64,000 bases of DNA from Rikenellaceae bacterium (GTDB lineage Bacteria > Bacteroidota > Bacteroidia > Bacteroidales > Rikenellaceae): contig JAFRZW010000007.1 in the NCBI GenBank assembly GCA_017442365.1, forward strand, positions 62,001 through 126,000. Reading direction: 5' to 3'. The stretch's first letter is position 1. Each line of letters begins with the position of its first letter. Below, piece by piece: positions 1 to 64,000 of this stretch. Position numbers and translations under genes: made by a program. Under the pieces are notes generated by a model. The model was not told where the DNA came from. It ran no database searches and worked only from the letters and a program-made list of their open reading frames with translations.

Positions 1-1240
1 ACTCGGCATCGAGCAGCTGATTTGATGCATCGAGCATATCGGTAACAAGTGCAATATCGTTGCGATAGCGATTTTCTATCACAGCATAGTTTTCCGTAGC
101 AAGTTGTACGCTTTTCTCCAATGTCGCCACCTCGTCGTAGGCCTCCATATATTTGGTATAGTCGGCCTGAACGGCAAGCGAGGTCTGCTCCAAAACATCA
201 TTTTGATGCAGACGGCTCACATTGGTAGAGTATCGTGCTCGTCGAATGCTCTTGTTTGCTTTGTAGAGCGATGATAGTTTGAACGACACACCCACGCCCA
301 CATACCAATAGTTGAAGTTCTTATCTATCACGGGCACCTCAATGGTAATCGGGCCATCAAAATGGTTAGCCGCAATAAGAGCAACCGAAGGCAGTCGCTC
401 CGAGCGAGCCAGCTTTTCGCCTCGCTCACCCATCTCCACAGCCAACGCCGACTGCTTCACGGCGTGAGCATCTCTCTCAGCCAAATCCTGCCAATATGCG
501 ACACCCTCAACGGGCAACGAGCGGTCGAGAAGCGTGGTGTCGGGTTGAATCTGCGTGTCAGCAGGCAGACCGAGCATCGTCACAAGGTCGTAGTTGAAAA
601 TCTCTATGGAGTTTTCCACTCGGCGGCGGGCAAGTTCCAGGTTTTTGAGCTGTAACTCATAGCGAGTAACATCGTTTTGGAGTGCCACGCCAGCCTCATT
701 GCGGGCTTTGGTATCCTTGATGACAACCTTTGCCAACTCGATGTTGCGGTCATAGACCTTCAATACATTTTGGAGTTTGTATAGGTCGAGATAAAATCCC
801 GTAAGCATAAAACGGATGCGTGAGCGTGCCGCCTCACGATTTACACCCGCCATCTCCTCACCGAGCTTTGCCATCGCTACGCTGTTGGTTACAGCACCGC
901 CACCGTAGATAAGTTGCGTAGCCTCCACAGCGAGGTTATTTCCGAAGTGTGGCATCTTGATACTCTGCCCATTTGAGAAATCTCTATCCGAGAGATGACC
1001 ATTGCCAAGATAACTCGCCGACAGCGATATGCCAATGTCGGGCAGATGTCCGTTTCGTGCCTCCTTTACGGCCTGTTGCGCCTCAATGACGGCCGCATCT
1101 TCGGCTTTTAATGTTTTGCTATTTTCATCAGCCAGAGCAAACATCTGCTCAAGCGTCAGCACATAAGAATTTTGGGCATAGCTACCCTCAGCCCATAATG
1201 ATGTACACAACACCATTATGAACAAACGTACTTTGCTCAT
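1..1240 (-). CDS. TolC-family outer membrane efflux protein (3' end beyond window)
   Basis: Reading frame open on the minus strand from ATG at 1240 to the left edge, about 413 codons. The first ~22 residues (MSKVRLFIMVLCTSLWAEGSYA, stated as residues 1-12 MSKVRLFIMVLC then a small-residue cleavage region ending SYA) form a signal peptide. The body has the heptad-rich helices and internal duplication of TolC/OprM-type channels, with the typical stretch IENRYRNDIALVTDMLD near the truncated end. Family role: outer-membrane exit duct of a tripartite efflux pump. Partner pump genes would be expected further left, outside the window. Codon use is less TCG-rich than the chromosome to the right, fitting acquired DNA. 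The C-terminus is missing only because the window ends. Confidence 0.9.
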   Translation of the reverse strand, partial: MSKVRLFIMVLCTSLWAEGSYAQNSYVLTLEQMFALADENSKTLKAEDAAVIEAQQAVKEARNGHLPDIGISLSASYLGNGHLSDRDFSNGQSIKMPHFGNNLAVEATQLIYGGGAVTNSVAMAKLGEEMAGVNREAARSRIRFMLTGFYLDLYKLQNVLKVYDRNIELAKVVIKDTKARNEAGVALQNDVTRYELQLKNLELARRRVENSIEIFNYDLVTMLGLPADTQIQPDTTLLDRSLPVEGVAYWQDLAERDAHAVKQSALAVEMGERGEKLARSERLPSVALIAANHFDGPITIEVPVIDKNFNYWYVGVGVSFKLSSLYKANKSIRRARYSTNVSRLHQNDVLEQTSLAVQADYTKYMEAYDEVATLEKSVQLATENYAVIENRYRNDIALVTDMLDASNQLLDAE

Positions 1241-1414
1241 ACAGTTATAAATATTTAATTAGTGATTTTGAACGATAATTACATCAATACTCAGTCCTCC
1301 CAATTCGTACTGATATTGTGATAATACGGGATGTAGATATACGAAGCCGAAATGTAGTAATGTAAGTTTAAATTATTTCTCATATGAAGGAAGAACTTTA
1401 TGCTCTTCGGGGTG

Positions 1415-1422
1415 CAAAGGTA
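1415..1422 (-). promoter_or_regulatory. Possible -7 element for the TolC-type gene
   Basis: Minus strand reads TACCTTTG, a match to the Bacteroidetes -7 consensus TAnnTTTG, about 175 bases upstream of the ATG at 1240. No TTTG lies at the right -33 distance. The 1241-1490 gap otherwise shows no gene. Confidence 0.4.
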
Positions 1423-1490
1423 CAAAAAAATCCCTTTTTGCGCTGATAAACGCAAAAAGAAATTTCGTTTCCAAAGCCTAAATAACTATC

Positions 1491-1715
1491 CTACTGCGCC
1501 TTCGGAGCGGTCAGCAAAATGCCCTTGCGGATAGTGCAAAACTTGTTGCGATAGGGTTTATCGGGTGCGATACCGATGTTGGCGAGGCTCTTGTAAGTGA
1601 TGCCAATTTGCTCCTTGCCGAAGTGGTCGCACAATGCTTTGATACTGCCGAAGTAGTGATGTTCTGCACCGAGTTCGAGGTGAATGACGGTGCGCTCTTG
1701 CTTGTCTGTTGCCAT
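1491..1715 (-). CDS. Small hypothetical protein (74 aa)
   Basis: Starts MATDKQERTVIHLELG and ends TAPKAQ. Mixed alpha/beta composition with no signal peptide or membrane segment. I do not recognise a family with certainty. It lies divergently from the 62-aa gene at 1846, inside the accessory block that carries two recombinases, so a mobile-element accessory role (for example a small DNA-binding or regulatory protein) is possible but unproven. Overlapping minus-strand frames in the same place show poor protein-like composition, so this frame was preferred. Confidence 0.55.
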   Translation of the reverse strand: MATDKQERTVIHLELGAEHHYFGSIKALCDHFGKEQIGITYKSLANIGIAPDKPYRNKFCTIRKGILLTAPKAQ

Positions 1716-1791
1716 AGTTCTTCGATTTTAACCTCAAAAATAGAAAAAGTTGGATAATGTTCAAAATAATCCATAAAATTATTGTTAAATA

Positions 1792-1823
1792 TTTGGATAT
1801 ATTAAATATATTCCATATCTTTG
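1792..1823 (+). promoter_or_regulatory. Bacteroidetes-type promoter for the 62-aa gene
   Basis: TTTG at 1792-1795, a 20-base spacer and TATCTTTG at 1816-1823 match the -33/-7 consensus exactly. An AAGGAG-like ribosome site follows about ten bases before the ATG at 1846. Confidence 0.75.
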
Positions 1824-1845
1824 TTGTTGAAATAAGGAGATAACA

Positions 1846-2034
1846 ATGAAGGCAATACTCGGACAATATCACTACGCACCGCACCGCCGCAACTGGGGTG
1901 TTTGGGTTTGGACATCGGTAACTGAAACAGGCGCATCGGGAACATTCGTTAAGGATTTCCAGAGCAAAGAGGAGGCGAGAGAGTATGTGTGGAAGATGAA
2001 CGGTTGGGGTTGCCCGAAAACGAAATTAAGTTAA
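1846..2034 (+). CDS. Small hypothetical protein (62 aa)
   Basis: Starts MKAILGQYHYAPHRRNWGVW. Rich in aromatic and basic residues, with a C-terminal KEEAREYVWKMNGWG segment that looks like a short helix. It has a consensus promoter (1792-1823) and a recognisable AAGGAG ribosome site, so it is likely expressed. Function unknown. It precedes an SH3-fold/DUF2693-like gene and a serine recombinase in the same direction, which suggests one short operon on a mobile element. Confidence 0.65.
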   Translation: MKAILGQYHYAPHRRNWGVWVWTSVTETGASGTFVKDFQSKEEAREYVWKMNGWGCPKTKLS

Positions 2035-2057
2035 ATGTAATAAAATATCTTACAGCA

Positions 2058-2387
2058 ATGACACAAATTGTAGTAGTAAACGGAATGACGGCTCACAGAG
2101 CAAATGTAATCGCACGACGCACAGGCTCGGCAGCGATGGGCGTAGTTAAGGCGCAGATGATAGACCTTTTGAAGGCGAAGTTGCAGAGCGGCGTGGCTCA
2201 CTTCATCTATATGAAGAAGGACGGCACTATCCGAGAGGCGTGGGGAACTTGCGCTAGCAATCTGATGCGTGCGACCCAGAACGGTCGTGGCTTGTCTGGC
2301 GATGCGGTGAACACGGTCAAATATTACGATGTGATGGCTGGCGGTTACCGCTCGTTGAGGTACGAAAATCTGGTGCAGGTATTCTAA
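2058..2387 (+). CDS. DUF2693-like SH3-barrel protein (109 aa)
   Basis: The start at 2058 (MTQIVVVNGMTAHRANVIAR) was chosen because the in-frame extension back to 1989 overlaps the preceding gene and is not protein-like. The segment FIYMKKDGTIREAWGT and the C-terminal YYDVMAGGYRSLRYENLVQV match my recollection of the DUF2693 (SH3 beta-barrel fold) family, common on phages and conjugative elements of Bacteroidetes. Molecular role unknown. Its place between a small gene and a serine recombinase supports mobile-element origin. Confidence 0.7.
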   Translation: MTQIVVVNGMTAHRANVIARRTGSAAMGVVKAQMIDLLKAKLQSGVAHFIYMKKDGTIREAWGTCASNLMRATQNGRGLSGDAVNTVKYYDVMAGGYRSLRYENLVQVF

Positions 2388-2420
2388 CCGATGGATATTG
2401 ATAATTAAGACAATCTAACC

Positions 2421-2448
2421 TATCAAAAGTTGATACATAAATAGTATC
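2421..2448. promoter_or_regulatory. Overlapping inverted repeats before the serine recombinase
   Basis: TATCAA/TTGATA (2421-2426 and 2430-2435, 3-base spacer) overlaps GATAC/GTATC (2432-2436 and 2444-2448, 7-base spacer), ending six bases before the recombinase ATG. Position and symmetry suit an autoregulatory operator or a recombinase binding site; this is inference. Confidence 0.4.
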
Positions 2449-2453
2449 CCAAA

Positions 2454-3101
2454 ATGACACAACAAACACCAAAAACAGCGGTAATTTACGCGAGGGTATC
2501 GAGCACTGGCGAGCGTCAATCGACGGCTCGTCAGGTTGCCGACCTGACCGATTATGCCGTACGCAACGGTATGACGGTTACTGAAATCTTCGAGGAGCAC
2601 ATCAGCGGCGCAGTTAAGAACGAGGAGCGACCCGTGCTATGCCAATGCTTGGACTATTGCATCGGCGGTGGTATCAACACGTTGCTTATTAGTGAGTTGT
2701 CCCGTTTGGGTCGCAATGTTGACGAGGTGCTGGCGAACGTGAAGCGATGTAAAGATGCTCAACTCAACATATATTTCCCAAAAGAGAACATATCCATATT
2801 CCAGACCGACGGTACTAAAAATCCGTTTCTCAACATCTTTATCTCGGTACTGGGCACTTGTGCCGAGATGGAGCGCGAGGCGATTGCCTACCGCCTTAAC
2901 AGTGGTCTAAAACGATACCGAGAGGCTGGCGGTAAAGTCGGTCGCAAAGTCGGGTCGGTTAAGAGCCTAGAACAGAAAAAAGAGGAATATGCCAGAGTGA
3001 TACGCTGCTTGAAACAGGGAAAGTCTATCCGCGATACGGCGACCTTATGTGATGTGTCGGTCAGTACGGTGTTCCGTGTAAAACGGGAGTTCGGGGTGTA
3101 A
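2454..3101 (+). CDS. Serine recombinase of the resolvase/invertase family
   Basis: 215 aa, a normal size for small resolvases/invertases. The N-terminal catalytic domain (residues ~8-145) has the nucleophile motif YARVSS (Ser16) and the downstream ISELSRLGRN arginine motif. EMEREAIAYRLNSGL begins the long E helix, and a C-terminal helix-turn-helix (residues ~175-213, SIRDTATLCDVSVSTVFRVK) would bind DNA. Family role: site-specific strand exchange through a 5'-phosphoserine intermediate (resolution or inversion). It may be an element-encoded resolvase or a DNA-invertase; no invertible segment was found in the window. Confidence 0.93.
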   Translation: MTQQTPKTAVIYARVSSTGERQSTARQVADLTDYAVRNGMTVTEIFEEHISGAVKNEERPVLCQCLDYCIGGGINTLLISELSRLGRNVDEVLANVKRCKDAQLNIYFPKENISIFQTDGTKNPFLNIFISVLGTCAEMEREAIAYRLNSGLKRYREAGGKVGRKVGSVKSLEQKKEEYARVIRCLKQGKSIRDTATLCDVSVSTVFRVKREFGV

Positions 3102-3397
3102 GTGCCTAATTTTTAAGCCCCAATTTTTCGGGGAAAATATTAACGCCCAACAGTGTTTTCATATAGGGTATATGGTCGCGTATATATGCGAAATTGGGAT
3201 AACAGGATAACACTTTGCAAAATGGGGGATACACCCACTCGTATCCCCCAATATTTAATAAAAAATTATCCAAAAAATTTTGCTGTATAAATCGGCGTAA
3301 ATGCCTGTAAGTCTGATTGCTAACAATGAGGTGAAAAGTTAACAAATACGCTAATAATTACGACCCGATTTCCAGTAAGTTATATGTAGACTTTTGA
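3102..3397. other. AT-rich gap between convergent recombinase genes
   Basis: Noncoding gap of 296 bases between the serine recombinase and the tyrosine integrase stop codons. A minus-strand frame (3106-3345) exists but has no protein-like features. The clearest structure is the hairpin at 3223-3250, listed separately. Confidence 0.6.
3223..3250. terminator. Perfect 10-bp inverted repeat between convergent genes
   Basis: TGGGGGATAC and GTATCCCCCA flank an 8-base loop. Read on the minus strand it is followed by TTTTG, so it could end transcription of either convergent gene, though it lies before the integrase start of the gap rather than right at a stop. It could also be a protein-binding palindrome. 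Confidence 0.45.
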
Positions 3398-4717
3398 CTA
3401 CTCGAAAAGCCGCTGCAACATATCGGCGTGAACTTCAAACAGCTTGTCGAAATTAACTGCGATGTAGTGGTTGCCCGCGAGGCTCTTGGTCGAGTGTCCC
3501 AGACCAGCATCGGAATATTCCTGCCCCAGCTGGTAGTCGTCGCTCAAAATCGTAGACCAGCTGTCGCGAGCAGTGTAAAATGTAAAATGGTCGTCGTAGC
3601 CCATTATATCACGTATCTGCCTAACTACCTTACGGCAATTACCTGCAAAAACCTTATATGTCGAGTAATTATAATCAAATGCAAAATACCTCTGTGAATT
3701 GGTCTTTGTATTCCAACCATTTCGCTTGCTCGCGCTCGCATAAAGGACAATAAGTTTCCGTAACTGCTCGGCGTGCGAGTTTATCAACACGATAATCTCT
3801 TTGGCGGTCTTGTTTCGGATATATTTGATTTCGCCAGCATCACCGCTCCACTTAATTGCCTTCTTGTCAATATGGTATATGTCGGTTAAGTTCATACCCA
3901 TCGTACAGAACGAAAAGATGAATAGGTCGCGCACCATCTTCTGGCGCATTGTCTGGAACGGGTAGTGCAACAGCTCTCGCAAATCATCAATCGTTAGTGT
4001 GTAAGGGTGCGAGCGAACGATGTTCGGCTTAAAATTGCGGAATCCACGCATAACGTCTGCCGATAATTTGTCGGAATCAATGGCGCAGTTCAGCACCTTT
4101 TTCAAACACGATGCGTATGTGTTGACCGACCACGGCGATAACCCTTTGTAGTGTTGCTGTGTTCCGTGCCCTTGCACAAACTGGTAGCCACTTTTAATAT
4201 ATGCCAGAAATCCGCGCACCCAGTCGGTGGTAATGTCCCGAAAATATATACGGTCTATACCCTTGACCGCAATGTGGTAGTTTATGACCGCCTTTAAGGC
4301 GTATTGATATTTGGTCTGGCTCTTGGGCGTTTCCATAGCGATACCATACCAGTACTGGACGAAATCGCCGTTGCCTTCGGTTTTTTTGGCATTGGGCGAG
4401 TATTCCAGAATCGCCTTTTTGATTTGCGCCGCTGTCATCTCGTTCAGAACACCGCGATGTTTCAACTCCTTCTCGACCTCTTTGGCTCTGATGATAAGCG
4501 AATCCAAAAAATCGTTATTCTTCTCCTTCTCGATGCGGGTGTCGTAATCATCGGCGCGTCGTATGCTTATCCTCTGACCAGCCTCATTCCACTCCGATTT
4601 GACGACCTCCATATCCAAAGATATTGTCGTATTGGTGTTTCGATTGGTGATTCGTAGGTAGACGGGGTATCTGTCATTATCCTTCTTTTTGCCGAGAACA
4701 TAATTGAAAGTAGCCAT
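3398..4717 (-). CDS. Tyrosine recombinase/integrase
   Basis: 439 aa with the Bacteroidetes integrase layout: Arm-binding N-terminus (residues 1-~95, starting MATFNYVLGKKKDNDRYP), SAM-like core-binding domain (~115-215) and catalytic domain (~225-435). Visible catalytic positions near the C-terminus are Arg384 in FYTARDSW, His408 in GLGHST and the nucleophile Tyr418 in NHYIAVNF. The HxxR His is replaced by Tyr381, and the usual box I Arg is absent (FCTMGMNLTDI). A missing first Arg is known for IntDOT-type enzymes, so activity is still plausible. The gene faces the 3' end of tRNA-Thr, the usual arrangement for tRNA-targeting elements. Confidence 0.93.
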   Translation of the reverse strand: MATFNYVLGKKKDNDRYPVYLRITNRNTNTTISLDMEVVKSEWNEAGQRISIRRADDYDTRIEKEKNNDFLDSLIIRAKEVEKELKHRGVLNEMTAAQIKKAILEYSPNAKKTEGNGDFVQYWYGIAMETPKSQTKYQYALKAVINYHIAVKGIDRIYFRDITTDWVRGFLAYIKSGYQFVQGHGTQQHYKGLSPWSVNTYASCLKKVLNCAIDSDKLSADVMRGFRNFKPNIVRSHPYTLTIDDLRELLHYPFQTMRQKMVRDLFIFSFCTMGMNLTDIYHIDKKAIKWSGDAGEIKYIRNKTAKEIIVLINSHAEQLRKLIVLYASASKRNGWNTKTNSQRYFAFDYNYSTYKVFAGNCRKVVRQIRDIMGYDDHFTFYTARDSWSTILSDDYQLGQEYSDAGLGHSTKSLAGNHYIAVNFDKLFEVHADMLQRLFE

Positions 4718-4729
4718 ATATCACTCCCA

Positions 4730-4756
4730 TTTACTATGTTTTTACTATGTTTTACT
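4730..4756. repeat. Tandem 11-bp repeats upstream of integrase
   Basis: TTTACTATGTT occurs twice back to back (4730-4740 and 4741-4751) with a third partial TTTACT. They sit just upstream of the integrase ATG (4717), between it and the tRNA-Thr 3' end. Possible arm-type integrase or regulator sites. Confidence 0.5.
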
Positions 4757-4870
4757 CGTCATAAAGATAGAAAATATAATCCAAACGAAAAAATCTAGTT
4801 GCTAGGTTTTGATTATATTATAAATAGGTATATTGGGAGAAGTTTGTAAAATACATTGAAAATCAGGGAT

Positions 4871-4912
4871 ATATAAAAGAAAAGGAGGAAAGATTTACAT
4901 CTTCCCTCCTTT
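4871..4912 (-). terminator. Terminator of tRNA-Thr
   Basis: On the minus strand a 14-bp stem (arms 4899-4912 and 4881-4894, one G-U pair, 4-base loop) directly follows the tRNA 3' end and is followed by TCTTTTATAT. Confidence 0.8.
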
Positions 4913-4913
4913 G

Positions 4914-4985
<72 letters not shown>

Positions 4986-5005
4986 ATTAACTCCGTTTAG
5001 GCGCA

Positions 5006-5037
5006 CAAAAGTAGGTAACAATTTCTAATCTACCAAA
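5006..5037 (-). promoter_or_regulatory. Promoter of tRNA-Thr
   Basis: Minus strand: TTTG (5034-5037), 20-base spacer, TACTTTTG (5006-5013), exact to the Bacteroidetes consensus, about 20 bases upstream of the tRNA 5' end. Confidence 0.75.
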
Positions 5038-5302
5038 CTTTTTGCAAAGATTTTTACGCTTTTTGCGATATTTTTTTGCTCTGTGGTGTGCGCATTGTTG
5101 CCAAACGCATTAGCAATCAGTGGAATAGGCTCGCTGTGTGTTAATTCGAAAATTTCGACAAAAAATCTCCCCCTCGCGTTGCTTCTATTCGCCTTAAATG
5201 GACAATATTGTCGCTAAGCGTGATTTTTTGGCGAATTGTAATGGCTACTTGCGGAAGAATTTGTATCTTTGCTTAATTATAGTAAATAGATTATTTCGAT
5301 CA
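5038..5302. other. Intergenic, divergent promoters
   Basis: Gap between tRNA-Thr and the cyclotransferase gene. It is T-rich at 5038-5075. TATCTTTG at 5264-5271 is a probable -7 element for the rightward operon, 32 bases before its ATG; no matching -33 TTTG is seen. No other structure recognised. Confidence 0.5.
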
Positions 5303-6109
5303 ATGATGAGATTTGCGATATTCCTTTTGCCTCTTGCGGTGCTCTTTTCGTGTGGAGGACGCGCAAGTAGTACTACGGTGGCGACGACAGAGGTTGTTCG
5401 CCCCACGATCATAAAGCCTCAAACCTACAACTATATTATCCGCAATACCTATCCCCACGCGCGTACGTCATACACGCAGGGGCTGTTCTGGTACGATGGC
5501 TCGTTGTGGGAGAGCACGGGCGAGTATGGACGCTCGAAGATGATGCGTGTCGATTTGGAGAGTGGTCGTGCGACGAAGTCGGTCAATCTGCCCAAACGCG
5601 AATTTGGCGAGGGTGCAGTGCTGCTGGATAGTGTGATTTACCAGATCACGTGGCGCGAGGGTGTGGCTCACCTCTACGATGTGCCGAGCCTCAAAGAGCG
5701 CACGAAGATCAAGTACTCGGGCGAAGGCTGGGGCATAGCAACCGACGGCAAGTGGCTCTATATGAGCGACGGAACGGATAAAATTTATAAACTCAATCCC
5801 GCGACCTTCAAGCGTGAGGCGACCATTGCGGTTACGTTCAATGGTCAATCGTTGTCGCTGCTGAACGAGTTGGAGTGGATCGACGGCAAGCTGTGGGCGA
5901 ATGTCTATCTCACGGAGAAGATCGTTGTGATCGACCCTGCGTCGGGGCAGGTTGAGGGCGTGCTGGATCTGACGGGACTGCTCTCGGAGGCCGATATGGA
6001 CTCGACGACCGACGTACTGAACGGCATTGCCTACGACGAGGCTACGGGACGTATTTTCATTACGGGCAAGAATTGGCCCAAATTGTTTGAAATCGAAGTA
6101 ATTAAGTAA
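5303..6109 (+). CDS. Glutaminyl-peptide cyclotransferase, lipoprotein/periplasmic
   Basis: About 268 aa from the ATG at 5303; an upstream in-frame ATG at 5198 was rejected because it precedes the -7 promoter box and would bury the signal peptide MMRFAIFLLPLAVLFSC, whose LFSC is a lipobox. The rest is a five-bladed propeller of the bacterial/plant glutamine cyclotransferase family (PF05096): YTQGLFWYDGSLWESTGEYG, FGEGAVLLDSVIYQITW, GEGWGIATDG, LNELEW and VLNGIAYDEATGRIFITGK are its hallmark blocks. Family reaction: conversion of N-terminal Gln to pyroglutamate on exported proteins. It starts the operon and is seven bases from metH. Confidence 0.92.
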   Translation: MMRFAIFLLPLAVLFSCGGRASSTTVATTEVVRPTIIKPQTYNYIIRNTYPHARTSYTQGLFWYDGSLWESTGEYGRSKMMRVDLESGRATKSVNLPKREFGEGAVLLDSVIYQITWREGVAHLYDVPSLKERTKIKYSGEGWGIATDGKWLYMSDGTDKIYKLNPATFKREATIAVTFNGQSLSLLNELEWIDGKLWANVYLTEKIVVIDPASGQVEGVLDLTGLLSEADMDSTTDVLNGIAYDEATGRIFITGKNWPKLFEIEVIK

Positions 6110-6116
6110 CGACTGA

Positions 6117-9100
6117 ATGAAGAGTAAAGCATATATTGAACAGCTGCTCGCGGAGCGCATACTGTTGTTGGACGGCGGTATGGGTACGATGGTGCAGCGA
6201 TATGGACTGACCGAGGAGGATTATCGTGGTGAGCGTTTTGCCGAGTGGCCGACGGCGGTCAAGGGGTGTAACGATCTGCTGGTGCTGACGCGCCCCGAGG
6301 TGATTGCCGAGATTCACGACGCATATTATCGCTCGGGAGCCGACATCGTTTCGACGTGTAGTTTCAATGCCAATGCGGTGTCGATGGCCGACTATGGGTT
6401 GCAGGAGTATGTGGCCGAGTTGAATCGTGCGGCGGCGCAGGTGGCACGCGAGGTCGCCGATCGTTATACTGCGTCGAACCCCTCGAAACCGCGTTTGGTG
6501 GCAGGATCGATGGGCCCGACCAATCGCACGGCGTCGGTTTCGGCCGATGTGAATAACCCTGCCGCGCGTGAGGTAACGTTCGAGGAGCTGGCTGCAACGT
6601 ACGAAGTTCAGGCGCGCGCATTGATTGAGGGCGGCGTGGATCTGTTGCTGCTCGAAACGGTGTTCGATACACTTAATGCCAAGGCGGCGATATACGCCAT
6701 TAAACGCCTTGGAGAGCAGATGGGCGCAGAGATTCCGTTGATGATCTCGTGTACGCTGGCCGACGCAAGTGGTCGCACGCTGACGGGACAGACGGTCGAG
6801 GCGTTCTATGCCTCGGTGGCGCACGCCGAGCCGCTGACGATGGGTCTGAATTGTGCCTACGGTGCGCGTCAGATGTTGCCTTACTTGGAGCGTTTGGCTG
6901 AGGTGAGCGAGTGCGGAATGTCGGCACACCCCAATGCGGGTCTTCCGAATGTGATGGGTGGCTACGACGAGACGCCTGAGATGTTTGCGCGCGATGTCGA
7001 GGAGTATCTGCGTCGTGGGCTGATCAATATTGTGGGCGGTTGCTGCGGCACCACGCCCGAACATATTTTCGAACTCTCGAAGATCGTTACGCGTTACTCG
7101 CCCCGCCCGAAGCGAGCGAAGGCTCACATCTGCACGCTGAGTGGCTTGGAGGAGTTGCGTGTGGTGCCCGAGGCGAACTTTATCAACGTGGGTGAGCGAA
7201 CGAATGTGGCGGGCTCGGCTAAGTTTGCACGTTTGGTGCGCGAGGGTAACTTTGATGAGGCAATGAGCGTTGCGCGTGCGCAGGTTGAGGCCGGTGCGCA
7301 GGTGATCGATGTATGTATGGACGACGGAATGATCGACGCCGAGCAGGCGATGTGTCAATTCTTGAATCTGGCGGCTGCCGAGCCTGAGATTGCACGTGTG
7401 CCGGTGATGATCGACTCGTCGAAATGGGAGGTGCTGACGGCAGGATTGCGTTGCGCGCAGGGCAAATGCGTGGTCAATTCGATCTCGCTCAAAGAGGGCG
7501 AGGAGGTGCTGCGCGAGCACGCCCGCGAGCTCCGACGTTATGGTGCAGCAGCGGTTGTGATGTTGTTCGATGAGCGCGGTCAGGCCGACACCTACGAGCG
7601 TAAGGTCGAGGTTGCCGAGCGCGCATATAAGATATTGACCGAAGAGGGTTTCCCTGCCGAGGATATAATTTTTGATCCCAATATTCTGGCTGTGGCTACG
7701 GGTATCGAGGAGCACGATCGCTATGGCGTGGATTTCATCGAGGCCACGCGCTGGATCAAGCAGAATCTGCCCCACGCAAAGGTTAGTGGCGGTGTGTCGA
7801 ACCTCTCGTTTGCGTTCCGTGGCAACAATGCGGTGCGCGAGGCTATGCACTCGGTGTTCTTGTACCACGCGCGTCAGGCGGGAATGGATATGGGCATTGT
7901 CAATCCGGCGATGTTGCAGATCTATGAGTCGATCGATGCGGAGCTTTTGGAGCGTGTCGAGGACGTGGTGCTGGCACGACGTGCCGACGCGGCTGAGCGA
8001 CTGACCGAGTTGGCAACCGACCTCAAACAGCAGAACGCAACTGCGGCTACGGAGCAGTGGCGTGAGGGTACGCTCGCGGAGCGTGTCGAGTGGGCGATGT
8101 TGAAGGGCGTAACGGAGCATATCGAGGCTGACGCTATGGAGGGCTACAAGGCGCTCGGATCACCGTTAGCGGTTATTGATCAGTTGCTTATGCCCGCTAT
8201 GGAACACGTCGGACGTCTGTTTGGCGAGGGTAAGATGTTCCTGCCGCAGGTGGTCAAGAGTGCCCGCGTGATGAAGCGAGCGGTGGCTGTGCTGACGCCA
8301 TATATCGAGCAGGGAGCGGCCGAGGGCGCAAAGAGTGTGGGTCGATTCCTGATTGCAACGGTCAAGGGCGATGTGCACGATATCGGTAAGAATATTGTTT
8401 CGGTCGTTGTGGCTTGCAACGGGTTCGAAGTTAAGGACTTAGGAGTGATGGTCGAGGCCTCGCAGATTGTCGATGAGGCGGTGGCTTGGCAGGCGGACGC
8501 AATCGGTCTGAGCGGACTGATCACCCCGTCGCTCGACGAGATGATCCGCGTGCTGCGCGAATTGGAGGCACGTGGCGAGCAGATTCCCGTTGTGGTGGGT
8601 GGTGCAACCACGTCGGCAGTGCATACGGCCGTTAAGATGGCTACGGAGTATTCGGGCGTGGTGATCCACTCGCGCGATGCGTCGGATAACGCACGTATTC
8701 TCAACCGTTTGATGGGCGAGGGACGCGATGAGTATCTGGCTGAGGTGCGTGCCGAGCAACAGCACCTGCGCGAGGAGTTTGAGCGCGAGCAGAGCCTGCG
8801 CAATCTTGTGCCGTTGAAGGAGGCACGTCGTCGCGCGCACCGCAAGGGCGTCGAGGAGATTGTGCCCGTGGCGCATAAGGGACGTCTGGTTTTCCACGAT
8901 ATGAAGATCGAGCAGGTCGAGGAGATGATCGATTGGAACTTCTTCTTCCCTGCGTGGGGTTTGAAGGGGCGTTATCCCGAAATTTTCGACCACCCGCGCT
9001 ATGGCAAGGAGGCTCGCAAGGTGTTTGACGACGCACAGACGCTGCTGGCTAAGATCAAGGAGGATAACTCGTTACGCTTGCAGGGCGTTGTTGGATTGTT

Positions 9101-9758
9101 CGAGGCAGTGAGCGAGGGCGACGACATCGTGATCACCGATCCGAAGGGTCGCCGCGTGCGTATGGCGCAACTGCGTAGCCAGACGCCCGACGAGCAGGGC
9201 GAATGTCTGTCGATAGCCGACTATGTGATCTCGGCCAAGACGGGTGCGAAGGATCACATCGCGCTGTTTGCGTTGTCGGCAGGAGCGGGATTGAAGGAGC
9301 TGACCGAGAAGTATCGCTCGGAGGGCGACGATTATAATGCGATGTTGGCCAAGTTGTTGGCTGACCGACTGACTGAGGCTATGGCCGAGGTGGTGCACCT
9401 GTTCGTGCGCCGCGAGATGTGGGGTTACGAGTCGTGCTCGGAGCAACCCGATCCGAAGGCGATCATCGCAGGCAGGTATCAGGGACTGCGAATGGCGTTT
9501 GGTTATCCCGCTACGCCCGACCACTCGTTGAAACGTGAGGCGTTCGATCTGCTCAATGCGCAGCTGATGACCGAGATGCGTCTGACGGAGAACTTTATGA
9601 TCGATCCGGGTGAGGCGCTGTGTGGTATGATGGTGGCTGACGAGGCGGCACGCTACTTTGCTGTTGGCGCGATCGACGAGGAGCAGTTGAAAGATTATGC
9701 GAAACGTCGCAATCTGACCAAGGAACAGATGCGAAAAATTCTACCTAAAAACATATAA
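6117..9758 (+). CDS. metH: Cobalamin-dependent methionine synthase
   Basis: 1213 aa, full length for MetH. Order of modules: homocysteine-binding barrel (residues ~1-325; zinc ligands Cys246 in GLNCAYG and Cys309/Cys310 in [10 protein letters not shown]), pterin-binding barrel (~345-625; [16 protein letters not shown]), B12 cap (~640-735) and Rossmann B12 domain (~740-890; DVHDIG with axial ligand His754), then the SAM reactivation domain (~905-1195; [13 protein letters not shown]). Reaction: methyl transfer from methyltetrahydrofolate to homocysteine through methylcobalamin, in the cytoplasm. metF follows after two bases and supplies its folate substrate. No B12 riboswitch is visible upstream; an adenosyltransferase at 60889 is consistent with cobalamin use. 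Confidence 0.98.
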
Positions 9759-9760
9759 CA

Positions 9761-10723
9761 ATGAGAGTTATAGACATAATTCGACAGGCCGAGGCTAACC
9801 GCGCACCTCGATTTACGATCGAACTGTTGCCCCCGTTGAAGGGCGACGGTACGCAGGGTGTGTTCTCGGCTATTGATACATTGGTTGAGTACGGTCCGGC
9901 ATATATTAATGTAACGTTCCAGCGCGAGGACGAAAAGTTGGTTGAGCGCGAGGACGGATTGTGGGAGCGTCGAGTTACTCGTCGTCGTCCGGGTACGGTA
10001 GGAATTTCGGCGGCGATTATGCAACGTTATGGAATTGAGGCAGTTCCGCACCTGATTTGTGGCGGATTGTCGCGTTACGATATCGAAGATGCACTGATTG
10101 ATATGGACTTTCTGGGGATCGAGAATGTGCTGGCACTGCGTGGCGATAGCCGTCGCACGGAGCGTCGCTTTGCTCCTCACCCCGACGGGCACGCCTACGC
10201 TGATGGATTGGTGCGTCAGATTGCAGCGATGAACGAGGGTGAGTTTGTCGATGGCGAGGTGGAAAATTGCCACAAGACACACTTCTGTATCGGCGTTGCG
10301 GGCTATCCCGAAAAACATTCGGAGGCCCCGAATCTGGCAACCGATATCGACAACCTGCGTCGCAAGATTGATGCTGGTGCCGAGTATATCGTAACGCAGA
10401 TGTGCTTTGATAATCAGCGCATTTTCGAGTTCGTTGATCGTTGTCGTGCGGCGGGTATCACCGTTCCGATTGTTCCCGGATTGAAGCCCTTTACGACCAA
10501 GGCGCAGCTGACGGTGTTGCCTCAGACGTTCCACGTCGATCTGCCTGAGGAGTTGGTTGCGGCAGTGGCGGCGTGCAAGGACAACCGTGCGGTGCGTGAG
10601 GTCGGTATCGAGTGGGCGACGATGCAGGCGCGCGAGTTGAAGGCGGCGGGTCTGCCCGTGATCCATTTCTATACGATGAGCCGCACGGATAACGTTGCTC
10701 AGATTGTGAAAAATGTATTCTAA
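9761..10723 (+). CDS. metF: Methylenetetrahydrofolate reductase
   Basis: 320 aa FAD-dependent TIM barrel. Typical elements are the N-terminal FTIELLPPLKGDG (E of the catalytic FEffPP-like motif), NVLALRGDS, IVTQMCFDN and VPIVPGLKPF. Reduces 5,10-methylene-THF to 5-methyl-THF, the methyl donor of MetH. It starts two bases after the metH stop, so translation is probably coupled. The length and motifs are those of ordinary bacterial MetF, slightly longer than E. coli's. Confidence 0.96.
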   Translation: MRVIDIIRQAEANRAPRFTIELLPPLKGDGTQGVFSAIDTLVEYGPAYINVTFQREDEKLVEREDGLWERRVTRRRPGTVGISAAIMQRYGIEAVPHLICGGLSRYDIEDALIDMDFLGIENVLALRGDSRRTERRFAPHPDGHAYADGLVRQIAAMNEGEFVDGEVENCHKTHFCIGVAGYPEKHSEAPNLATDIDNLRRKIDAGAEYIVTQMCFDNQRIFEFVDRCRAAGITVPIVPGLKPFTTKAQLTVLPQTFHVDLPEELVAAVAACKDNRAVREVGIEWATMQARELKAAGLPVIHFYTMSRTDNVAQIVKNVF

Positions 10724-10737
10724 AACCCCATAAAGCT

Positions 10738-12999
10738 ATGGCAAAGAGAGATAAAAAGAACCAACAAAGTTCCCAGATGAACGATCGAGAGTCGATCATT
10801 ATGCACGTGCTGACGGCAATGCCCGGGCACAAATTCTCGTTCAAGGAGTTGGCCGCAGTTTCGGGCGGTGCCGACCGCGATGGCCGTTACGCTACGCGCG
10901 ATGTGCTCGAACGATTGATTGCCGAGGGGGTTGTTGAGCAGTGCTCGGGTCAGAAGTTCCGTTTGGCGGGCGGTGCTATGCCTACGTATGAGGGCGTAGC
11001 CGATCTGGTTTCGTCGGGTGCAGTCTATGTTGCAGTCGAGGGTATGGAGGACGATATCTATGTTCATCGTCGCAATACGTGCAACGCGCTGGACGGCGAC
11101 CGTGTGCGTGTGGCTGTAACGCGCAAGAATCGTTCGGGACAGGTCGAAGGCGAGATTACGGAGATTATCGAGCGCAATCCGAAGGGCTATGTCGGTACGG
11201 CGCAAGTGATGGATCATCAGATATTTATCAAGGTCGATTCGCGCAAGGTGCCGATGGATATCTACTGTTCAAAACGCGAGTATCCCGATCTGCGTGATGG
11301 CGAGAAGGTGGTGGTACATATTGTCGATTGGGCCGATGGCAGCAAGTGCCCGCAGGGTCGCATTAGCGATGTGCTGGGTATGAGTGGCGACAACGATACC
11401 GAGATGCACGCAATCTTGGCTGAGTACGACCTGCCCTATAAGTTTGACAAGCGAGTGATCGAGGCGGCCGAGGAGATCAAGGGCGAGATTACGGCGCAGG
11501 ACTATGCCGAGCGTCGCGATTTCCGCGATGTAACGACCTTCACGATCGACCCAGCCGACGCTAAGGACTTCGACGACGCGCTGTCGATCCGCAAGGTGGC
11601 CGAGGGTCGTTGGGAGATCGGTGTGCATATCGCCGATGTTACATACTATGTCCGTCCGAACGATGTGGTTGATACCGAGGCGGTTGAACGTGGCACGTCG
11701 GTCTATTTGGTCGATCGTACTGTGCCGATGTTGCCCGAACGTCTGTCGAATGAGTTGTGCTCGTTGCGTCCTCACGAGGAGAAATTGTGTTTCTCGGCGG
11801 TCTTTGAGTTGGACGAGGAGCTGACGATCCACAACGAGTGGTTTGGTCGCACGGTGATCTATTCGGATCGTCGTTTCGCATACGAGGAGGCTCAGGAGAT
11901 TATCGAGGGTGCTGATGGCGATTTGAAGGAGGAGATCCTGACGCTCAATCGTTTGGCGCAGAAGATGCGTGCCGAGCGTTTCCGTGCGGGTGCGATCGGT
12001 TTCTCGCGCAAGGAGGCTAAGTTCCACCTCGACGAGAAGGGTCGCCCGACGGGTGTCTATTTCAAGGAGCAGAAGGAGGCAAACCAGCTGATCGAGGAGT
12101 TTATGTTGTTGGCTAACCGTCGCGTGGCGGAGTTCATTGGTCGTCAGCGCGGTCGTCAGCGCACGATGGTCTATCGTGTTCACGATGAGCCGAATAGCGA
12201 TAAGCTGATCCGTTTCCAGAGCTTCATTCTGCGCTTTGGCTACTACTTTAAGGCCGATAAGGGCAAGGCCGTTGCGAAGGCGATGAACCGACTGATGGAT
12301 AAGATTCGCGGTAAGGCCGAGGAGAATGCCATTGCGACGCTGGCCGTGCGCACGATGTCAAAGGCGTTCTATACCACCGACAACATTGGCCATTACGGTT
12401 TGGCGTTCCCATATTATACGCATTTCACCTCGCCCATTCGTCGCTATCCCGATATGATGGTGCATCGTCTGTTGGCAGGTTATTTGGCGGGTGCCAAGTC
12501 GCCCGACAAGCGCTCGATGGAGAGCCTTTGCGAGCAATCGTCGGAGCGTGAGGAGGTTGCAGCAGCAGCCGAGCGCGCGTCGATCAAGTATAAGATGACC
12601 GAGTTTATGGTCGATAAGGTCGGAATGGAGTTCGATGGTCATATTTCGAGCCTCACCGAGTGGGGTATCTACGTCGAGCTGGACGATACGCAGGTCGAGG
12701 GTATGGTTGCGTTGAAGGATATGAACGACGATGTCTATCGTTTCGACGAGGCGTTGTATGCCGTTGTGGGTCAGTCGGGTCGCCGTCTGACGTTAGGCGA
12801 TAAGGTGCGTATCAAGGTGCTGCGTGCCGACCTGTCGAAGAAGCAGATCGACTTCGAACTGCTGTATGCCATCGATTTGAAGAGCGGTCGTCGTACCGAT
12901 ATGGGTCGCCCGAAGTTGATCGCGCTCGACGATCGAATCTATCGTAAGGATCCGCGCGACGAGAAGAAGAACAAACGTGGTCGCAATGGCCGAAGATAA
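10738..12999 (+). CDS. rnr: Ribonuclease R (RNase II/R family exoribonuclease)
   Basis: 753 aa. N-terminal winged-helix and cold-shock segments (residues ~15-240), RNB catalytic domain (~255-600) with the metal-binding Asp cluster in DPADAKDFDDALS (Asp271 to Asp280), GLAFPYYTHFTSPIRRYPD near its end, and an S1 domain (~632-712, EFDGHISSLTEWGIYVEL) followed by a basic tail. Processive 3'-5' degradation of structured RNA. It is 14 bases after metF and reads as part of the same operon, though it has no metabolic link to methionine. Confidence 0.96.
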   Translation: MAKRDKKNQQSSQMNDRESIIMHVLTAMPGHKFSFKELAAVSGGADRDGRYATRDVLERLIAEGVVEQCSGQKFRLAGGAMPTYEGVADLVSSGAVYVAVEGMEDDIYVHRRNTCNALDGDRVRVAVTRKNRSGQVEGEITEIIERNPKGYVGTAQVMDHQIFIKVDSRKVPMDIYCSKREYPDLRDGEKVVVHIVDWADGSKCPQGRISDVLGMSGDNDTEMHAILAEYDLPYKFDKRVIEAAEEIKGEITAQDYAERRDFRDVTTFTIDPADAKDFDDALSIRKVAEGRWEIGVHIADVTYYVRPNDVVDTEAVERGTSVYLVDRTVPMLPERLSNELCSLRPHEEKLCFSAVFELDEELTIHNEWFGRTVIYSDRRFAYEEAQEIIEGADGDLKEEILTLNRLAQKMRAERFRAGAIGFSRKEAKFHLDEKGRPTGVYFKEQKEANQLIEEFMLLANRRVAEFIGRQRGRQRTMVYRVHDEPNSDKLIRFQSFILRFGYYFKADKGKAVAKAMNRLMDKIRGKAEENAIATLAVRTMSKAFYTTDNIGHYGLAFPYYTHFTSPIRRYPDMMVHRLLAGYLAGAKSPDKRSMESLCEQSSEREEVAAAAERASIKYKMTEFMVDKVGMEFDGHISSLTEWGIYVELDDTQVEGMVALKDMNDDVYRFDEALYAVVGQSGRRLTLGDKVRIKVLRADLSKKQIDFELLYAIDLKSGRRTDMGRPKLIALDDRIYRKDPRDEKKNKRGRNGRR

Positions 13000-13020
13000 A
13001 CCACTTAAAACCAAAAGGAT

Positions 13021-13509
13021 ATGAAACGGATTGTAATGATTTTGTTGGCCGTTGTGGCTATGTGCGCAGCGGTCGAGGTGCGAGCTGAGAGCGCCGAGGT
13101 GGCTGTTTCGGGGCAGATTGAGCAACCCCAGATGGCTGCATTTCAAGGCGGCAATTTGAACGATTTTAAGGTGTGGGTTGAGGCTGAGATGGCCAAGCGT
13201 ACCGTTGCGACCAAGTGCGAGGGGCGTGTGATCGTGGCGTTCAAGGTGATGGCTGACGGCTCGATCGAGGTCAGCGACAAGCCTGCGATGAACTCGCAAG
13301 CCGATCCCGAGCTCTTTGCTGAGGTGCGACGTGTGGTTGCAAGCTCGGCGGGAATGTGGAGTGCTGCCGTTCAGAATGGCAAGAAGGTCAATGTTTCGCT
13401 TGTCGTTCCCGTAAATTGTGAGAGGGTCAAAGCCCCGAAACCCGTGAAAAAAGTTAAGACCGTGAAGAAGACCGAGAAGAAGGTGCGCAAGTTGCCTGCA
13501 TTGAACTAA
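13021..13509 (+). CDS. Periplasmic TonB C-terminal-domain protein
   Basis: 162 aa with signal peptide (MKRIVMILLAVVAMCAAVEVRA) described here as residues 1-~22. Residues ~45-140 match the TonB C-terminal fold (GRVIVAFKVMADGSIEV, then a conserved SLVVPV strand). There is no N-terminal anchor or proline-rich spacer, so it is not a complete energy transducer. The C-terminal 25 residues are very Lys-rich (KKVKTVKKTEKKVRK). Such free TonB-domain proteins are frequent in Bacteroidetes; partner unknown. It ends the metH operon before the terminator at 13534. Confidence 0.75.
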   Translation: MKRIVMILLAVVAMCAAVEVRAESAEVAVSGQIEQPQMAAFQGGNLNDFKVWVEAEMAKRTVATKCEGRVIVAFKVMADGSIEVSDKPAMNSQADPELFAEVRRVVASSAGMWSAAVQNGKKVNVSLVVPVNCERVKAPKPVKKVKTVKKTEKKVRKLPALN

Positions 13510-13533
13510 ACTTCATTTGTCGAATGTCGATTT

Positions 13534-13570
13534 CCGCACTCGCCCGTTGGGGTGGGTGCGGATTTTTTTA
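13534..13570 (+). terminator. Terminator of the metH-rnr operon
   Basis: 12-bp GC-rich stem (CCGCACTCGCCC with GGGTGGGTGCGG, two G-U pairs), 4-base loop, then an eight-base T-rich tail. Confidence 0.88.
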
Positions 13571-13604
13571 TTCAAAATTCAAGATTCAAGATTCAAAATT
13601 CAAA
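13570..13604. repeat. Five tandem heptamers ATTCAAR
   Basis: ATTCAAA/ATTCAAG repeated five times without gap immediately after the terminator, before the candidate origin-like AT-rich stretch. Confidence 0.8.
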
Positions 13605-13960
13605 ATTAGACTTTGCTACAACTGACAACTGAATTTGCTTGCGACGCCCGCGGCCGCAGATAATGAGGTTTAATATATTCCGACGCCTCGACCCAAAGTT
13701 ATCAACAAAAATGTTAATAACTTTGTTAATAAGTGCGTAGCGAAATGTTGATACTCAAAGTGTGAGAATAATGCAAAATATAAGTAATTAATTGGTAATC
13801 AGTAAATAAACCGTTATAATAGGAAAGTTCCTCAAATGTTGATAAACCACAACACCCCGAACCAATTATGGCTCGGGGTGTTGTGCAAAAAGTGCGAATG
13901 TCGAATGCTGTGTGGCGACCATTAAAAGCCGTTAGGCGTCGCAGAACACACTCGTAACCG
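13605..13960. other. AT-rich intergenic DNA with DnaA-box-like 9-mers
   Basis: No gene. Five copies of a TTAT(C/T)AACA-like 9-mer on either strand: 13699-13707, 13712-13720, 13724-13732, 13746-13754 (one end mismatch) and 13837-13845. TTATCAACA differs from the classical DnaA box TTATCCACA by one base. Between the fourth and fifth lies a strongly AT-rich stretch (about 13774-13820) that could unwind. This resembles an origin layout but could be a regulator array; no dnaA gene is present. Confidence 0.35.
13848..13885 (-). terminator. 13-bp perfect inverted repeat after the phosphoesterase gene
   Basis: CACAACACCCCGA (13848-13860) and TCGGGGTGTTGTG (13873-13885) around a 12-base loop. It lies 75 bases past the stop codon of the minus-strand gene at 13961; on that strand the tail is only modestly T-rich (GTTTATC), so terminator function is probable rather than certain. 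Confidence 0.55.
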
Positions 13961-15826
13961 CTACTTAATCTTATAGATGAGTCCTTCGATCAGCGTAATA
14001 TAGACATTGCCGCGCTCGTCAGCGACGATCTTATTGGTCGCAGCATTGCCGAACTTGGCTCGCCAGATGAGCTTGCCCGTCTTCTCCTCGAATGCGGCAA
14101 CTTCGCCCTGTTTGTTGGCCATATAGATCACGCCACGCGATACGGTGATCGGGCAGGGGTTGTGGTCGTAGCCCCAACCTGCGTCCGAAACCCAACGCTC
14201 GATGTAGGTCGTGGCGCCACTCTCAACGGCAACCAACTCACCGTCCATCGTCTTGCCGAGGAACATCTGACCGTCTGCCGAGATACCCGTCGATTCGCGT
14301 ACTCGGTGGCTGTTGTTTCGCCAGATCTGGCGACCCGTTTCAAGATCAATCACCGTTGCATAGCGGTCGGGAGCAACCACATAGACCTTGCCATTGGCTA
14401 CGCGCGGAACAACGTGGCCGGGTGAGAAGAGTTTGTTATGACCGCCATTGTACCACTTCCAGAGCTGCTTGCCCGTGGTTTTGTCGAGGCAGTAGAGGTA
14501 GCAATCCCAAGCACCGAACAGCACTTTGTCGCCAACGATGGTCGGGCGACCCTGTGCCTGACCGTCGCCAAACGACGCCTCCCACAGAATCTTACCCGTA
14601 CGCAACTCGATAGCTGCGAAGCGACCGCTACCGATACCCGAATAGAATACTCCGTTCTCGACAATGCCGTCGCCAATCACGGGTGTCTTGGTCTTCAACG
14701 ACCACAGCTCACGACCGTTGCTGGCCTTGAATGCGCGCACCGAGCAGTCGGCACCACCCACAACTACGATGCCGTCCGAGTAGATAGGGGTTGAGTAGAT
14801 CGAGTTGCCGAAACGCTGGCTCCACTTCACTTTGCCCGTCTTGGCATTCATTGCGTGCAGCCAACCCACCGAGTTGCCATAGTAGAGCATATCGCCATTG
14901 ACAGCCACGCCCGTAAAGATCGAGGCGGTGTCGGCCTTGATCAACTTTGCACCCACCTTCTCGAAGTCGGGCTCGGGCATATAGGGCTGAACGGGGAGTT
15001 TGCCCAACTCCTCCGAGTAGCCCTGCTTTGCGCGGAAACGCTCAACGGGCTCCTTGCCGAGCACCTTCTCGTACATATAGAGCGAATCGTTTGCCAGGCG
15101 CAGTACGTTGTAGCCGTAAGTGGTATTCTTGCCGCTACCCATCTGCAATGCGCGACCCATCACACCGGGGATCGAGTCGTAGTTCGAAAGTTTGAGCTGG
15201 TGGTAGTGGCCGCAGAGGGTCATCTTGGTATCGTACTTACGTAGCAAGTCGGTGATCTCCTTGCGGTTCGAGATGTCGTTGATCAGGGGGTAGTGGCAGA
15301 CGCTGACGATTTTGTCAGTGGGGCGGGCGTTGCGCATCGTCTGCTCGATCCATAGGATATCCTCGGGGCGGATCGTACCCTCGGCCATCTTCATATATGG
15401 ACCAACCTGATAACCAACGAAGAGGTAGTTACCCACGCGCATCGCCACGCGACCCTGTTCGTGGAACAGACGACCGTAGGTCATAAATGCGCTCTCGGAC
15501 CACGTTGTTTCGTGGTTGCCGGCAGTTACCATCAGGGGCTTGTTGAATTTCGAAACGATCTCGTGTACCAACTCCAACTCGGCGTCGCTACCCATATTGC
15601 AGAGGTCGCCCGCGATGACCACGAAGTCGTAGGGGAGTGAATTGACCTCCTCGACCGCTTCGCGCATTGCGCGCTCCATAGCATTGCCCAGATTGACGTG
15701 AATGTCGGCAAAGAAAGCGATTTCGATCTCCTCTTTGTCGGGGGCGTAGGTTGGGATTTCGTTGTTCTGACCTTGCGCAGCAAACGAGGCGAGCACAAGT
15801 GAGAGTGTAAGCAGTAGTTTTTTCAT
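13961..15826 (-). CDS. Secreted calcineurin-like phosphoesterase fused to PQQ-type beta-propeller
   Basis: 621 aa. Signal peptide MKKLLLTLSLVLASFAAQG. Metallophosphoesterase domain residues ~33-235 with the complete metal motif series: FFADIHVN, IAGDLCN, AGNHETT, VCHYPL and CGHYHQ. Residues ~275-620 are a beta-propeller of PQQ-repeat type with recurring GKVKWSQRFG, GRELWSL, GKILWEAS, GKQLWKW, GRQIWRN and GKLIWRA blades. Likely a periplasmic phosphohydrolase; the propeller may bind substrate or the wall. Substrate unknown. It is divergent from the NamZ-like muramidase gene, hinting at a shared envelope theme. Confidence 0.88.
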   Translation of the reverse strand: MKKLLLTLSLVLASFAAQGQNNEIPTYAPDKEEIEIAFFADIHVNLGNAMERAMREAVEEVNSLPYDFVVIAGDLCNMGSDAELELVHEIVSKFNKPLMVTAGNHETTWSESAFMTYGRLFHEQGRVAMRVGNYLFVGYQVGPYMKMAEGTIRPEDILWIEQTMRNARPTDKIVSVCHYPLINDISNRKEITDLLRKYDTKMTLCGHYHQLKLSNYDSIPGVMGRALQMGSGKNTTYGYNVLRLANDSLYMYEKVLGKEPVERFRAKQGYSEELGKLPVQPYMPEPDFEKVGAKLIKADTASIFTGVAVNGDMLYYGNSVGWLHAMNAKTGKVKWSQRFGNSIYSTPIYSDGIVVVGGADCSVRAFKASNGRELWSLKTKTPVIGDGIVENGVFYSGIGSGRFAAIELRTGKILWEASFGDGQAQGRPTIVGDKVLFGAWDCYLYCLDKTTGKQLWKWYNGGHNKLFSPGHVVPRVANGKVYVVAPDRYATVIDLETGRQIWRNNSHRVRESTGISADGQMFLGKTMDGELVAVESGATTYIERWVSDAGWGYDHNPCPITVSRGVIYMANKQGEVAAFEEKTGKLIWRAKFGNAATNKIVADERGNVYITLIEGLIYKIK

Positions 15827-15892
15827 CGGTTTATCGCTGTTTTATGATGTTTATAATCGTTACATAGTGCGCAGCACGCAACTCGCACATTA

Positions 15893-15900
15893 CAAAATTA
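15893..15900 (-). promoter_or_regulatory. Possible -7 element of the phosphoesterase gene
   Basis: Minus strand TAATTTTG, matching TAnnTTTG, 67 bases upstream of the ATG at 15826. No -33 TTTG at the expected distance. Confidence 0.4.
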
Positions 15901-15919
15901 AGCAAATTTTCGTAGAAAT

Positions 15920-15951
15920 ATTGGCTGTTTGCAGAATTTTGCGTATAATTG
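15920..15951 (+). promoter_or_regulatory. Possible promoter of the NamZ-like gene
   Basis: ATTG (15920-15923), 20-base spacer, TATAATTG (15944-15951); one mismatch in each element. Confidence 0.4.
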
Positions 15952-15987
15952 TAACCAAATATGCAAACTAATAACTATTCAACTTTT

Positions 15988-17163
15988 ATGAAACATCTGA
16001 GATTTACACTTCTTCTCGTGGCTGCGTTGATGCTGCCCACGATGCTCTTTGCCGGCAAGCGCGTGAAGGTCGGTGCTGAGCAGACCAGCGAGTACTACCC
16101 ACTGATCGAGGGTAAGCGTGTGGCTGTAATGTCGAACCATACGGGTGTCGTTGGTGATCGCCATATCGTTGATATTATGCACGACAAGGGCTTTAAGATC
16201 ACCGGTATCTTTGCTCCCGAGCACGGTTTCCGTGGTTCGGCTGACGCAGGTGAGCACGTATCAAGCTCGGTTGACGAGCGTACGGGTATTCCCATTCGTT
16301 CGCTCTACGATGGCAAGAAGGCACGTCCGAGCGACGAGGATATGGCCTCGTTCGACGTGCTGATTATCGACATTCAGGACGTAGGTCTGCGTTTCTACAC
16401 CTATTATGTAACTATGCTCCGACTGATGGAGGCTTGCGCCGAGGAGGGTAAGCATATGATCGTGCTGGATCGCCCCAATCCCAACGGTTTCTACGTTGAT
16501 GGTCCGATCCTCGATATGAAACGCTACAAGTCGGGTGTGGGCTGGGCTCCGATTCCGGTTGTTCACGGTATGACGCTGGGCGAGATTGCAATGATGGCTA
16601 ACGGCGAGGGCTGGCTGACCGATGGTCGCAAGTGCGAGCTGACGGTTGTTCGTTGCAAGAACTACACCCACCAGACCAAGTACGAGCTGCCGATTGCTCC
16701 GTCGCCCAACCTGCGCGATATGAAGGCGATCTATCTCTATCCCTCGACCTGCTACTTCGAGGCTACACCCGTGAGCCTGGGTCGTGGTACCGATAAGCCC
16801 TTCTTGGTGTATGGCCACCCCAATATGTTGGGTTACGATTTCTCGTTCACGCCGCGCAGTGTCGATGGCGCGAAGTATCCCCCGCAGCTCGATCGTAAGT
16901 GCTATGGTGTCGATCTGTCGCAGATTCCCAATGAGGAGATCTGGGAGAAGGGTCTGAACCTCGAATATGTGATCGATGCATATCAGAACCTGAACCTCGA
17001 TGATCACTTCTTCCGTTCGTTCTTCGAGCTGTTGATCGGTCGCGACTATGTTCGCAAGATGATCAAGAAGGGTGCTACGGCTGACGAGATCAAGGCTATG
17101 TGGGCCGACGACGTGGCGAAGTTCAAGGAGCAGCGTCGCCCCTATCTGCTCTACGAGGAGTAA
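15988..17163 (+). CDS. NamZ/DUF1343-family exo-beta-N-acetylmuramidase
   Basis: 391 aa from ATG 15988, which begins the signal peptide MKHLRFTLLLVAALMLPTM; the in-frame ATG at 15961 only adds nine polar residues. The mature part carries the DUF1343 hallmarks NHTGVVGD, FAPEHGFRG, IIDIQDVGLRFYTYY, VLDRPNPNG and YLYPSTCYFEATPVSLGRGT. The family (GH171; NamZ of B. subtilis) removes terminal MurNAc from peptidoglycan fragments. Probably periplasmic, in cell-wall recycling. Its own terminator follows at 17197. Confidence 0.9.
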   Translation: MKHLRFTLLLVAALMLPTMLFAGKRVKVGAEQTSEYYPLIEGKRVAVMSNHTGVVGDRHIVDIMHDKGFKITGIFAPEHGFRGSADAGEHVSSSVDERTGIPIRSLYDGKKARPSDEDMASFDVLIIDIQDVGLRFYTYYVTMLRLMEACAEEGKHMIVLDRPNPNGFYVDGPILDMKRYKSGVGWAPIPVVHGMTLGEIAMMANGEGWLTDGRKCELTVVRCKNYTHQTKYELPIAPSPNLRDMKAIYLYPSTCYFEATPVSLGRGTDKPFLVYGHPNMLGYDFSFTPRSVDGAKYPPQLDRKCYGVDLSQIPNEEIWEKGLNLEYVIDAYQNLNLDDHFFRSFFELLIGRDYVRKMIKKGATADEIKAMWADDVAKFKEQRRPYLLYEE

Positions 17164-17196
17164 TGCGCCGAAGAGCATTGCGATAGTTTGAAACGG

Positions 17197-17237
17197 ACGG
17201 CCACTGCACAATTTCTGCGGTGGCCGTTGCGTTTTAT
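17197..17237 (+). terminator. Terminator of the NamZ-like gene
   Basis: 12-bp stem (17197-17208 with 17216-17227, one G-U), 7-base loop, then GCGTTTTATT. Confidence 0.75.
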
Positions 17238-17251
17238 TGCGTGAGAATGAT

Positions 17252-17259
17252 TACTTTTG
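17252..17259 (+). promoter_or_regulatory. -7 element for the secreted protein/Nudix pair
   Basis: TACTTTTG matches TAnnTTTG 23 bases before the ATG at 17282. A TTG at 17227-17229 is a possible but widely spaced -33 element, overlapping the previous terminator arm. Confidence 0.5.
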
Positions 17260-17281
17260 CGTTCAAAATAGGCAAACAGAG

Positions 17282-17848
17282 ATGAAAAAGTTTTTGATGA
17301 CTCTTGCGCTGGTGCTCGTAGCGGGCACGGTGGCTGCACAAACTACGATGAAAGAGGTTCGTTCGCTGACCTTCTACGGAGTCGATTTCACCCAAGCGAA
17401 GATCGTTGGGGCGGAGTATCGACCGTCGGATATGATCCGTGCGTTTGGTCAGGCGAATCAGGCGTTTATGAACGAGCCTAACCGCTTCAATGTGGCTAAG
17501 GCGTTGAAGGTTGCTGTCGAACGATTGCAGTTGGTTACGGCCCGCGAGCGCAATCTCGCAATTCCTTATGCCGAGCTTGCTGCTGTTGAGGTGGCCGAGG
17601 TACTCTCGCCTGAGCAGGTGGCTGAGGTCATTGCAGCCTATCCTGAGGGGAGCGGTTATGGAGCGTTGATTTTGGGCGAGGAGTTGAATGTAACGACCTC
17701 GCAGGTGCGCTTGCGTATGGTGGTTTTCGATCGCACGAGCCGCGAAATCATCTATCAACGAGTGGCTCATATCGAGTGTGAAGGGGATTCACCACGCGAA
17801 AAGTGGGCCGATGGAATCTATATGTTCCTCAAAAAATGGAAGTTCTAA
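17282..17848 (+). CDS. Secreted protein of unknown function
   Basis: 188 aa from ATG 17282, which starts a clean signal peptide (MKKFLMTLALVLVAGTVAAQ); the earlier in-frame start at 17237 overlaps the promoter. Mature part is mixed alpha/beta: TFYGVDFTQAKIVGAEY, LAIPYAELAAVEVAEVLS and a central YGALILGEELNVTTSQVRLR strand region that resembles small periplasmic proteins of Bacteroidales. I recognise no family with an assigned activity. It overlaps the Nudix gene by 13 bases, so the two are translated together. Confidence 0.75.
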   Translation: MKKFLMTLALVLVAGTVAAQTTMKEVRSLTFYGVDFTQAKIVGAEYRPSDMIRAFGQANQAFMNEPNRFNVAKALKVAVERLQLVTARERNLAIPYAELAAVEVAEVLSPEQVAEVIAAYPEGSGYGALILGEELNVTTSQVRLRMVVFDRTSREIIYQRVAHIECEGDSPREKWADGIYMFLKKWKF

Positions 17849-18360
17849 GGAGCGATAACGGGGCCGAGCGACTGCCTGTTGTGAACGCTGAGGGTGTCGT
17901 GGTCGGGTCGGCAACTCGCGCCGAGTGCCACGATGGGTCGATGTTGCGCCACCCCGTGGTACATCTGCACGTTATCAATTCGCGTGGCGAACTCTATCTG
18001 CAACACCGCCCCAAGTGGAAACAGATCCAGCCCGACCGCTGGGATACGGCTGTCGGTGGCCACGTCGATTGGGGCGAGGAGTGCCACGAGGCTCTGCAAC
18101 GTGAGGCACGCGAGGAGCTGCGAATGGGTGATTTCGAACCACAACACGTCTGTACGTACGAATTTCGTTCGGAGTGCGAGTGCGAGCTGATCAATGTCTT
18201 CGTATGTCGTTATGATGGTGTGATCGAGCCTTCGGACGAGTTGGACGGCGGACGTTTCTGGTCGCGCGCCGAGATCGAGAGCAATTTCGGACGCGGAGTC
18301 TTCACGCCTAATTTCGAGAGCGAGGCAGAGCGAATCGGCCTGCTCGGAATGCTACGATAG
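17836..18360 (+). CDS. Nudix hydrolase
   Basis: 174 aa from ATG 17836, inside the end of the previous gene; an in-frame start at 17803 would lengthen the overlap without adding a domain. The Nudix box is complete: G-HVDWG-E-ECHEALQ-REAREE-L in residues ~71-93. The fold and the HLHVINSRGELYLQHRPKWK lead-in are like YfcD/isopentenyl-diphosphate isomerase-type Nudix proteins. Likely a cytoplasmic pyrophosphohydrolase; substrate not predictable. No signal peptide. Confidence 0.9.
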   Translation: MEVLRSDNGAERLPVVNAEGVVVGSATRAECHDGSMLRHPVVHLHVINSRGELYLQHRPKWKQIQPDRWDTAVGGHVDWGEECHEALQREAREELRMGDFEPQHVCTYEFRSECECELINVFVCRYDGVIEPSDELDGGRFWSRAEIESNFGRGVFTPNFESEAERIGLLGMLR

Positions 18361-18387
18361 ATACATACCTTAATTATATATACGCGC

Positions 18388-18427
18388 GAGCCGCTCCTGT
18401 TTGGGGGCGGCTCTTGTTATTTTTTGC
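18388..18427 (+). terminator. Terminator after Nudix gene
   Basis: 10-bp stem GAGCCGCTCC/GGGGCGGCTC with 6-base loop, then TTGTTATTTTTTGC. Confidence 0.85.
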
Positions 18428-18759
18428 ATTTTTACAAATTTTTAATAATTGTAAAGCAAAAAAGTGGATTAATTTTTCTTGAAAATTGCGTCTGCGTGCT
18501 TTTGTTGCACTGTAAAGTGCTTATAATGAGTGAGATATGTCGAGTGATTTTGCTTTTGGGGATTTTGAAACCGAGAGTAAAAGGTGGAAAAAATGTAGAA
18601 AAAACTAAAAAAATAAGCTAATTTTTTGGTGGTTTGAATAAATGTGCTTAATTTTACGTCAGACTTTGTAGCATAAAAGGTTATACCCGCAACCCTTTCT
18701 GTTATAAAGGCGCACACACAACAAATTCTTACTACTAATTATTAAAAACAAATGGTCTT
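18428..18759 (+). other. Long leader region of the SusC operon
   Basis: 332 bases, A+T-rich, no credible gene. It contains the probable promoter at 18625-18656. Short frames here lack protein-like features. Confidence 0.5.
18625..18656 (+). promoter_or_regulatory. Probable promoter of the SusC operon
   Basis: TTTG (18625-18628), 20-base spacer, TAATTTTA (18649-18656; one mismatch to TAnnTTTG). It would give an untranslated leader of roughly 95 bases. Confidence 0.55.
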
Positions 18760-21700
18760 ATGAAAAAATTGCTTACTATTTTGTTTTTAGGACTGAGTTT
18801 ATGTGCTTTCGGTCAGAAAGTTACGATTAACGGTACAGTCGTAGGTGGCGCAAATGAAAGCCCCCTTCCGGGTGTCCACGTAATCGAACAAGGTACAACC
18901 AACGCAGTTGCTGCCGACGCTAATGGTGAATTTACTATGAACGTTCCGGTTGGTGCAGTGTTGGAGTTTACCTACATTGGCTATGTTCCTAAGAACGTAA
19001 CTGTTACCAGCGGTGGTTTGCTGCGCGTGGTGATGGAAGAAGACAGCGACGTTATTGAAGATGTCGTGGTTGTAGGTTACGGCGTTCAGAAGAAAAAGCT
19101 CTTTACCGGTGCAACCGTACAGGTTAAGGGTGAAGACATCGCTAAGATGAACACCGTCAATCCTCTCGGTGCATTGCAGAGCAAAACTCCGGGTGTGAAT
19201 ATCACTTCGAACGGTGGTTTCCTCGATCAAGGTTTCAAAGTAAATATTCGTGGTATGGGTACTACCGGTACCTACGCGCCGTTGTATGTTGTGGACGGTG
19301 TGCCCAACGGTAGCCTCTCATCACTGAATGCGTCGGATATTGAGTCGATCGATGTTCTGAAAGACGCAGCCTCGGCAGCTATCTATGGTGCGCGCGCTGC
19401 CAATGGCGTCATTCTGATCACGACTAAGAAAGGTAAAGCGGGTACAGGCGAAGTGGCTTATGATGGCTACTATGGCGTACAGAACCTTTACAAAATACCG
19501 ACAATCCTGACTGCTCAGGAGTATATGGACATTATGGACGAAGCTCGCGTAATGGACGGTTATACTCCTTGGAATTGGGAGACTTATATTCCTGCTAAGG
19601 ATCTTGCAGCTGTTCGCAATGGCAGTTGGGCGGGTACCAACTGGCTCAAAGAGATGATGAACAACGATGCTCCGATTCAGAGCCACACGCTGAACTTCAC
19701 CGGTGGTACGGAGCGCTCGACCTACTCGATTGGTTTGGGTTGGAATCAGCAGCAGGCTACTCTGGGTGTTCCGGGTGCAATGCCTTCGCTGACTCGCTAT
19801 AACCTGCGAATCAACTCGGATCACGTGGTTTTGAAGCGCGGTGATCTCGACATTTTGAAGGTGGGTGAGACGTTGAACTATCGCTACTCGTTCCAGAAGG
19901 GTTCGTTCTCGACCAGCGGTATCTATTGGAATCACCTCCACACCGCAATCGTAAAGAGCCCGTTGATGCACGTTTATGGTCCTAACGGTGAGTACTACGA
20001 CTACGACGACCAGAAGGCTGACGGCTACAACTGGGATATCTCGAACGGTTCGAACCGTAACCCGTTGGCTGACCTCGATTGGTCGGTTAACCAGAACCGC
20101 AGCAAGTCGCACTATTTGCAGACCAGCTTCTATGCTATCTTGCAGCCTGTTAAGAACTTGACTTGGCGTACTCAGCTTGGTTATATGATGAGTGGTTCGA
20201 GCTATCGTTCGTTCACTCCGACTCACGACAAGCTGACCGAGACCGACGGTGGTGAGACCAACTCGGTAACTCAGTCGATGTCGTTGACCAACCGTTGGAG
20301 CTGGGATAACACAATTAACTACAAATTCAAGGTTTGCGAAGATCACGCATTCGACGTAATGTTGGGTCAGTCGGTTGAGCGTTGGGGCTATGGTGAGTCG
20401 ATGTCGGCAACCAACCACGAGCTGAGCTTCGGCGATTTGGAGCACGCTTACCTGACTAACGCAACTCGTAACCCTGTTACCAGCAAGCCTACCGGTACTC
20501 CCGCAAGCGAGGGCGCTATCGCATCGTTCTTCGGCCGTATCAACTACGACTACGCTGAGAAGTATATGCTGACAGTGATTATGCGTGGTGATGGTTCGTC
20601 GGTATTCGCACCGGGCAACCGTTGGGGCTTCTTCCCGTCGGTATCGGCAGGTTGGGTAATCTCGAACGAGCCTTTCTTGAAGGATAATGAGAATGTAGAT
20701 CTGTTGAAGCTCCGCGCATCGTGGGGTCAGAACGGTAACTGCAACGTATCGGGCAACCAGCACATCGCAACCATCACCTCGAATCAGGGTTATGGTGGTT
20801 ACTCGTTCGGTGATATTATGGACGCAGTTTCGACCGGTTCGTACGCATACAAGGTGCTGAACAGCAACTTGAAGTGGGAGACTTCGGAGCAGTTGAACAT
20901 CGGTATCGACGCAGCATTCTTCAACAACCGCTTGAAGATTGAGGCTGACTGGTACCGCAAGGTTACTAAGGACTGGTTGGTAACCGCTCCCGTATTGATG
21001 TCGTGGGGTGCAAATGCTCCTTCGATCAATGGTGGTGCAGTTCGCAATACCGGTGCTGAGTTGGGTCTGCATTGGAATGACAATGTAAACAACGATTTCT
21101 ACTATGGCGTAGATGTTAACGTAGCTTATAACAACAATAAGGTAACCTCGATCGAGAACTCGGAGGGTATTATCCACGGTCCCAGCAGCGTATTCTGGGA
21201 GGGTTCGGACGAGTGCTTCCGCGCATCGGTTGGCGAGCCTATCGGTTTCTTCTATGGTTATATTAGCGACGGTATCTTCCAGAACCAGAAGCAGATCGAC
21301 GAGTTCGAAGGTCCGCTGCTGAATGGTGCTAAGACTGCTCCGGGTGATGTTATCTGGCGTGATGTTAACGGTGATGGCGCAATCGACGCTAACGACCGTA
21401 CCAAGATCGGTAACCCGAATCCCGACTTTACTCTCGGTTTCTCGTTCAACATCGGTTGGAAGGGTCTTGACCTGGGTGTAACTACCTACGGTGCATTTGG
21501 CCACCAGATCTTGAAGTGCTACCGCGACTTCTCGTCGTCGCCGCTGAACAACTACACCACCGACATCTATGATCGTTGGCACGGTGAGGGTACTTCGTAC
21601 GAGTTCCCGCGTCTGTCGAGTGCTTCGAACACCAACTGGAACCGCATCTCGACTCTCTATATGGAGAATGGCGACTACTTGAAGATCAAGAACCTGACCG

Positions 21701-21915
21701 TAGGTTGCGACTTCAAGAAGTTCTTCCCGAAAATTCCGTTCGGCCAGCTGCGCGTTTATCTGACTGCACAGAACCTGTTCACCTTCACCGGTTACTCGGG
21801 TATGGATCCTGAGATCGGTTACGGTAGCGACTACGGTTGGGCATCGGGTATCGACCTCGGTTACTATCCGAGCGCACGCACCTATATGGTCGGCTTGAAC
21901 ATCAAGTTTAACTAA
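18760..21915 (+). CDS. SusC/RagA-family TonB-linked outer membrane protein
   Basis: 1051 aa. Signal peptide MKKLLTILFLGLSLCAFG, carboxypeptidase-like regulatory domain (residues ~22-95, INGTVVGGANESPLPGVHV), TonB box region (VVVVGYGVQKKKLFTGA, ~100-118), plug domain (~120-225, APLYVVDGVPNG and IYGARAANGVILITTKKG) and a C-terminal barrel ending in IKFN with terminal aromatic/Asn as usual. Energised by TonB/ExbBD, it would import large oligosaccharides or peptides together with the SusD protein encoded next. Substrate cannot be read from sequence; downstream GH18 enzymes point to GlcNAc-containing glycans. Confidence 0.97.
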   Translation: MKKLLTILFLGLSLCAFGQKVTINGTVVGGANESPLPGVHVIEQGTTNAVAADANGEFTMNVPVGAVLEFTYIGYVPKNVTVTSGGLLRVVMEEDSDVIEDVVVVGYGVQKKKLFTGATVQVKGEDIAKMNTVNPLGALQSKTPGVNITSNGGFLDQGFKVNIRGMGTTGTYAPLYVVDGVPNGSLSSLNASDIESIDVLKDAASAAIYGARAANGVILITTKKGKAGTGEVAYDGYYGVQNLYKIPTILTAQEYMDIMDEARVMDGYTPWNWETYIPAKDLAAVRNGSWAGTNWLKEMMNNDAPIQSHTLNFTGGTERSTYSIGLGWNQQQATLGVPGAMPSLTRYNLRINSDHVVLKRGDLDILKVGETLNYRYSFQKGSFSTSGIYWNHLHTAIVKSPLMHVYGPNGEYYDYDDQKADGYNWDISNGSNRNPLADLDWSVNQNRSKSHYLQTSFYAILQPVKNLTWRTQLGYMMSGSSYRSFTPTHDKLTETDGGETNSVTQSMSLTNRWSWDNTINYKFKVCEDHAFDVMLGQSVERWGYGESMSATNHELSFGDLEHAYLTNATRNPVTSKPTGTPASEGAIASFFGRINYDYAEKYMLTVIMRGDGSSVFAPGNRWGFFPSVSAGWVISNEPFLKDNENVDLLKLRASWGQNGNCNVSGNQHIATITSNQGYGGYSFGDIMDAVSTGSYAYKVLNSNLKWETSEQLNIGIDAAFFNNRLKIEADWYRKVTKDWLVTAPVLMSWGANAPSINGGAVRNTGAELGLHWNDNVNNDFYYGVDVNVAYNNNKVTSIENSEGIIHGPSSVFWEGSDECFRASVGEPIGFFYGYISDGIFQNQKQIDEFEGPLLNGAKTAPGDVIWRDVNGDGAIDANDRTKIGNPNPDFTLGFSFNIGWKGLDLGVTTYGAFGHQILKCYRDFSSSPLNNYTTDIYDRWHGEGTSYEFPRLSSASNTNWNRISTLYMENGDYLKIKNLTVGCDFKKFFPKIPFGQLRVYLTAQNLFTFTGYSGMDPEIGYGSDYGWASGIDLGYYPSARTYMVGLNIKFN

Positions 21916-21936
21916 ACCTAAAATCGACTGAATATT

Positions 21937-23724
21937 ATGAAAAAGATATTTTTTATCTTATCGGCCGCATTGCTGATGGTTGGTTGCGAGGACTTTCTTG
22001 ACACTCGTATCTTGACCGAGAAGACCAGCGAAAACTTCCCTCTCACTGAGGAGGAGGCCGATGAAGTCTTGACGGGTATCTATGCCCACTTGCTCTTCGA
22101 GTCGCCCGAAACCTCGTCGATGTTCTACTTCGCACAGCTGGCAGGTGATGAGTGCCTTGGTGGTAACTTGTCGTATTCGGGTAACTGTGCTACTAACTTC
22201 TTGATGTACAAGGATAATCTGAACGGTCTGTCGGGTTTGTGGGAGCGTTGCTATACGCTGATCAACCGCGCTAACCAGGCATTGGCTACTATGGATAAGG
22301 TAACCGAATGGACTCAGGAGTCGCGTGATCGCCACTTTGGTGAGGCTTACTTCCTGCGTGCAATGGCTTACTATGAGTTGGCACAGATGTTCGGTCCCGT
22401 GCCCCTGCGCACCACTACCGAGAATACCAACATTCCTCGTGCATCGGTTGAGGAGGTTTATGGTTTGATCGCATCGGATCTGCGTCAGGCAATCGAGTTG
22501 TTGCCCGATGAGATCTACACCTATGGCTCGCCTATGGCAGGCCACGCTACCAAGTATGCTGCTGAGGCTTTGATGGCTCGCGTATGGTTGTTCTACACCG
22601 GTCGCTACGCTCAGGAGTCTCTGCCTGAGGTAACTAAGGCTGAGGTTATCGGTTGGATCGACGACTGCGTAATCAATTCGGGCCACGATCTGGTTCCCGA
22701 TCAGCGTAACCTGTGGGCTTACTCGAACGCTTATACCAACGACAACGATCAGGATCTGCGTTACAACTACGTAGTTAATAATCAGTTGGATTGGGTTGGC
22801 AATAGCTCGATCGAGACTGTGTTCGCTAACAAGCACAACTTGAAGTCGAACTGGACTTACACTTGGTGGTCGAATACTCACGCACAGTTCTGCTCGCCTT
22901 CGGCTGACAATTACAGCAAGGAGCAGAGCTATCCCTTCGGTACCGGTTGGGGTGCAGGTCCCGTTTCGCCCGCATTCGTAAAGGATTGGCAGGATTGGGC
23001 TTCGCAGCAGGAGTACTTGGAGGGTTATGACACTGACCCGCGTCTGGTAGGTTCGGTATGGTCGTACAACGCTTACGATCCCAACGATCCGACCAAGATG
23101 TTGTTGGAGCGTAAGCTCGATCCCAACGAGCCCGATTACACTGTATCGTATCGTTACTTCGAGCAGACCGGTTACTTCCAGAAGAAGTATATCAACATCA
23201 ATAGCTACAACGCTGAGAAGAATGGTATCTACGCATTCGGTTTGCAGGCTTATCCCGGCATCTCGACCCAGACTTCGCAGCAGCTGATTCAGATCGCTGA
23301 CCTGATCCACATCCGTTTCGCAGACGTTCTGTTGATGCAGTCGGAGTTGAAGCAGGACGCAACGGGTCTGAACCGCGTTCGTGAGCGTTCGGGCTTGAAA
23401 CCCGTAGCTTACTCGCTCGACGCAATCAAGAACGAGCGTCGCTATGAGTTGGCATTCGAGTCGATTCGCTACTGGGATTTGCTCCGCTGGTCGGGTCCGT
23501 CGCTTGACGAGGCAGGTGATGCACTGAACAAGCAGACCGGTTTCGATCTGATCAATGCAGCAGAGGTAGTACCGATGGTTAAGTTCGACTACAAGGCTCG
23601 TTTGAAGGCTACTCAGGGCTACTGGCCTATTCCTCAGACCGAGATCGACCTGTCGGACGGCGTATTGGAGCAGAACCCCGGCTGGGAGACAACTGCAATG
23701 TTTGTTGACTGGGGTAAAATGTAA
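21937..23724 (+). CDS. SusD/RagB-family nutrient-binding outer membrane lipoprotein
   Basis: 595 aa. Lipobox MVGC at residues ~16-19 after MKKIFFILSAALL, then the SusD start EDFLDTRILTEKTSENF. RHFGEAYFLRAMAYYELAQMFG is the first TPR-like helix pair, and KNERRYELAFESIRYWDLLRW is the conserved C-terminal SusD helix. Acts as the lid that captures ligand above SusC. It starts 22 bases after susC. Length is normal for the family. Confidence 0.97.
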   Translation: MKKIFFILSAALLMVGCEDFLDTRILTEKTSENFPLTEEEADEVLTGIYAHLLFESPETSSMFYFAQLAGDECLGGNLSYSGNCATNFLMYKDNLNGLSGLWERCYTLINRANQALATMDKVTEWTQESRDRHFGEAYFLRAMAYYELAQMFGPVPLRTTTENTNIPRASVEEVYGLIASDLRQAIELLPDEIYTYGSPMAGHATKYAAEALMARVWLFYTGRYAQESLPEVTKAEVIGWIDDCVINSGHDLVPDQRNLWAYSNAYTNDNDQDLRYNYVVNNQLDWVGNSSIETVFANKHNLKSNWTYTWWSNTHAQFCSPSADNYSKEQSYPFGTGWGAGPVSPAFVKDWQDWASQQEYLEGYDTDPRLVGSVWSYNAYDPNDPTKMLLERKLDPNEPDYTVSYRYFEQTGYFQKKYININSYNAEKNGIYAFGLQAYPGISTQTSQQLIQIADLIHIRFADVLLMQSELKQDATGLNRVRERSGLKPVAYSLDAIKNERRYELAFESIRYWDLLRWSGPSLDEAGDALNKQTGFDLINAAEVVPMVKFDYKARLKATQGYWPIPQTEIDLSDGVLEQNPGWETTAMFVDWGKM

Positions 23725-23755
23725 CAAGTCTAACCGCTAAAAAACAGAAACAATT

Positions 23756-24661
23756 ATGAAACGAACAATAAAATTCGGATTTGTGATGTGTGCGGTTGCA
23801 CTGCTCGGTTGGGCGTGTACTCCCATCGAGGACAATGAACTGCGCGACAAATATGTAACCAACGCTGGCGACCCCATCACGGTTGCTGAGTTGGACGCAG
23901 CTCTCGAAGTATCGCAGCCCTATCCCAACCAGGATGGTGTTGTCGAGGGTGATCAGTATATCCACTTGAAGAACAAGCGCCCCGAAATCGGTGGTACTTG
24001 GCACGTGGGTAGCAAGAGCTACTTGACCGATGACAAGATCGTTGTAGCAGAGGCAAATGGTGTTTATGACGTTTACTACTCGGCAGTATCGAATGGTAAG
24101 ATCGTTAATTCGACTCCCGTTCAGGTTACTGTAACCAACGTATTCGACGAGTGGATGGGCTTCTTCACTGGCGCTAAGGATAAGAGCGATATGGCAGCTA
24201 CCAAGGAGTGGGGCTTCCGTACCGATCTGTCGGCAGTCTGCGATATGTGTGCTCACGGTTGGTGGAAGTTTGCTTCGGCAGGCTATACTCCTGAGTCGTT
24301 CTCGGGTGTTACCTGGTGGAACAACATCACTTTCGAGGCAGCAGGTGATCAGCGAATGGTATTTGCAGTTGATGGCAACAAGCTCACCACGTTTGATGCA
24401 ACAGGCAACAAGATGAACGAGGGTAAGTTTGAGTTCACTCACGACCAGCCCGAGGACGGTGTTATGGGTCTGTTGAAGACTGATATCCCCGTTATCGGTA
24501 GCGAGTTTGACGATAATGGTGTTCAGGCTGTTGGTAACACTAACACGTTCTATATCCTGACCCTTAACGACAAGTACCTGACTCTGTATGAGTGGTGGTC
24601 GTCGACTCCTGGTGGTGACTGGGGCGACTGCTCGTGGCGAGTTGTTTACGAGGCTAAGTAG
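23756..24661 (+). CDS. Surface lipoprotein at the SusE/F position
   Basis: 301 aa with lipobox LGWAC (Cys ~21), followed by acidic TPIEDNELRD, a signature often seen on surface-exposed Bacteroidetes lipoproteins. Residues ~95-130 are a PKD/Ig-like strand set (YDVYYSAVSNGKIVNSTPVQ), and the rest is aromatic-rich (GWWKF, TWWNN, YEWWSS), as in carbohydrate-binding domains. No catalytic motif recognised. By position (third gene after SusC and SusD) it is probably a glycan-binding or substrate-recognition protein. Confidence 0.7.
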   Translation: MKRTIKFGFVMCAVALLGWACTPIEDNELRDKYVTNAGDPITVAELDAALEVSQPYPNQDGVVEGDQYIHLKNKRPEIGGTWHVGSKSYLTDDKIVVAEANGVYDVYYSAVSNGKIVNSTPVQVTVTNVFDEWMGFFTGAKDKSDMAATKEWGFRTDLSAVCDMCAHGWWKFASAGYTPESFSGVTWWNNITFEAAGDQRMVFAVDGNKLTTFDATGNKMNEGKFEFTHDQPEDGVMGLLKTDIPVIGSEFDDNGVQAVGNTNTFYILTLNDKYLTLYEWWSSTPGGDWGDCSWRVVYEAK

Positions 24662-24681
24662 GCAGCGTAACGAAACTAAAA

Positions 24682-24721
24682 GATTGTCCTCTCTGACAAT
24701 CCAATAGTCCTTTTCAGAGAG
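24682..24721 (+). promoter_or_regulatory. Two mutually exclusive hairpins upstream of a terminator
   Basis: GATTGTC/GACAATC (24682-24688 with 24695-24701) and CTCTCTGA/TCAGAGAG (24689-24696 with 24714-24721) share bases 24695-24696 and cannot form together in full. They sit just before the strong terminator at 24723. Could be an RNA-processing or attenuation device between the SusCD genes and the genes beyond. Confidence 0.45.
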
Positions 24722-24722
24722 T

Positions 24723-24760
24723 GGGGGGTGCAATTTAGGGGTTGTGCCCCCCATTTTTTC
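24723..24760 (+). terminator. Terminator after the SusCD-lipoprotein genes
   Basis: 11-bp stem headed by six G-C pairs (24723-24733 with 24742-24752, two G-U), 8-base loop, then ATTTTTTC. Confidence 0.85.
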
Positions 24761-24801
24761 TACAATATTTATCTTAATGGCAAATTTCGACGCTACGAGA
24801 A

Positions 24802-24833
24802 TTTGGCAATTATTTGCAATTTGTCTATTTTTG
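24802..24833 (+). promoter_or_regulatory. Promoter of the DUF4369/DUF6057 gene run
   Basis: TTTG (24802-24805), 20-base spacer, TATTTTTG (24826-24833), exact to the consensus and 23 bases before the ATG at 24857. So the genes from 24857 onward are a separate transcription unit from SusCD. Confidence 0.78.
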
Positions 24834-24856
24834 TAAATTAACAATCGACCCAAAAG

Positions 24857-25504
24857 ATGAAGTATAGACCATTATTGATAGCATTAGTGCTGCTCTGCGC
24901 AGTCGGGTGTGGCTCGAAACCGACGATGACGATTCGAGGTACGGCTCCTGCCGAGTGCGAAGGGTTGAATGTCTATCTTGTGCCGCAACCATTCCCGAAG
25001 GCCGAGGAGGTCGATTCGACGGTTGTGCGCGACGGAAAATTCGAATTTCAAGTCGATGCGTCGCAGGTGCGTATTTGCGATATAACCATCTCGCGCAAAA
25101 GTCCTGTGCCGTTTCAGCGTCTGCTGGTGGCAATTGAGCCGGGAGAGTTGGAGGTTGAGATCGATGAGTATAGCGACGGTCGAGGTACTCCGCTGAATGA
25201 CGATCTGGCTGCGTGGAAACGTGCGATGAGCGAGGCAGGAACGCGGGCAGACGAGATACGTCGTGAGATCTCTACGTTGGACGATCCGGCAAAGATCGAC
25301 TCGCTCCGACGCCTGCAAGCGCAGGGTTATGCCGACGCTGAGCTGATCACGATCGACATAATCAATCGTAACATCAATCCATTGGGTGGATTTATCTATA
25401 TGACCATCGAACGCCGAATCGATAGCACCATTCGTGAAAGTCTGATCGAGCGTGGAATCGAAAAGTGGAAACCCAAACGCGAATTAAATCCCAAACAGAA
25501 GTAA
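24857..25504 (+). CDS. DUF4369-like lipoprotein
   Basis: 215 aa. Lipobox CAVGC (Cys ~18). Residues ~22-105 resemble the DUF4369 domain found at the N-terminus of Bacteroidetes TlpA-type thioredoxins (TIRGTAPAECEGLNVYLV, then EEVDSTVVRDGKFEF). The thioredoxin domain itself is absent: residues ~115-215 are a charged helical segment without a CxxC. First gene of a unit with its own promoter, five bases before a membrane-protein gene. A structural partner of the downstream module is plausible; function unknown. Confidence 0.72.
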   Translation: MKYRPLLIALVLLCAVGCGSKPTMTIRGTAPAECEGLNVYLVPQPFPKAEEVDSTVVRDGKFEFQVDASQVRICDITISRKSPVPFQRLLVAIEPGELEVEIDEYSDGRGTPLNDDLAAWKRAMSEAGTRADEIRREISTLDDPAKIDSLRRLQAQGYADAELITIDIINRNINPLGGFIYMTIERRIDSTIRESLIERGIEKWKPKRELNPKQK

Positions 25505-25509
25505 AGGCG

Positions 25510-27237
25510 ATGAAGGCATCTACGACCAAGTGGAGATTCTGGCAGGTTGCGATTGTTGTGGTGGCGATGGCGACTTGTTGGTGTTGGTTTGCCTTTGGTG
25601 CGCCCTACACGCTCTACACCAAGGAGCAGTTGGTGCTGTTCGTAGCCGATTGGACGGCCGTTCTCGACTACTTTGCTCGTCCGGCGGTGCTGTCGTCGAT
25701 CGTGGGCGACTATCTTACACAATTCTATCTGTTGATATGTGGCGGAGCGACGATCCTGACGATCGTTGTGGCTCTGTTGTGGTGGGGCGTGCGTAGTGCG
25801 TTGCGACGATTCGACGTGCCATCGCAGAACGCAACGGTGTGGGCATTGTTGCCTGTTGTTGCCGAGGTTGCGCTGAACTGCCACGTCGAGTACCCGTTGG
25901 CGATGACGTTGGGCGCGGTGGCGGCTACGTGGAGCTTTGTTGCGTGGGCGCGAATGGGCGACGGAGTGTGTAAGTGGCTGTTGGCGATGATACTCGCCGT
26001 TGGGCTCTATTGGGCAGTGGGCGCACACGCGATGATGTTCGTGGTGCTGAGTGTGGCGTGGCTGTGCCGCCAACGACGTTGGGGCTGGGCATTGACGCTG
26101 ATGCTGCTGGCGGTAGTAGCAGAGATGGTCGTAGGTCGTATGTTGTATCTGCCTGCGAGTCAAGCATATTGCTATCCATTGATCGAAAACTATATGTTCC
26201 AACATTGCCAGCTCTTCCTGCTGACCGAGGCGGCAGTCGTGGTGGCGTTGATCGGGATAGGTATCCGCCGAGCGTGGATAGGGGTGTTGGCGGTTGTGAT
26301 GGCGTCGATTGCGGGAGTGGCTGCTATATTCGATGATACGATGGAGTATTGGCTCGGAATGTCTTGTGAATACTATTTCAATCGCAAGGAGCGGATCTTG
26401 GAGCGTGCCGACGAGAATTGGGAGCGCAAGAGCTATGTGGCGACATATTATACCAATCTTGTGCTTGCCGAGCGCGGCGAGTTGGGTGAATATCTCACCG
26501 AGAATTACCAGCCGGCAACCTATGGATTGCTCTTGGACGTTGATGAGAGTTCGGGCTATTGCTATGCGATGGCAGCGGCAGATGCGACGGCTGCTATTGG
26601 CGATATGGCTGAGGCTCAACGCGCTACGTTGTTGGCGATGACCTTCTCACCCCATCAGCGTTCGTCGCGCGTGGCAAAGAAGATGGTCGAGATAGCGATG
26701 ACGGTTGGCGATAAGGAGTTGGCCGAGAAATTCTTGTGGCAGTTGGAGCGTACGGCGCTGCACCGAGAGTGGGCTGCAAAGCGTCGCGCTGAGTTGGTGT
26801 CGGGAGCGGTGCCAAGCGATGAGGTGCGTGCCAATCTTGTTGAGAATGATGGATTTGTGGGTGCAAATAATTGGTATCCTGCACTGTATGCTTTGGTCGA
26901 AGCGAATGGGGCGAATCGAATGGCGGTCGATTATCTGCTGTCGATGCACCTGTTGCGCAAGGATCGAGAGCGATTTTTGGACGATTACGAACGCTATTTC
27001 TACCCACGTTGGGGTGCGCAGCCGCCAAAGGTCTATCAGCAGGCGTTGATGATGTCGTTCGATGATGAGAGTGAGCTGATGGCAGCCATCGAACGCTATG
27101 GAATTTCGGCTGAGGTACAGCGCGATTGTATCGACTATTCGCGTATCTATGTCAGCGAGGGCGGCCGTGGCGAAGCTCTGCAAGAGCGTTTCAGCAGAAC
27201 TTATTGGTTTTATTGCAATTATGCGCAGATGAATTGA
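25510..27237 (+). CDS. DUF6057-type polytopic membrane protein, copy 1
   Basis: 575 aa from ATG 25510 (first codon after the previous stop; the in-frame start at 25465 lies inside the upstream gene). Seven or eight hydrophobic helices between residues ~10 and ~300, then a soluble helical, TPR-like C-terminal half (residues ~320-575; GDMAEAQRATLLAMTFSP, VGDKELAEKFLWQLERT) ending in TYWFYCNYAQMN. It resembles proteins I recall as DUF6057, found in Bacteroidetes without known function. A paralogue follows at 28706 with the same layout and a matching YWFYTN end. Each copy is followed immediately by a CxxCH propeller lipoprotein gene. Confidence 0.8.
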   Translation: MKASTTKWRFWQVAIVVVAMATCWCWFAFGAPYTLYTKEQLVLFVADWTAVLDYFARPAVLSSIVGDYLTQFYLLICGGATILTIVVALLWWGVRSALRRFDVPSQNATVWALLPVVAEVALNCHVEYPLAMTLGAVAATWSFVAWARMGDGVCKWLLAMILAVGLYWAVGAHAMMFVVLSVAWLCRQRRWGWALTLMLLAVVAEMVVGRMLYLPASQAYCYPLIENYMFQHCQLFLLTEAAVVVALIGIGIRRAWIGVLAVVMASIAGVAAIFDDTMEYWLGMSCEYYFNRKERILERADENWERKSYVATYYTNLVLAERGELGEYLTENYQPATYGLLLDVDESSGYCYAMAAADATAAIGDMAEAQRATLLAMTFSPHQRSSRVAKKMVEIAMTVGDKELAEKFLWQLERTALHREWAAKRRAELVSGAVPSDEVRANLVENDGFVGANNWYPALYALVEANGANRMAVDYLLSMHLLRKDRERFLDDYERYFYPRWGAQPPKVYQQALMMSFDDESELMAAIERYGISAEVQRDCIDYSRIYVSEGGRGEALQERFSRTYWFYCNYAQMN

Positions 27238-27239
27238 GT

Positions 27240-28703
27240 ATGCGAAGAGTGTTAATGATATTTTTTGTAGTGGTTGCGATGGTGTCTTGCGGTCGGAAGC
27301 CAATGGAGGGCTATCGCCAGCAGCCGCAGTTGCCGCCAATGCACCCCGACTACACCGATATAACGATTCCGTGCAATATCGCACCGCTCAATTTCGAGAT
27401 CGACTCGGTCGATGAGATCGAGGTGCTGATCAAGGGCGAGCGCGATTGGACATTTCGCAAGCGCGGAACGAAGATGCGTTTTGGCGAACGCGAGTGGCGC
27501 AAAATGCTTGCCGAGGAGCGAGGTAACGAGCTTCTCATTCACGTTACTACGCTCCGCGATCGTGAGCACTGCGGTTGGCGCAGTTTTACGTGGCAGATCT
27601 CGGAGGATAGTATTGATAGCTACCTGAGTTATCGACTGATAGAGCCTGCATACGAGGTTTGGAACGAGTTGCAGATCGTTGAGCGCAATGTCGAAAATTT
27701 CGATGAGCGATTGCTGGGCGACAACATTTCGACCGATCGCTCGTGTATGAACTGCCACACGTCGAATCGTGCCGAGCAACCCGCAACATTTATGCACGTG
27801 CGCGGCAAGCGTGGTGGTACGATCTACTCGCACGAGGGTAAGGTGCGCAAGATCAACACTGCGACCGCCCATACGTCGGGCAGTGCGGTCTATGGCGAGA
27901 TCGAGCGTGGCGGTCGCTACGGAATATTCACTACGGCCGACATCGTGCCGATACTTCACCTCGACGCACGCGAACGAATGGAGGTCTATGACCGTTCGAG
28001 CGACCTGATAGTGATTGATTTCGAGGAGGGTACGGTCAGCGATAATGAAGCGGTAAGTGGCGCAGAGTACCAAGAGACATTTCCGGCATTCTCGGCTGAT
28101 GGTCGCACGATCTACTTCTGTCGAGCGGTGAGCCGTCCGCAACCCGATAGCATAACGAATATGATGTATAGTCTGTGTGCGATCGACTTCGATCCTGCCA
28201 CAGGACGTTTGGGAGATGAGGTACGTACGGTGATCGATGCCGATAGTGTGGGCCGTTCGTTCAGTTTTCCGAAGTGCTCGCCCGATGGTCGCTGGTTGAT
28301 GACGACCGTATCGAACTATGGCACCTTTCCCATCTGGCATAGCGAAACCGACTTGTGGCTCATCGACTTGCAGAGTGGCGCGGTCGATACCTTAGCGGCG
28401 GTCAATGGTCGTTATTCGGATTCGTATCACTCGTGGAGCTCTTCGTCGCGTTGGGTGGTGTTTGCATCGAAACGCGATGATAGGGTCTATGGCCGTCCCT
28501 ACATTGCTCACGTCGATTCGTTGGGGCAGGTGAGCCGTCCGTTTGTATTGCCGCAGCGCGATCCGTCGCGATATCGCACGACGTTGAAGTCGATGAATAT
28601 ACCGGAGCTTTATCCCCACGCAGAGAACTACGACGCGCGCGTGTTGCGTAGAATCTACTTCGATAAGGAGGCGGAAACATTTGAGTATAAAGAGAATAGA
28701 TAG
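27240..28703 (+). CDS. TolB-like propeller lipoprotein with one CxxCH haem motif, copy 1
   Basis: 487 aa from ATG 27240, two bases after the previous stop; the longer in-frame start at 27126 would overlap the membrane-protein gene. Lipobox MVSC (Cys ~17). Residues ~35-160 are an Ig-like/unknown domain (YTDITIPCNIAPLNFEID). CMNCH at residues 169-173 is a c-type haem attachment motif, followed by FMHVRGKRGGTIY. Residues ~195-465 are PD40/TolB-like blades (FPAFSADGRTIYF, SPDGRWLMTT, YHSWSSSSRWVVFAS). Probably an exported haem protein acting with the membrane partner; no haem-lyase genes are in view. Confidence 0.8.
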   Translation: MRRVLMIFFVVVAMVSCGRKPMEGYRQQPQLPPMHPDYTDITIPCNIAPLNFEIDSVDEIEVLIKGERDWTFRKRGTKMRFGEREWRKMLAEERGNELLIHVTTLRDREHCGWRSFTWQISEDSIDSYLSYRLIEPAYEVWNELQIVERNVENFDERLLGDNISTDRSCMNCHTSNRAEQPATFMHVRGKRGGTIYSHEGKVRKINTATAHTSGSAVYGEIERGGRYGIFTTADIVPILHLDARERMEVYDRSSDLIVIDFEEGTVSDNEAVSGAEYQETFPAFSADGRTIYFCRAVSRPQPDSITNMMYSLCAIDFDPATGRLGDEVRTVIDADSVGRSFSFPKCSPDGRWLMTTVSNYGTFPIWHSETDLWLIDLQSGAVDTLAAVNGRYSDSYHSWSSSSRWVVFASKRDDRVYGRPYIAHVDSLGQVSRPFVLPQRDPSRYRTTLKSMNIPELYPHAENYDARVLRRIYFDKEAETFEYKENR

Positions 28704-28705
28704 AT

Positions 28706-30427
28706 ATGAAACAGGTTGATAAATATGCGCGATTGGTTCTGCCGGCATTGATGGCGGTGGCGGCGTGGCTCTTTTTCGGGGTCTTCTATCGTTGGCATCT
28801 GCTCTATTTCGAGGGCAACCATCTCTTCCTTTGGACAGCAGACTACGCCCGCGAAACGATCTGCCATCTGGGCGGTTTGGGCGACTATGTAATGCGCTTT
28901 TTGATACAGTTTTACCACTTGCCGTTGTTGGGCGGAGTGATTGTGGCGCTGTTGCTTTTGGCTCTGCAACAAGGTGTGCAGCGAGTGATGCAACTATCGA
29001 CGCAGTCGAATGCCCTGTGGCCGCTGAGTTATGTGCCTTCGATTATCTATTGGGCAATACTTTGCGATGAGAATTTTACGCCTGTCGGTCTGTTGGCAAT
29101 GGTGGCGGCGATTTGGACAGCTGTCGGTATTGCGCGCCTGAAAAACAGTTGGTTGCGTTCGGCGATAACGTTTGTCGGGTTGATCGCTCTATGGCTGGCA
29201 GTTGGTGGCGGCGCGGTCGTTGCGTGGGTTGCGGTCGTGGTGATCGAATTGGCAACGAAACGCGATTGGCGAGCATTGACGGCTACGGTGCTGGCTGCTG
29301 TGGTAGTGGCTGTGATGTGGTTGTCGCGTCCGTGGCACCTGAGCGATGCAATGATGGTTACGGGCGGAATCTATTTCCGCCACTTCGATATCGAGCTCGG
29401 CGCCTTCTACAAGTTGTGGGGAGCAACATCAGCGGTAATCGTACTGACGCCATTGGTGAGCCGTTGGGTGCGCGAGTGGATCAATGTGGTGGCTGCGGTG
29501 GCGGTCGTTGCTACGGCGGTGGCAGTCCTGCCTAAGCACTACGACGCCAATGGCGAGGATACGATGGCATATTACTGCCTGACGCGCAACGGACAATGGA
29601 ACGAGGTGATCGAGCGAGCTCGTAAGCACGACCCTCAGACCCGTCCCGCAATGATTTGCCTCAATCTGTCGCTGGTAATGACGGGGCAGTCGGGCGAGCA
29701 ACTATTCGATTTCCCTCAATATGGTCCTGCGGGGCTCTTTATGACCTATGGCGAGGATCTGATATTCTGTGGCGAGGTGCTGTTCAATCTCGGATTTATC
29801 AACGAGGCTCAACGCTATGCTTACGAAATGATGGTAACCTACTCCTACCTGCAACGATCGGCATTTACGATAACACGTTTGGCCGAAACCAATATGATCG
29901 CAGGGCGTGATCAAGTGGCACGTAAATATCTCAATGCGCTGAGACATACGTTGTTCTATCGTTCGTGGGCTGAGAACCTGCTCGAATTGATGGATACTCC
30001 GAAGGCGATCGACGAGCATCGCTTGTATGGTAAGTTGCGTCGCAACCAACCTGTCAAGAATTTTGCATTCTTCTCGGAAAAGTTCGATAAGATGCTCGAA
30101 GAGATGGTTGATCAGCGTCCTAAAAACCGCGAGGCGTACGAATACCTGATGGCGTTCTACCTGCTCTATAAAGATGTCGATTCGTTTGCCGAGCGATTGA
30201 TTATCCCGACCAAGGGGCTGCCGCGCGCCTATGAGGAGGCCTTTGCGATGATCTGTCGTATCAATCACGTCAATCCGGCAACGCTTCCCTCGAATCTGAA
30301 TCGTGCTACGTTCGATCGTTTGGAGCGTTATATCCACGCTTACAATATGTCGGGCAACAATCCTGAGGTGATGTCGAAGGATTGGGGTCGCTCGTATTGG
30401 TTCTATACTAACTTTATCCGATTCTAA
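28706..30427 (+). CDS. DUF6057-type polytopic membrane protein, copy 2
   Basis: 573 aa, three bases after the previous gene. Same plan as the protein at 25510: membrane helices in residues ~8-280 (for example LLGGVIVALLLLALQQG), then a TPR-like soluble half (EVLFNLGFINEAQRYAYEMM, residues ~290-570) ending RSYWFYTNFIRF. Identity between the two copies appears modest outside the C-terminal motif, so the duplication is old or both are kept for different jobs. Function unknown. Confidence 0.82.
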   Translation: MKQVDKYARLVLPALMAVAAWLFFGVFYRWHLLYFEGNHLFLWTADYARETICHLGGLGDYVMRFLIQFYHLPLLGGVIVALLLLALQQGVQRVMQLSTQSNALWPLSYVPSIIYWAILCDENFTPVGLLAMVAAIWTAVGIARLKNSWLRSAITFVGLIALWLAVGGGAVVAWVAVVVIELATKRDWRALTATVLAAVVVAVMWLSRPWHLSDAMMVTGGIYFRHFDIELGAFYKLWGATSAVIVLTPLVSRWVREWINVVAAVAVVATAVAVLPKHYDANGEDTMAYYCLTRNGQWNEVIERARKHDPQTRPAMICLNLSLVMTGQSGEQLFDFPQYGPAGLFMTYGEDLIFCGEVLFNLGFINEAQRYAYEMMVTYSYLQRSAFTITRLAETNMIAGRDQVARKYLNALRHTLFYRSWAENLLELMDTPKAIDEHRLYGKLRRNQPVKNFAFFSEKFDKMLEEMVDQRPKNREAYEYLMAFYLLYKDVDSFAERLIIPTKGLPRAYEEAFAMICRINHVNPATLPSNLNRATFDRLERYIHAYNMSGNNPEVMSKDWGRSYWFYTNFIRF

Positions 30428-30430
30428 ACT

Positions 30431-31864
30431 ATGCGTAAGTTATTCATTATAGCAGCTTTATCTTTTGTGGTTGCAGCTTGCTCGACTGCCGAAAAGCGCA
30501 CGAGCGACCAACTGCCTCCCATTTTTCCCGACTATGCGGGAGTAACGGTGCCAATCAACATCGCACCTCTGAATTTTGATGCGGCGGTGGCAGCCGAGCG
30601 TGTCGAGGCTACGATTAGCAATGGCTCGCAGCAAATCAAAGTGAAGGGACGCACGGGAGTCGATATTCCGCTCCGTAAGTGGCGTGCGTTGTTGGCCGAT
30701 GCCGAGCGATTGACCGTAGCGGTGGCTGTAACGGCAGAGGGCGTGCAAACCGAATATGCACCCTTCGAGATTATGGTGAGCCGCGATAGTATCGACTACG
30801 GAGTATGCTACCGTCGTGTCGATCCGGGGTATGAATACTATGCGCGTATGGGGTTGTATTACTACGACTTGGCAGAAAATGAGGAGCACATTCTGATCGA
30901 AAACACTCTACTCGGCAGTTCGTGCGTCAATTGCCACTCGTTTGCCAAAACAAACCCATCGAAGATGATGTTCCATATTCGTGGCAAGGGCGGTGGTACG
31001 TTGATGCACCTCAACGGACAGAACACGCTGCTCAATACCAAGACCGACGCAACACAAGTGTCGTGTGTCTATCCCTCGTGGCACCCCGAAGGCCGTTATA
31101 TCGCCTACTCGATCAACGATATCAAACAGACGTTCCATAACGAGCCGTCGATGTTGCTCGATGTCTATGATCATTGGTCAGACGTGGTGATCTACGATAC
31201 CGAAACGGGCGAACTGAATACCTATCCCATTCTGTCCGATACGGCTCGATTCGAGACCTTCCCCTCGTTCTCGGCCGATGGTCGCACGCTCTATTTCTGC
31301 TCGGCCGATCCCCAAGCTGCCGAGTTATTGCCTGAGGTGCGCTACGAACTTTGCAGCGTGGGGTTCGATCCCGCAACGGGTGAGGTGGGCAACGAGATCA
31401 CGACAGTTTGGGACGGTGATGGTGCGAGTCTGCTCTTTCCGCGTGCGTCGTATGATGGTCGCTATCTGATGGTTACGCGCTCGGCATACGGCACCTTCCC
31501 AATCTGGCATAAAGATGCCGACCTGTGGTTGATCGACCTTGTAACGGGCGAGCGTCGTTCGATTGATGAACTGAATAGCGACAACACCGAGAGTTATCAC
31601 TCGTGGAGTTCGTCGTCGCGTTGGGTGGTCTTTTCGTCGCGTCGTATTGATGGTCTGCACACGCGCCCGTTCATTGCGCACGTTGATGACGAGGGGCGTT
31701 TTTCGAAGCCATTCCTGATGCCTCACAACGATCCCAGAACGTGGTACGATGGACTGATGCAGTCGTACAATATCCCCGAATTTATATCGGCACCGATCGA
31801 GATCTCGCCTAAGGATATTTTGCAGGCTGAGGCTGGGGCGGTCGAACTCAGAGAACGAAAATAG
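30431..31864 (+). CDS. TolB-like propeller lipoprotein with one CxxCH haem motif, copy 2
   Basis: 477 aa. Lipobox VAAC (Cys ~17). Shares with the protein at 27240 the block PDYAGVTVPINIAPLNF near residue 35, the haem motif CVNCH at residues 165-169 followed by FHIRGKGGGTL, and propeller blades FPSFSADGRTLYF, YGTFPIWHKDADLWLIDL and YHSWSSSSRWVVFSS. The paralogues are clearly homologous along their full length. No extra Cys pairs for further haems. Exported; role inferred to be linked to the preceding membrane protein. Confidence 0.82.
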   Translation: MRKLFIIAALSFVVAACSTAEKRTSDQLPPIFPDYAGVTVPINIAPLNFDAAVAAERVEATISNGSQQIKVKGRTGVDIPLRKWRALLADAERLTVAVAVTAEGVQTEYAPFEIMVSRDSIDYGVCYRRVDPGYEYYARMGLYYYDLAENEEHILIENTLLGSSCVNCHSFAKTNPSKMMFHIRGKGGGTLMHLNGQNTLLNTKTDATQVSCVYPSWHPEGRYIAYSINDIKQTFHNEPSMLLDVYDHWSDVVIYDTETGELNTYPILSDTARFETFPSFSADGRTLYFCSADPQAAELLPEVRYELCSVGFDPATGEVGNEITTVWDGDGASLLFPRASYDGRYLMVTRSAYGTFPIWHKDADLWLIDLVTGERRSIDELNSDNTESYHSWSSSSRWVVFSSRRIDGLHTRPFIAHVDDEGRFSKPFLMPHNDPRTWYDGLMQSYNIPEFISAPIEISPKDILQAEAGAVELRERK

Positions 31865-31930
31865 TCTAAATTCTATATTCAAACACACACAAAACACACA
31901 ACTAACTAACTAAAACCGGAGGGTAAAACA

Positions 31931-33058
31931 ATGAAAAGATTTTTTGCTATTGTAGCGATTGCTACCGCAATGATGATTGCAAGCTGTTCTGAGGACCCCT
32001 ATCAGAGTGGAGTCCAAAGTGGCGGTGAAAACGATGAGAGCGAGGAGCTGCTTCCAGCCAAAGATGGGCGCGTGGCGATTGCCTACGTAACCTATTACGG
32101 CAAGTCGATTCCCGATCCTATGCTGATGACCCACATCAACTACGCATTCGCCGAATTGTATGTTAAAGATGGTGTTTATAAGGGTTTCAAGTTGCAGGGC
32201 AACGAGGATCGCTTCCGTCAGGTTGTAGCTTTGAAGAAGAAGAATCCCAATTTGAAGATATCGTTGTCGTTCTCGCACACGGTAACTAACGACGATAATT
32301 CGCAGGGTGGCGGTTTCTCGGCTCTGGCCAAGTCGGACGAGTATCGCAAGGCATTTGCAAAGGATTGCCGCGACTTCTGCTCGAAGTGGGGTATCGACGG
32401 CATTGATATCGATTGGGAGTTCCCCGGTCTGTCGTGGAGTGGCCACGCGTGCGATCCGTCGGTCGATGTCGAGAACCACGTGTTGCTGATGAAGCAGCTG
32501 CGCGAGACGCTCGGCACACGCTATCTGCTCACCTATGCCGGCTATGTGAAGAACGTTATCGAGACGGACGAAGGTCGTAAGTATATCGACATTGCTGCGG
32601 TTGATCCCTATGTCGATTTCGTCAATGTGATGACCTACGATATGGATTCGGCACCGAGCCACCAGTCGGCACTGCGCGACAAGAGCGCTTACGTCGATTG
32701 CGAGCGTGCAATCAAGGCTTATACCGATGCAGGTGTTGCCGCATCGAAGTTGGTATTGGGTATTCCGTTCTATGGTCGTATTTCGTTTGACAAGTCGCCC
32801 GGCGCGATCGATTACAACAAGATCATTATGCTCGATAAGAACGACTATAAGATCGACAACTGGGATAGCGACGCTAATGTACCTTACGTAACCTATAAGG
32901 GCACGTACTATTGCGGCTACGACAACGAGAAGAGCATCGCCATCAAGGGCGATTGGATTCGTAGCTTGGGTATGAAGGGTATGATGTATTGGGATTACAA
33001 TGCAGACGACAACCAGCACACGCTCTGCAAGGCTGTTTGGCAGGCAGTGATGAAGTAG
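31931..33058 (+). CDS. GH18 family lipoprotein (chitinase/endo-N-acetylglucosaminidase type), copy 1
   Basis: 375 aa. Lipobox IASC (Cys ~19) followed by acidic SEDPYQSG. One GH18 TIM barrel (residues ~45-372) with the catalytic DGIDIDWEFPG, acid/base Glu163, strand-2 SLSFSH, VNVMTYDM for the substrate-positioning residues, and GMMYWDYN near the C-terminus. Family reaction: hydrolysis next to GlcNAc with N-acetyl-assisted retention. It could act on chitin or on N-glycan cores; sequence does not decide. Preceded by a good GGAGG ribosome site and followed by a terminator. Confidence 0.92.
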   Translation: MKRFFAIVAIATAMMIASCSEDPYQSGVQSGGENDESEELLPAKDGRVAIAYVTYYGKSIPDPMLMTHINYAFAELYVKDGVYKGFKLQGNEDRFRQVVALKKKNPNLKISLSFSHTVTNDDNSQGGGFSALAKSDEYRKAFAKDCRDFCSKWGIDGIDIDWEFPGLSWSGHACDPSVDVENHVLLMKQLRETLGTRYLLTYAGYVKNVIETDEGRKYIDIAAVDPYVDFVNVMTYDMDSAPSHQSALRDKSAYVDCERAIKAYTDAGVAASKLVLGIPFYGRISFDKSPGAIDYNKIIMLDKNDYKIDNWDSDANVPYVTYKGTYYCGYDNEKSIAIKGDWIRSLGMKGMMYWDYNADDNQHTLCKAVWQAVMK

Positions 33059-33091
33059 TCGCTGAGCGCGCGAGTTGCGCAACGAACGATA

Positions 33092-33131
33092 GAGAGTGGT
33101 CGAACGAGGGGTTTCGGCCACTCTTTTTTTG
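33092..33131 (+). terminator. Terminator after first GH18 gene
   Basis: 12-bp stem (AGAGTGGTCGAA with TTCGGCCACTCT, one G-U), 8-base loop, then seven T. Confidence 0.9.
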
Positions 33132-33140
33132 GTGTGAAAT

Positions 33141-33171
33141 TTTGGTAAATAGCCGAAATGTACTATCTTTA
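33141..33171 (+). promoter_or_regulatory. Promoter of second GH18 gene
   Basis: TTTG (33141-33144), 19-base spacer, TATCTTTA (33164-33171; one mismatch). Confidence 0.6.
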
Positions 33172-33204
33172 CACGTTTAATTTATCGAAGCAAAAAGAGG
33201 AACT

Positions 33205-34359
33205 ATGCGCAAACTACTGAATGTGGCTTTGGTCCTGCTGGCGATGACACTTGCGGCCTGCGGTGAGCCTGAGCCCACTCCTGAACCCGAACCTACACCG
33301 ACGCCCGACAAGGAGCAGGAGGAGCCGAAATTGTACCCCGATGAACTCTATCCCGCAGTCGATGGACGTGCGGTGATCTCGTATGTAACCTACTACGGTA
33401 AGTCGATTCCCGATGTCAAGTATATGACCCATATCAATTACGCATTTGCTGAGTTGGTGGAGGAAGATGGTGTCTATCAATCGTTTAAGTTGCAGGGCAA
33501 GGAGTCGCGTTTCCAGCAGATTGTCGATCTGAAAAAGAAGAAACCGAGCCTCAAAATCTTGCTTTCGTTCACAGGTGGAACGTCGGACGATAAATATACC
33601 CCCGAGAATAAATTTGGAGGTTTCTCGGCGATGGCCAAGTCGGATACCGATCGCAAGAAGTTTGCGCAGGATTGCCTCGACTTCTGCAAGAAGTGGGGTA
33701 TCGACGGTATCGACATCGATTGGGAGTTCCCCGGTTTGTCGTGGGATAAGTCGGTGGCGAATGATACCTCGTGCGATGTCGAGAATTACACACTGCTGAT
33801 GGCGCAGTTGCGCGAAACGTTGGGCGACGATTACCTGCTGACCTATGCGGGCTATGTCTTCGACGTGAGCACGTTGGACAATGGTGGCCAACGCTATATT
33901 GACATCAGGGCGGTCGATCCATACGTCGATTGGGTCAATATTATGACCTACAATATGACCTCGCAGGCGCACTCGGCACTGAACAATCCCAAGTTGTGGG
34001 TCGATTGCAAGCGCGCCGTTAAGCACTATACCGAGAAGGGTATTGCAGCGTCGAAATTGGTGCTGGGTGTTCCGTTCTTCGGCTGGGGCGAAGTTACGTG
34101 GAGCTACAAGTCGATCATTGCAAAGGATAAGACACAATATAAAATCGACAATTGGGACTCGGCATCGAGCGTTCCCTACGTAACCGAGATCGCAACGGGT
34201 GAGCGATTGTGTGCATACGATAACCCTAAGAGTATCGTGATGAAGGGCGATTTCGCTCGCGGATCGGGTTTGAAGGGTATGATGTCGTGGCAGTATGATC
34301 AGGACGACGCCAAGCTGACGCTCAACAAAGCGATGTGGCAGGCTACGATGAAAAAGTAA
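33205..34359 (+). CDS. GH18 family lipoprotein, copy 2
   Basis: 384 aa. Lipobox LAAC (Cys ~19), then a Pro/Glu/Thr linker (EPTPEPEPTPTPDKEQ) that would hold the enzyme off the membrane. GH18 barrel residues ~50-380 with DGIDIDWEFPG (Glu174), LLSFTGG, VNIMTYNM and MMSWQYDQ. Close paralogue of the gene at 31931, so a tandem duplication, but it has its own promoter and the linker is unique. Differences in loops (KFGGFSAM, SWDKSVANDTSCD) may shift specificity. Confidence 0.92.
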   Translation: MRKLLNVALVLLAMTLAACGEPEPTPEPEPTPTPDKEQEEPKLYPDELYPAVDGRAVISYVTYYGKSIPDVKYMTHINYAFAELVEEDGVYQSFKLQGKESRFQQIVDLKKKKPSLKILLSFTGGTSDDKYTPENKFGGFSAMAKSDTDRKKFAQDCLDFCKKWGIDGIDIDWEFPGLSWDKSVANDTSCDVENYTLLMAQLRETLGDDYLLTYAGYVFDVSTLDNGGQRYIDIRAVDPYVDWVNIMTYNMTSQAHSALNNPKLWVDCKRAVKHYTEKGIAASKLVLGVPFFGWGEVTWSYKSIIAKDKTQYKIDNWDSASSVPYVTEIATGERLCAYDNPKSIVMKGDFARGSGLKGMMSWQYDQDDAKLTLNKAMWQATMKK

Positions 34360-34369
34360 AAAATAAGCG

Positions 34370-35491
34370 ATGAATTTCAAAACTATTATAACCGATGAGG
34401 CGCGCGCTCAGGTGCGGGTTGCCGAGTTTGCTCCGAGCGAAGGTGTCAAGGAGTATAACTTGATGATCAGCACGAGTTTGCGAGGTGCGTTTGCGGAGCA
34501 GGTCGATTCGTTGGTCCGTTCGTTCGAGCAGGTGCGTGAGCAGTTGGGCGATGTGGCTGTGATGTTCGGTCGCTGGTTGGTGAGTGATGCGGCAAATCAA
34601 GCCGATGAGTTGCCACGTGAAGTTGGCGGACGTCGCCTGTCGGTCGTCGAACAACCGGCACTCGATGGTTCGAAGGTGGTGCTGTGGTTGTGGCTTGTCG
34701 AGGGTGGCGAGGTAGTGCCGAATGGTCTGCAACACGGTGAGTATCTGCATATTTGGTCGGCTGACGAACGAGGTGCGGGTGCAACGAGTGAGGCTCAGAC
34801 GCACGATATATTGACACGCTATTCGACTTATCTCGAAACAGAAGGTTGTACGCTCGCGGACGATTGCGTTCGCACGTGGTTCTACGTGCAGGACGTCGAT
34901 AATAATTATGCAGGATTGGTGCGCGCACGTCGCGAGTTTTTCGAGGAGTGTGGTCTGCGTCGTGATACTCACTACATCGCCAGCACGGGTATCGAGGGTC
35001 GCAATGGTGCAGTCGGCAGCGTGGTAACGATGGACGCCTATGCTGTGCGAGGTCTGCGTGAGGGGCAGATTGAATACCTCTATGCGCGTGATTATCTGAG
35101 TCCTACGGCTGATTATGGCGTAACGTTCGAGCGTGGTACCGAGGTGCAGTATGGCGATCGACGCCATCTGTTCATTTCGGGTACGGCGAGCATCGACTCG
35201 AAGGGCGAGGTGGTGCACGTGGGCGATGTTCGTCGTCAGGCGGAGCGAATGATCACGAACATCGAGGCGTTGCTGGCTGAGGGCGCGGCAACGATCGAGG
35301 ACGTTCAGATGGCGATTGTTTATCTGCGCGATATGGGTGATTACGAGCAAGTTGCGCAGTTGCTTGCGGAGCGTTTGCCCGAATTGCCATTGGTGATTAC
35401 GTTGGCACCGGTTTGTCGTCCGAAGTGGTTGATCGAGATGGAGTGTGTGGCTGCGGTTGCGCAGACGGACGCAAGGTTTGCTAAATTCTAA
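34370..35491 (+). CDS. Chorismatase-like Rid-fold protein (FkbO/Hyg5 type)
   Basis: 373 aa, cytoplasmic. The architecture follows FkbO/Hyg5 chorismatases: an N-terminal half with RTWFYVQDVDNNYAGLVR and THYIASTGIEGRNG, and a C-terminal YjgF/Rid-like half (RRHLFISGTASIDSKGEV, HVGDVRRQAERMITNIEALL, VYLRDMGDYEQV, then APVCRPKWLIEMEC, whose Glu aligns with the chorismatase active-site Glu). Known enzymes split chorismate into pyruvate and a hydroxybenzoate-type product. It starts ten bases after a GH18 stop but sits directly upstream of the chorismate-using operon. Activity is an inference; many relatives are labelled only as translation inhibitor/Rid proteins. Confidence 0.72.
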   Translation: MNFKTIITDEARAQVRVAEFAPSEGVKEYNLMISTSLRGAFAEQVDSLVRSFEQVREQLGDVAVMFGRWLVSDAANQADELPREVGGRRLSVVEQPALDGSKVVLWLWLVEGGEVVPNGLQHGEYLHIWSADERGAGATSEAQTHDILTRYSTYLETEGCTLADDCVRTWFYVQDVDNNYAGLVRARREFFEECGLRRDTHYIASTGIEGRNGAVGSVVTMDAYAVRGLREGQIEYLYARDYLSPTADYGVTFERGTEVQYGDRRHLFISGTASIDSKGEVVHVGDVRRQAERMITNIEALLAEGAATIEDVQMAIVYLRDMGDYEQVAQLLAERLPELPLVITLAPVCRPKWLIEMECVAAVAQTDARFAKF

Positions 35492-35656
35492 TTGAACGAA
35501 AATTTCTAATAAATCGAAACGGGGTGCAACGCGCAGTGTAACAGAGCGTTGTGTGAGAAGATCGAAAAAAATTGATAAAAAAGTGCTCCTCCGAGTAACA
35601 ATTTAGCGCAAAAAGAGATATATTTGCACTCAACAAACGAACTAAACGCGAGCAAA
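35492..35656 (+). other. Upstream part of the aromatic operon leader
   Basis: Contains a weak 6-bp hairpin CAACGC/GCGTTG at 35527-35551 (possible terminator of the preceding gene, no T-run directly after) and the -7 box TATATTTG at 35619-35626, from which the leader transcript probably starts. No -33 TTTG at the usual distance. Confidence 0.5.
35619..35626 (+). promoter_or_regulatory. -7 element of the aromatic amino acid operon
   Basis: TATATTTG, exact to TAnnTTTG, 31 bases before the leader-peptide ATG. Confidence 0.55.
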
Positions 35657-35743
35657 ATGAGATCGTATTCGCCGTTTTTTGCATACTTTTTTTATTACTA
35701 CTTCGGCAAAAGTGGGCGGGCGGCTATTGCGGTTATGCGATAA
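35657..35743 (+). CDS. Phe/Tyr leader peptide (28 aa) of the pheA-tyrA operon
   Basis: ATG 35657 to TAA 35741-35743. Residues 4-16 read YSPFFAYFFYYYF: ten of thirteen codons are Phe or Tyr. It is short, lies between a -7 box and an intrinsic terminator, and precedes prephenate dehydratase and dehydrogenase genes, exactly the design of ribosome-stalling leader peptides such as PheL. Ribosome stalling on scarce Phe-tRNA or Tyr-tRNA would uncover GGGCGGG (35714-35720) for antitermination. Both amino acids are products of the operon. The peptide itself probably has no function. Confidence 0.85.
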   Translation: MRSYSPFFAYFFYYYFGKSGRAAIAVMR

Positions 35744-35791
35744 AAGAGATTTATGAAAAATGTGCCCCGCCCCTCAGTGAGCGGGGTTTTT
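35714..35791 (+). promoter_or_regulatory. Transcription attenuator (antiterminator and terminator)
   Basis: Terminator: CCCCGC (35765-35770) pairs with GCGGGG (35781-35786) and is followed by TTTTTC. Competing antiterminator: GGGCGGG (35714-35720), inside the leader-peptide gene, pairs perfectly with CCCGCCC (35766-35772) and so takes away the 5' terminator arm. The operon's first ATG follows 18 bases after the T-run. Confidence 0.8.
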
Positions 35792-35808
35792 CAATGTAAA
35801 ACGAATAG

Positions 35809-36627
35809 ATGAAGAGAATCGCTATACAGGGTTACGACGGTTGTTTCCACCAGATCGTGGCCTTCGAATATTTCGGACGCGACGTGCAGACACTGCCGTG
35901 CGACACCTTCCGCCAAGTGGCGCAGATGGTGCGTTCGGGGGAGGCTGACTATGGTGTGATGGCCATCGAGAACTCGATTGCGGGGTCGATTATCGCCAAT
36001 TACAGCATTCTGCAAGACGCCAATTTGCAGGTTGCGGGCGAGTACTATCTGCCCATCGAGCAGAATCTGATGGTGTTGCCCGATGTCGAGTTGGAGGAAA
36101 TTACCGAGGTTCAGTCGCACCCGATGGCACTGTTGCAATGCACTGAGTATCTGGACGCCCATTCGTGGCGACTGATCGAGACCGAGGATACGGCACTCAG
36201 CGCACGCCACGTTGCCGAGCAGGGATTGCGCCACTCGGCGGCCATTGCCAGCTCGTTGGCGGCCGAGATGTTTGGGTTGAAGATCATTGCGCCCGCGATC
36301 AACACGGTCAAGAATAACTACACCCGTTTTATGATCCTCAAACGATACGATCATCTCTATTCGGCCGATGCCAACAAGGCGTCGTTGTACTTCAAGACCG
36401 ACCACCGTCAGGGATCGCTACTGCGAGCGTTGCAGACGATGGAGCGTGTCAATATGTCGAAGTTGCAGTCGTACCCAATAGCCAGCGAGCCGTGGCGATA
36501 TATGTTCCACGTTGATATGGAGTTTGATTGTTTCGATGATTACATTCGCACGCTCGACGAGTTGCAGGAGGTAACCAGCGAGATTCACGTCTATGGCGTT
36601 TATCGTAAAGCCGAGAATAAATACTAA
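35809..36627 (+). CDS. pheA: Prephenate dehydratase
   Basis: 272 aa. Catalytic domain residues ~3-180 with GVMAIENSIAGSI and the hallmark NNYTRFMIL (Thr-Arg-Phe). C-terminal ACT domain (~195-268). In that domain the phenylalanine-binding GALV and ESRP motifs of classical enzymes are replaced by QGSLLRAL and KLQSYPI, so feedback by Phe may differ. Reaction: prephenate to phenylpyruvate with loss of CO2 and water. First structural gene after the attenuator. No chorismate mutase part; that activity is on the fourth gene of the operon. Confidence 0.93.
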   Translation: MKRIAIQGYDGCFHQIVAFEYFGRDVQTLPCDTFRQVAQMVRSGEADYGVMAIENSIAGSIIANYSILQDANLQVAGEYYLPIEQNLMVLPDVELEEITEVQSHPMALLQCTEYLDAHSWRLIETEDTALSARHVAEQGLRHSAAIASSLAAEMFGLKIIAPAINTVKNNYTRFMILKRYDHLYSADANKASLYFKTDHRQGSLLRALQTMERVNMSKLQSYPIASEPWRYMFHVDMEFDCFDDYIRTLDELQEVTSEIHVYGVYRKAENKY

Positions 36628-36633
36628 ATCGTT

Positions 36634-37809
36634 ATGAAAGAGCCTATTAATATACAGTTGTCCGACCGTTTGGAGGGTGTCGGTGAATACTATTTCTCGC
36701 GTAAGTTGCGCGAGATTGACCAGATGCGTGCCGCAGGCCGTCGAATCATTTCGCTCGGTATCGGCTCGCCCGATCGTCCGCCTCACTCGTCGGTTGTCGA
36801 TCGTCTGCACGAGGTGGCGTTGCGTCCCGACACTCACGCCTATCAATCGTATAAGGGTGCGGCGGTGTTGCGTCGAGCATTCTCGGCGTGGTATGCCGAT
36901 CGCTATGGCGTGCAGCTCGACCCTGAGAGTGAGATACTTCCGTTGATCGGCTCGAAGGAGGGTCTGATGCATATCTGTATGACCTACCTGCGCAAGGGCG
37001 ACCGTGTGCTGATCCCCAATCCGGGTTATCCGACCTATCGCTCGGCGGTTACGCTGTCGGGTGGTGAGCCTAAGGAGTACCGGCTGAATGCCGAGGGCGA
37101 TTGGTTCCCCAACTTCGACGAGATTGAGAGCGAGGGCTTGGAGGGTGTCAAGATGATGATACTGAACTATCCGCAGATGCCTACGGGTGCGGTGCCTACG
37201 CGCGAGATGTTTGCCCGTGTGGTGGAGTTTGCTCATCGCCATTCGATCCTGCTCGTTCACGACAATCCGTATAGTTTCGTGCGCAATGCCGAGCCGTTGA
37301 GCCTGCTCTCGGTCGATGGCGCAAAGGAGTGTGCTATCGAACTTAACTCGTTGAGTAAGAGCCACAATATGGCAGGTTGGCGTATCGGTATGATCGGTGG
37401 TCGTAAGGAGTGGATCGACCAGATTATGCGCTTCAAGAGCAATATGGATTCGGGTCAGTTCCTGCCGATGCAGGAGGCTGCTGCAACGGCTCTCGCATTG
37501 GGTGATGAGTGGTATGCGGAGCTGAACGAGGAGTACTACGCCCGTGAGGAGTATGGCTATCGACTGCTCGACGCGCTGGGTTGCTCGTATCGCAAGGGAC
37601 AGGCGGGTCTGTTCATTTGGGCGGAGCTGCCTGCGGATTTCGAGGGTGATTGTTATGCGTTCAGCGATCGCGTTTTGGAGCGTTGTGGCGTGTTTGTAAC
37701 CCCGGGCGGAATCTTCGGCAGCGAGGGTAACCGATATATTCGTATCAGTCTGTGTGCCAAGCGTGAGCAGTTGGCCGAGGCAATCGAAGCGATCGAAAAG
37801 AATTTCTAA
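36634..37809 (+). CDS. Class I/II aminotransferase, probably aromatic amino acid
   Basis: 391 aa PLP enzyme. Residues ~230-250 hold the Schiff-base lysine motif NSLSKSHNMAGWRIG; HAYQSYKGAAVLRRAF and NPGYPTYRSAV are the usual cofactor-pocket segments, and YIRISLC holds the carboxylate-binding Arg near the end. Family members act on aspartate, LL-diaminopimelate or aromatic acids. Its place between pheA and tyrA points to the final transamination of phenylpyruvate and hydroxyphenylpyruvate. Six bases after pheA. Confidence 0.88.
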   Translation: MKEPINIQLSDRLEGVGEYYFSRKLREIDQMRAAGRRIISLGIGSPDRPPHSSVVDRLHEVALRPDTHAYQSYKGAAVLRRAFSAWYADRYGVQLDPESEILPLIGSKEGLMHICMTYLRKGDRVLIPNPGYPTYRSAVTLSGGEPKEYRLNAEGDWFPNFDEIESEGLEGVKMMILNYPQMPTGAVPTREMFARVVEFAHRHSILLVHDNPYSFVRNAEPLSLLSVDGAKECAIELNSLSKSHNMAGWRIGMIGGRKEWIDQIMRFKSNMDSGQFLPMQEAAATALALGDEWYAELNEEYYAREEYGYRLLDALGCSYRKGQAGLFIWAELPADFEGDCYAFSDRVLERCGVFVTPGGIFGSEGNRYIRISLCAKREQLAEAIEAIEKNF

Positions 37810-37826
37810 AAAAACAAAGTGAAGAG

Positions 37827-38669
37827 ATGAAAGCGTTAATCATAGGTGTTGGTTTGATCGGTGGCTCGTTTGCATTGAGCCTGCGCGAGCACGGTCTGTG
37901 CGACGAGGTGTTGGGTTGCGATTCGTCGGCCGAGAATGCGGCTGAGGCAGTGCGTCGTGGTCTGATCGACCGCGCGGTGGAGATGGACGAGGGCTTGGCG
38001 ACGGCCGATTTAGTGGTGCTGGCTGCTCCCGTTGATATAATTCCTCTGCTTGCGACCAAAATTTTGAACAAAGTAACCGACGCTCAGGTGGTTATGGATA
38101 TGGGCTCGACCAAGAGCGAACTGTGCGAGGTGGTGTCGATGCACCGCCGTCGTGGTCGTTTGGTGGCTACGCACCCGATGTGGGGTACCGAGTATAGCGG
38201 TCCGCAGGCGGCAGTCGAGGGCGCGTTCAAGGGTCGTAAAGTGGTGCTTTGCGACGTGGAGCATAGCGACCGCGACGCTGTCGAGTTAGTCGAGAAGATC
38301 TACACGACGATCGGTATGCCTATCGTCTATATGTCGCCCGAGGAGCACGACCTGCATACGGCCTACGTGTCGCACATCTCGCATATTACCTCGTTTGCGT
38401 TGGCGCTGACCGTATTGGAGAAGGAGCGCGAGTCGCAACATATATTCGACTTGGCGGGTGGTGGTTTCGAGAGCACGGTGCGTCTGGCAAAGTCGTCGGC
38501 CTCGACCTGGATCCCGATCCTGATGCAAAATAAATATAACGTGCTGGACGTTCTGCGCGAGCATATTCATCAGTTGCAGATTATGCGTGTGATGATCGAG
38601 CGCGACGATGTCGAGGGCCTGCGTGAGTCGATGAGCCGCGCCAACTCGATCCAGAAGATTTTGGAATAA
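37827..38669 (+). CDS. tyrA: Prephenate dehydrogenase
   Basis: 280 aa. Rossmann motif IIGVGLIGGSFALSLRE at residues 4-20, VMDMGSTKSEL and THPMWGTEYSGP (catalytic His) in the dinucleotide domain, and an all-helical C-terminal domain with HTAYVSHISHITSFAL. Oxidises and decarboxylates prephenate to 4-hydroxyphenylpyruvate for tyrosine. There is no fused chorismate mutase or ACT domain. Third gene of the attenuated operon. Confidence 0.94.
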   Translation: MKALIIGVGLIGGSFALSLREHGLCDEVLGCDSSAENAAEAVRRGLIDRAVEMDEGLATADLVVLAAPVDIIPLLATKILNKVTDAQVVMDMGSTKSELCEVVSMHRRRGRLVATHPMWGTEYSGPQAAVEGAFKGRKVVLCDVEHSDRDAVELVEKIYTTIGMPIVYMSPEEHDLHTAYVSHISHITSFALALTVLEKERESQHIFDLAGGGFESTVRLAKSSASTWIPILMQNKYNVLDVLREHIHQLQIMRVMIERDDVEGLRESMSRANSIQKILE

Positions 38670-38684
38670 GAATAAAAATGAAAT

Positions 38685-39758
38685 ATGACTATGGAAAAAT
38701 TCAAATTGGGCGCAAAGCGTCCTCTGATTATCTCGGGTCCGTGTAGTGCCGAGACCGAAGAACAGACGTTGGAAACTTGTCGCCAGCTGGCCGCAGAGGG
38801 CGTGGTAGATGTACTCCGCGCAGGCATCTGGAAACCCCGCACCCGTCCCGGAACGTTCGAGGGCGTGGGCTTGAAGGGCTTGGCGTGGTTGGCTGAGGCT
38901 AAGCGCGAAACGGGTCTGCCGATTGCTACCGAGGTGGCGTCGGCAAAACACGTCGAGAGCGCGTTGGAATTTGGTGTCGATCTGCTGTGGATCGGTGCGC
39001 GCACGACCGTTAATCCCTTCCTTGTGCAGGAGATTGCCGAGGCTTGTGCGGGCAACGATGTGCAGGTGCTGATCAAAAATCCGATGCACCCCGAAGTGGC
39101 TCTGTGGGCAGGTGCTGTGGCGCGATTTGTCAAGGCCGGTACGCCCGAGGAGAACATCGGTCTGTTACACCGCGGTTTCTCGGTTGGTGGTGCTAACCAT
39201 CTGCGTAACAACCCGATGTGGCACTTGGCGTTGGAGATGCAGAGCCTCTGCCCCAATATGATGATGTTGTGCGACCCGTCGCATATTTGCGGTAACCGCG
39301 AGTACCTGCACGAGATTGCGCAGAAGTCGGCCGACCTGAACTATGACGGTCTGATGGTTGAGAGCCACATCTGCCCCACAGAGGCGTGGAGCGACGCCTC
39401 GCAGCAGCTCGAGCCGAAGGCGTTGGGCGAGATGATCCGCTCGATCAATTGGCGTTCGACCCTGAGCGACGATCCCGAATATTTGAAGGCTCTGTCGCGC
39501 TACCGCGAGCAGATCGACCAGATTGATGCTGAGTTGTTTGAACTGCTGAGCCGTCGAATGGCGATTGCCGACAGCATTGGTCGCGTGAAACGCGATAACG
39601 ATGTGGTGATTTTGCAGAGTGGTCGCTGGGCGAGCATCGTCGATCGCGTGATGGCTCAGGCTGCGAAGTTGCAACTAAGCGAGGAGTTTGTCCGTACGGT
39701 GTTGGAGGCTATTCACGTTGAGTCAATCGAGCACCAGAACCGCGTGATGAATAACTAA
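38685..39758 (+). CDS. Bifunctional DAHP synthase / chorismate mutase
   Basis: 357 aa (or two residues less if the ATG at 38691 is used). Residues ~1-260 are a short type I-beta DAHP synthase (ISGPCSAETEEQTLET, LRAGIWKPRTRPGTFEG, LWIGARTTVNPF, MLCDPSHICG). Residues ~265-355 are an AroQ-type chorismate mutase (LSRYREQIDQIDAELFELLSRRM). The fusion is typical of Bacteroidetes. It supplies both the first shikimate step and the chorismate-to-prephenate step missing from the pheA and tyrA proteins, so this operon covers entry and exit of the pathway. Confidence 0.94.
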   Translation: MTMEKFKLGAKRPLIISGPCSAETEEQTLETCRQLAAEGVVDVLRAGIWKPRTRPGTFEGVGLKGLAWLAEAKRETGLPIATEVASAKHVESALEFGVDLLWIGARTTVNPFLVQEIAEACAGNDVQVLIKNPMHPEVALWAGAVARFVKAGTPEENIGLLHRGFSVGGANHLRNNPMWHLALEMQSLCPNMMMLCDPSHICGNREYLHEIAQKSADLNYDGLMVESHICPTEAWSDASQQLEPKALGEMIRSINWRSTLSDDPEYLKALSRYREQIDQIDAELFELLSRRMAIADSIGRVKRDNDVVILQSGRWASIVDRVMAQAAKLQLSEEFVRTVLEAIHVESIEHQNRVMNN

Positions 39759-39773
39759 GCAAAAGAATTAAAC

Positions 39774-39811
39774 AAAAGAGTGGCACCCAGAATCGCGGGT
39801 GCCACTCTTTT
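39774..39811. terminator. Bidirectional terminator
   Basis: 15-bp perfect stem AAAAGAGTGGCACCC / GGGTGCCACTCTTTT with 8-base loop, between convergent genes; T-runs on both strands. Confidence 0.92.
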
Positions 39812-39812
39812 G

Positions 39813-40103
39813 TTATTTCACAATTATCTGATCCACAAGGGGAACTTTCGAGCGACGGTTGAGCTCCTCGCACAACTCCGCACGTCGCAAAAACAGCTCG
39901 TTGCGCAGTACGCTCGACGCAATGCGAACATTCAATATTCGTCCGCGCAACTCGAAATGCGTCGTCTGATCTGCCGCCAGATCGCCCACACATTCGCGCC
40001 AAACCTCCGGCAGACGCCCCTCGGCAACCTTCGCTGCAACCCACGGACGCGAGAAAAACTCATCTAAGATCTCGCCCATCAACATCGATTTCGTTCGTCG
40101 CAT
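39813..40103 (-). CDS. DciA-like protein (DUF721)
   Basis: 96 aa, short DUF721/DciA form typical of Bacteroidetes. The core LPEVWRECVGDLAADQTTHFE and LNVRIASSVLRNELFLRR (Trp of the KH-like domain) match the family. DciA is the replicative helicase loader/operator in bacteria lacking DnaC. It follows recF by four bases, so both are co-transcribed with a replication/repair theme. The stop codon abuts the bidirectional terminator. Confidence 0.85.
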   Translation of the reverse strand: MRRTKSMLMGEILDEFFSRPWVAAKVAEGRLPEVWRECVGDLAADQTTHFELRGRILNVRIASSVLRNELFLRRAELCEELNRRSKVPLVDQIIVK

Positions 40104-40107
40104 AGCT

Positions 40108-41208
40108 CTATTGTTGTGTTATGTGTCCCTCGCCGACGCTGAACAGTCGGTAGCTCTCCGCTGCCGCGTCCAGAATCGTCTGCAAGCGCAGTTTGTTGCA
40201 ATCGGTGATGAAAATCTGCCCGAACTCCTCGCCCGAAACCACCTTGATCAGCTGCTCAACACGACCGGCGTCGAGCTTGTCGAACAGATCGTCCAAAAGC
40301 AGAATCGGTCGCTCGCCCTTATGTTCGGCAACAACCTTATACTGAGCCAATTTCAGTGCAATGAGGAACGATTTTTGCTGTCCCTGCGAGCCATATTTTC
40401 GAAGCGGATAGCCACCAATTTTGAGCGTCAGATCGTCGCGATGAACGCCACAGCCCGAATATTGATTGATCAGATCCTTCTGTCGATGCGCACGCAGCAA
40501 CTCCTCGAAGGGCTGGTCGTTCAGCTCCGAACGATAACCGATCTCGACCTGCTCGCGGTCGCCCGACAAACGTCGGTAGTAATCGGCCACGATCGGGCCA
40601 ATGCGCTCGATGAGTTCGGCACGCTTTGCGTGAACCGTATTTCCATACGCAACTAATTGCTGGTCAAGTATATCGAGAATCTCGTCCTGCGTCGCACTGC
40701 CCATCTGTTTGAGCAGTCGGTTGCGTTCCGAAAGGATCGAGTTGTAGCGCATAACGGCACTCAGATAGCCTCGATAGAGCTGCGAAATGAAGGCGTTGAG
40801 GAATCGGCGTCGCTCCTCGGCAGCGTCGCTGATCAGTACCGAGTCGGCAGGCGAAATGATCACAACGGGGATCAGCCCCACGTGGTCCGACAGTCGGTCG
40901 TACTCCTTGCCAGCGCGCTTGATGCACTTGCCTCCGCGACGTGCAAACGAACAGACAATCTGTTCGTTACGTTCGTTATCGGTTGTATATCCACCCTCGA
41001 TCATAAAGAACTCCTCGCCGTGGCGAATGCTCTGTCCGTCGGTCATTCCGAGGGCCGATTTGCACATCGAGAGATAGTACACCGCGTCGATGACGTTGGT
41101 CTTGCCGGCGCCATTGTCGCCCACCAGACAGTTGATGTCGGGTGAGAGCGAGAGATTTTCCTGCTCGATGTTCTTGAAATTGATGAGCGATAGGGTGTGA
41201 AGATACAT
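40108..41208 (-). CDS. recF: DNA replication and repair protein RecF
   Basis: 366 aa SMC-like ATPase. Walker A GDNGAGKTNVID at residues ~31-42, signature-type YRGYLSAVMRYNSILSERNRL, GVHRDDL, SQGQQKSFLIALKLAQ (ABC signature) and Walker B PILLLDDLFDKLD. Loads RecA with RecOR at gapped DNA. Upstream a minus-strand TACCTTTG at 41230-41237 could be its -7 element. Followed by the DciA-like gene. Confidence 0.96.
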   Translation of the reverse strand: MYLHTLSLINFKNIEQENLSLSPDINCLVGDNGAGKTNVIDAVYYLSMCKSALGMTDGQSIRHGEEFFMIEGGYTTDNERNEQIVCSFARRGGKCIKRAGKEYDRLSDHVGLIPVVIISPADSVLISDAAEERRRFLNAFISQLYRGYLSAVMRYNSILSERNRLLKQMGSATQDEILDILDQQLVAYGNTVHAKRAELIERIGPIVADYYRRLSGDREQVEIGYRSELNDQPFEELLRAHRQKDLINQYSGCGVHRDDLTLKIGGYPLRKYGSQGQQKSFLIALKLAQYKVVAEHKGERPILLLDDLFDKLDAGRVEQLIKVVSGEEFGQIFITDCNKLRLQTILDAAAESYRLFSVGEGHITQQ

Positions 41209-41299
41209 AACAGCGCGTTTTTTTCACTCCAAAGGTAAGAAAAATCCCTAAAATGAGAAAATTATTGCCTCGCTTGATCGGAATTTCGTATAAAAAGAT

Positions 41300-41307
41300 T
41301 ACTTTTG
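41300..41307 (+). promoter_or_regulatory. -7 element of the TPR gene
   Basis: TACTTTTG matches TAnnTTTG, 50 bases before the ATG at 41357; CTTG at 41273-41276 is a loosely spaced -33 candidate. Confidence 0.5.
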
Positions 41308-41356
41308 TAAGTTGATTTGAAAAATGTTGAATAAAAATAATAATTAAAATCAAATT

Positions 41357-42052
41357 ATGGCAAACAAGAAGAACGCTCCCGTTGAGGCACAGATCGATCA
41401 GGAGATCGAGGCTGCTGTTGACAAGACACAGGACTTTTTTGACAAAAATGGTAAGACCATCACCTACGTACTGATCGCTATTGTTGCTGTTGTTGCGGCA
41501 ATTTTCGGTTATCAGAAGTTTGTGAAGGAGCCTCGCGCTGAGAAGGCTGCTGCGGCTATGTATATGGCTCAGTTCCGTTTCGAGGGTGAGAATGCTGACT
41601 ATGAGTTGGCTCTGAACGGTGATGAGGAGGGTGCTGGTTTCCTCGATGTTATCGAGCAGTACGGTTCGACCCCCGCAGGTAACTTGGCAGCTCAGTACGC
41701 AGGTATCTGCTATATGAAGCTCGGTGATTGGGACAATGCTGAGAAGTACTTGGCTAAGTACAAGGCAACTAAGGGCGTACCCAATGCAGTTGTAAATGCT
41801 GAGAATCTGGGTTTGCAGGGCGATGTTAAGGTTCAGAAGGGTGAGTACAAGAAGGCTGCGGCTCTGTTTGAGCAGGCAGCTGAGGTTTCGGACAATGAGT
41901 TCACCACTCCTCTCTACTTGAAGAAGGCAGCTCAGGCATACGAGGCTGCTGGCGACAAGGCTGCTGCTGTTAAGCTCTACAAGCGTATCTCGGTTGAGTA
42001 CGCAGCAAGCTTGGAGGCACGCGACGCTGAGAAGCAGTTGGGTCAGGAGTAA
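41357..42052 (+). CDS. Membrane-anchored tetratricopeptide protein
   Basis: 231 aa. Cytoplasmic N-terminus, one membrane helix at residues ~32-51 (ITYVLIAIVAVVAAIFGY), then TPR helices (LAAQYAGICYMKLGDWDNAE, LGLQGDVKVQKGEYKKAA, KAAQAYEAAGDKAAA). Layout is like YfgM-type ancillary proteins, which assist periplasmic folding, but homology is only by general form. Codon choice is strongly biased, suggesting high expression. Monocistronic with its own -7 box and terminator. Confidence 0.8.
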   Translation: MANKKNAPVEAQIDQEIEAAVDKTQDFFDKNGKTITYVLIAIVAVVAAIFGYQKFVKEPRAEKAAAAMYMAQFRFEGENADYELALNGDEEGAGFLDVIEQYGSTPAGNLAAQYAGICYMKLGDWDNAEKYLAKYKATKGVPNAVVNAENLGLQGDVKVQKGEYKKAAALFEQAAEVSDNEFTTPLYLKKAAQAYEAAGDKAAAVKLYKRISVEYAASLEARDAEKQLGQE

Positions 42053-42077
42053 TCTCCATTACCTTGAATAACAAAAG

Positions 42078-42110
42078 AAGGCCGCCCCTGAGGGTGGCCT
42101 TTTTGTTTGG
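42078..42110 (+). terminator. Terminator of the TPR gene
   Basis: 10-bp stem AAGGCCGCCC/GGGTGGCCTT (one G-U), 4-base loop, then TTTTGTTTGG. Confidence 0.88.
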
Positions 42111-42127
42111 CGGCTGTGTGCCGAAAG

Positions 42128-42880
42128 CTACTCCATCGGACGAATGCGAATGTCGGTAATATCCTTAACCAATTCAACCAAGCGATTGATGTCGGTCTTC
42201 TCATCGACCTGACCATAGTGGTAGGGGTAGAAGATCGTGGGGCGAATAGCGTGAATGGCCTCGGCAGCCTGATCGACGGTCATCGTGTAGGGCTGATTGA
42301 CAGGCAGGAAAGCGATGTCGATATCCTGCAACTGCATCATTTCGGGGGTGTTTTCGGTGTCGCCCGCAATGTAGATTCGCGTGCCGCCGAGCGTAAGCAG
42401 ATAGCCATTGTCGCGACCACCCGCGGGGTGAAAATTCTCGTGTCCCTCGGTGAAGTTATACGCGGGAACAGCCTCGATATCAATGCCCTCCTCGGGGAAA
42501 ACGCTCTCGCCATTACGCAACGTGTGTCCTCGCCCGATGGCCGCAATCGACGCTGCGTTGGCGTAGATATGGGTCTTGGCGGTCGAGAGCAGATCGACGG
42601 TTGCGGTGTCGAGATGGTCGTAATGGTCGTGCGAAACGAGGATATAGTCGGCCTTGGGTTGCGAAGCGTAATCGGCATTCGAGCCGACGGGATCGGAGTA
42701 GATCCAGCGACCGTCGTAGCAGATTGCAAGCGACGAATGAGCATAGAATCTGATGATCAACTCTTTGCCGTTTCGGGTGGTGAGTCGATCTTCGGGGTAG
42801 GCTGACTGCGGGGCAGTAGAGCAAGCTGAGGTTGTAAGTGCTGCCATAGTGAAAAGGATTATTCGGTTAATTAATGTCAT
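42128..42880 (-). CDS. Metallo-beta-lactamase-fold hydrolase, lipoprotein
   Basis: 250 aa from ATG 42880, which starts the lipoprotein signal MTLINRIILFTMAALTTSAC (lipobox TSAC); a 12-residue in-frame extension was rejected since it overlaps the -7 box. UPF0173-type metal-dependent hydrolase: FYAHSSLAICYDG, metal motif SHDHYDHLD, IYIAGDTENTPEM and PYHYGQ. Cytoplasmic relatives act on unknown esters or lactones; this copy is exported. Substrate unknown. Its promoter is at 42914-42945. Confidence 0.9.
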   Translation of the reverse strand: MTLINRIILFTMAALTTSACSTAPQSAYPEDRLTTRNGKELIIRFYAHSSLAICYDGRWIYSDPVGSNADYASQPKADYILVSHDHYDHLDTATVDLLSTAKTHIYANAASIAAIGRGHTLRNGESVFPEEGIDIEAVPAYNFTEGHENFHPAGGRDNGYLLTLGGTRIYIAGDTENTPEMMQLQDIDIAFLPVNQPYTMTVDQAAEAIHAIRPTIFYPYHYGQVDEKTDINRLVELVKDITDIRIRPME

Positions 42881-42913
42881 TTTGTTTTGGTTGGTTTGCA
42901 GATAATCTCTTGC

Positions 42914-42945
42914 CAAAGTTACAAAAAATCGTGCAGAATCGCAAT
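42914..42945 (-). promoter_or_regulatory. Promoter of the metallo-hydrolase gene
   Basis: Minus strand ATTG (42942-42945), 20-base spacer, TAACTTTG (42914-42921). Confidence 0.6.
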
Positions 42946-42959
42946 ACCTGACAAATAAA

Positions 42960-42992
42960 AAAACAGCAGAACAAGTTGCGTTCTGCTGTTTT
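42960..42992. terminator. Perfect 13-bp terminator hairpin
   Basis: AAAACAGCAGAAC/GTTCTGCTGTTTT around a 7-base loop. On the minus strand it would stop transcripts coming from the tRNA-Ser repeat block before the metallo-hydrolase promoter. Confidence 0.8.
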
Positions 42993-43159
42993 GGTTATGT
43001 TGCGGAAAGAGAGGGATTACTGCACGTAGTTTGTGATCCTCGTCGCTCGCCGCGGGGCTCCTGCAAAATTCACTCCGCAAAAGTTGATAAATCAACTACC
43101 TTTTGTTTCCCGCCACTATGCGTGCGAAAAGATTTGCCCGCATAATGCCGTAAAACAAA

Positions 43160-43189
43160 AAAAAGATGTCGATAACTCGACATCTTTTT
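43160..43189 (-). terminator. Repeat-unit 1 hairpin terminator
   Basis: 13-bp perfect stem AAAAAGATGTCGA/TCGACATCTTTTT, loop TAAC. Confidence 0.8.
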
Positions 43190-43359
43190 GCTTCGTGCTT
43201 TTGCGGAAAGAGAGGGATTACTGCACGTGGTTTGTGATCCTCGTCGCTCGCCGCGGGGCTCCTGCAAAATTCACTCCGCAAAAGTTGATAAATCAACTAC
43301 CTTTTGTTTCCCGCCACTATGCGTGCGAAAAGATTTGCCCGCATAATGCCGTAAAACAA

Positions 43360-43389
43360 AAAAAGATGTCGAGTCATCGACATCTTTTT
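43360..43389 (-). terminator. Terminator of tRNA-Ser (repeat-unit 2)
   Basis: Same 13-bp stem as the copy at 43160 but loop GTCA, 15 bases beyond the tRNA 3' end. Confidence 0.85.
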
Positions 43390-43403
43390 GCTTCGTGCTT
43401 TTG

Positions 43404-43488
43404 CGGAAAGAGAGGGATTCGAACCCCCGGAACCTCTCAGTTCAACGGTTTTCAAGACCGCCGCAATCGACCACTCTGCCATCTTTCC
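43404..43488 (-). tRNA. tRNA-Ser (TGA)
   Basis: 85-base class II tRNA on the minus strand: acceptor GGAAAGA/TCTTTCC, anticodon stem CGGT/ACCG with loop CTTGAAA (anticodon TGA), a long variable arm (TTGAACTGAGAGGTTCC region) and T loop GTTCGAATC. Discriminator G; CCA not encoded. The 17 bases of its 3' end recur twice downstream. Confidence 0.95.
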
Positions 43489-43492
43489 GCCG

Positions 43493-43524
43493 CAAAAGTA
43501 GAAACTATTTTCCGTTCTGCCAAA
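43493..43524 (-). promoter_or_regulatory. Promoter of tRNA-Ser
   Basis: Minus strand TTTG (43521-43524), 20-base spacer, TACTTTTG (43493-43500), exact to the consensus; same elements as the tRNA-Thr promoter. Confidence 0.78.
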
Positions 43525-43566
43525 TTTTTGCGAGTTTTTAAGGCGAAAAATGTTGCGAATGAGTCG

Positions 43567-44301
43567 CTAACGGCGGCGAAATTCCGAGCAGACAATCGAG
43601 GTGGCGATGGCTACGTTGAGCGATTCCGAACCGTGTCGATCGACCGGATAGGGCGGGATCAGCAATTTGTGCGAAACCGTTGCTCCGACCTCGGCACTAA
43701 CGCCGCGACCCTCGTTGCCCATAACGATTATTCCGCTCTGTTTCAGCGAACTGCGATAGATATTCTCGCCTTCGAGGAAGGTGCCATAGACCTCCACACC
43801 ACGCTTGCGAGCCTCGCGGAGTGTAGCTGCCAAATTCAGATAATGTACTCGCACACGCAGAATCGCACCCATCGTTGCCTGCACCACTTTGGGGTTGAAG
43901 CAATCGGCCGAATTGGGCGTGCAGATGATGTCGCTGATACCAAACCAATCGGCCAAACGAATGATCGTACCCATATTGCCGGGATTCTGCACCTCGTCAA
44001 GCGCCAGCACCAAACCTCGCTCGGCCTCCGCAAGGTCGAATTTGTAGTGGGGAATCTCGACTACGGCCACCGTGTCCGACGGTGTTTTGAGCAGCGACAA
44101 TCGCTCCAACTCTTTGGCGGTTGCGTGCTCAAAAGCGGGGTGCGCGAACTCGCGCGACGAGTAGATGTTGCGCACGCGGAGCGACGAGGCGGCAATCTCG
44201 CCAACGAGCTTTGCGCCCTCGGCTACGAACAAGCCCGTTTCGGTGCGGGCGCGTTTGTCTGCCAGCGAGCGTACGAGTTGAATATCGGCACGTGTAATCA
44301 T
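43567..44301 (-). CDS. SpoU/TrmH-family RNA methyltransferase (RlmB-like)
   Basis: 244 aa. N-terminal substrate-binding part (residues ~8-90, FVAEGAKLVGEI) and SPOUT domain (~95-244) with the three family motifs: DEVQNPGNMGTIIRLADWFG, GIIVMGNEGRGVS and LLIPPYPVDRHGSESLNVA. Uses SAM to methylate a ribose 2'-OH in rRNA or tRNA; exact target not assignable. Three bases downstream of tsaD, so both tRNA/rRNA modification genes share an operon. Confidence 0.92.
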   Translation of the reverse strand: MITRADIQLVRSLADKRARTETGLFVAEGAKLVGEIAASSLRVRNIYSSREFAHPAFEHATAKELERLSLLKTPSDTVAVVEIPHYKFDLAEAERGLVLALDEVQNPGNMGTIIRLADWFGISDIICTPNSADCFNPKVVQATMGAILRVRVHYLNLAATLREARKRGVEVYGTFLEGENIYRSSLKQSGIIVMGNEGRGVSAEVGATVSHKLLIPPYPVDRHGSESLNVAIATSIVCSEFRRR

Positions 44302-44304
44302 CTC

Positions 44305-45366
44305 TTACTCTTGGTTTTGTGTATTCTGCTCGTTGTGAATCGAAAGCAACTCTTCGAGGCGAGCTACGGGCGTTGTGTCGAGCGAGGCGAAGCGTCCCGT
44401 CTGGTAACGGTAGTAGCCCGAAATGGCAATCATCGCAGCGTTGTCGGTCGTAAATTTGCGCTCGGGAATGAACGTTCGCCAGCCACGACGGCGTCCCTCC
44501 TCGGCAACGGCATTACGCAGTCCCGAATTTGCCGAAACACCACCTGCAATGGCAATATCTTTGATTCGATAGTGCTTGGCGGCCTTGACTAACTTATTGA
44601 GTAGTATGTCGATAATCGTCTTTTGCAGCGATGCGCAGAGGTCGGCCTTGCGACGCTCGATAAATGTCGGATCGACCGCCATCTCGTCGCGCAACGTATA
44701 GAGGAACGAGGTCTTCAAACCGCTGAACGAGTAGTCAAAACCCTCCATTCTCGGCTTTGCAAATCGGATCGAGTCGGGGTCGCCCTCGGCTGCCAGACGG
44801 TCGATCACCGGTCCACCGGGGTAGGGCAGTCCCATCACCTTGGCGCACTTGTCGAAGGCCTCGCCCGCAGCGTCGTCGATCGTGGTGCCGACGATCTCCA
44901 TTTCGAGTGGCGAATTGACCTTCACGATCTGAGTGTGGCCACCACTGACGAGCAGACACAAAAACGGGAAATCGGGGTGCGGAACCTCCGCGTCGGGCAG
45001 GTCGATAAAGTGCGAAAGGATATGACCTTGCAGGTGATTGACCTCGACGAGCGGTATGTTGTTTGCTATCGACAATCCCTTAGCGAACGATACACCGACA
45101 AGCAGCGAGCCGAGCAGACCCGGACCGCGCGTGAAGGCAATGGCGTCCACCTCGTCGAGCGTTACGCCAGCCTCGCGCAGGGCGGTATCGACGACGGGAA
45201 TAATGTTCTGCTGGTGTGCTCGTGAGGCCAATTCGGGGATCACACCGCCATATTTTTGGTGTACGGCTTGCGAGGCGATGACGTTCGAGAGCAACACGCG
45301 ATCACGCACAACGGCAGCCGATGTGTCGTCGCACGAGGATTCTATGCCTAAGATTGTAATATTCAT
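44305..45366 (-). CDS. tsaD: tRNA N6-threonylcarbamoyladenosine transferase TsaD
   Basis: 353 aa ASKHA-fold enzyme: ILGIESSCDDTSAAVV at the N-terminus, YGGVIPELASRAHQQNI, metal-binding VNHLQGHILSH, LCLLVSGGHTQIV, GEAFDKCAKVMGLPYPGGP and GGVSANSGLR. Transfers threonylcarbamoyl to A37 of ANN-decoding tRNAs. The start is near a minus-strand TAATTTTG (45371-45378) that ends only five bases before the ATG, so if that is the true -7 box the mRNA would be almost leaderless; a promoter further upstream is equally possible. Confidence 0.97.
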   Translation of the reverse strand: MNITILGIESSCDDTSAAVVRDRVLLSNVIASQAVHQKYGGVIPELASRAHQQNIIPVVDTALREAGVTLDEVDAIAFTRGPGLLGSLLVGVSFAKGLSIANNIPLVEVNHLQGHILSHFIDLPDAEVPHPDFPFLCLLVSGGHTQIVKVNSPLEMEIVGTTIDDAAGEAFDKCAKVMGLPYPGGPVIDRLAAEGDPDSIRFAKPRMEGFDYSFSGLKTSFLYTLRDEMAVDPTFIERRKADLCASLQKTIIDILLNKLVKAAKHYRIKDIAIAGGVSANSGLRNAVAEEGRRRGWRTFIPERKFTTDNAAMIAISGYYRYQTGRFASLDTTPVARLEELLSIHNEQNTQNQE

Positions 45367-45398
45367 ATTGCAAAATTAGCTAAAAATGCTTAACTTTG
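45367..45398 (+). promoter_or_regulatory. Promoter of tamB
   Basis: ATTG (45367-45370), 20-base spacer, TAACTTTG (45391-45398), 22 bases before the ATG. Confidence 0.6.
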
Positions 45399-45419
45399 TA
45401 AGTTAATAATCGACATTTA

Positions 45420-48400
45420 ATGCGCAAAGGTATAAAAATATTGACTTATATCGTATCAACTCTGCTGTTGGTAACGATAATTCTGCCTTTGACGCTATCG
45501 GTATTGATCAATATCGGGGCGGTGCAGAACCTGGCTGTCGATGCCGCTGCGCGCTTTGCCTCGCGCAAGTTGGGTACAACGGTGAGTGTCGAGCACGTCG
45601 ATCTGGGACTATTCAACAGGTTGCAGATCGAGGGTTTCTATGTCGAAGATTATCAGGGCGATACGCTGCTGTATGCGCGGCAGGTCGAGACGGGAATAAC
45701 CTCGTTCAAACCGCTGACGCTGGGCGTTGCGAAGGTCGATGGCGCACTGCTGCGATTGGCCCAGACTCCCGACGATGAGATGAACATCAAGCAGGTGGTC
45801 GAGCACCTGAAAGGTAATGGCAAGGGTAACTTCTCGTTGGCGATCAATCGTGCCGAAATTTCCGATTTCCGATTCGAATTATTCCGTAACGACACCTCGC
45901 ACCGCGAGCGTGGCGGTATCGATTGGTCGGCAATGCAAATTTACAACGCTGAGGTTGAGGGTCGTGATTTCTTGATCGACGGCGATTCGATTGCGGTGCG
46001 ACTGGATCGAATGGCGTTTGACGAACGTAGCGGAATACGTATCGACGATGTTTCGACCGATTGGCTTTCGGTGGTGTCGGGACGTATGCGCTTTGCCGAT
46101 CTGCATTTGCAGTCGGGTGCAACCGAGATCAATATGCCGATGCTTACGATCATTGGCAATGGCTGGGAGGAGTATTCGGACTACATCAATAAGGTGGTGA
46201 TGGATATCGAGGCCGAGGATTCGCAGATTGACTTTGCGACGATTGGCTATTTCGCGCCGCAGATTGCTCATTGGCATACGCAACTCTCTGATGTCGAGCT
46301 ACGAGGACGAGGTACGGTGGCCGATATGGCGGGTCGCATTGAGCACGCCGAGCTGGGCAAGCAGACCGCCGTGGCGGTAGATTTCCGTATGGTGGGACTG
46401 CCCGAAGTGGAGCGCACACGCTTCACGTTCGATATCGAGCAACTTTCGACCAACATTGACGACGCGATGGCGGTGATGAACGATCTGACGGGACGCGCGT
46501 TGCCGGCCAATATGCAAAAGATGTTGGCGCGAGCTGAGCAGATCGAACTGACGGGCGAATTTGATGGTCGCTTGAAGGCGTTTGACGCCGAGGCGGTAGT
46601 CTCAACCGCACTTGGTGCAATCGACGGTCGAATGAAGATGGAGGAGGGCGTATCGAAGGGACGTAGTCGCTTTACGGGTGATGTTGCAACGACGAATTTC
46701 GATCTTGCGGGTCTGTTGGCGATGAAGAAGTTGGGGCGCGTGAGCCTCGCGGCCGATCTCGATGGCGCGATGGGAGGCGGTCAGTTCGTGGCAAACATTG
46801 ACGGTCGCGTGCCGCTGCTCGACTTTAACGACTATCGCTACGATTCGATCTCGCTGCGAGGTGAGATCGACAACCGTCGATTTACGGGTGTGATCGGTAG
46901 CGACGACCACAATCTCGATTTCGATTTCAATGGTGAGGTCGATTTCAATAGCGAGGTGCCGCGCTACGACTTTGCATTGCAACTGGATCGTGCCGACCTG
47001 CACGCACTGAACTTCAACCGCCGCGATTCGCTCTCGGTGCTCGGAGCGCGACTGACAGCCAAGGGCGCGGGCAACTCGATTGATAATCTGAACGGTACGT
47101 TGGTGATTGACGAGGCCGAGTATGTCGGTATGAAGGATACGATCCGTACCACAGCGTTGCGTTTGCAGGGCCAGAATAGCGAGGCCAGCAAATATATGGC
47201 TCTCAGTTCCGATTTTGTCGATGCGACGTTCCGTAGCCGACTGAGTTACAAGACCATTTTCGAATACCTGAAAGATGGTCTGTTTGCCTATCTGCCGTCG
47301 CTGACTCACGACGAGGGGCACGTCCATCGCCACGCAACCGACGAAATAGGCAGTGTCGATCGTTACTCGCTGTTGTCGGTCAACTTGAAGAATACGTCCG
47401 AGCTCTCGGAGGCCATTTTGTCGGGGTTGCAGATTGCCGATAACACCGAGCTGTCGTTTATGTTCAATCCCGATAACGACCGCTTTACGCTCCGACTGAC
47501 CTCAGATTACATCGAGCGCAACAATATGATGGCGACCAAGATCAATCTGAATGCCAACAACAGCTACGATTCGCTGGCGCTCTACTTGCGTTCGGAGGAT
47601 CTCTATCTGCGCCAATTCAATATGCCCGATCTGTCGGTGCAGGCGGGTGCCAAGAACAACCACGTGTCGCTGTCGGCAGGCTTCAATAATGCTGCACAGT
47701 CGGTGTCGGCGTTGTTGGGTGTCGATGCTGTGATAGCTCGCAATGAGGACGGCACGCGACGCATCTCGCTCGACCTGAAACCGTCGAATATTCGTCAGGG
47801 CGATCAAACGTGGTATATCGGTGCTAATAAGATAATCTATAATCCGCGACATATCTCGATCGACCGCTTTATGGTGCGCAACGACGAGCAGTTGCTGATG
47901 CTCGATGGTGTGGCGTCGCAACAGATGGCCGACTCGGTGGTTCTCTCGTTGCGAAATTTCGACCTCGCACCCGTAACTCAACTGCTCGAAAGTATTGGAG
48001 GCTACCGCATCGAGGGTACGAGCGACGGTCGCGCGGTGATGCACTCGGCTTTGAAGGGCGGTCGAATCGACGGTAATATACTGCTCGACGATGTTGAGGT
48101 GAATGATGTGGTAGTGCCACCGTTGCAGGTATTGGCACGTTGGGATATGCAGCGCAATCGTGCGCGACTGTTGTTGGCTGACCGAATGAAACAGGATACG
48201 GTTATTCGTGGTTACTATGCTCCCGACTCGAAGCGCTACTTCATCGAGGCGGGTATCGATAAGATTCCGATGCGGCTGATCGAGCCATTCTTGACGGGTG
48301 TGATCTCGGGCACGAAGGGAACGGCCGATGCTAAGCTGCAATTTATGGGACGAGGACGTGAGGCCGATCTGAGCGGTACGATCGAGGTCGATAGCCTGCG

Positions 48401-49955
48401 CTCGACGATCGACTTTACGGGTGTCGAGTATTCGATTCCGTCGGCACATATCGAGGTGGCAAAGAATCGTTTTACGTTGCCCTCGACACGTTTCTACGAC
48501 CGCGATGGCAATAGCGGTACGGCCGAGATGAAGCTCGATCTGAGCCACTTGTCGAACATCGGGTTCGAGATCGTGGCGCGCCCCGATCGAATGTTGGTGA
48601 TGGATACCGACGAGAAGGATAACGATCTGTTCTACGGTACGATATATGGCACGGGCTCGGCGCGTATTACGGGCGACAAGATGGGCGTGAAGATGGATAT
48701 TGCCGCCACGACCGACGATAATTCGCAGTTCTTCCTGCCGCTGAGTGGCGCGTCGAACATCTCGCAGGCCGACTTTGTGGTCTTCCGTTCGCCACGAATG
48801 AGGAGCGATACCTCGATGACCTACTTGGCGCGTAAGAAGATGATGTACGAGCGCCGCCAAAGACAGAAGACAAGTGGCGGAAGCAATATGGATATCTCGA
48901 TGGCAATCAATGTGCGCCCCAATGCCGAGTTCCAGCTGGTGATCGACCCGACGGTGGGTGATATCATTCGTGGTCGCGGTGAGGGTACGCTCAATATGCA
49001 TATCAACCCGCGTAGTGGCGTGTTCGATATGTATGGCGACTGCGAGATTACGGAGGGTAGCTATCTGTTCACGCTGCAAAATGTTGTCAATAAGAAATTT
49101 ACCATCGACGCAGGTAGTACGATACAGTGGCGAGGCGATCCGCTCGATGCGATTTTGAATATCCGAGCGATCTATCAGATCAAGACCTCGTTGCAGCCGC
49201 TGATTGGTGCTACGTCGGCGTCGGGATCGGGTGGCGCACGCTCGCCGGTGGATTGCATTATCAATCTGACCGATCGCCTGTCGAATCCGACCGTAACGTT
49301 CGGTATCGAGGTCCCCAATGCCGATACCGAGGTGCAGAACGTGGTGAGCAATATGCTCAATACGCAGGAGGAGATCGCAAACCAATTCATCTACTTGTTG
49401 GTTTTCAATAGCTTTATGAACGAATCGGGCACCAGCGGTGCGGCGAACTTCGGCGCGGTGGGTACGGCAACGACGGGCTTTGAGTTGCTGTCGAATCAGC
49501 TGAGCAATTGGCTTTCGACCGACGATTTGAGCTTTATCGTGCGCTATCGACCTTCGACCGAAATGAGTGGCGACGAGTTCGACTTGGGATTCTCGAAGAG
49601 TCTGATCAGCGACCGATTGCTGGTTGAGGTCGAGGGTAACTATGTGTCGGATCGCAGCACGGTGAGCGGTCAAAATAGCAACCTGATGGGCGAGGCCTAC
49701 ATCACGTGGTTGATCGACCGCGCGGGCAATTTGAAACTGCGAGGATTCACGCAGACGATCGACCGTTTCGACGAGAACCAAGGTCTGCAAGAGAGTGGTA
49801 TCGGTATCTACTATAAGGAGGATTTTGCCACTTTCCGCGATATTGTGCGCAATTTTAAGGAACGTTTTGCTAATTTTGGCAAGCGAAAACGGGCAAAAAA
49901 AGCGGCAAAAGAGGCTCAAACAACTGAGAACGAAAGCGGTACATCGGAGCAATAA
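45420..49955 (+). CDS. tamB: TamB-like translocation/assembly module protein
   Basis: 1511 aa. N-terminal anchor residues ~8-35 (ILTYIVSTLLLVTIILPLTL), AsmA-like start (VSVEHVDLGLFNRLQIEGFY), a very long periplasmic beta-helical body, and the C-terminal DUF490 domain (~1060-1450; LVIDPTVGDIIRGRGEGTLNM, GDCEITEGSYLFTLQNVVNK, NLTDRLSNPTVTFGIEVPN). A basic KKAAKEAQ tail closes it. TamB-type proteins bridge inner and outer membrane for lipid transport and barrel assembly. No tamA gene is adjacent. exbB follows after 77 bases. Confidence 0.93.
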   Translation: MRKGIKILTYIVSTLLLVTIILPLTLSVLINIGAVQNLAVDAAARFASRKLGTTVSVEHVDLGLFNRLQIEGFYVEDYQGDTLLYARQVETGITSFKPLTLGVAKVDGALLRLAQTPDDEMNIKQVVEHLKGNGKGNFSLAINRAEISDFRFELFRNDTSHRERGGIDWSAMQIYNAEVEGRDFLIDGDSIAVRLDRMAFDERSGIRIDDVSTDWLSVVSGRMRFADLHLQSGATEINMPMLTIIGNGWEEYSDYINKVVMDIEAEDSQIDFATIGYFAPQIAHWHTQLSDVELRGRGTVADMAGRIEHAELGKQTAVAVDFRMVGLPEVERTRFTFDIEQLSTNIDDAMAVMNDLTGRALPANMQKMLARAEQIELTGEFDGRLKAFDAEAVVSTALGAIDGRMKMEEGVSKGRSRFTGDVATTNFDLAGLLAMKKLGRVSLAADLDGAMGGGQFVANIDGRVPLLDFNDYRYDSISLRGEIDNRRFTGVIGSDDHNLDFDFNGEVDFNSEVPRYDFALQLDRADLHALNFNRRDSLSVLGARLTAKGAGNSIDNLNGTLVIDEAEYVGMKDTIRTTALRLQGQNSEASKYMALSSDFVDATFRSRLSYKTIFEYLKDGLFAYLPSLTHDEGHVHRHATDEIGSVDRYSLLSVNLKNTSELSEAILSGLQIADNTELSFMFNPDNDRFTLRLTSDYIERNNMMATKINLNANNSYDSLALYLRSEDLYLRQFNMPDLSVQAGAKNNHVSLSAGFNNAAQSVSALLGVDAVIARNEDGTRRISLDLKPSNIRQGDQTWYIGANKIIYNPRHISIDRFMVRNDEQLLMLDGVASQQMADSVVLSLRNFDLAPVTQLLESIGGYRIEGTSDGRAVMHSALKGGRIDGNILLDDVEVNDVVVPPLQVLARWDMQRNRARLLLADRMKQDTVIRGYYAPDSKRYFIEAGIDKIPMRLIEPFLTGVISGTKGTADAKLQFMGRGREADLSGTIEVDSLRSTIDFTGVEYSIPSAHIEVAKNRFTLPSTRFYDRDGNSGTAEMKLDLSHLSNIGFEIVARPDRMLVMDTDEKDNDLFYGTIYGTGSARITGDKMGVKMDIAATTDDNSQFFLPLSGASNISQADFVVFRSPRMRSDTSMTYLARKKMMYERRQRQKTSGGSNMDISMAINVRPNAEFQLVIDPTVGDIIRGRGEGTLNMHINPRSGVFDMYGDCEITEGSYLFTLQNVVNKKFTIDAGSTIQWRGDPLDAILNIRAIYQIKTSLQPLIGATSASGSGGARSPVDCIINLTDRLSNPTVTFGIEVPNADTEVQNVVSNMLNTQEEIANQFIYLLVFNSFMNESGTSGAANFGAVGTATTGFELLSNQLSNWLSTDDLSFIVRYRPSTEMSGDEFDLGFSKSLISDRLLVEVEGNYVSDRSTVSGQNSNLMGEAYITWLIDRAGNLKLRGFTQTIDRFDENQGLQESGIGIYYKEDFATFRDIVRNFKERFANFGKRKRAKKAAKEAQTTENESGTSEQ

Positions 49956-50032
49956 AGCACGCGGTTGATCCGTTAGATTAGGATAAAGAGAAAGAATAAT
50001 AAATAAGAAACTAAAAAAACACAGAAAAAACT

Positions 50033-50725
50033 ATGAATCTATTTTTGCAGGCTGCCGAGGCAGCACAGGCAGTACAAGATGTTGTTGCCGAGGAGAGTGT
50101 TCGTATGGGTCTTTGGGAACTCTTCACTAAGGGTGGTTGGCTGATGTGGCCGTTGTTGGCGTTAGGTGGCGTTACGGTCTTTATCTTCGTTGAGCGCTGG
50201 CTGGCGATCCGCAAGGCGTCGGGTCTGGATATGAACTTTATGAATCGTATCCGCGACTTTATTGTCGATGGCAAGATCGCAGCAGCTATCGACCTTTGCA
50301 AGAGCACCGATACCCCCATTGCTCGTATGATCGAGAAGGGTATCGAGCGTATCGGTCGCCCGATGAGCGACGTGCAGAACGCTATCGAGAACGTGGCTAA
50401 CTTGGAGGTGTCGAAGCTCGAAAATGGTCTGCCTTACTTGGCAATGATCTCGGGTGGTGCGCCGATGATCGGTTTCTTGGGTACGGTACTCGGTATGGTT
50501 CAGACCTTTATGGATATGTCGGCAGCAGGTGGTACGGTCGATATGTCGATCTTGGCGTCGGGTATGTACGTGGCGATGGTAACGACGGTTGCTGGTCTGA
50601 TTGTGGGTATTCCCGCATACTTTGGCTATAACTATCTGGTTGCGCGTATCGAGAAGTTGGTGTTCCAGATGGAGGCTAACTCGATCGCATTTATGGATAT
50701 TTTGAATCAACCCGTTCAGAAATAA
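50033..50725 (+). CDS. exbB: ExbB/TolQ/MotA-family proton channel protein
   Basis: 230 aa, three membrane segments at residues ~35-55, ~137-160 and ~178-200. GGWLMWPLLALGGVTVFIFVERW, given here as its first helix, and GGAPMIGFLGTVLGMVQTF plus MVTTVAGLIVGIPAYFGYN are the MotA/TolQ/ExbB core. With ExbD it converts proton motive force into work by TonB, serving receptors like the SusC protein. Seven bases before exbD. Confidence 0.95.
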   Translation: MNLFLQAAEAAQAVQDVVAEESVRMGLWELFTKGGWLMWPLLALGGVTVFIFVERWLAIRKASGLDMNFMNRIRDFIVDGKIAAAIDLCKSTDTPIARMIEKGIERIGRPMSDVQNAIENVANLEVSKLENGLPYLAMISGGAPMIGFLGTVLGMVQTFMDMSAAGGTVDMSILASGMYVAMVTTVAGLIVGIPAYFGYNYLVARIEKLVFQMEANSIAFMDILNQPVQK

Positions 50726-50731
50726 AGCGTT

Positions 50732-51139
50732 ATGGCAATCAAACGAGGATCAAAAGTAGAGCAGTCGTTCTCGGCATCATCGATGACCGACTTGATGTTC
50801 CTGCTGCTGTTGTTCTTGCTCATTGCGACGACGCTGATCAACCCTAACGCGCTGAAATTGACCTTGCCCAAGAGCGCTAACCAGCTCAAAGATAAGGCTT
50901 ATACGACGGTGTCGGTTGAGGATCTCGGCGGTGGTCGCTATCGCTACTACGTAGAGTTGGAGCAGGTTGATGGTATCGAGGGCGTCGAGCGAGCATTGAA
51001 GGCGCGTTTGGACGGTCAAGAGGCTCCCGTGGTGTCGTTGCATTGCGACAAGACGGTGGCGATCGACGAGGCGGTGCAGATGATGAACATCGCCCGCGAC
51101 AACGGCTATAAACTGATTTTGGCTACCTCGCCCAATTAG
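50732..51139 (+). CDS. exbD: ExbD/TolR-family biopolymer transport protein
   Basis: 135 aa. Cytoplasmic stub, one membrane helix (~20-40) with the functional Asp in SSMTDLMFLLLLFLLIATTL, and a periplasmic domain (~45-135, ending VQMMNIARDNGYKLILATSPN in pieces VQMMNIARDNGYK and LILATS). Partner of ExbB in the proton channel. Length is ordinary. Confidence 0.94.
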   Translation: MAIKRGSKVEQSFSASSMTDLMFLLLLFLLIATTLINPNALKLTLPKSANQLKDKAYTTVSVEDLGGGRYRYYVELEQVDGIEGVERALKARLDGQEAPVVSLHCDKTVAIDEAVQMMNIARDNGYKLILATSPN

Positions 51140-51169
51140 GCGACGGGTGGCTAAACCAATTGATTTAGA

Positions 51170-51964
51170 ATGTATTATTACAACCCAGATAAACGCACGG
51201 GACGTGTGGCGGCATTGGTCGCTACGTTGCTCTATTTCCTGACTTTGGCGTTGTTGTTTGTGCTTGTCAAGTTCACAATGCCCGAGGAGCCGGAGTATGG
51301 TAACGGAATGTTGATCGATTTCGGTACGGTGGCCGAGGCAGGAGGAGCTACCGATCCGTCAATGAGCGAGGTCGATGAATCGGCGTCGCAGCCCTCGTCG
51401 GCTCCCCAACCGACCGATCCTCAATTGACATCGGACGATGAGGAGGCCCCCGAGATCGCTCAGCAGCAGAAGACGCAAAAGCCGCAACCGACTCAAACCC
51501 AGCAGCAAGCAAAGAAGCCCACGGAGCAGACCGAGCAGGCACCACCGCGTCAGGTGAACAAGCGTGCGCTGTTCTCGGGTCGCACGCAGGGTAGCTCATC
51601 GACTTCGGAGGGAACGAGCGAAGGTGCTGGTAACCAAGGCGAGCAGGGTGGTTCGCCCGAGGGTAGCCACGATGGTATGGGTCAGGGTAGCAACGGTAGT
51701 TTCGATTTGGCTGGTCGAGGTATGATTGGCGATTGGCCTCAGGCTGACTATCCGTCGAACTATTCGGGTAAGGTGGTTGTTATGATCTGGGTCGATCGCA
51801 ACGGTAAGGTTACCAATGCTAAGTATCAGCCTGTTGGATCGACGACCAATGTGGGCGTGCTGGTCAATGCCGCAATCAAGGCTGCCTACAAAGCGCGATT
51901 TACCCCGAGCGAAACGCAAGATATTCAGCAAGGTACGATTACATACGTATTTAAGTTGCAGTAA
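51170..51964 (+). CDS. tonB: TonB-family energy transducer
   Basis: 264 aa. Membrane helix residues ~12-35 (VAALVATLLYFLTLALLFVL), long Pro/Gln/Ser/Gly-rich periplasmic spacer (~55-175), and a C-terminal TonB/TolA-type domain (~178-264: DYPSNYSGKVVVMIWVDRNG, then AAYKARFTP and TYVFKLQ). With ExbBD it energises outer-membrane receptors, though a Tol-type role cannot be excluded because the domain lacks a clear YP box. Third gene of the exb operon. Confidence 0.88.
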   Translation: MYYYNPDKRTGRVAALVATLLYFLTLALLFVLVKFTMPEEPEYGNGMLIDFGTVAEAGGATDPSMSEVDESASQPSSAPQPTDPQLTSDDEEAPEIAQQQKTQKPQPTQTQQQAKKPTEQTEQAPPRQVNKRALFSGRTQGSSSTSEGTSEGAGNQGEQGGSPEGSHDGMGQGSNGSFDLAGRGMIGDWPQADYPSNYSGKVVVMIWVDRNGKVTNAKYQPVGSTTNVGVLVNAAIKAAYKARFTPSETQDIQQGTITYVFKLQ

Positions 51965-51989
51965 TATAATAACTTAAAAACAACAGACG

Positions 51990-52433
51990 ATGATGAAGAG
52001 ATCGATATTGACTATGTTTGCGGTGGCGTTGTTGGCAGTTGTCGCAACGTCGGTATCGGCGCAGACGACCGAGCCGCAGAGCCAAGAGAAGAGTGCAACC
52101 AAGAAGGGTGCGCAGATGACCTTTACGACCAATAGCTACGACTTTGGCGACATCGCACGCAAGGGTGGCGATGTGGAGTGTACGTTCGAGTTTGTCAATG
52201 ATGGCGACGCCCCGTTGGTAATCACGCGCGTAGTAACGTCGTGCTCGTGCACCAAGGCCGAGTATTCGAAAAAGCCTATCCCCGCGGGTGCAAAATCGAC
52301 CATCAAGATCATCTACGAGCCCCACAAGAAGGAGCCTGGTGTATTCCACAAGGTGATCCAGATTTTCACCAATACGGCCGACAAACGCAAGATCGTAACG
52401 GTCAAGGGTAATTCGATTGATAAGAAAAAATAG
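51990..52433 (+). CDS. DUF1573 secreted protein
   Basis: 147 aa. Signal peptide MMKRSILTMFAVALLAVVAT; mature part is one Ig-like DUF1573 domain: YDFGDIARKGGDVECTFEFV, GDAPLVITRVVTSCSCTKAE (paired Cys) and IKIIYEPHKKEPGVFHK. Common in Bacteroidetes, function unknown. It follows tonB by 25 bases and may share its transcript. A second DUF1573 protein is at 57562. Confidence 0.88.
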   Translation: MMKRSILTMFAVALLAVVATSVSAQTTEPQSQEKSATKKGAQMTFTTNSYDFGDIARKGGDVECTFEFVNDGDAPLVITRVVTSCSCTKAEYSKKPIPAGAKSTIKIIYEPHKKEPGVFHKVIQIFTNTADKRKIVTVKGNSIDKKK

Positions 52434-52440
52434 ACGCGAT

Positions 52441-53757
52441 ATGAACTTGCTATTCAATAATATAACCGTTCTGCCGATGACGGCATCGCTTGCCGATGAG
52501 GAGAAGTATTTCGAGGCGTCGGTGGGTGTGCAGGGCAAGCGTATTACGATGGTTACGAGCGATGCAGATGAGGTTGCGCGTTTTCGTGAGGCGTGCTGTG
52601 GCGACCTGCGCGAGGTGGACGGACGAGGCAAGCTGTTGATGCCTGGTCTGATCAACACCCATTGCCACGTGGCGATGACGCTGATGCGCGGCTATGCCGA
52701 CGATATTCCGCTGATGGAGTGGCTCAATGGCAAGATCTGGCCCTATGAGGCGTTGATCGACCGCAATGATGTGCAGTTGGGTGCCGAGTTGGGTATTGTC
52801 GAGATGTTGCGCGGGGGTGTAACGACCTTTGTCGATATGTATTGGTACGAGGAGGCGGTGGCCGATGCGGCTGAGAAATTGGGTATCCGCGCGGTGCTGT
52901 CGCCCTGCTTTGTCGATGCACGTATGGAGGCATTCGAGGAGGACCTGCCCGCAACGGTGGCGAAGGCAACGAAGTGCGACCGCTTGTCGGTGATGATTGC
53001 TCCGCACGCGCCGTATAGCTGCTCGGAGGCGAATTTGCGTCGTGCGGCTGAGCTGAGCGAGGAGTATGGTCTGCCCATTACGATCCACCTGGCCGAAACT
53101 CACGACGAGGAGCGTCAGATTAAGGAGCGTTTCGGCTGCTCGCCCGTCGAACTGATTGATAGTTATGGACTTTTGGGCGAGGGAACGATTGCGGCACATT
53201 GTGTTCATTTGAGCGATAGCGACCGTCGCACACTGCTCGAACGAGGTGTCTCGGTGGCGCATAACCCGCAGAGCAATATGAAGATTTCGAGTGGCGTATC
53301 GCCCGTGGCAACGCTGTTGGGCGAGGGCGTGAATGTAACGATCGCAACCGACGGACCCTGCTCGAACAACGATCTGGATATGTGGGAGGAGATGCGCAGT
53401 GCGTCGTTCTTGCAGAAGTTGAGTGCTGGTGATCCGTGCGTGATTCCGGCGTACGAATTGTTGCGAATGGCGACGGTCGGTGGCGCAAAGGCGATCGGTC
53501 GTGGCGATGAGTTGGGTCAGATCAAGGAGGGTATGCTGGCCGATGTGATTGTGCTCGATATGGAGAAACCGCACCTCTATCCGCGTTACGACGTGGTGGC
53601 GAACTTGGCATACACAGCCAAGGCGTCGGACGTCGATATGGTTGTGGTTAATGGTGAGGTGCTGGTCGATGGTGGCGATGTGCTGGGTGTCGATGAGATG
53701 GATCTGTGCCGTCGTGTCGAAAAGCGTGCTAAGGAGCTCGACGCAATGGTGAAGTAA
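52441..53757 (+). CDS. 5-methylthioadenosine/S-adenosylhomocysteine deaminase-type amidohydrolase
   Basis: 438 aa from ATG 52441; an eight-codon extension to 52417 overlaps the DUF1573 gene. Metal site motif NTHCHVAMTLMRG (His74, His76), then HAPYSCSEANL, HLAETHDEERQI (catalytic Glu), HCVHLSDSD and ATDGPCSNNDLDMWEE, all typical of the MTA/SAH deaminase (MtaD) branch of the amidohydrolase superfamily. It would deaminate SAH or MTA in methionine recycling, fitting the metH metF locus elsewhere in the window. Substrate could also be another adenosine or guanine derivative. Confidence 0.87.
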   Translation: MNLLFNNITVLPMTASLADEEKYFEASVGVQGKRITMVTSDADEVARFREACCGDLREVDGRGKLLMPGLINTHCHVAMTLMRGYADDIPLMEWLNGKIWPYEALIDRNDVQLGAELGIVEMLRGGVTTFVDMYWYEEAVADAAEKLGIRAVLSPCFVDARMEAFEEDLPATVAKATKCDRLSVMIAPHAPYSCSEANLRRAAELSEEYGLPITIHLAETHDEERQIKERFGCSPVELIDSYGLLGEGTIAAHCVHLSDSDRRTLLERGVSVAHNPQSNMKISSGVSPVATLLGEGVNVTIATDGPCSNNDLDMWEEMRSASFLQKLSAGDPCVIPAYELLRMATVGGAKAIGRGDELGQIKEGMLADVIVLDMEKPHLYPRYDVVANLAYTAKASDVDMVVVNGEVLVDGGDVLGVDEMDLCRRVEKRAKELDAMVK

Positions 53758-53777
53758 CCAATTCCGACCCGAAAATT

Positions 53778-53812
53778 AATAGCCGCACTCCTGCGAGAGG
53801 GGTGCGGCTATT
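53778..53812. terminator. Terminator between convergent genes
   Basis: 14-bp stem (AATAGCCGCACTCC with GGGGTGCGGCTATT, one G-U), 7-base loop, short T-rich tails on both strands. Confidence 0.7.
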
Positions 53813-53845
53813 GTTATGAAACGTGTGTAGATATTGCATTAGGAG

Positions 53846-54586
53846 CTACTCGGTGGGCGGCACATCGAAGTCGATCTGATCGACGGTGAGTACCGTAACG
53901 TTGTTTGGGGTCTTGCATTCGGCACTGAGCAGGCGTCCTTCGCTCTTCGAGAATCGGGCAACGATCTCCACTTTGTCGCTCCTATCGCTGACGATGATCG
54001 TGTCGCCCTCCTCGCGGAATTTAAGTAGCATACCCATTGCAGCGGCATACGGTTTCAATTTTTCGAGTGAGGCAAACGGAGTGAGATCGATACCCTTGTC
54101 GGGTCGTTCGAGTACCAACTGTCCATTTTGGTAGCGACGATAGGTCTGACCGTCATAGAGTTCCATACTACGTTCATCGTCCTGCCATTTGATTGCCATT
54201 TTGGCCTTCGAGCCCTCTTTGCGAATCTCGACGGTGCCCTGCATCGGAGCGGCATTGGAATCAACTATCTCGTAAAGATCGTGCGGGTCAGTACTCTTGG
54301 TGACCCTTGCGGTGAAGTGCACCAAATAGCTATCCGATTCGAGCAGTTGAGTCATCGCTCGCTCGACCACCTCGCGGGCGGTGCTGGTCTGCACGCCGCT
54401 AATGCCGATGACAACTGCCACGGCGACCATAGCGGCAACGGCACTAATGCGTACTGCCTGCCATAGCGGGCGGCGGCGCGCTGCGGGGGCTTTGAACGAG
54501 AGTGAGGTGGTGGGGGCGAAACGCGGCGTGAGAAGATTCTCAACGCGATTGTCCGACGAATTGTCTAAATTGTTGTTAGTTTTCAT
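53846..54586 (-). CDS. Membrane protein, probable anti-sigma factor partner
   Basis: 246 aa. Cytoplasmic N-terminus of ~40 residues, one membrane helix (~45-65, ISAVAAMVAVAVVIGIS), then a periplasmic part resembling LolA/RseB-like lipoprotein-carrier folds (MTQLLESDSYLVHFTARVTK, AIKWQDDERSMELYDGQTYRR in pieces, ending DFDVPPTE). It directly follows an ECF sigma gene (25 bases), the classical sigma/anti-sigma arrangement. There is no zinc HxxxCxxC motif. Role as anti-sigma is an inference from context. Confidence 0.68.
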   Translation of the reverse strand: MKTNNNLDNSSDNRVENLLTPRFAPTTSLSFKAPAARRRPLWQAVRISAVAAMVAVAVVIGISGVQTSTAREVVERAMTQLLESDSYLVHFTARVTKSTDPHDLYEIVDSNAAPMQGTVEIRKEGSKAKMAIKWQDDERSMELYDGQTYRRYQNGQLVLERPDKGIDLTPFASLEKLKPYAAAMGMLLKFREEGDTIIVSDRSDKVEIVARFSKSEGRLLSAECKTPNNVTVLTVDQIDFDVPPTE

Positions 54587-54611
54587 AATGTTGGTCTTTT
54601 TTTACGGTGAG

Positions 54612-55124
54612 TTAAATCAGCCCGCGCTTTTCGAGGGCTTCGCGCAACTTGTCAATGCCATAGCGAAAACGTGATTTGGCCGTTGTGAGAGGAATGTTGC
54701 AGATCGAGGCAATCTCGTCAAATTGACGACCGCCATAGATTCGCAATCGGATCACCTCGCTCTGCTCGTCGGGTAGGAGCGCCATCAGTCGTTCGATCAA
54801 TCGAAACTCTTGTTCGAAATCCTTCGGAGCGAGGTCGTCGCTACTCAGATTGTCGAGCGTTTCGGTCGAGGCAAACTGTCGTCGAGAGCGTAAGGCTGAG
54901 GTGCAACTATTTGTCAATGAACGATAAACGTAGCCTTTCAGGTCTTCAATCTCGGCAAGTCGTGCGCCTTGCTTCGAGAGTCGGAGGTAGAGGTCTTGCA
55001 CCACGTCGTCAGCTTCGGTGGCAGACCCCAACCGATAGCAGGCATATCGAAACAGATCGTTGCGCTCGGACTGCATTAGCTCGGCGAGGCGGGTGAGTTG
55101 TTTGTTTTCGGTTGTTAGTTTCAT
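54612..55124 (-). CDS. ECF-type RNA polymerase sigma factor
   Basis: 170 aa. Region 2 (residues ~18-85: RNDLFRYACYRLGSATEADD, DVVQDLYLRLSKQG, LKGYVYRSLTNSC) and region 4 (~110-165: LLPDEQSEVIRLRIYGGRQF, DEIASICNIPLTTAKSRFRYG). The linker is short as in ECF factors. Likely controls an envelope response through the membrane protein encoded next. Its promoter is not obvious; the 314-base gap upstream contains a duplicated gene fragment. Confidence 0.92.
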   Translation of the reverse strand: MKLTTENKQLTRLAELMQSERNDLFRYACYRLGSATEADDVVQDLYLRLSKQGARLAEIEDLKGYVYRSLTNSCTSALRSRRQFASTETLDNLSSDDLAPKDFEQEFRLIERLMALLPDEQSEVIRLRIYGGRQFDEIASICNIPLTTAKSRFRYGIDKLREALEKRGLI

Positions 55125-55142
55125 AATTTGTTTTCCGTTTGT

Positions 55143-55319
55143 TGGAAACGCGCTTCCGAATATATAACGCTCAATATTCGAAAAAGACTTAACGCACTTG
55201 CAAATTTATCGAAAAAAAGGATTGCTCCCCGCGGAAAGAACAATCCTCATCTAACTTTATTTTTACTCTGGAAGGCTATCGCGTGGCCACTCCCACCCAA
55301 GGATCACACCGCACGAACC
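55143..55319 (-). pseudogene. Degenerate duplicate of the methyltransferase gene 3' end and terminator
   Basis: On the minus strand, 55319-55276 resembles the last ~14 codons of the methyltransferase gene (GGTGTGATCCTTGGGTGGGA versus GGTGTAATCCTTTGGGAGGC), ending at a TAG like the real TAA. Next come a hairpin and T-run like the real terminator, then a block containing AAGTCTTTTTCG and TTATATATTCGG that also recurs after the intact gene. Period is 163-171 bp. The duplicate has frame-breaking changes and no start. Confidence 0.7.
55212..55247 (-). terminator. Duplicated terminator hairpin
   Basis: Minus strand AGGATTG/CAATCCT stem followed by seven T. The stem sequence differs from its sister at 55384 but both arms changed together, keeping the pairing. 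Confidence 0.7.
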
Positions 55320-55383
55320 GCACTCCCGAATATATAATGCACAAAAGCCGAAAAAGACTTAATGTGCCGAGAGATTTTTTACG

Positions 55384-55414
55384 AAAAACGGTTGCCCTTG
55401 TTGGAGAGCAACCG
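55384..55414 (-). terminator. Terminator of the TrmH-type methyltransferase
   Basis: Minus strand CGGTTGC/GCAACCG stem, 12-base loop, then TTTTTCG, 25 bases past the stop codon. Confidence 0.78.
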
Positions 55415-55438
55415 CATATTCATTTGGTAATCGCGCGT

Positions 55439-55966
55439 TTATCGCAATTGTCGAAATGCCTCCCAAAGGATTACACCGCCCGAAACAGCCACATTGAGCG
55501 AATGTTTGGTGCCCGCTTGGGGGATCTCGATCGCACCATCGCACAGATCAACGGCCGCCTGATCGACGCCAAAAACCTCATTGCCAAAGACCAAACCATA
55601 GCGCACGCCACGCTCGGCACGCCACTCGCCAGCCATCTCGGCACCCTCGACCTGCTCGATTGCCAACACGCGCACGCCCTCCTCTTTGAGGGCTTTGACG
55701 CACTCGACGGTTGATGCCCATTGACGCCATTCGACGGTCAGCTCGGCACCGAGAGCCGTTTTGTGAATCTCGCGGTTGGGCGGTGTGGCGGTGATACCGC
55801 ACAGATGCACACGCGCGCAAGCAAAGGCGTCGGCCGTGCGGAAAAACGAGCCTACATTATTCAACGAACGGATATTATCGAGCACAATTTCGACGGGCAG
55901 CTTTTCGGCTGCGGCAAATTCATCGGGGGTGAGGCGATTCAACTCCTCGTTAGTTATCTTTCGCAT
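55439..55966 (-). CDS. TrmH-family (SpoU) RNA methyltransferase
   Basis: 175 aa, the short single-domain SPOUT form. Motifs: VLDNIRSLNNVGSFFRTADA, GLVFGNEVFGVD and IEIPQAGTKHSLNVAVSGGV. 2'-O-ribose methylation of tRNA or rRNA; which base is not predictable. Six bases after the outer-membrane protein gene, so co-transcribed. Its last codons and terminator are repeated downstream in degenerate form (55143-55319). Confidence 0.92.
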   Translation of the reverse strand: MRKITNEELNRLTPDEFAAAEKLPVEIVLDNIRSLNNVGSFFRTADAFACARVHLCGITATPPNREIHKTALGAELTVEWRQWASTVECVKALKEEGVRVLAIEQVEGAEMAGEWRAERGVRYGLVFGNEVFGVDQAAVDLCDGAIEIPQAGTKHSLNVAVSGGVILWEAFRQLR

Positions 55967-55972
55967 TTTGAG

Positions 55973-57049
55973 TTAGTTTGCTTTGTTTTTACGTTTAAGC
56001 GCAAGGCGTCGGCTGTCGATTCCGACACTCAGTAGCACGAGTTGCGAGGTTACGACTCTGCCCGCTGTAAAGTGCAACGAAATTCCTGCGTGCAGGCTCA
56101 CGGGTACGGCGTCGCTCCACCACGTGCGGTCGTAGTAGAGTTCGGTGCGGTTGTAGCATTTGCTCGCACCGCCCTCCATTGCATAGAAGCGCTCGCCTGC
56201 GTACAGATCTCCACCATATTTGGCAAAATAGGGCATCAGATTGTTGCCGATGTAGAGGCGATTGTCGATTCCGACGTGCCACTTTTCGAGTCGCAGGCGC
56301 AGCTCGCCACCATAGGGTTGAACACCCTTTTCGCCCGTTATGCGGTCGCGCTGGAATGTCTGTATCCAACTCGCCGTAAGCGACAGACGGTCAAGCGGTA
56401 AGAGGTGTTCGAACTTGGCTCCGACGTAGGGCTGAACGGCAATATTATCGACCACGCCCGCCAGCCCGACGCGACCCGCATAGTGATAGACCGAGAGGGT
56501 ATATCCGCACGTGAAGACTTGTCGCGTATATTCGCCTGCCGAGAAGATTCGGAACTTCTCGCGCTCCTCGACCGAGTAGATTCCGTCCCAATCAACGCCC
56601 AACTCGACAAAGCCTCCCGTACCACGATATTGCAACAGCACTCCGTCGAGATTCTTGTCGTAGAAACGCACCGAGTCGCTCGCAATGGCACCCGAGTAGT
56701 CGCCCAAGAGCATTTTGCGGGGGTAGATACCCGCTGTGGCGTTGAACTGTCGCCCGCGATAGGCGTAATAGAGCACCAATTCGGGATTCTCGCAGAAGCG
56801 AGTGTCGCGTCCGAAGCTCTTTGTGATATCGGCACCGATCATCAGCGCGTGCTGCCCTTTGCCCCAACCCATACCGACCATTGGCGTCAGTCGTGCGCCA
56901 AAGAGGGTCTGCGAGGGGATACTCAGATTGGCATATTCGCGGTTGTCGAAGTTCAGATCGAAATCCGCCGACCACAGAAATTTCTGCGCCGACACGGGCA
57001 TTGCCAGCGCCACGCAGAGCAGTGCGAGGAGTGTGCGAATAGATTTCAT
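55973..57049 (-). CDS. Outer-membrane beta-barrel protein (porin-like)
   Basis: 358 aa from ATG 57049, which starts the signal peptide MKSIRTLLALLCVALAMPVSA; a 21-residue in-frame extension lacks signal character. Alternating aromatic/polar strands (NREYANLSIPSQTLFGARL, LELGVDWDGIYSVEE-like segments, TLSVYHYAGRVGLAG) and many Tyr/Gly turns point to a barrel of about 14-16 strands. No named family recognised. The tail RLALKRKNKAN is unusual because barrels normally end in an aromatic residue, so the last strand ends before it. Confidence 0.7.
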   Translation of the reverse strand: MKSIRTLLALLCVALAMPVSAQKFLWSADFDLNFDNREYANLSIPSQTLFGARLTPMVGMGWGKGQHALMIGADITKSFGRDTRFCENPELVLYYAYRGRQFNATAGIYPRKMLLGDYSGAIASDSVRFYDKNLDGVLLQYRGTGGFVELGVDWDGIYSVEEREKFRIFSAGEYTRQVFTCGYTLSVYHYAGRVGLAGVVDNIAVQPYVGAKFEHLLPLDRLSLTASWIQTFQRDRITGEKGVQPYGGELRLRLEKWHVGIDNRLYIGNNLMPYFAKYGGDLYAGERFYAMEGGASKCYNRTELYYDRTWWSDAVPVSLHAGISLHFTAGRVVTSQLVLLSVGIDSRRLALKRKNKAN

Positions 57050-57148
57050 AGGGATTGTTACGCGAAAAAACGAACGGGCACGTTTCTCCTTCGATTGCAG
57101 GGAGTTACGCACCCGTTTGAATGTGTTGGCGCGTTGAGGCGCACATTG

Positions 57149-57472
57149 TTACTTGTTCTGCTGGGGCTGAGCCTCGGGCGATGCCATAATCATATTCTTA
57201 TCGACACGCAGAGTTACGTTGTCGCAAACCTCGATTACAACATACGACTCCTTCACCTCGCGCACCTTGCCGTGGATACCGCCTGCGGTGATCACCTTGG
57301 TACCCTTGACCATCGAGTCGCGGAACTTAGCCATCTCCTTACGGCGCTTCGATTCGGGACGCCAGATGAAGAGCCACATAACCAAGATCATTGCAACGAT
57401 CATAATCCAGAAACCGCCCTGACCGGGAGCCTGAGGTGCTACCTCACCGGCAGCCTGTAAGAATGTAAACAT
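57149..57472 (-). CDS. yajC: Preprotein translocase subunit YajC
   Basis: 107 aa. One membrane helix (~22-40, GFWIMIVAMILVMWLFIWRP) then the conserved cytoplasmic part RPESKRRKEMAKFRDSMVKG, TKVITAGGIHGKVREVKE. Accessory subunit of SecDF-YajC. It has a consensus promoter of its own at 57519-57549. Confidence 0.95.
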   Translation of the reverse strand: MFTFLQAAGEVAPQAPGQGGFWIMIVAMILVMWLFIWRPESKRRKEMAKFRDSMVKGTKVITAGGIHGKVREVKESYVVIEVCDNVTLRVDKNMIMASPEAQPQQNK

Positions 57473-57518
57473 AGTGTAAAATTGTTATTGGTTTAATTTT
57501 CTGTTTCGAACATTTTGG

Positions 57519-57549
57519 CAAATATACGCTTTTTTCGCGGGATTACAAA
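57519..57549 (-). promoter_or_regulatory. Promoter of yajC
   Basis: Minus strand TTTG (57546-57549), 19-base spacer, TATATTTG (57519-57526), exact consensus. Confidence 0.75.
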
Positions 57550-57561
57550 CCCTCGCACGAT

Positions 57562-57996
57562 TTATTCGACCTCGGCTTCTATATAAATGGTCAAAGGGCG
57601 CACCTCATTTGACGTATAGAGCCTTATGCGCTTGAACTGCCAGCCGTAGAATCCTTGCGAATCGAAACGCACCTCGACGCGCGCCGTATCGCCCACGCCA
57701 ATCGGTTGCGAGGGGTAGTCGATGTCGGTGCAACCGCAGGTGGTCTCGGTGCGTGTGATGACGATGGGGGTGTCCGTTAGGTTGCGCACTCCGACCCCCA
57801 TTGCAATCACCTCGCCCGAATGCATACGTCCCAATCGCAACGTGTCGCACGATGCCACGATGAGCGAATCGCCTACGCCGATAACTGTTTGCAGGGGAGT
57901 GTTGGCTGCTCTTTCGGGGGCGGGGGCGGGGGCTGAGCTACGGCCTCCACACGCGATCATCAATCCGAAGAGTGAAAGTATCAATAGTTTGCGCAT
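57562..57996 (-). CDS. DUF1573 lipoprotein
   Basis: 144 aa. Lipobox MIAC (Cys16), Ala/Pro linker (APAPAPERAAN), then a DUF1573 Ig-like domain with VGVRNLTDTPIVITRTETTC and CGCTDIDYPSQPIGVGDTA. Located between nusB and yajC, a gene order I recall as common in Bacteroidetes. Function unknown; possibly envelope-located. Confidence 0.85.
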   Translation of the reverse strand: MRKLLILSLFGLMIACGGRSSAPAPAPERAANTPLQTVIGVGDSLIVASCDTLRLGRMHSGEVIAMGVGVRNLTDTPIVITRTETTCGCTDIDYPSQPIGVGDTARVEVRFDSQGFYGWQFKRIRLYTSNEVRPLTIYIEAEVE

Positions 57997-58014
57997 ATCC
58001 TTTTTGCTCGGTTG

Positions 58015-58046
58015 TTACAAAAAAGAGCGACCCGCAAAAGTCGCTC
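58015..58046 (-). terminator. Terminator after nusB
   Basis: Minus strand GAGCGAC/GTCGCTC stem, 8-base loop, then TTTTTTG, between nusB and the DUF1573 gene. Confidence 0.8.
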
Positions 58047-58076
58047 CATAAATCAATTGAGGGCGGGCGCACTGGT

Positions 58077-59015
58077 TTAGATCAGTCCGCGACCACTCTT
58101 GACAATCACACCTTCGGCCGTGAGCGTCTCGGCGCACTTGTCCAGAATGCCGTTGATGAACGTGCCGCTACCCACCGACGAGTAGTGCTTTGCGATCTCG
58201 ATATACTCGTCGAGCGTAACTTTGACGGGAATCGACTCGAAGTTGATCATCTCCGAGATAGCCGTTGTCATAATCAGATTGTCCATAAATGCGATACGCT
58301 CCACGTCCCAGTTGCGCGTAAAACGCTCGACGATCTTCATATAGCTATCGTAATTGACCAACGTGCGACGGAACAGCTCCTCGATAAACTCGCGGTCGTC
58401 GTCGTTCTTGAACTTGGGCAGTACGGGCACCTCGGTGTGCGATGCGCGGCAGTTGCTCAGTGTGCGAATGACCATCACCAGAGCGAATCCGAGATCGTCG
58501 TTCCACATAATCGACTGCTCGTCGAGCACCTCTTCGACCATTTCGAGGTTCTCGATCTCGCGCGTGTAGAACTGCTCGACAAGGCGCACGTCATCGCGGT
58601 AGGTAGCCTTCTCGGCGGTCATATAAGCCTGATAGTAATCCGATGCTACGAGGTTGTTATAGAGCGTTTTGATCAATTCGGGATACTGAGCCCAACCCAG
58701 ACCGCGCTTGGCAGCGAAGTCGTTGATACGGCCACTTGCACGCCACTGGGCGATGAGGCGGTTATCGACGAAACGGGTATTGGGGTTGAGGTCTTCGTAT
58801 GTTGCCAGATGTTTCTGCTTAGCCAGCTCGATACGGCTTTCGGCATAGTCAGCGACATCGACGATGAGCAACATCATCTGAAAATAGAGATCGTACGCTT
58901 TGTCGATGCTGTGTTGGAGAGTTTTCTCCGACGCGGCCAGATCGGTAGCGTTCGATTTGAGGTGCGAATAGAGGTTTTTGACTGCTTTGAGCCTGAGTAA
59001 TCTGCGAGACAACAT
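58077..59015 (-). CDS. nusB: Transcription antitermination factor NusB (long form)
   Basis: 312 aa from ATG 59015 (MLSRRLLRLKAVKNLYSHLK), about twice the length of E. coli NusB, as usual for Bacteroidetes. The N-terminal half is a helical extension; the conserved NusB core is in residues ~180-305 (FIEELFRRTLVNYDSYMKIV, RIAFMDNLIMTTAISEMINF, VTLDEYIEIAKHYSSVGSGT). NusB with NusE binds boxA in rRNA operons. A minus-strand TACTTTTG at 59039-59046 is the likely -7 element. Confidence 0.92.
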   Translation of the reverse strand: MLSRRLLRLKAVKNLYSHLKSNATDLAASEKTLQHSIDKAYDLYFQMMLLIVDVADYAESRIELAKQKHLATYEDLNPNTRFVDNRLIAQWRASGRINDFAAKRGLGWAQYPELIKTLYNNLVASDYYQAYMTAEKATYRDDVRLVEQFYTREIENLEMVEEVLDEQSIMWNDDLGFALVMVIRTLSNCRASHTEVPVLPKFKNDDDREFIEELFRRTLVNYDSYMKIVERFTRNWDVERIAFMDNLIMTTAISEMINFESIPVKVTLDEYIEIAKHYSSVGSGTFINGILDKCAETLTAEGVIVKSGRGLI

Positions 59016-59038
59016 ATATTTGAACGTTTTTTCGACTG

Positions 59039-59046
59039 CAAAAGTA
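59039..59046 (-). promoter_or_regulatory. -7 element of nusB
   Basis: Minus strand TACTTTTG, 24 bases upstream of the nusB ATG; no clear -33. Confidence 0.5.
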
Positions 59047-59067
59047 ACTATTTTTTCGCGAAAAGAG

Positions 59068-59075
59068 TATCTTTG
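59068..59075 (+). promoter_or_regulatory. -7 element of the flavoprotein gene
   Basis: TATCTTTG, 20 bases before the ATG at 59095; no clear -33. Confidence 0.5.
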
Positions 59076-59094
59076 TGCAAATAAAAACAACGAA

Positions 59095-60342
59095 ATGTAC
59101 GATTTGATAGTTATAGGCGGTGGTGCTGCGGGTCTGATGGCCGCAGGAACAGCCGCATCACGAGGTCGCAACGTACTGTTGCTCGAAAAGATGGAGAAGA
59201 CGGGCCGCAAGGTTCGTATCACGGGTAAGGGTCGTTGCAACCTGACCAATATGCGTCCTCCCGAGGAGTTTGCCGAGAAGGTGCGCGTCAATGCCGATTT
59301 CTTTGCGCAGGCATTTGCCGAGTTTAACAACCGCGCGACGGTGCGCTTTTTCGAGCGCTTGGGCGTCAAACTCGATGTCGAGCGTGGCGACCGTGTCTTT
59401 CCGCGTAGCGGCAAGGCGTGGGACGTGGCGCAGGCATTGGTCGATTGGTGCCGCGAGGAGGGTGTTACGGTGCAGTGCGACTCGCGCGTCAAGGAGATTA
59501 TGACGGTCGGCAATCGCGTGCTGGGCGTCAAGTATGAGAATCGACGAGGCTTCGAACGTAAGGAGGAGGCCGAGGCGGTGATCATCGCTACGGGCGGTGT
59601 GTCGTATCCCGCAACAGGCTCAACGGGTGATGGCTACGACTTTGCTGCCGCTACGGGACACTCGATCGAGCCGGTGCGTCCGTCGCTCGTTCCGCTCGAA
59701 ACGACCTACGCCCATCTGCACGAATTGAAGGGGCTGACGCTGCGCAATGTCAATGTGCAGATGTTTGTAGATAACGAGCTTGCAGGCGAGGAGTTTGGCG
59801 AGGTGTCGTTCTCGGATCGAGGTATCGAGGGCGCAGCAGTGTTGCGTTTGAGCCGCGATGCGGTCGATGCACTGATTGACGAACGCAAGGTGAAACTTGT
59901 TCTCGACCTGAAACCCGCCCTCACGCCCGAGCAGATCACCGACCGCATTCGTCGTGAGATCGAGCAGATGGCTCCGACCGAACTCTTCTCGGAGTTGTTG
60001 CGTAAGCTCGTTCCGCGTCCGATGGTGCTGGCGTTGGCCAAGGAGCTGGACGTCCATTCTAAGATGTATATCTCGAAGGTGAGCGACAAGGAGTTGGCAC
60101 GTTTGGCAACGGTGCTGAAACACTACGTCTTCCCGATTAGCGACTACCGTCCATTCACCGAGGCGATCGTAACGGCGGGTGGTGTCAATTGCGACGAGGT
60201 GAACCAATATACGATGGAATCGAAGCTGATTCGTGGCCTCTATTTTGCGGGCGAGGTGCTCGATCTGGACGCTGCGACGGGTGGCTACAATTTGCAGATC
60301 GCCTTCTCGACGGGTCGTCTGGCGGGTATGCTCAAAAAGTAA
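59095..60342 (+). CDS. HI0933/YhiN-family FAD-dependent oxidoreductase
   Basis: 415 aa from ATG 59095; the longer frame back to 58978 crosses the promoter and the nusB start. Dinucleotide-binding start MYDLIVIGGGAAGLMAAGTA, then LLEKMEKTGRKVRITGKGRC and CNLTN, the hallmark of this family, and a C-terminal GLYFAGEVLDLDAATGGYNL. Flavoprotein of unknown substrate (relatives annotated as aminoacetone oxidase-like or RdsA-type). Four bases before the next gene. Confidence 0.93.
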   Translation: MYDLIVIGGGAAGLMAAGTAASRGRNVLLLEKMEKTGRKVRITGKGRCNLTNMRPPEEFAEKVRVNADFFAQAFAEFNNRATVRFFERLGVKLDVERGDRVFPRSGKAWDVAQALVDWCREEGVTVQCDSRVKEIMTVGNRVLGVKYENRRGFERKEEAEAVIIATGGVSYPATGSTGDGYDFAAATGHSIEPVRPSLVPLETTYAHLHELKGLTLRNVNVQMFVDNELAGEEFGEVSFSDRGIEGAAVLRLSRDAVDALIDERKVKLVLDLKPALTPEQITDRIRREIEQMAPTELFSELLRKLVPRPMVLALAKELDVHSKMYISKVSDKELARLATVLKHYVFPISDYRPFTEAIVTAGGVNCDEVNQYTMESKLIRGLYFAGEVLDLDAATGGYNLQIAFSTGRLAGMLKK

Positions 60343-60345
60343 GCG

Positions 60346-60873
60346 ATGAGCGTCATTAAACCCATAACCAAGCGTCTGTATCGTGTTGCTGCGGGGTCGG
60401 TGCGTGCGGCCAATGTGCGCCACTATCGTGGCCACGGAGTCCATTCGCCGTTTGTCTATTCGTTGGTGCGTCAGGTTTTTATGCGTCGTCGCGTGGAGGG
60501 GACTGATACGGCTCTCTATACCGAACTGCTATTGCGCCACGTGTCGCGCCGAAGGGCTACACAGTTGCAAAATCTCTACTCGCATTGTGGGTATGAGAAC
60601 TACCTGTTTGCCGATAGTCTGCCGATGGCGCTCGATGGAGTTGAGATGTGTATCGTGCCGCGCGAGTGCTCGGTTGAGGAACTGCACTTGCTGACAGACG
60701 AGGCTCAACGCACGCAGACCACGTTGTGTATCCTTGCGCCGCGCGACGAACGTGCTCGCAACCGTCAATGTCGTCGATTGGTGAGCGAACATCACGGCAC
60801 GAGTGTCGATAATCGAGGCTATCTGCTGCTATTCAATGTCGAGGGGTTGCCGAAACAACATTTTTCACTATAA
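60346..60873 (+). CDS. Unknown protein with RGHGVHSPFVYSL motif
   Basis: 175 aa, basic, no signal peptide or membrane helix. The segment RHYRGHGVHSPFVYSLVRQV (residues ~25-44) is a motif I associate with a Bacteroidales family related to class I SAM-dependent methyltransferases; here only ~175 residues are present and the glycine-rich SAM motif is not evident, so the protein may be a reduced member. Lies in an operon between the flavoprotein and the cobalamin adenosyltransferase. Confidence 0.7.
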   Translation: MSVIKPITKRLYRVAAGSVRAANVRHYRGHGVHSPFVYSLVRQVFMRRRVEGTDTALYTELLLRHVSRRRATQLQNLYSHCGYENYLFADSLPMALDGVEMCIVPRECSVEELHLLTDEAQRTQTTLCILAPRDERARNRQCRRLVSEHHGTSVDNRGYLLLFNVEGLPKQHFSL

Positions 60874-60888
60874 AACCAAGAACGGAAT

Positions 60889-61440
60889 ATGAAACTTTAT
60901 ACCAAAACGGGCGATTGTGGTCAGACCACGTTGATTGGAGGTGAGCGCGTTTCGAAGTGCGACGTGCGTGTCGAGGCATACGGCACGGTCGATGAGTTGT
61001 CGGCCAATGTGGCTCTGCTCAGCGATATGTTGCGCGATGAGGCGAACACCGAGGAGTATGTTGCCGATTTGAATCGCGTGGGATCGCACTTGATGACCGT
61101 TGCGGCACTGCTGGCTGTGGGCTGTGGTGGCGAAGGCAAGGTTGCCGAGCCGTCGGAGGAGGTTGTTGCAGCACTCGAACGCCGTATCGACGAGCTGTCG
61201 GCCCGCGTCAAGCCGATCACAAAATTCACCATTGCGGGTGGCAACAAGATTGTTTCGATGTGCCACGTCTGCCGCACGGTGTGCCGTCGTGCCGAGCGCG
61301 CTGCACTGCGGGCCAATGCCGAGCACGGGGTGTCGGCTCAGGCGCTCGTCTATCTCAACCGCCTGTCGGACTACCTCTATATCTTGGGTCGTGCGCTGAA
61401 CGAAGCGTTTGATGTTGAGGAGATTTTGTGGGTGCCGTAG
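60889..61440 (+). CDS. PduO-type cob(I)alamin adenosyltransferase
   Basis: 183 aa. N-terminal ATP-binding TKTGDCGQTTLIGGERVSK, VEAYGTVDELSANVAL, KFTIAGG, then CHVCRTVCRRAERAAL and the C-terminal YLNRLSDYLYILGRALN. Makes adenosylcobalamin from cob(I)alamin and ATP. Third gene after the flavoprotein. It supports cobalamin use by this organism, in line with the B12-dependent MetH at 6117, although MetH needs the methyl form. Confidence 0.93.
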   Translation: MKLYTKTGDCGQTTLIGGERVSKCDVRVEAYGTVDELSANVALLSDMLRDEANTEEYVADLNRVGSHLMTVAALLAVGCGGEGKVAEPSEEVVAALERRIDELSARVKPITKFTIAGGNKIVSMCHVCRTVCRRAERAALRANAEHGVSAQALVYLNRLSDYLYILGRALNEAFDVEEILWVP

Positions 61441-61503
61441 AGGTCGGATAGATAAATAATTATATAATTTTTGCCGAAAAAGTTGCAGTATTGAATTTTT
61501 TAC

Positions 61504-61511
61504 TATTTTTG
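61504..61511 (+). promoter_or_regulatory. -7 element for the DUF2795 transcript
   Basis: TATTTTTG; a GTTG at 61482-61485 lies 18 bases upstream, slightly short of the usual spacer. Confidence 0.55.
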
Positions 61512-61521
61512 CAGTCCAATA

Positions 61522-61608
61522 ATGACGCACGAAGGCCGTATTTTGGGGCGTAATGCGCTGAAAGAATGTGGTTTGCGTTGGATTTTTTCGAACATTAAAA
61601 GATTATAA
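61522..61608 (+). CDS. Possible 28-aa upstream ORF
   Basis: ATG 61522 (MTHEGRILGRNALKECGLRW...) to TAA 61606-61608, starting ten bases after the -7 box and ending three bases before the DUF2795 ATG. No coding proof beyond position; the DUF2795 gene lacks a separate ribosome site, so translation of this small frame could deliver ribosomes to it. Confidence 0.35.
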   Translation: MTHEGRILGRNALKECGLRWIFSNIKRL

Positions 61609-61611
61609 GCT

Positions 61612-61833
61612 ATGTATTGGACTCTTGAATTGGCATCGAAGCTTGAAGATGCACCTTGGCCCGCGACCAAGGAGGAGCTGATTGACTATGCAGTTCGTTC
61701 GGGTGCACCGCTCGAAGTTTTGGAGAATTTGCAGGAGATCGAGGACGAGGGCGATATCTACGAGTCTATCGAAGATATTTGGCCCGACTATCCTTCGAAG
61801 GACGATTTCTTCTTTAACGAGGAGGAGTATTAG
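61612..61833 (+). CDS. DUF2795 small acidic protein
   Basis: 73 aa. The whole protein matches the DUF2795 pattern of Bacteroidetes: YWTLELASKLEDAPWPATKE, LIDYAVRSGAPLEVLENLQE and the acidic end SIEDIWPDYPSKDDFFF. Function unknown; strongly acidic, soluble, likely cytoplasmic. Well-biased codons suggest good expression. Own promoter and terminator. Confidence 0.9.
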   Translation: MYWTLELASKLEDAPWPATKEELIDYAVRSGAPLEVLENLQEIEDEGDIYESIEDIWPDYPSKDDFFFNEEEY

Positions 61834-61860
61834 TAGGTTGGCTCAATCAGTCGAAACGTA

Positions 61861-61897
61861 AAAAGCAGCACTCTCAGAGGAGGGTGCTGCTTTTTTT
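61861..61897 (+). terminator. Terminator of the DUF2795 gene
   Basis: About 15-bp stem (AAAAGCAGCACTCTC with its complement at 61880-61894, one or two G-U pairs), 4-base loop, T-run. Confidence 0.88.
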
Positions 61898-61934
61898 ATA
61901 TATAGTATTCGCTTTTTTTAGACAAAAATTAGCA

Positions 61935-61942
61935 TATTTTTG
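61935..61942 (+). promoter_or_regulatory. -7 element of the ECF sigma gene
   Basis: TATTTTTG matches TAnnTTTG about 90 bases before the ATG at 62033; no -33 TTTG. Confidence 0.45.
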
Positions 61943-62032
61943 TAGTTTTTCGGGGGTGGGTTGCGTCTAACAAGCAAAACTCATTCACTAAAATCCGAAC
62001 AAAACGATCCGAAAACGATCAACAAAACGAAA

Positions 62033-62512
62033 ATGAACACTCTGGAAAACCAATTTGCGCAAATGGTTTCGCAGCACAAAAGCACGATTTACACCGTCTG
62101 CTTTATGTTCTCGAAACAGAAGGAGGAGGTCGATGACCTCTTTCAGGAGGTACTTTGCAATCTGTGGCGCGGTTACAGCTCGTTCCGTGGCGAGAGCAAC
62201 GTCGCAACGTGGGTGTGGCGCGTAGCGTTCAATACCTGCATCTCGACTGACCGCAAACGCCGCCGCTCGAACTCGATCCCGCTCTCGATGAACATCAATC
62301 TGTTCGAGGATAAGGACGACGACTCGCGCCAGATCAAAATGCTTTACGACCGTATTCGTCGCCTCAAACCCTTCGACCGTGCCATCGTGTTGCTGTGGCT
62401 CGAAAATATGAGTTACGAAGAGATTGCCGCGATTGTCGGCATCACGGTCAAGAATGTTTCGGTACGTCTGTATCGGATCAAGGAGGAGTTGAAACAGATG
62501 TCTAACGAGTAA
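62033..62512 (+). CDS. ECF-type RNA polymerase sigma factor
   Basis: 159 aa from ATG 62033; a 24-codon in-frame extension to 61961 is basic and not conserved-looking. Region 2: TVCFMFSKQKEEVDDLFQEV, NVATWVWRVAFNTCISTDRK. Region 4: DRAIVLLWLENMSYEEIAAI, VGITVKNVSVRLYRIKEELK. Followed 13 bases later by a four-helix membrane protein, a pairing that suggests the latter holds the sigma factor at the membrane. Confidence 0.93.
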   Translation: MNTLENQFAQMVSQHKSTIYTVCFMFSKQKEEVDDLFQEVLCNLWRGYSSFRGESNVATWVWRVAFNTCISTDRKRRRSNSIPLSMNINLFEDKDDDSRQIKMLYDRIRRLKPFDRAIVLLWLENMSYEEIAAIVGITVKNVSVRLYRIKEELKQMSNE

Positions 62513-62525
62513 AACTTTGAGCAAA

Positions 62526-63119
62526 ATGGAGAGAGATATTATGACAACCGAATTGGAGCAGATGCGCGAACAGATCACGCTGCTGCGTTCGAAACTCGAC
62601 AAAGAGGCTATCGTCAATGAGCGACTGCTGCGCCGAGCAATGCACGACAAGGTGCGAGGTATCACGCGCGACAACCGTGCGGTGATTATCATCGGCACGC
62701 TGGCAATTCCCTACAACTTCCTCGTGTTCGATAAACTGGGCATATCGTTGTCGTTCAGCATTGCAACGGCTCTGCTGCTGGTCGTGTGCATTGCGGCAAC
62801 GTGGTGGGGTCAGCGCGGTCTGCACGCCGACGAACTGCTCGATGGCGATGTGGTGTCGGTCGGTAAGAAGGTCCTGCGACTAAAACAGTTGAACGACCGC
62901 TGGCTGTGGTTCGCTATTCCGATGTTGATCCTGTGGCTTGCGTGGCTCTTTTGGGAGGCTTATCAGCAGGTTGGTGGCACGCCGTTGTTCCGCGGATTTG
63001 TTGTTGGCGGCATCATTGGCCTTATCCTCGGCCTTATCGTAGGTGGCAAGGTGCGCTATCGCACGCAGCGTCGTGTGCGCGAGATCTTGGCCCATATCGA
63101 GGAGCTGACCCGCGAGTAA
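62526..63119 (+). CDS. Membrane protein paired with the ECF sigma factor
   Basis: 197 aa from ATG 62526. N-terminal coiled coil (residues ~5-40, TTELEQMREQITLLRSKLDK), then four membrane helices (~52-70, ~73-92, ~125-143 and ~155-175, the last glycine-rich: GFVVGGIIGLILGLIVGGKV), C-terminal basic/helical tail. No zinc anti-sigma motif. By position it may be the sigma regulator; many Bacteroidales carry similar pairs. Function unproven. Confidence 0.72.
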   Translation: MERDIMTTELEQMREQITLLRSKLDKEAIVNERLLRRAMHDKVRGITRDNRAVIIIGTLAIPYNFLVFDKLGISLSFSIATALLLVVCIAATWWGQRGLHADELLDGDVVSVGKKVLRLKQLNDRWLWFAIPMLILWLAWLFWEAYQQVGGTPLFRGFVVGGIIGLILGLIVGGKVRYRTQRRVREILAHIEELTRE

Positions 63120-63140
63120 TTGCGCATTGAGGAGCGCATA

Positions 63141-63177
63141 AAGCCCATTCGAGTAGCTTCGAGTGGGCTTTTTTTAT
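63141..63177 (+). terminator. Terminator of the sigma/membrane protein pair
   Basis: 12-bp stem AAGCCCATTCGA/TCGAGTGGGCTT (one G-U), 6-base loop, seven-T tail. Confidence 0.9.
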
Positions 63178-63340
63178 TGTGCATTTCGACCTAAATGTGA
63201 GCAAATGCGTGTCGAAAACCGCTCGTATACTGGTCGATTAGTGGTCAATTTGGGGTCGGTTCACCGTACGTAATGGTCGATTCAGCGGTTGAAACGGACG
63301 TTTCGACGATACGGGAGAGTGTTTTTGCACATCGAGTATG

Positions 63341-63348
63341 TACCTTTG
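63341..63348 (+). promoter_or_regulatory. -7 element of the His-rich protein gene
   Basis: TACCTTTG, 62 bases before the ATG; TTTG at 63324-63327 is too close to serve as a normal -33. The 63178-63340 stretch shows nothing else. Confidence 0.5.
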
Positions 63349-63410
63349 TTCCAAGAAAACAACTCGACAAAAGTTGAAACAGAATATTAACCACTTAAAA
63401 ATTTACGACT

Positions 63411-64000
63411 ATGAAGACGTTATTGAGAGTATTAGCAGTAGCAATGGCGGCACTTTTCACCGTCGATGCAGCATCGGCCGCATCCGCAACGAGCGCAGCG
63501 ACCGTCAAAGTAACCATCGGTCGTCGTAGCGAGCGTGTAGCCTTCGAGGCTGAGCGTATGACCCGCTATATGACTATGGCGTTAGATCTTACAGCGCGTC
63601 AGGAGTCGAAACTCTTCTATCTGAATTTGGAGTGGGCTGACCGTTGCGATCGCTACACCGATCGAGTGGATCTTGATATAATAGTCGATCGTTGGTACTA
63701 TGAGTACACCCGCGATTTGGACGTGATTCTGAACAATCGTCAGATGCGTAAGTGGCGCAACCGCTACGGCCACCGCTTTGGAGATTACAATCGTCCTCGC
63801 GCTTCGATCTCGATCAACATCGGTGCTCGCCCCCACGTTCACATCGGTGGCGGACATAAGAATCCCCACAAGGATCCCCACGTTCGTCCCCACACCGCGC
63901 CCCACAAGGATCCGCACACCAAGCCGCACGTAGCGCCCCACAGAGATCCGCACACCAAGCCTCACACGGCACCCCACAATGGTAACGTAGGCAACGGTGG
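63411..64000 (+). CDS. Secreted protein with His-Pro repeat tail (3' end beyond window)
   Basis: At least 196 aa, frame open to the right edge. Signal peptide residues 1-~24 (MKTLLRVLAVAMAALFTVDA). Residues ~45-140 are a helical domain rich in Arg, Tyr and Asp (LNLEWADRCDRYTDRVDLDI, YGHRFGDYNR) like DUF-type small exported Bacteroidales proteins. From residue ~143 comes a tail of Pro-His pairs, including three 12-residue repeats of type PHKDPHTKPHVA. Such tails bind Ni, Zn or Cu in other proteins. Function unknown. Confidence 0.75.
   Translation, partial: MKTLLRVLAVAMAALFTVDAASAASATSAATVKVTIGRRSERVAFEAERMTRYMTMALDLTARQESKLFYLNLEWADRCDRYTDRVDLDIIVDRWYYEYTRDLDVILNNRQMRKWRNRYGHRFGDYNRPRASISINIGARPHVHIGGGHKNPHKDPHVRPHTAPHKDPHTKPHVAPHRDPHTKPHTAPHNGNVGNG
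63864..63977 (+). repeat. Three 36-bp tandem repeats coding PHxDPHxxPHxA
   Basis: Units at 63864-63899, 63900-63935 and 63936-63971, then CCC CAC again. Differences between units are mostly at the third codon position or in the x residues. Confidence 0.85.

Follow-up and report, generated by a model that had tools for sequence, protein, structure and literature searches.

In the 64,000-nucleotide stretch of Rikenellaceae DNA analysed here (the window), an operon for aromatic amino acids is preceded by a short reading frame crowded with Phe and Tyr codons and by a hairpin. Does this arrangement control the operon, and which signal would it read? Judging from sequence comparison, it is very probably a ribosome-mediated transcription attenuator that senses the charging of tRNA-Phe and tRNA-Tyr.

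Elements of the locus in the window

The leader region lies on the plus strand. The gene directly upstream of it (34370-35491) encodes a 373-amino-acid protein that ends in a RidA-like (Ribonuc_L-PSP) domain at the C-terminus and whose long N-terminal part has no domain assignment. A -7 box of the Bacteroidota type, TATATTTG (TAnnTTTG, 35619-35626), is the putative promoter of the leader RNA, and no further TAnnTTTG box was found in the window sequence between it and the start codon of the first structural gene. Thirty nucleotides downstream of the box, an ATG at 35657 opens a leader-peptide frame of 28 codons, MRSYSPFFAYFFYYYFGKSGRAAIAVMR (35657-35743, with the stop codon TAA at 35741-35743), in which ten codons specify Phe or Tyr (F/Y), at residues 4, 7, 8, and 10 to 16. 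The stretch of regulatory F/Y codons (35666-35704) is predicted by folding to form strand 1 of a protector helix. Strand 2, GGGCGGGCGG (35714-35723), starts 9 nt past the last Phe codon and contains GGGCGGG at 35714-35720; from its sequence and the pairing comparison, it is the candidate 5' strand of an antiterminator. An intrinsic terminator composed of strands 3 and 4 (35765-35791), recognized from the sequence, from relatives, and in a scan of the window, sits between the leader frame and the first structural gene, as it does in relatives. Its stem consists of CCCCGC (35765-35770) and GCGGGG (35781-35786), followed by a U-run (35787-35791), and its 5' arm, strand 3, contains CCCGCCC (35766-35772), the complement of GGGCGGG in strand 2.

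The operon comprises, all on the plus strand, prephenate dehydratase (PDT; 35809-36627; PF00800, 1e-56), a class I/II aminotransferase (36634-37809; PF00155, 1.6e-58), a TyrA-type prephenate dehydrogenase (37827-38669; PF02153/PF20463), and a DAHP synthase fused to chorismate mutase (DAHPS-CM; 38685-39758; PF00793 and PF01817). The preliminary description had listed the box, the 28-codon frame with its ten Phe/Tyr codons, GGGCGGG, and CCCGCCC in the terminator arm, all of which were confirmed from the sequence, and the aromatic operon that it had claimed, including the first shikimate enzyme, was matched by Pfam. Among named records, the closest PDT proteins belong to ruminant-gut Rikenellaceae MAGs (99% and 94-95% identity).

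Runs of seven consecutive F/Y codons occur three times in all over the two strands of the 1.9-Mb genome. One of them is antisense to the Lys tail of a YidC-like protein, another is intergenic without a leader or terminator, and the run in the window is the sole one in leader position. In a genome-wide pattern search in which the runs were fetched as loci, a short frame with a strong terminator was found only at F/Y runs before PDT or a split-off aromatic operon. A scan of the window for short ORFs rich in any amino acid and with a terminator behind them returned this leader alone. The folding energies of the window's leader were not unusual against shuffles (z of 0.27 and 0.00), and its antiterminator duplex (dG -16.7) gave a p of 0.15 against shuffles of its GC-rich spacer. 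When compared with arms from unrelated loci, its own terminator arm was among the best 2.4%. Read by itself, the structure in the window is not beyond chance, and its probable significance rests on the comparison with relatives.

Conservation of leader, pairing, and spacing

PDT loci were sampled at the levels of genus, family, order, class, and phylum, their upstream regions were scanned, and the best F/Y frame at each locus was taken as its leader. An F/Y-rich leader was found upstream of PDT at 35/35 genus, 28/34 family, 38/40 order, and 22/23 class loci, and leader and terminator occurred together at 35, 24, 36, and 20 of these loci, respectively. As no-leader controls, 13 loci from other classes and within-class loci in other gene contexts were used, and none of them contained a frame with at least six F/Y among twelve residues. 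The other-class loci, in which PDT is diverged and base composition probably differs, scored 0/13 for the leader. Four other-class genomes with a more similar, Bacteroidia-like PDT (L113, L125, L132, and L135) do have an F/Y leader with a terminator, which would fit a joint transfer of the operon and its attenuator. Among leaderless loci within the class, several have PDT in a different gene context, such as L128, where it lies behind an aroA-like gene; at L065, an F/Y stretch is located at the edge of the sequence examined. Among named genomes, 57/74 loci checked had the leader and 52 had the terminator as well. These included Alistipes-type MAGs, Flavobacterium columnare, F. davisii, F. covae, Reichenbachiella, Ekhidna, and Crocinitomicaceae; at the named-genome loci of Algoriphagus, Fluviicola, and some Saprospiraceae/Chitinophagales records, the leader was not found. 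In 98/119 leaders, compared with 6.8 expected, a TAnnTTTG box lies in the 90 nt before the leader ATG.

The primary sequence of the leader varies freely among relatives while its F/Y content is kept. In 129 leader-terminator pairs, the segment past the last F/Y codon pairs with the 5' arm of its own terminator with a median z of -3.6 against dinucleotide shuffles, and the duplex reached p<0.05 in 105 of the 129. The pairing sequences themselves are unrelated between clades (GGTCAGGAT/ATCCTGACC, GGAGCGGT/GCCGTTCC, GGGCGGG in the window, and others). When each leader was offered its own and foreign terminator arms, the own arm had a median rank of 0.018 (p 2e-22; p 2e-8 for 44 non-redundant leaders), these and all other p-values being optimistic and only guides, because the loci are phylogenetically related. 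Conservation of the short F/Y frame and of its pairing despite sequence change had been proposed beforehand as support for a PheL/TrpL-type Phe/Tyr leader-peptide attenuator. This check was passed strongly, and that reading is now supported by the frame, pairing, and spacing conserved across relatives.

The spacing was constant where the stop codon was not. Strand 2 starts 8 to 11 nt (interquartile range, plus one unpaired nucleotide), that is, about 9 to 12 nt, past the last F/Y codon, which is the expected front edge of a ribosome stalled on that codon, given the size of its footprint. The stop codon wanders from 9 to 39 nt past the last F/Y codon and falls into two broad groups, at about 9 to 15 and 24 to 39 nt. 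In the short-stop group, a ribosome at the stop codon would itself mask strand 2; in the long-stop group, a helix between strands 1 and 2 (1:2) would be needed to mask it.

Most folds predicted such a helix, formed between strand 2 and the F/Y codons themselves. In the state without a ribosome, 85% of leaders formed 1:2 and 91% formed the terminator 3:4. When strand 1 was covered and strand 4 was not yet made, 98% formed 2:3. At equilibrium, with strand 4 made and strand 1 still covered, 71% of leaders were nevertheless predicted to fold into the terminator; once strand 4 exists, the terminator is usually favoured on energy, and antitermination must therefore depend on the order of folding, that is, on kinetics, as in classical attenuation. 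When synonymous Phe/Tyr codons were permuted within each of 127 leaders, the fold became weaker (median rank 0.207, Wilcoxon p 8e-15). The rank of the window's leader was 0.88, which is not supportive, and that of the close relative L004 was 0.045. The protector helix over the regulatory codons is predicted across relatives, and in the window's leader alone it is not significant. The complementarity between GGGCGGG and the terminator arm noted earlier was upheld, with the refinement that the GGGCGGG segment is opposed by the predicted protector helix from the F/Y codon stretch. Pairing, spacing, and predicted folds together place an antiterminator strand that excludes the terminator where it would be free when the ribosome stalls.

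A leader ribosome could instead act mainly on the initiation of PDT translation or on Rho loading, and not on an intrinsic terminator. Rho-based leader control is known in other bacteria, and the terminator ends only 10 to 40 nt before the start codon in many relatives. However, the terminator has a canonical GC stem and a U-run, and in most leaders strand 2 has kept the terminator's 5' arm as its pairing partner, which makes control at these other steps very improbable in comparison with attenuation at the terminator.

Codon content and operon content

Operon content was determined for 60 loci. PDT stands alone at four of them, and there the regulatory runs contain Phe only (4/4: FFFFFF; FFTHFFFFF; FDFVFGFLFCF; FRFFFFFAFFF). 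At the 56 other loci, PDT is joined in its operon by the aminotransferase, TyrA, and/or DAHPS-CM, and both Phe and Tyr occur in the run, with group means of 0.36 to 0.51 for the Tyr share (p 0.0006 for Phe-only versus mixed). The four PDT-alone loci occupy at least three separate positions in the PDT tree, and the close neighbours of two of them have mixed leaders. In the four PDT-alone genomes, the TyrA/DAHPS-CM genes that are split off from PDT (L217, L218, L219, and L234) are preceded by an F/Y leader of their own, with clear Tyr content and a terminator; these leaders are MNNTFGYYAFYYYFFYNN; MTTYTFSYFYYWFRTP plus MVNFEFYYGFYYYLD; MAPVHTYYAWSFFFFYFQNKRGHAV; and MIKNISVFAYFYYYFYFSKK. This respecification after operon splitting is the strongest evidence in the comparison that the codons would be read as a sensor.

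Tyr content tracks whether PDT is alone or in an operon with common or Tyr enzymes. A relation between Tyr content and the presence of TyrA was also considered and was unsupported (p 0.22). Leader specificity thus follows the operon product when codon content is set against operon content, and the suggestion that mixed Phe and Tyr codons fit an operon making both amino acids gained support from the Phe-only leaders at PDT-alone loci.

A ligand-binding riboswitch or a protein-bound leader RNA, with the F/Y frame incidental, would likewise show a folded 5' region and a terminator ahead of biosynthetic genes. Against this, codon content follows operon content, the sequence drifts while F/Y content stays, and no conserved aptamer-like sequence was seen. 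Neither the window region nor 20 relatives matched an Rfam family (riboswitch, T-box, or Bacteroid-trp) at the gathering score. Such an RNA is therefore highly unlikely. One sub-threshold snoRNA match in the Rfam search was dismissed as chance. Equally implausible is a hairpin that merely terminates the upstream gene (34370-35491), with a fortuitous F/Y frame: the hairpin does lie between that gene and PDT, and the window structure taken singly does not exceed chance, but a promoter-like box and a 28-codon frame intervene, and the class-wide recurrence of the F/Y frame, the spacing, and the match between strands 2 and 3 already contradicts it.

Proposed mechanism and related systems

The comparison establishes a conserved leader, pairing, spacing, and codon content at the level of sequence; from there, we infer a promoter, termination, ribosome stalling, and a response to starvation. 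In the proposed attenuator, transcription would start just past the -7 box, and a ribosome would begin to translate the 28 leader codons. With ample Phe and Tyr, it would run through and strand 1 would fold onto strand 2; with 1:2 formed, strands 3 and 4 would make the terminator and RNA polymerase would halt near 35791. When either Phe or Tyr is short, the ribosome would stall at one of the F/Y codons, where it would cover strand 1 and end just before strand 2. The freed strand 2 would then pair with strand 3 ahead of the synthesis of strand 4, no terminator would form, and the PDT-aminotransferase-TyrA-DAHPS/CM operon would be transcribed.

The pheL/pheA and trpL/trp systems of Escherichia coli are leader-peptide attenuators. 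The Bacteroidia device resembles them in its short frame rich in codons for the product amino acids, in its helices 1:2, 2:3, and 3:4, and in a terminator that precedes the first structural gene; across the relatives, all the defining features of such attenuators that can be read from sequence are present. Unlike them, it would sense two amino acids, Phe and Tyr; its strand 2, usually within the frame or directly behind it, keeps a fixed distance from the last regulatory codon even where the stop codon moves; and it has a putative TAnnTTTG promoter and, in some relatives, tandem copies. At ten order/class loci (L074, L076, L083, L084, L088, L101, L104, L111, L119, and L137), as well as at L315 and in the split operon L218, a pair of F/Y leaders stands in tandem before the aromatic operon, with a terminator behind each. 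Serial leader ORFs before one operon are also present in the tandem attenuators of Salmonella mgtCBR (PMC3641672); those ORFs serve an Mg2+ transport/virulence operon, whereas both tandem frames in Bacteroidia are F/Y-rich and each has its terminator. In the searchable literature, which covers few subscription papers, no direct precedent was found for tandem amino-acid leader attenuators or for Bacteroides leader peptides.

As reported previously, the transcriptome of Flavobacterium psychrophilum gave clues for leader-peptide attenuation before amino-acid operons, together with a structured pheA 5' element conserved within Flavobacteriaceae and without an Rfam family (PMC9723704). This element shares phylum and gene with the window's device; the main-text passages considered here neither give the leader sequence, its codons, or a pairing model nor describe the element outside Flavobacteriaceae. 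The Bacteroid-trp motif (RF01692), a candidate cis-regulatory RNA of Bacteroidetes named for trp (PMC2864571), belongs to a different operon and had no gathering-threshold match to the leader loci. The earlier remark that little experimental work is known in Bacteroidetes needs refining, the phylum being not wholly unreported, to judge from Bacteroid-trp and the parts of the F. psychrophilum report used here. Leader-like sORFs have been noted in B. thetaiotaomicron (PMC7366714). Most of the long-standing examples of leader-peptide attenuation come from Proteobacteria and Actinobacteria, and a 2010 survey knew of none outside these two groups before its own Firmicutes case (PMC2965389). This kind of attenuator is therefore already known, and there were earlier hints of a pheA leader in Flavobacteriaceae. 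What appears to be undescribed in the searchable literature is the range of the family across the class, its dual specificity, the change of its codons once operons have split, and its occurrence in tandem.

We lean slightly towards the wider view that Bacteroidia possess a class-wide family of dual Phe and Tyr attenuators, some of them serial, whose codons are re-specified at operon splits. Ribosomes of this group are described as not using Shine-Dalgarno pairing (PMC9976891). If the wider view is true, close coupling of transcription and translation would be one of the main controls of aromatic amino-acid synthesis in a non-Shine-Dalgarno group, and a simple, sequence-defined attenuator family would occur through most of a major class of gut, soil, and marine bacteria. 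Phe-only leaders, tandem leaders, and short and long stop-codon geometries would serve as natural mutants, and coupling, leader initiation without Shine-Dalgarno pairing, and amino-acid sensing would become directly testable in tractable Bacteroidia.

Within the window's genus, no PDT match was obtained in 25 of 61 sampled genomes (about 40%; e.g., G007, G019, G030, and G040). In four such PDT-less genomes checked, DAHPS-CM was present without an F/Y leader within 1.5 kb upstream, and the leader seems to have been lost together with PDT. Where PDT is present, it is of two distant kinds with about 40% identity (L022-L032 versus L003-L021). In the PDT tree, L022 groups with the order-level aminotransferase-DAHPS operons, which suggests that the operon was transferred or replaced together with its leader.
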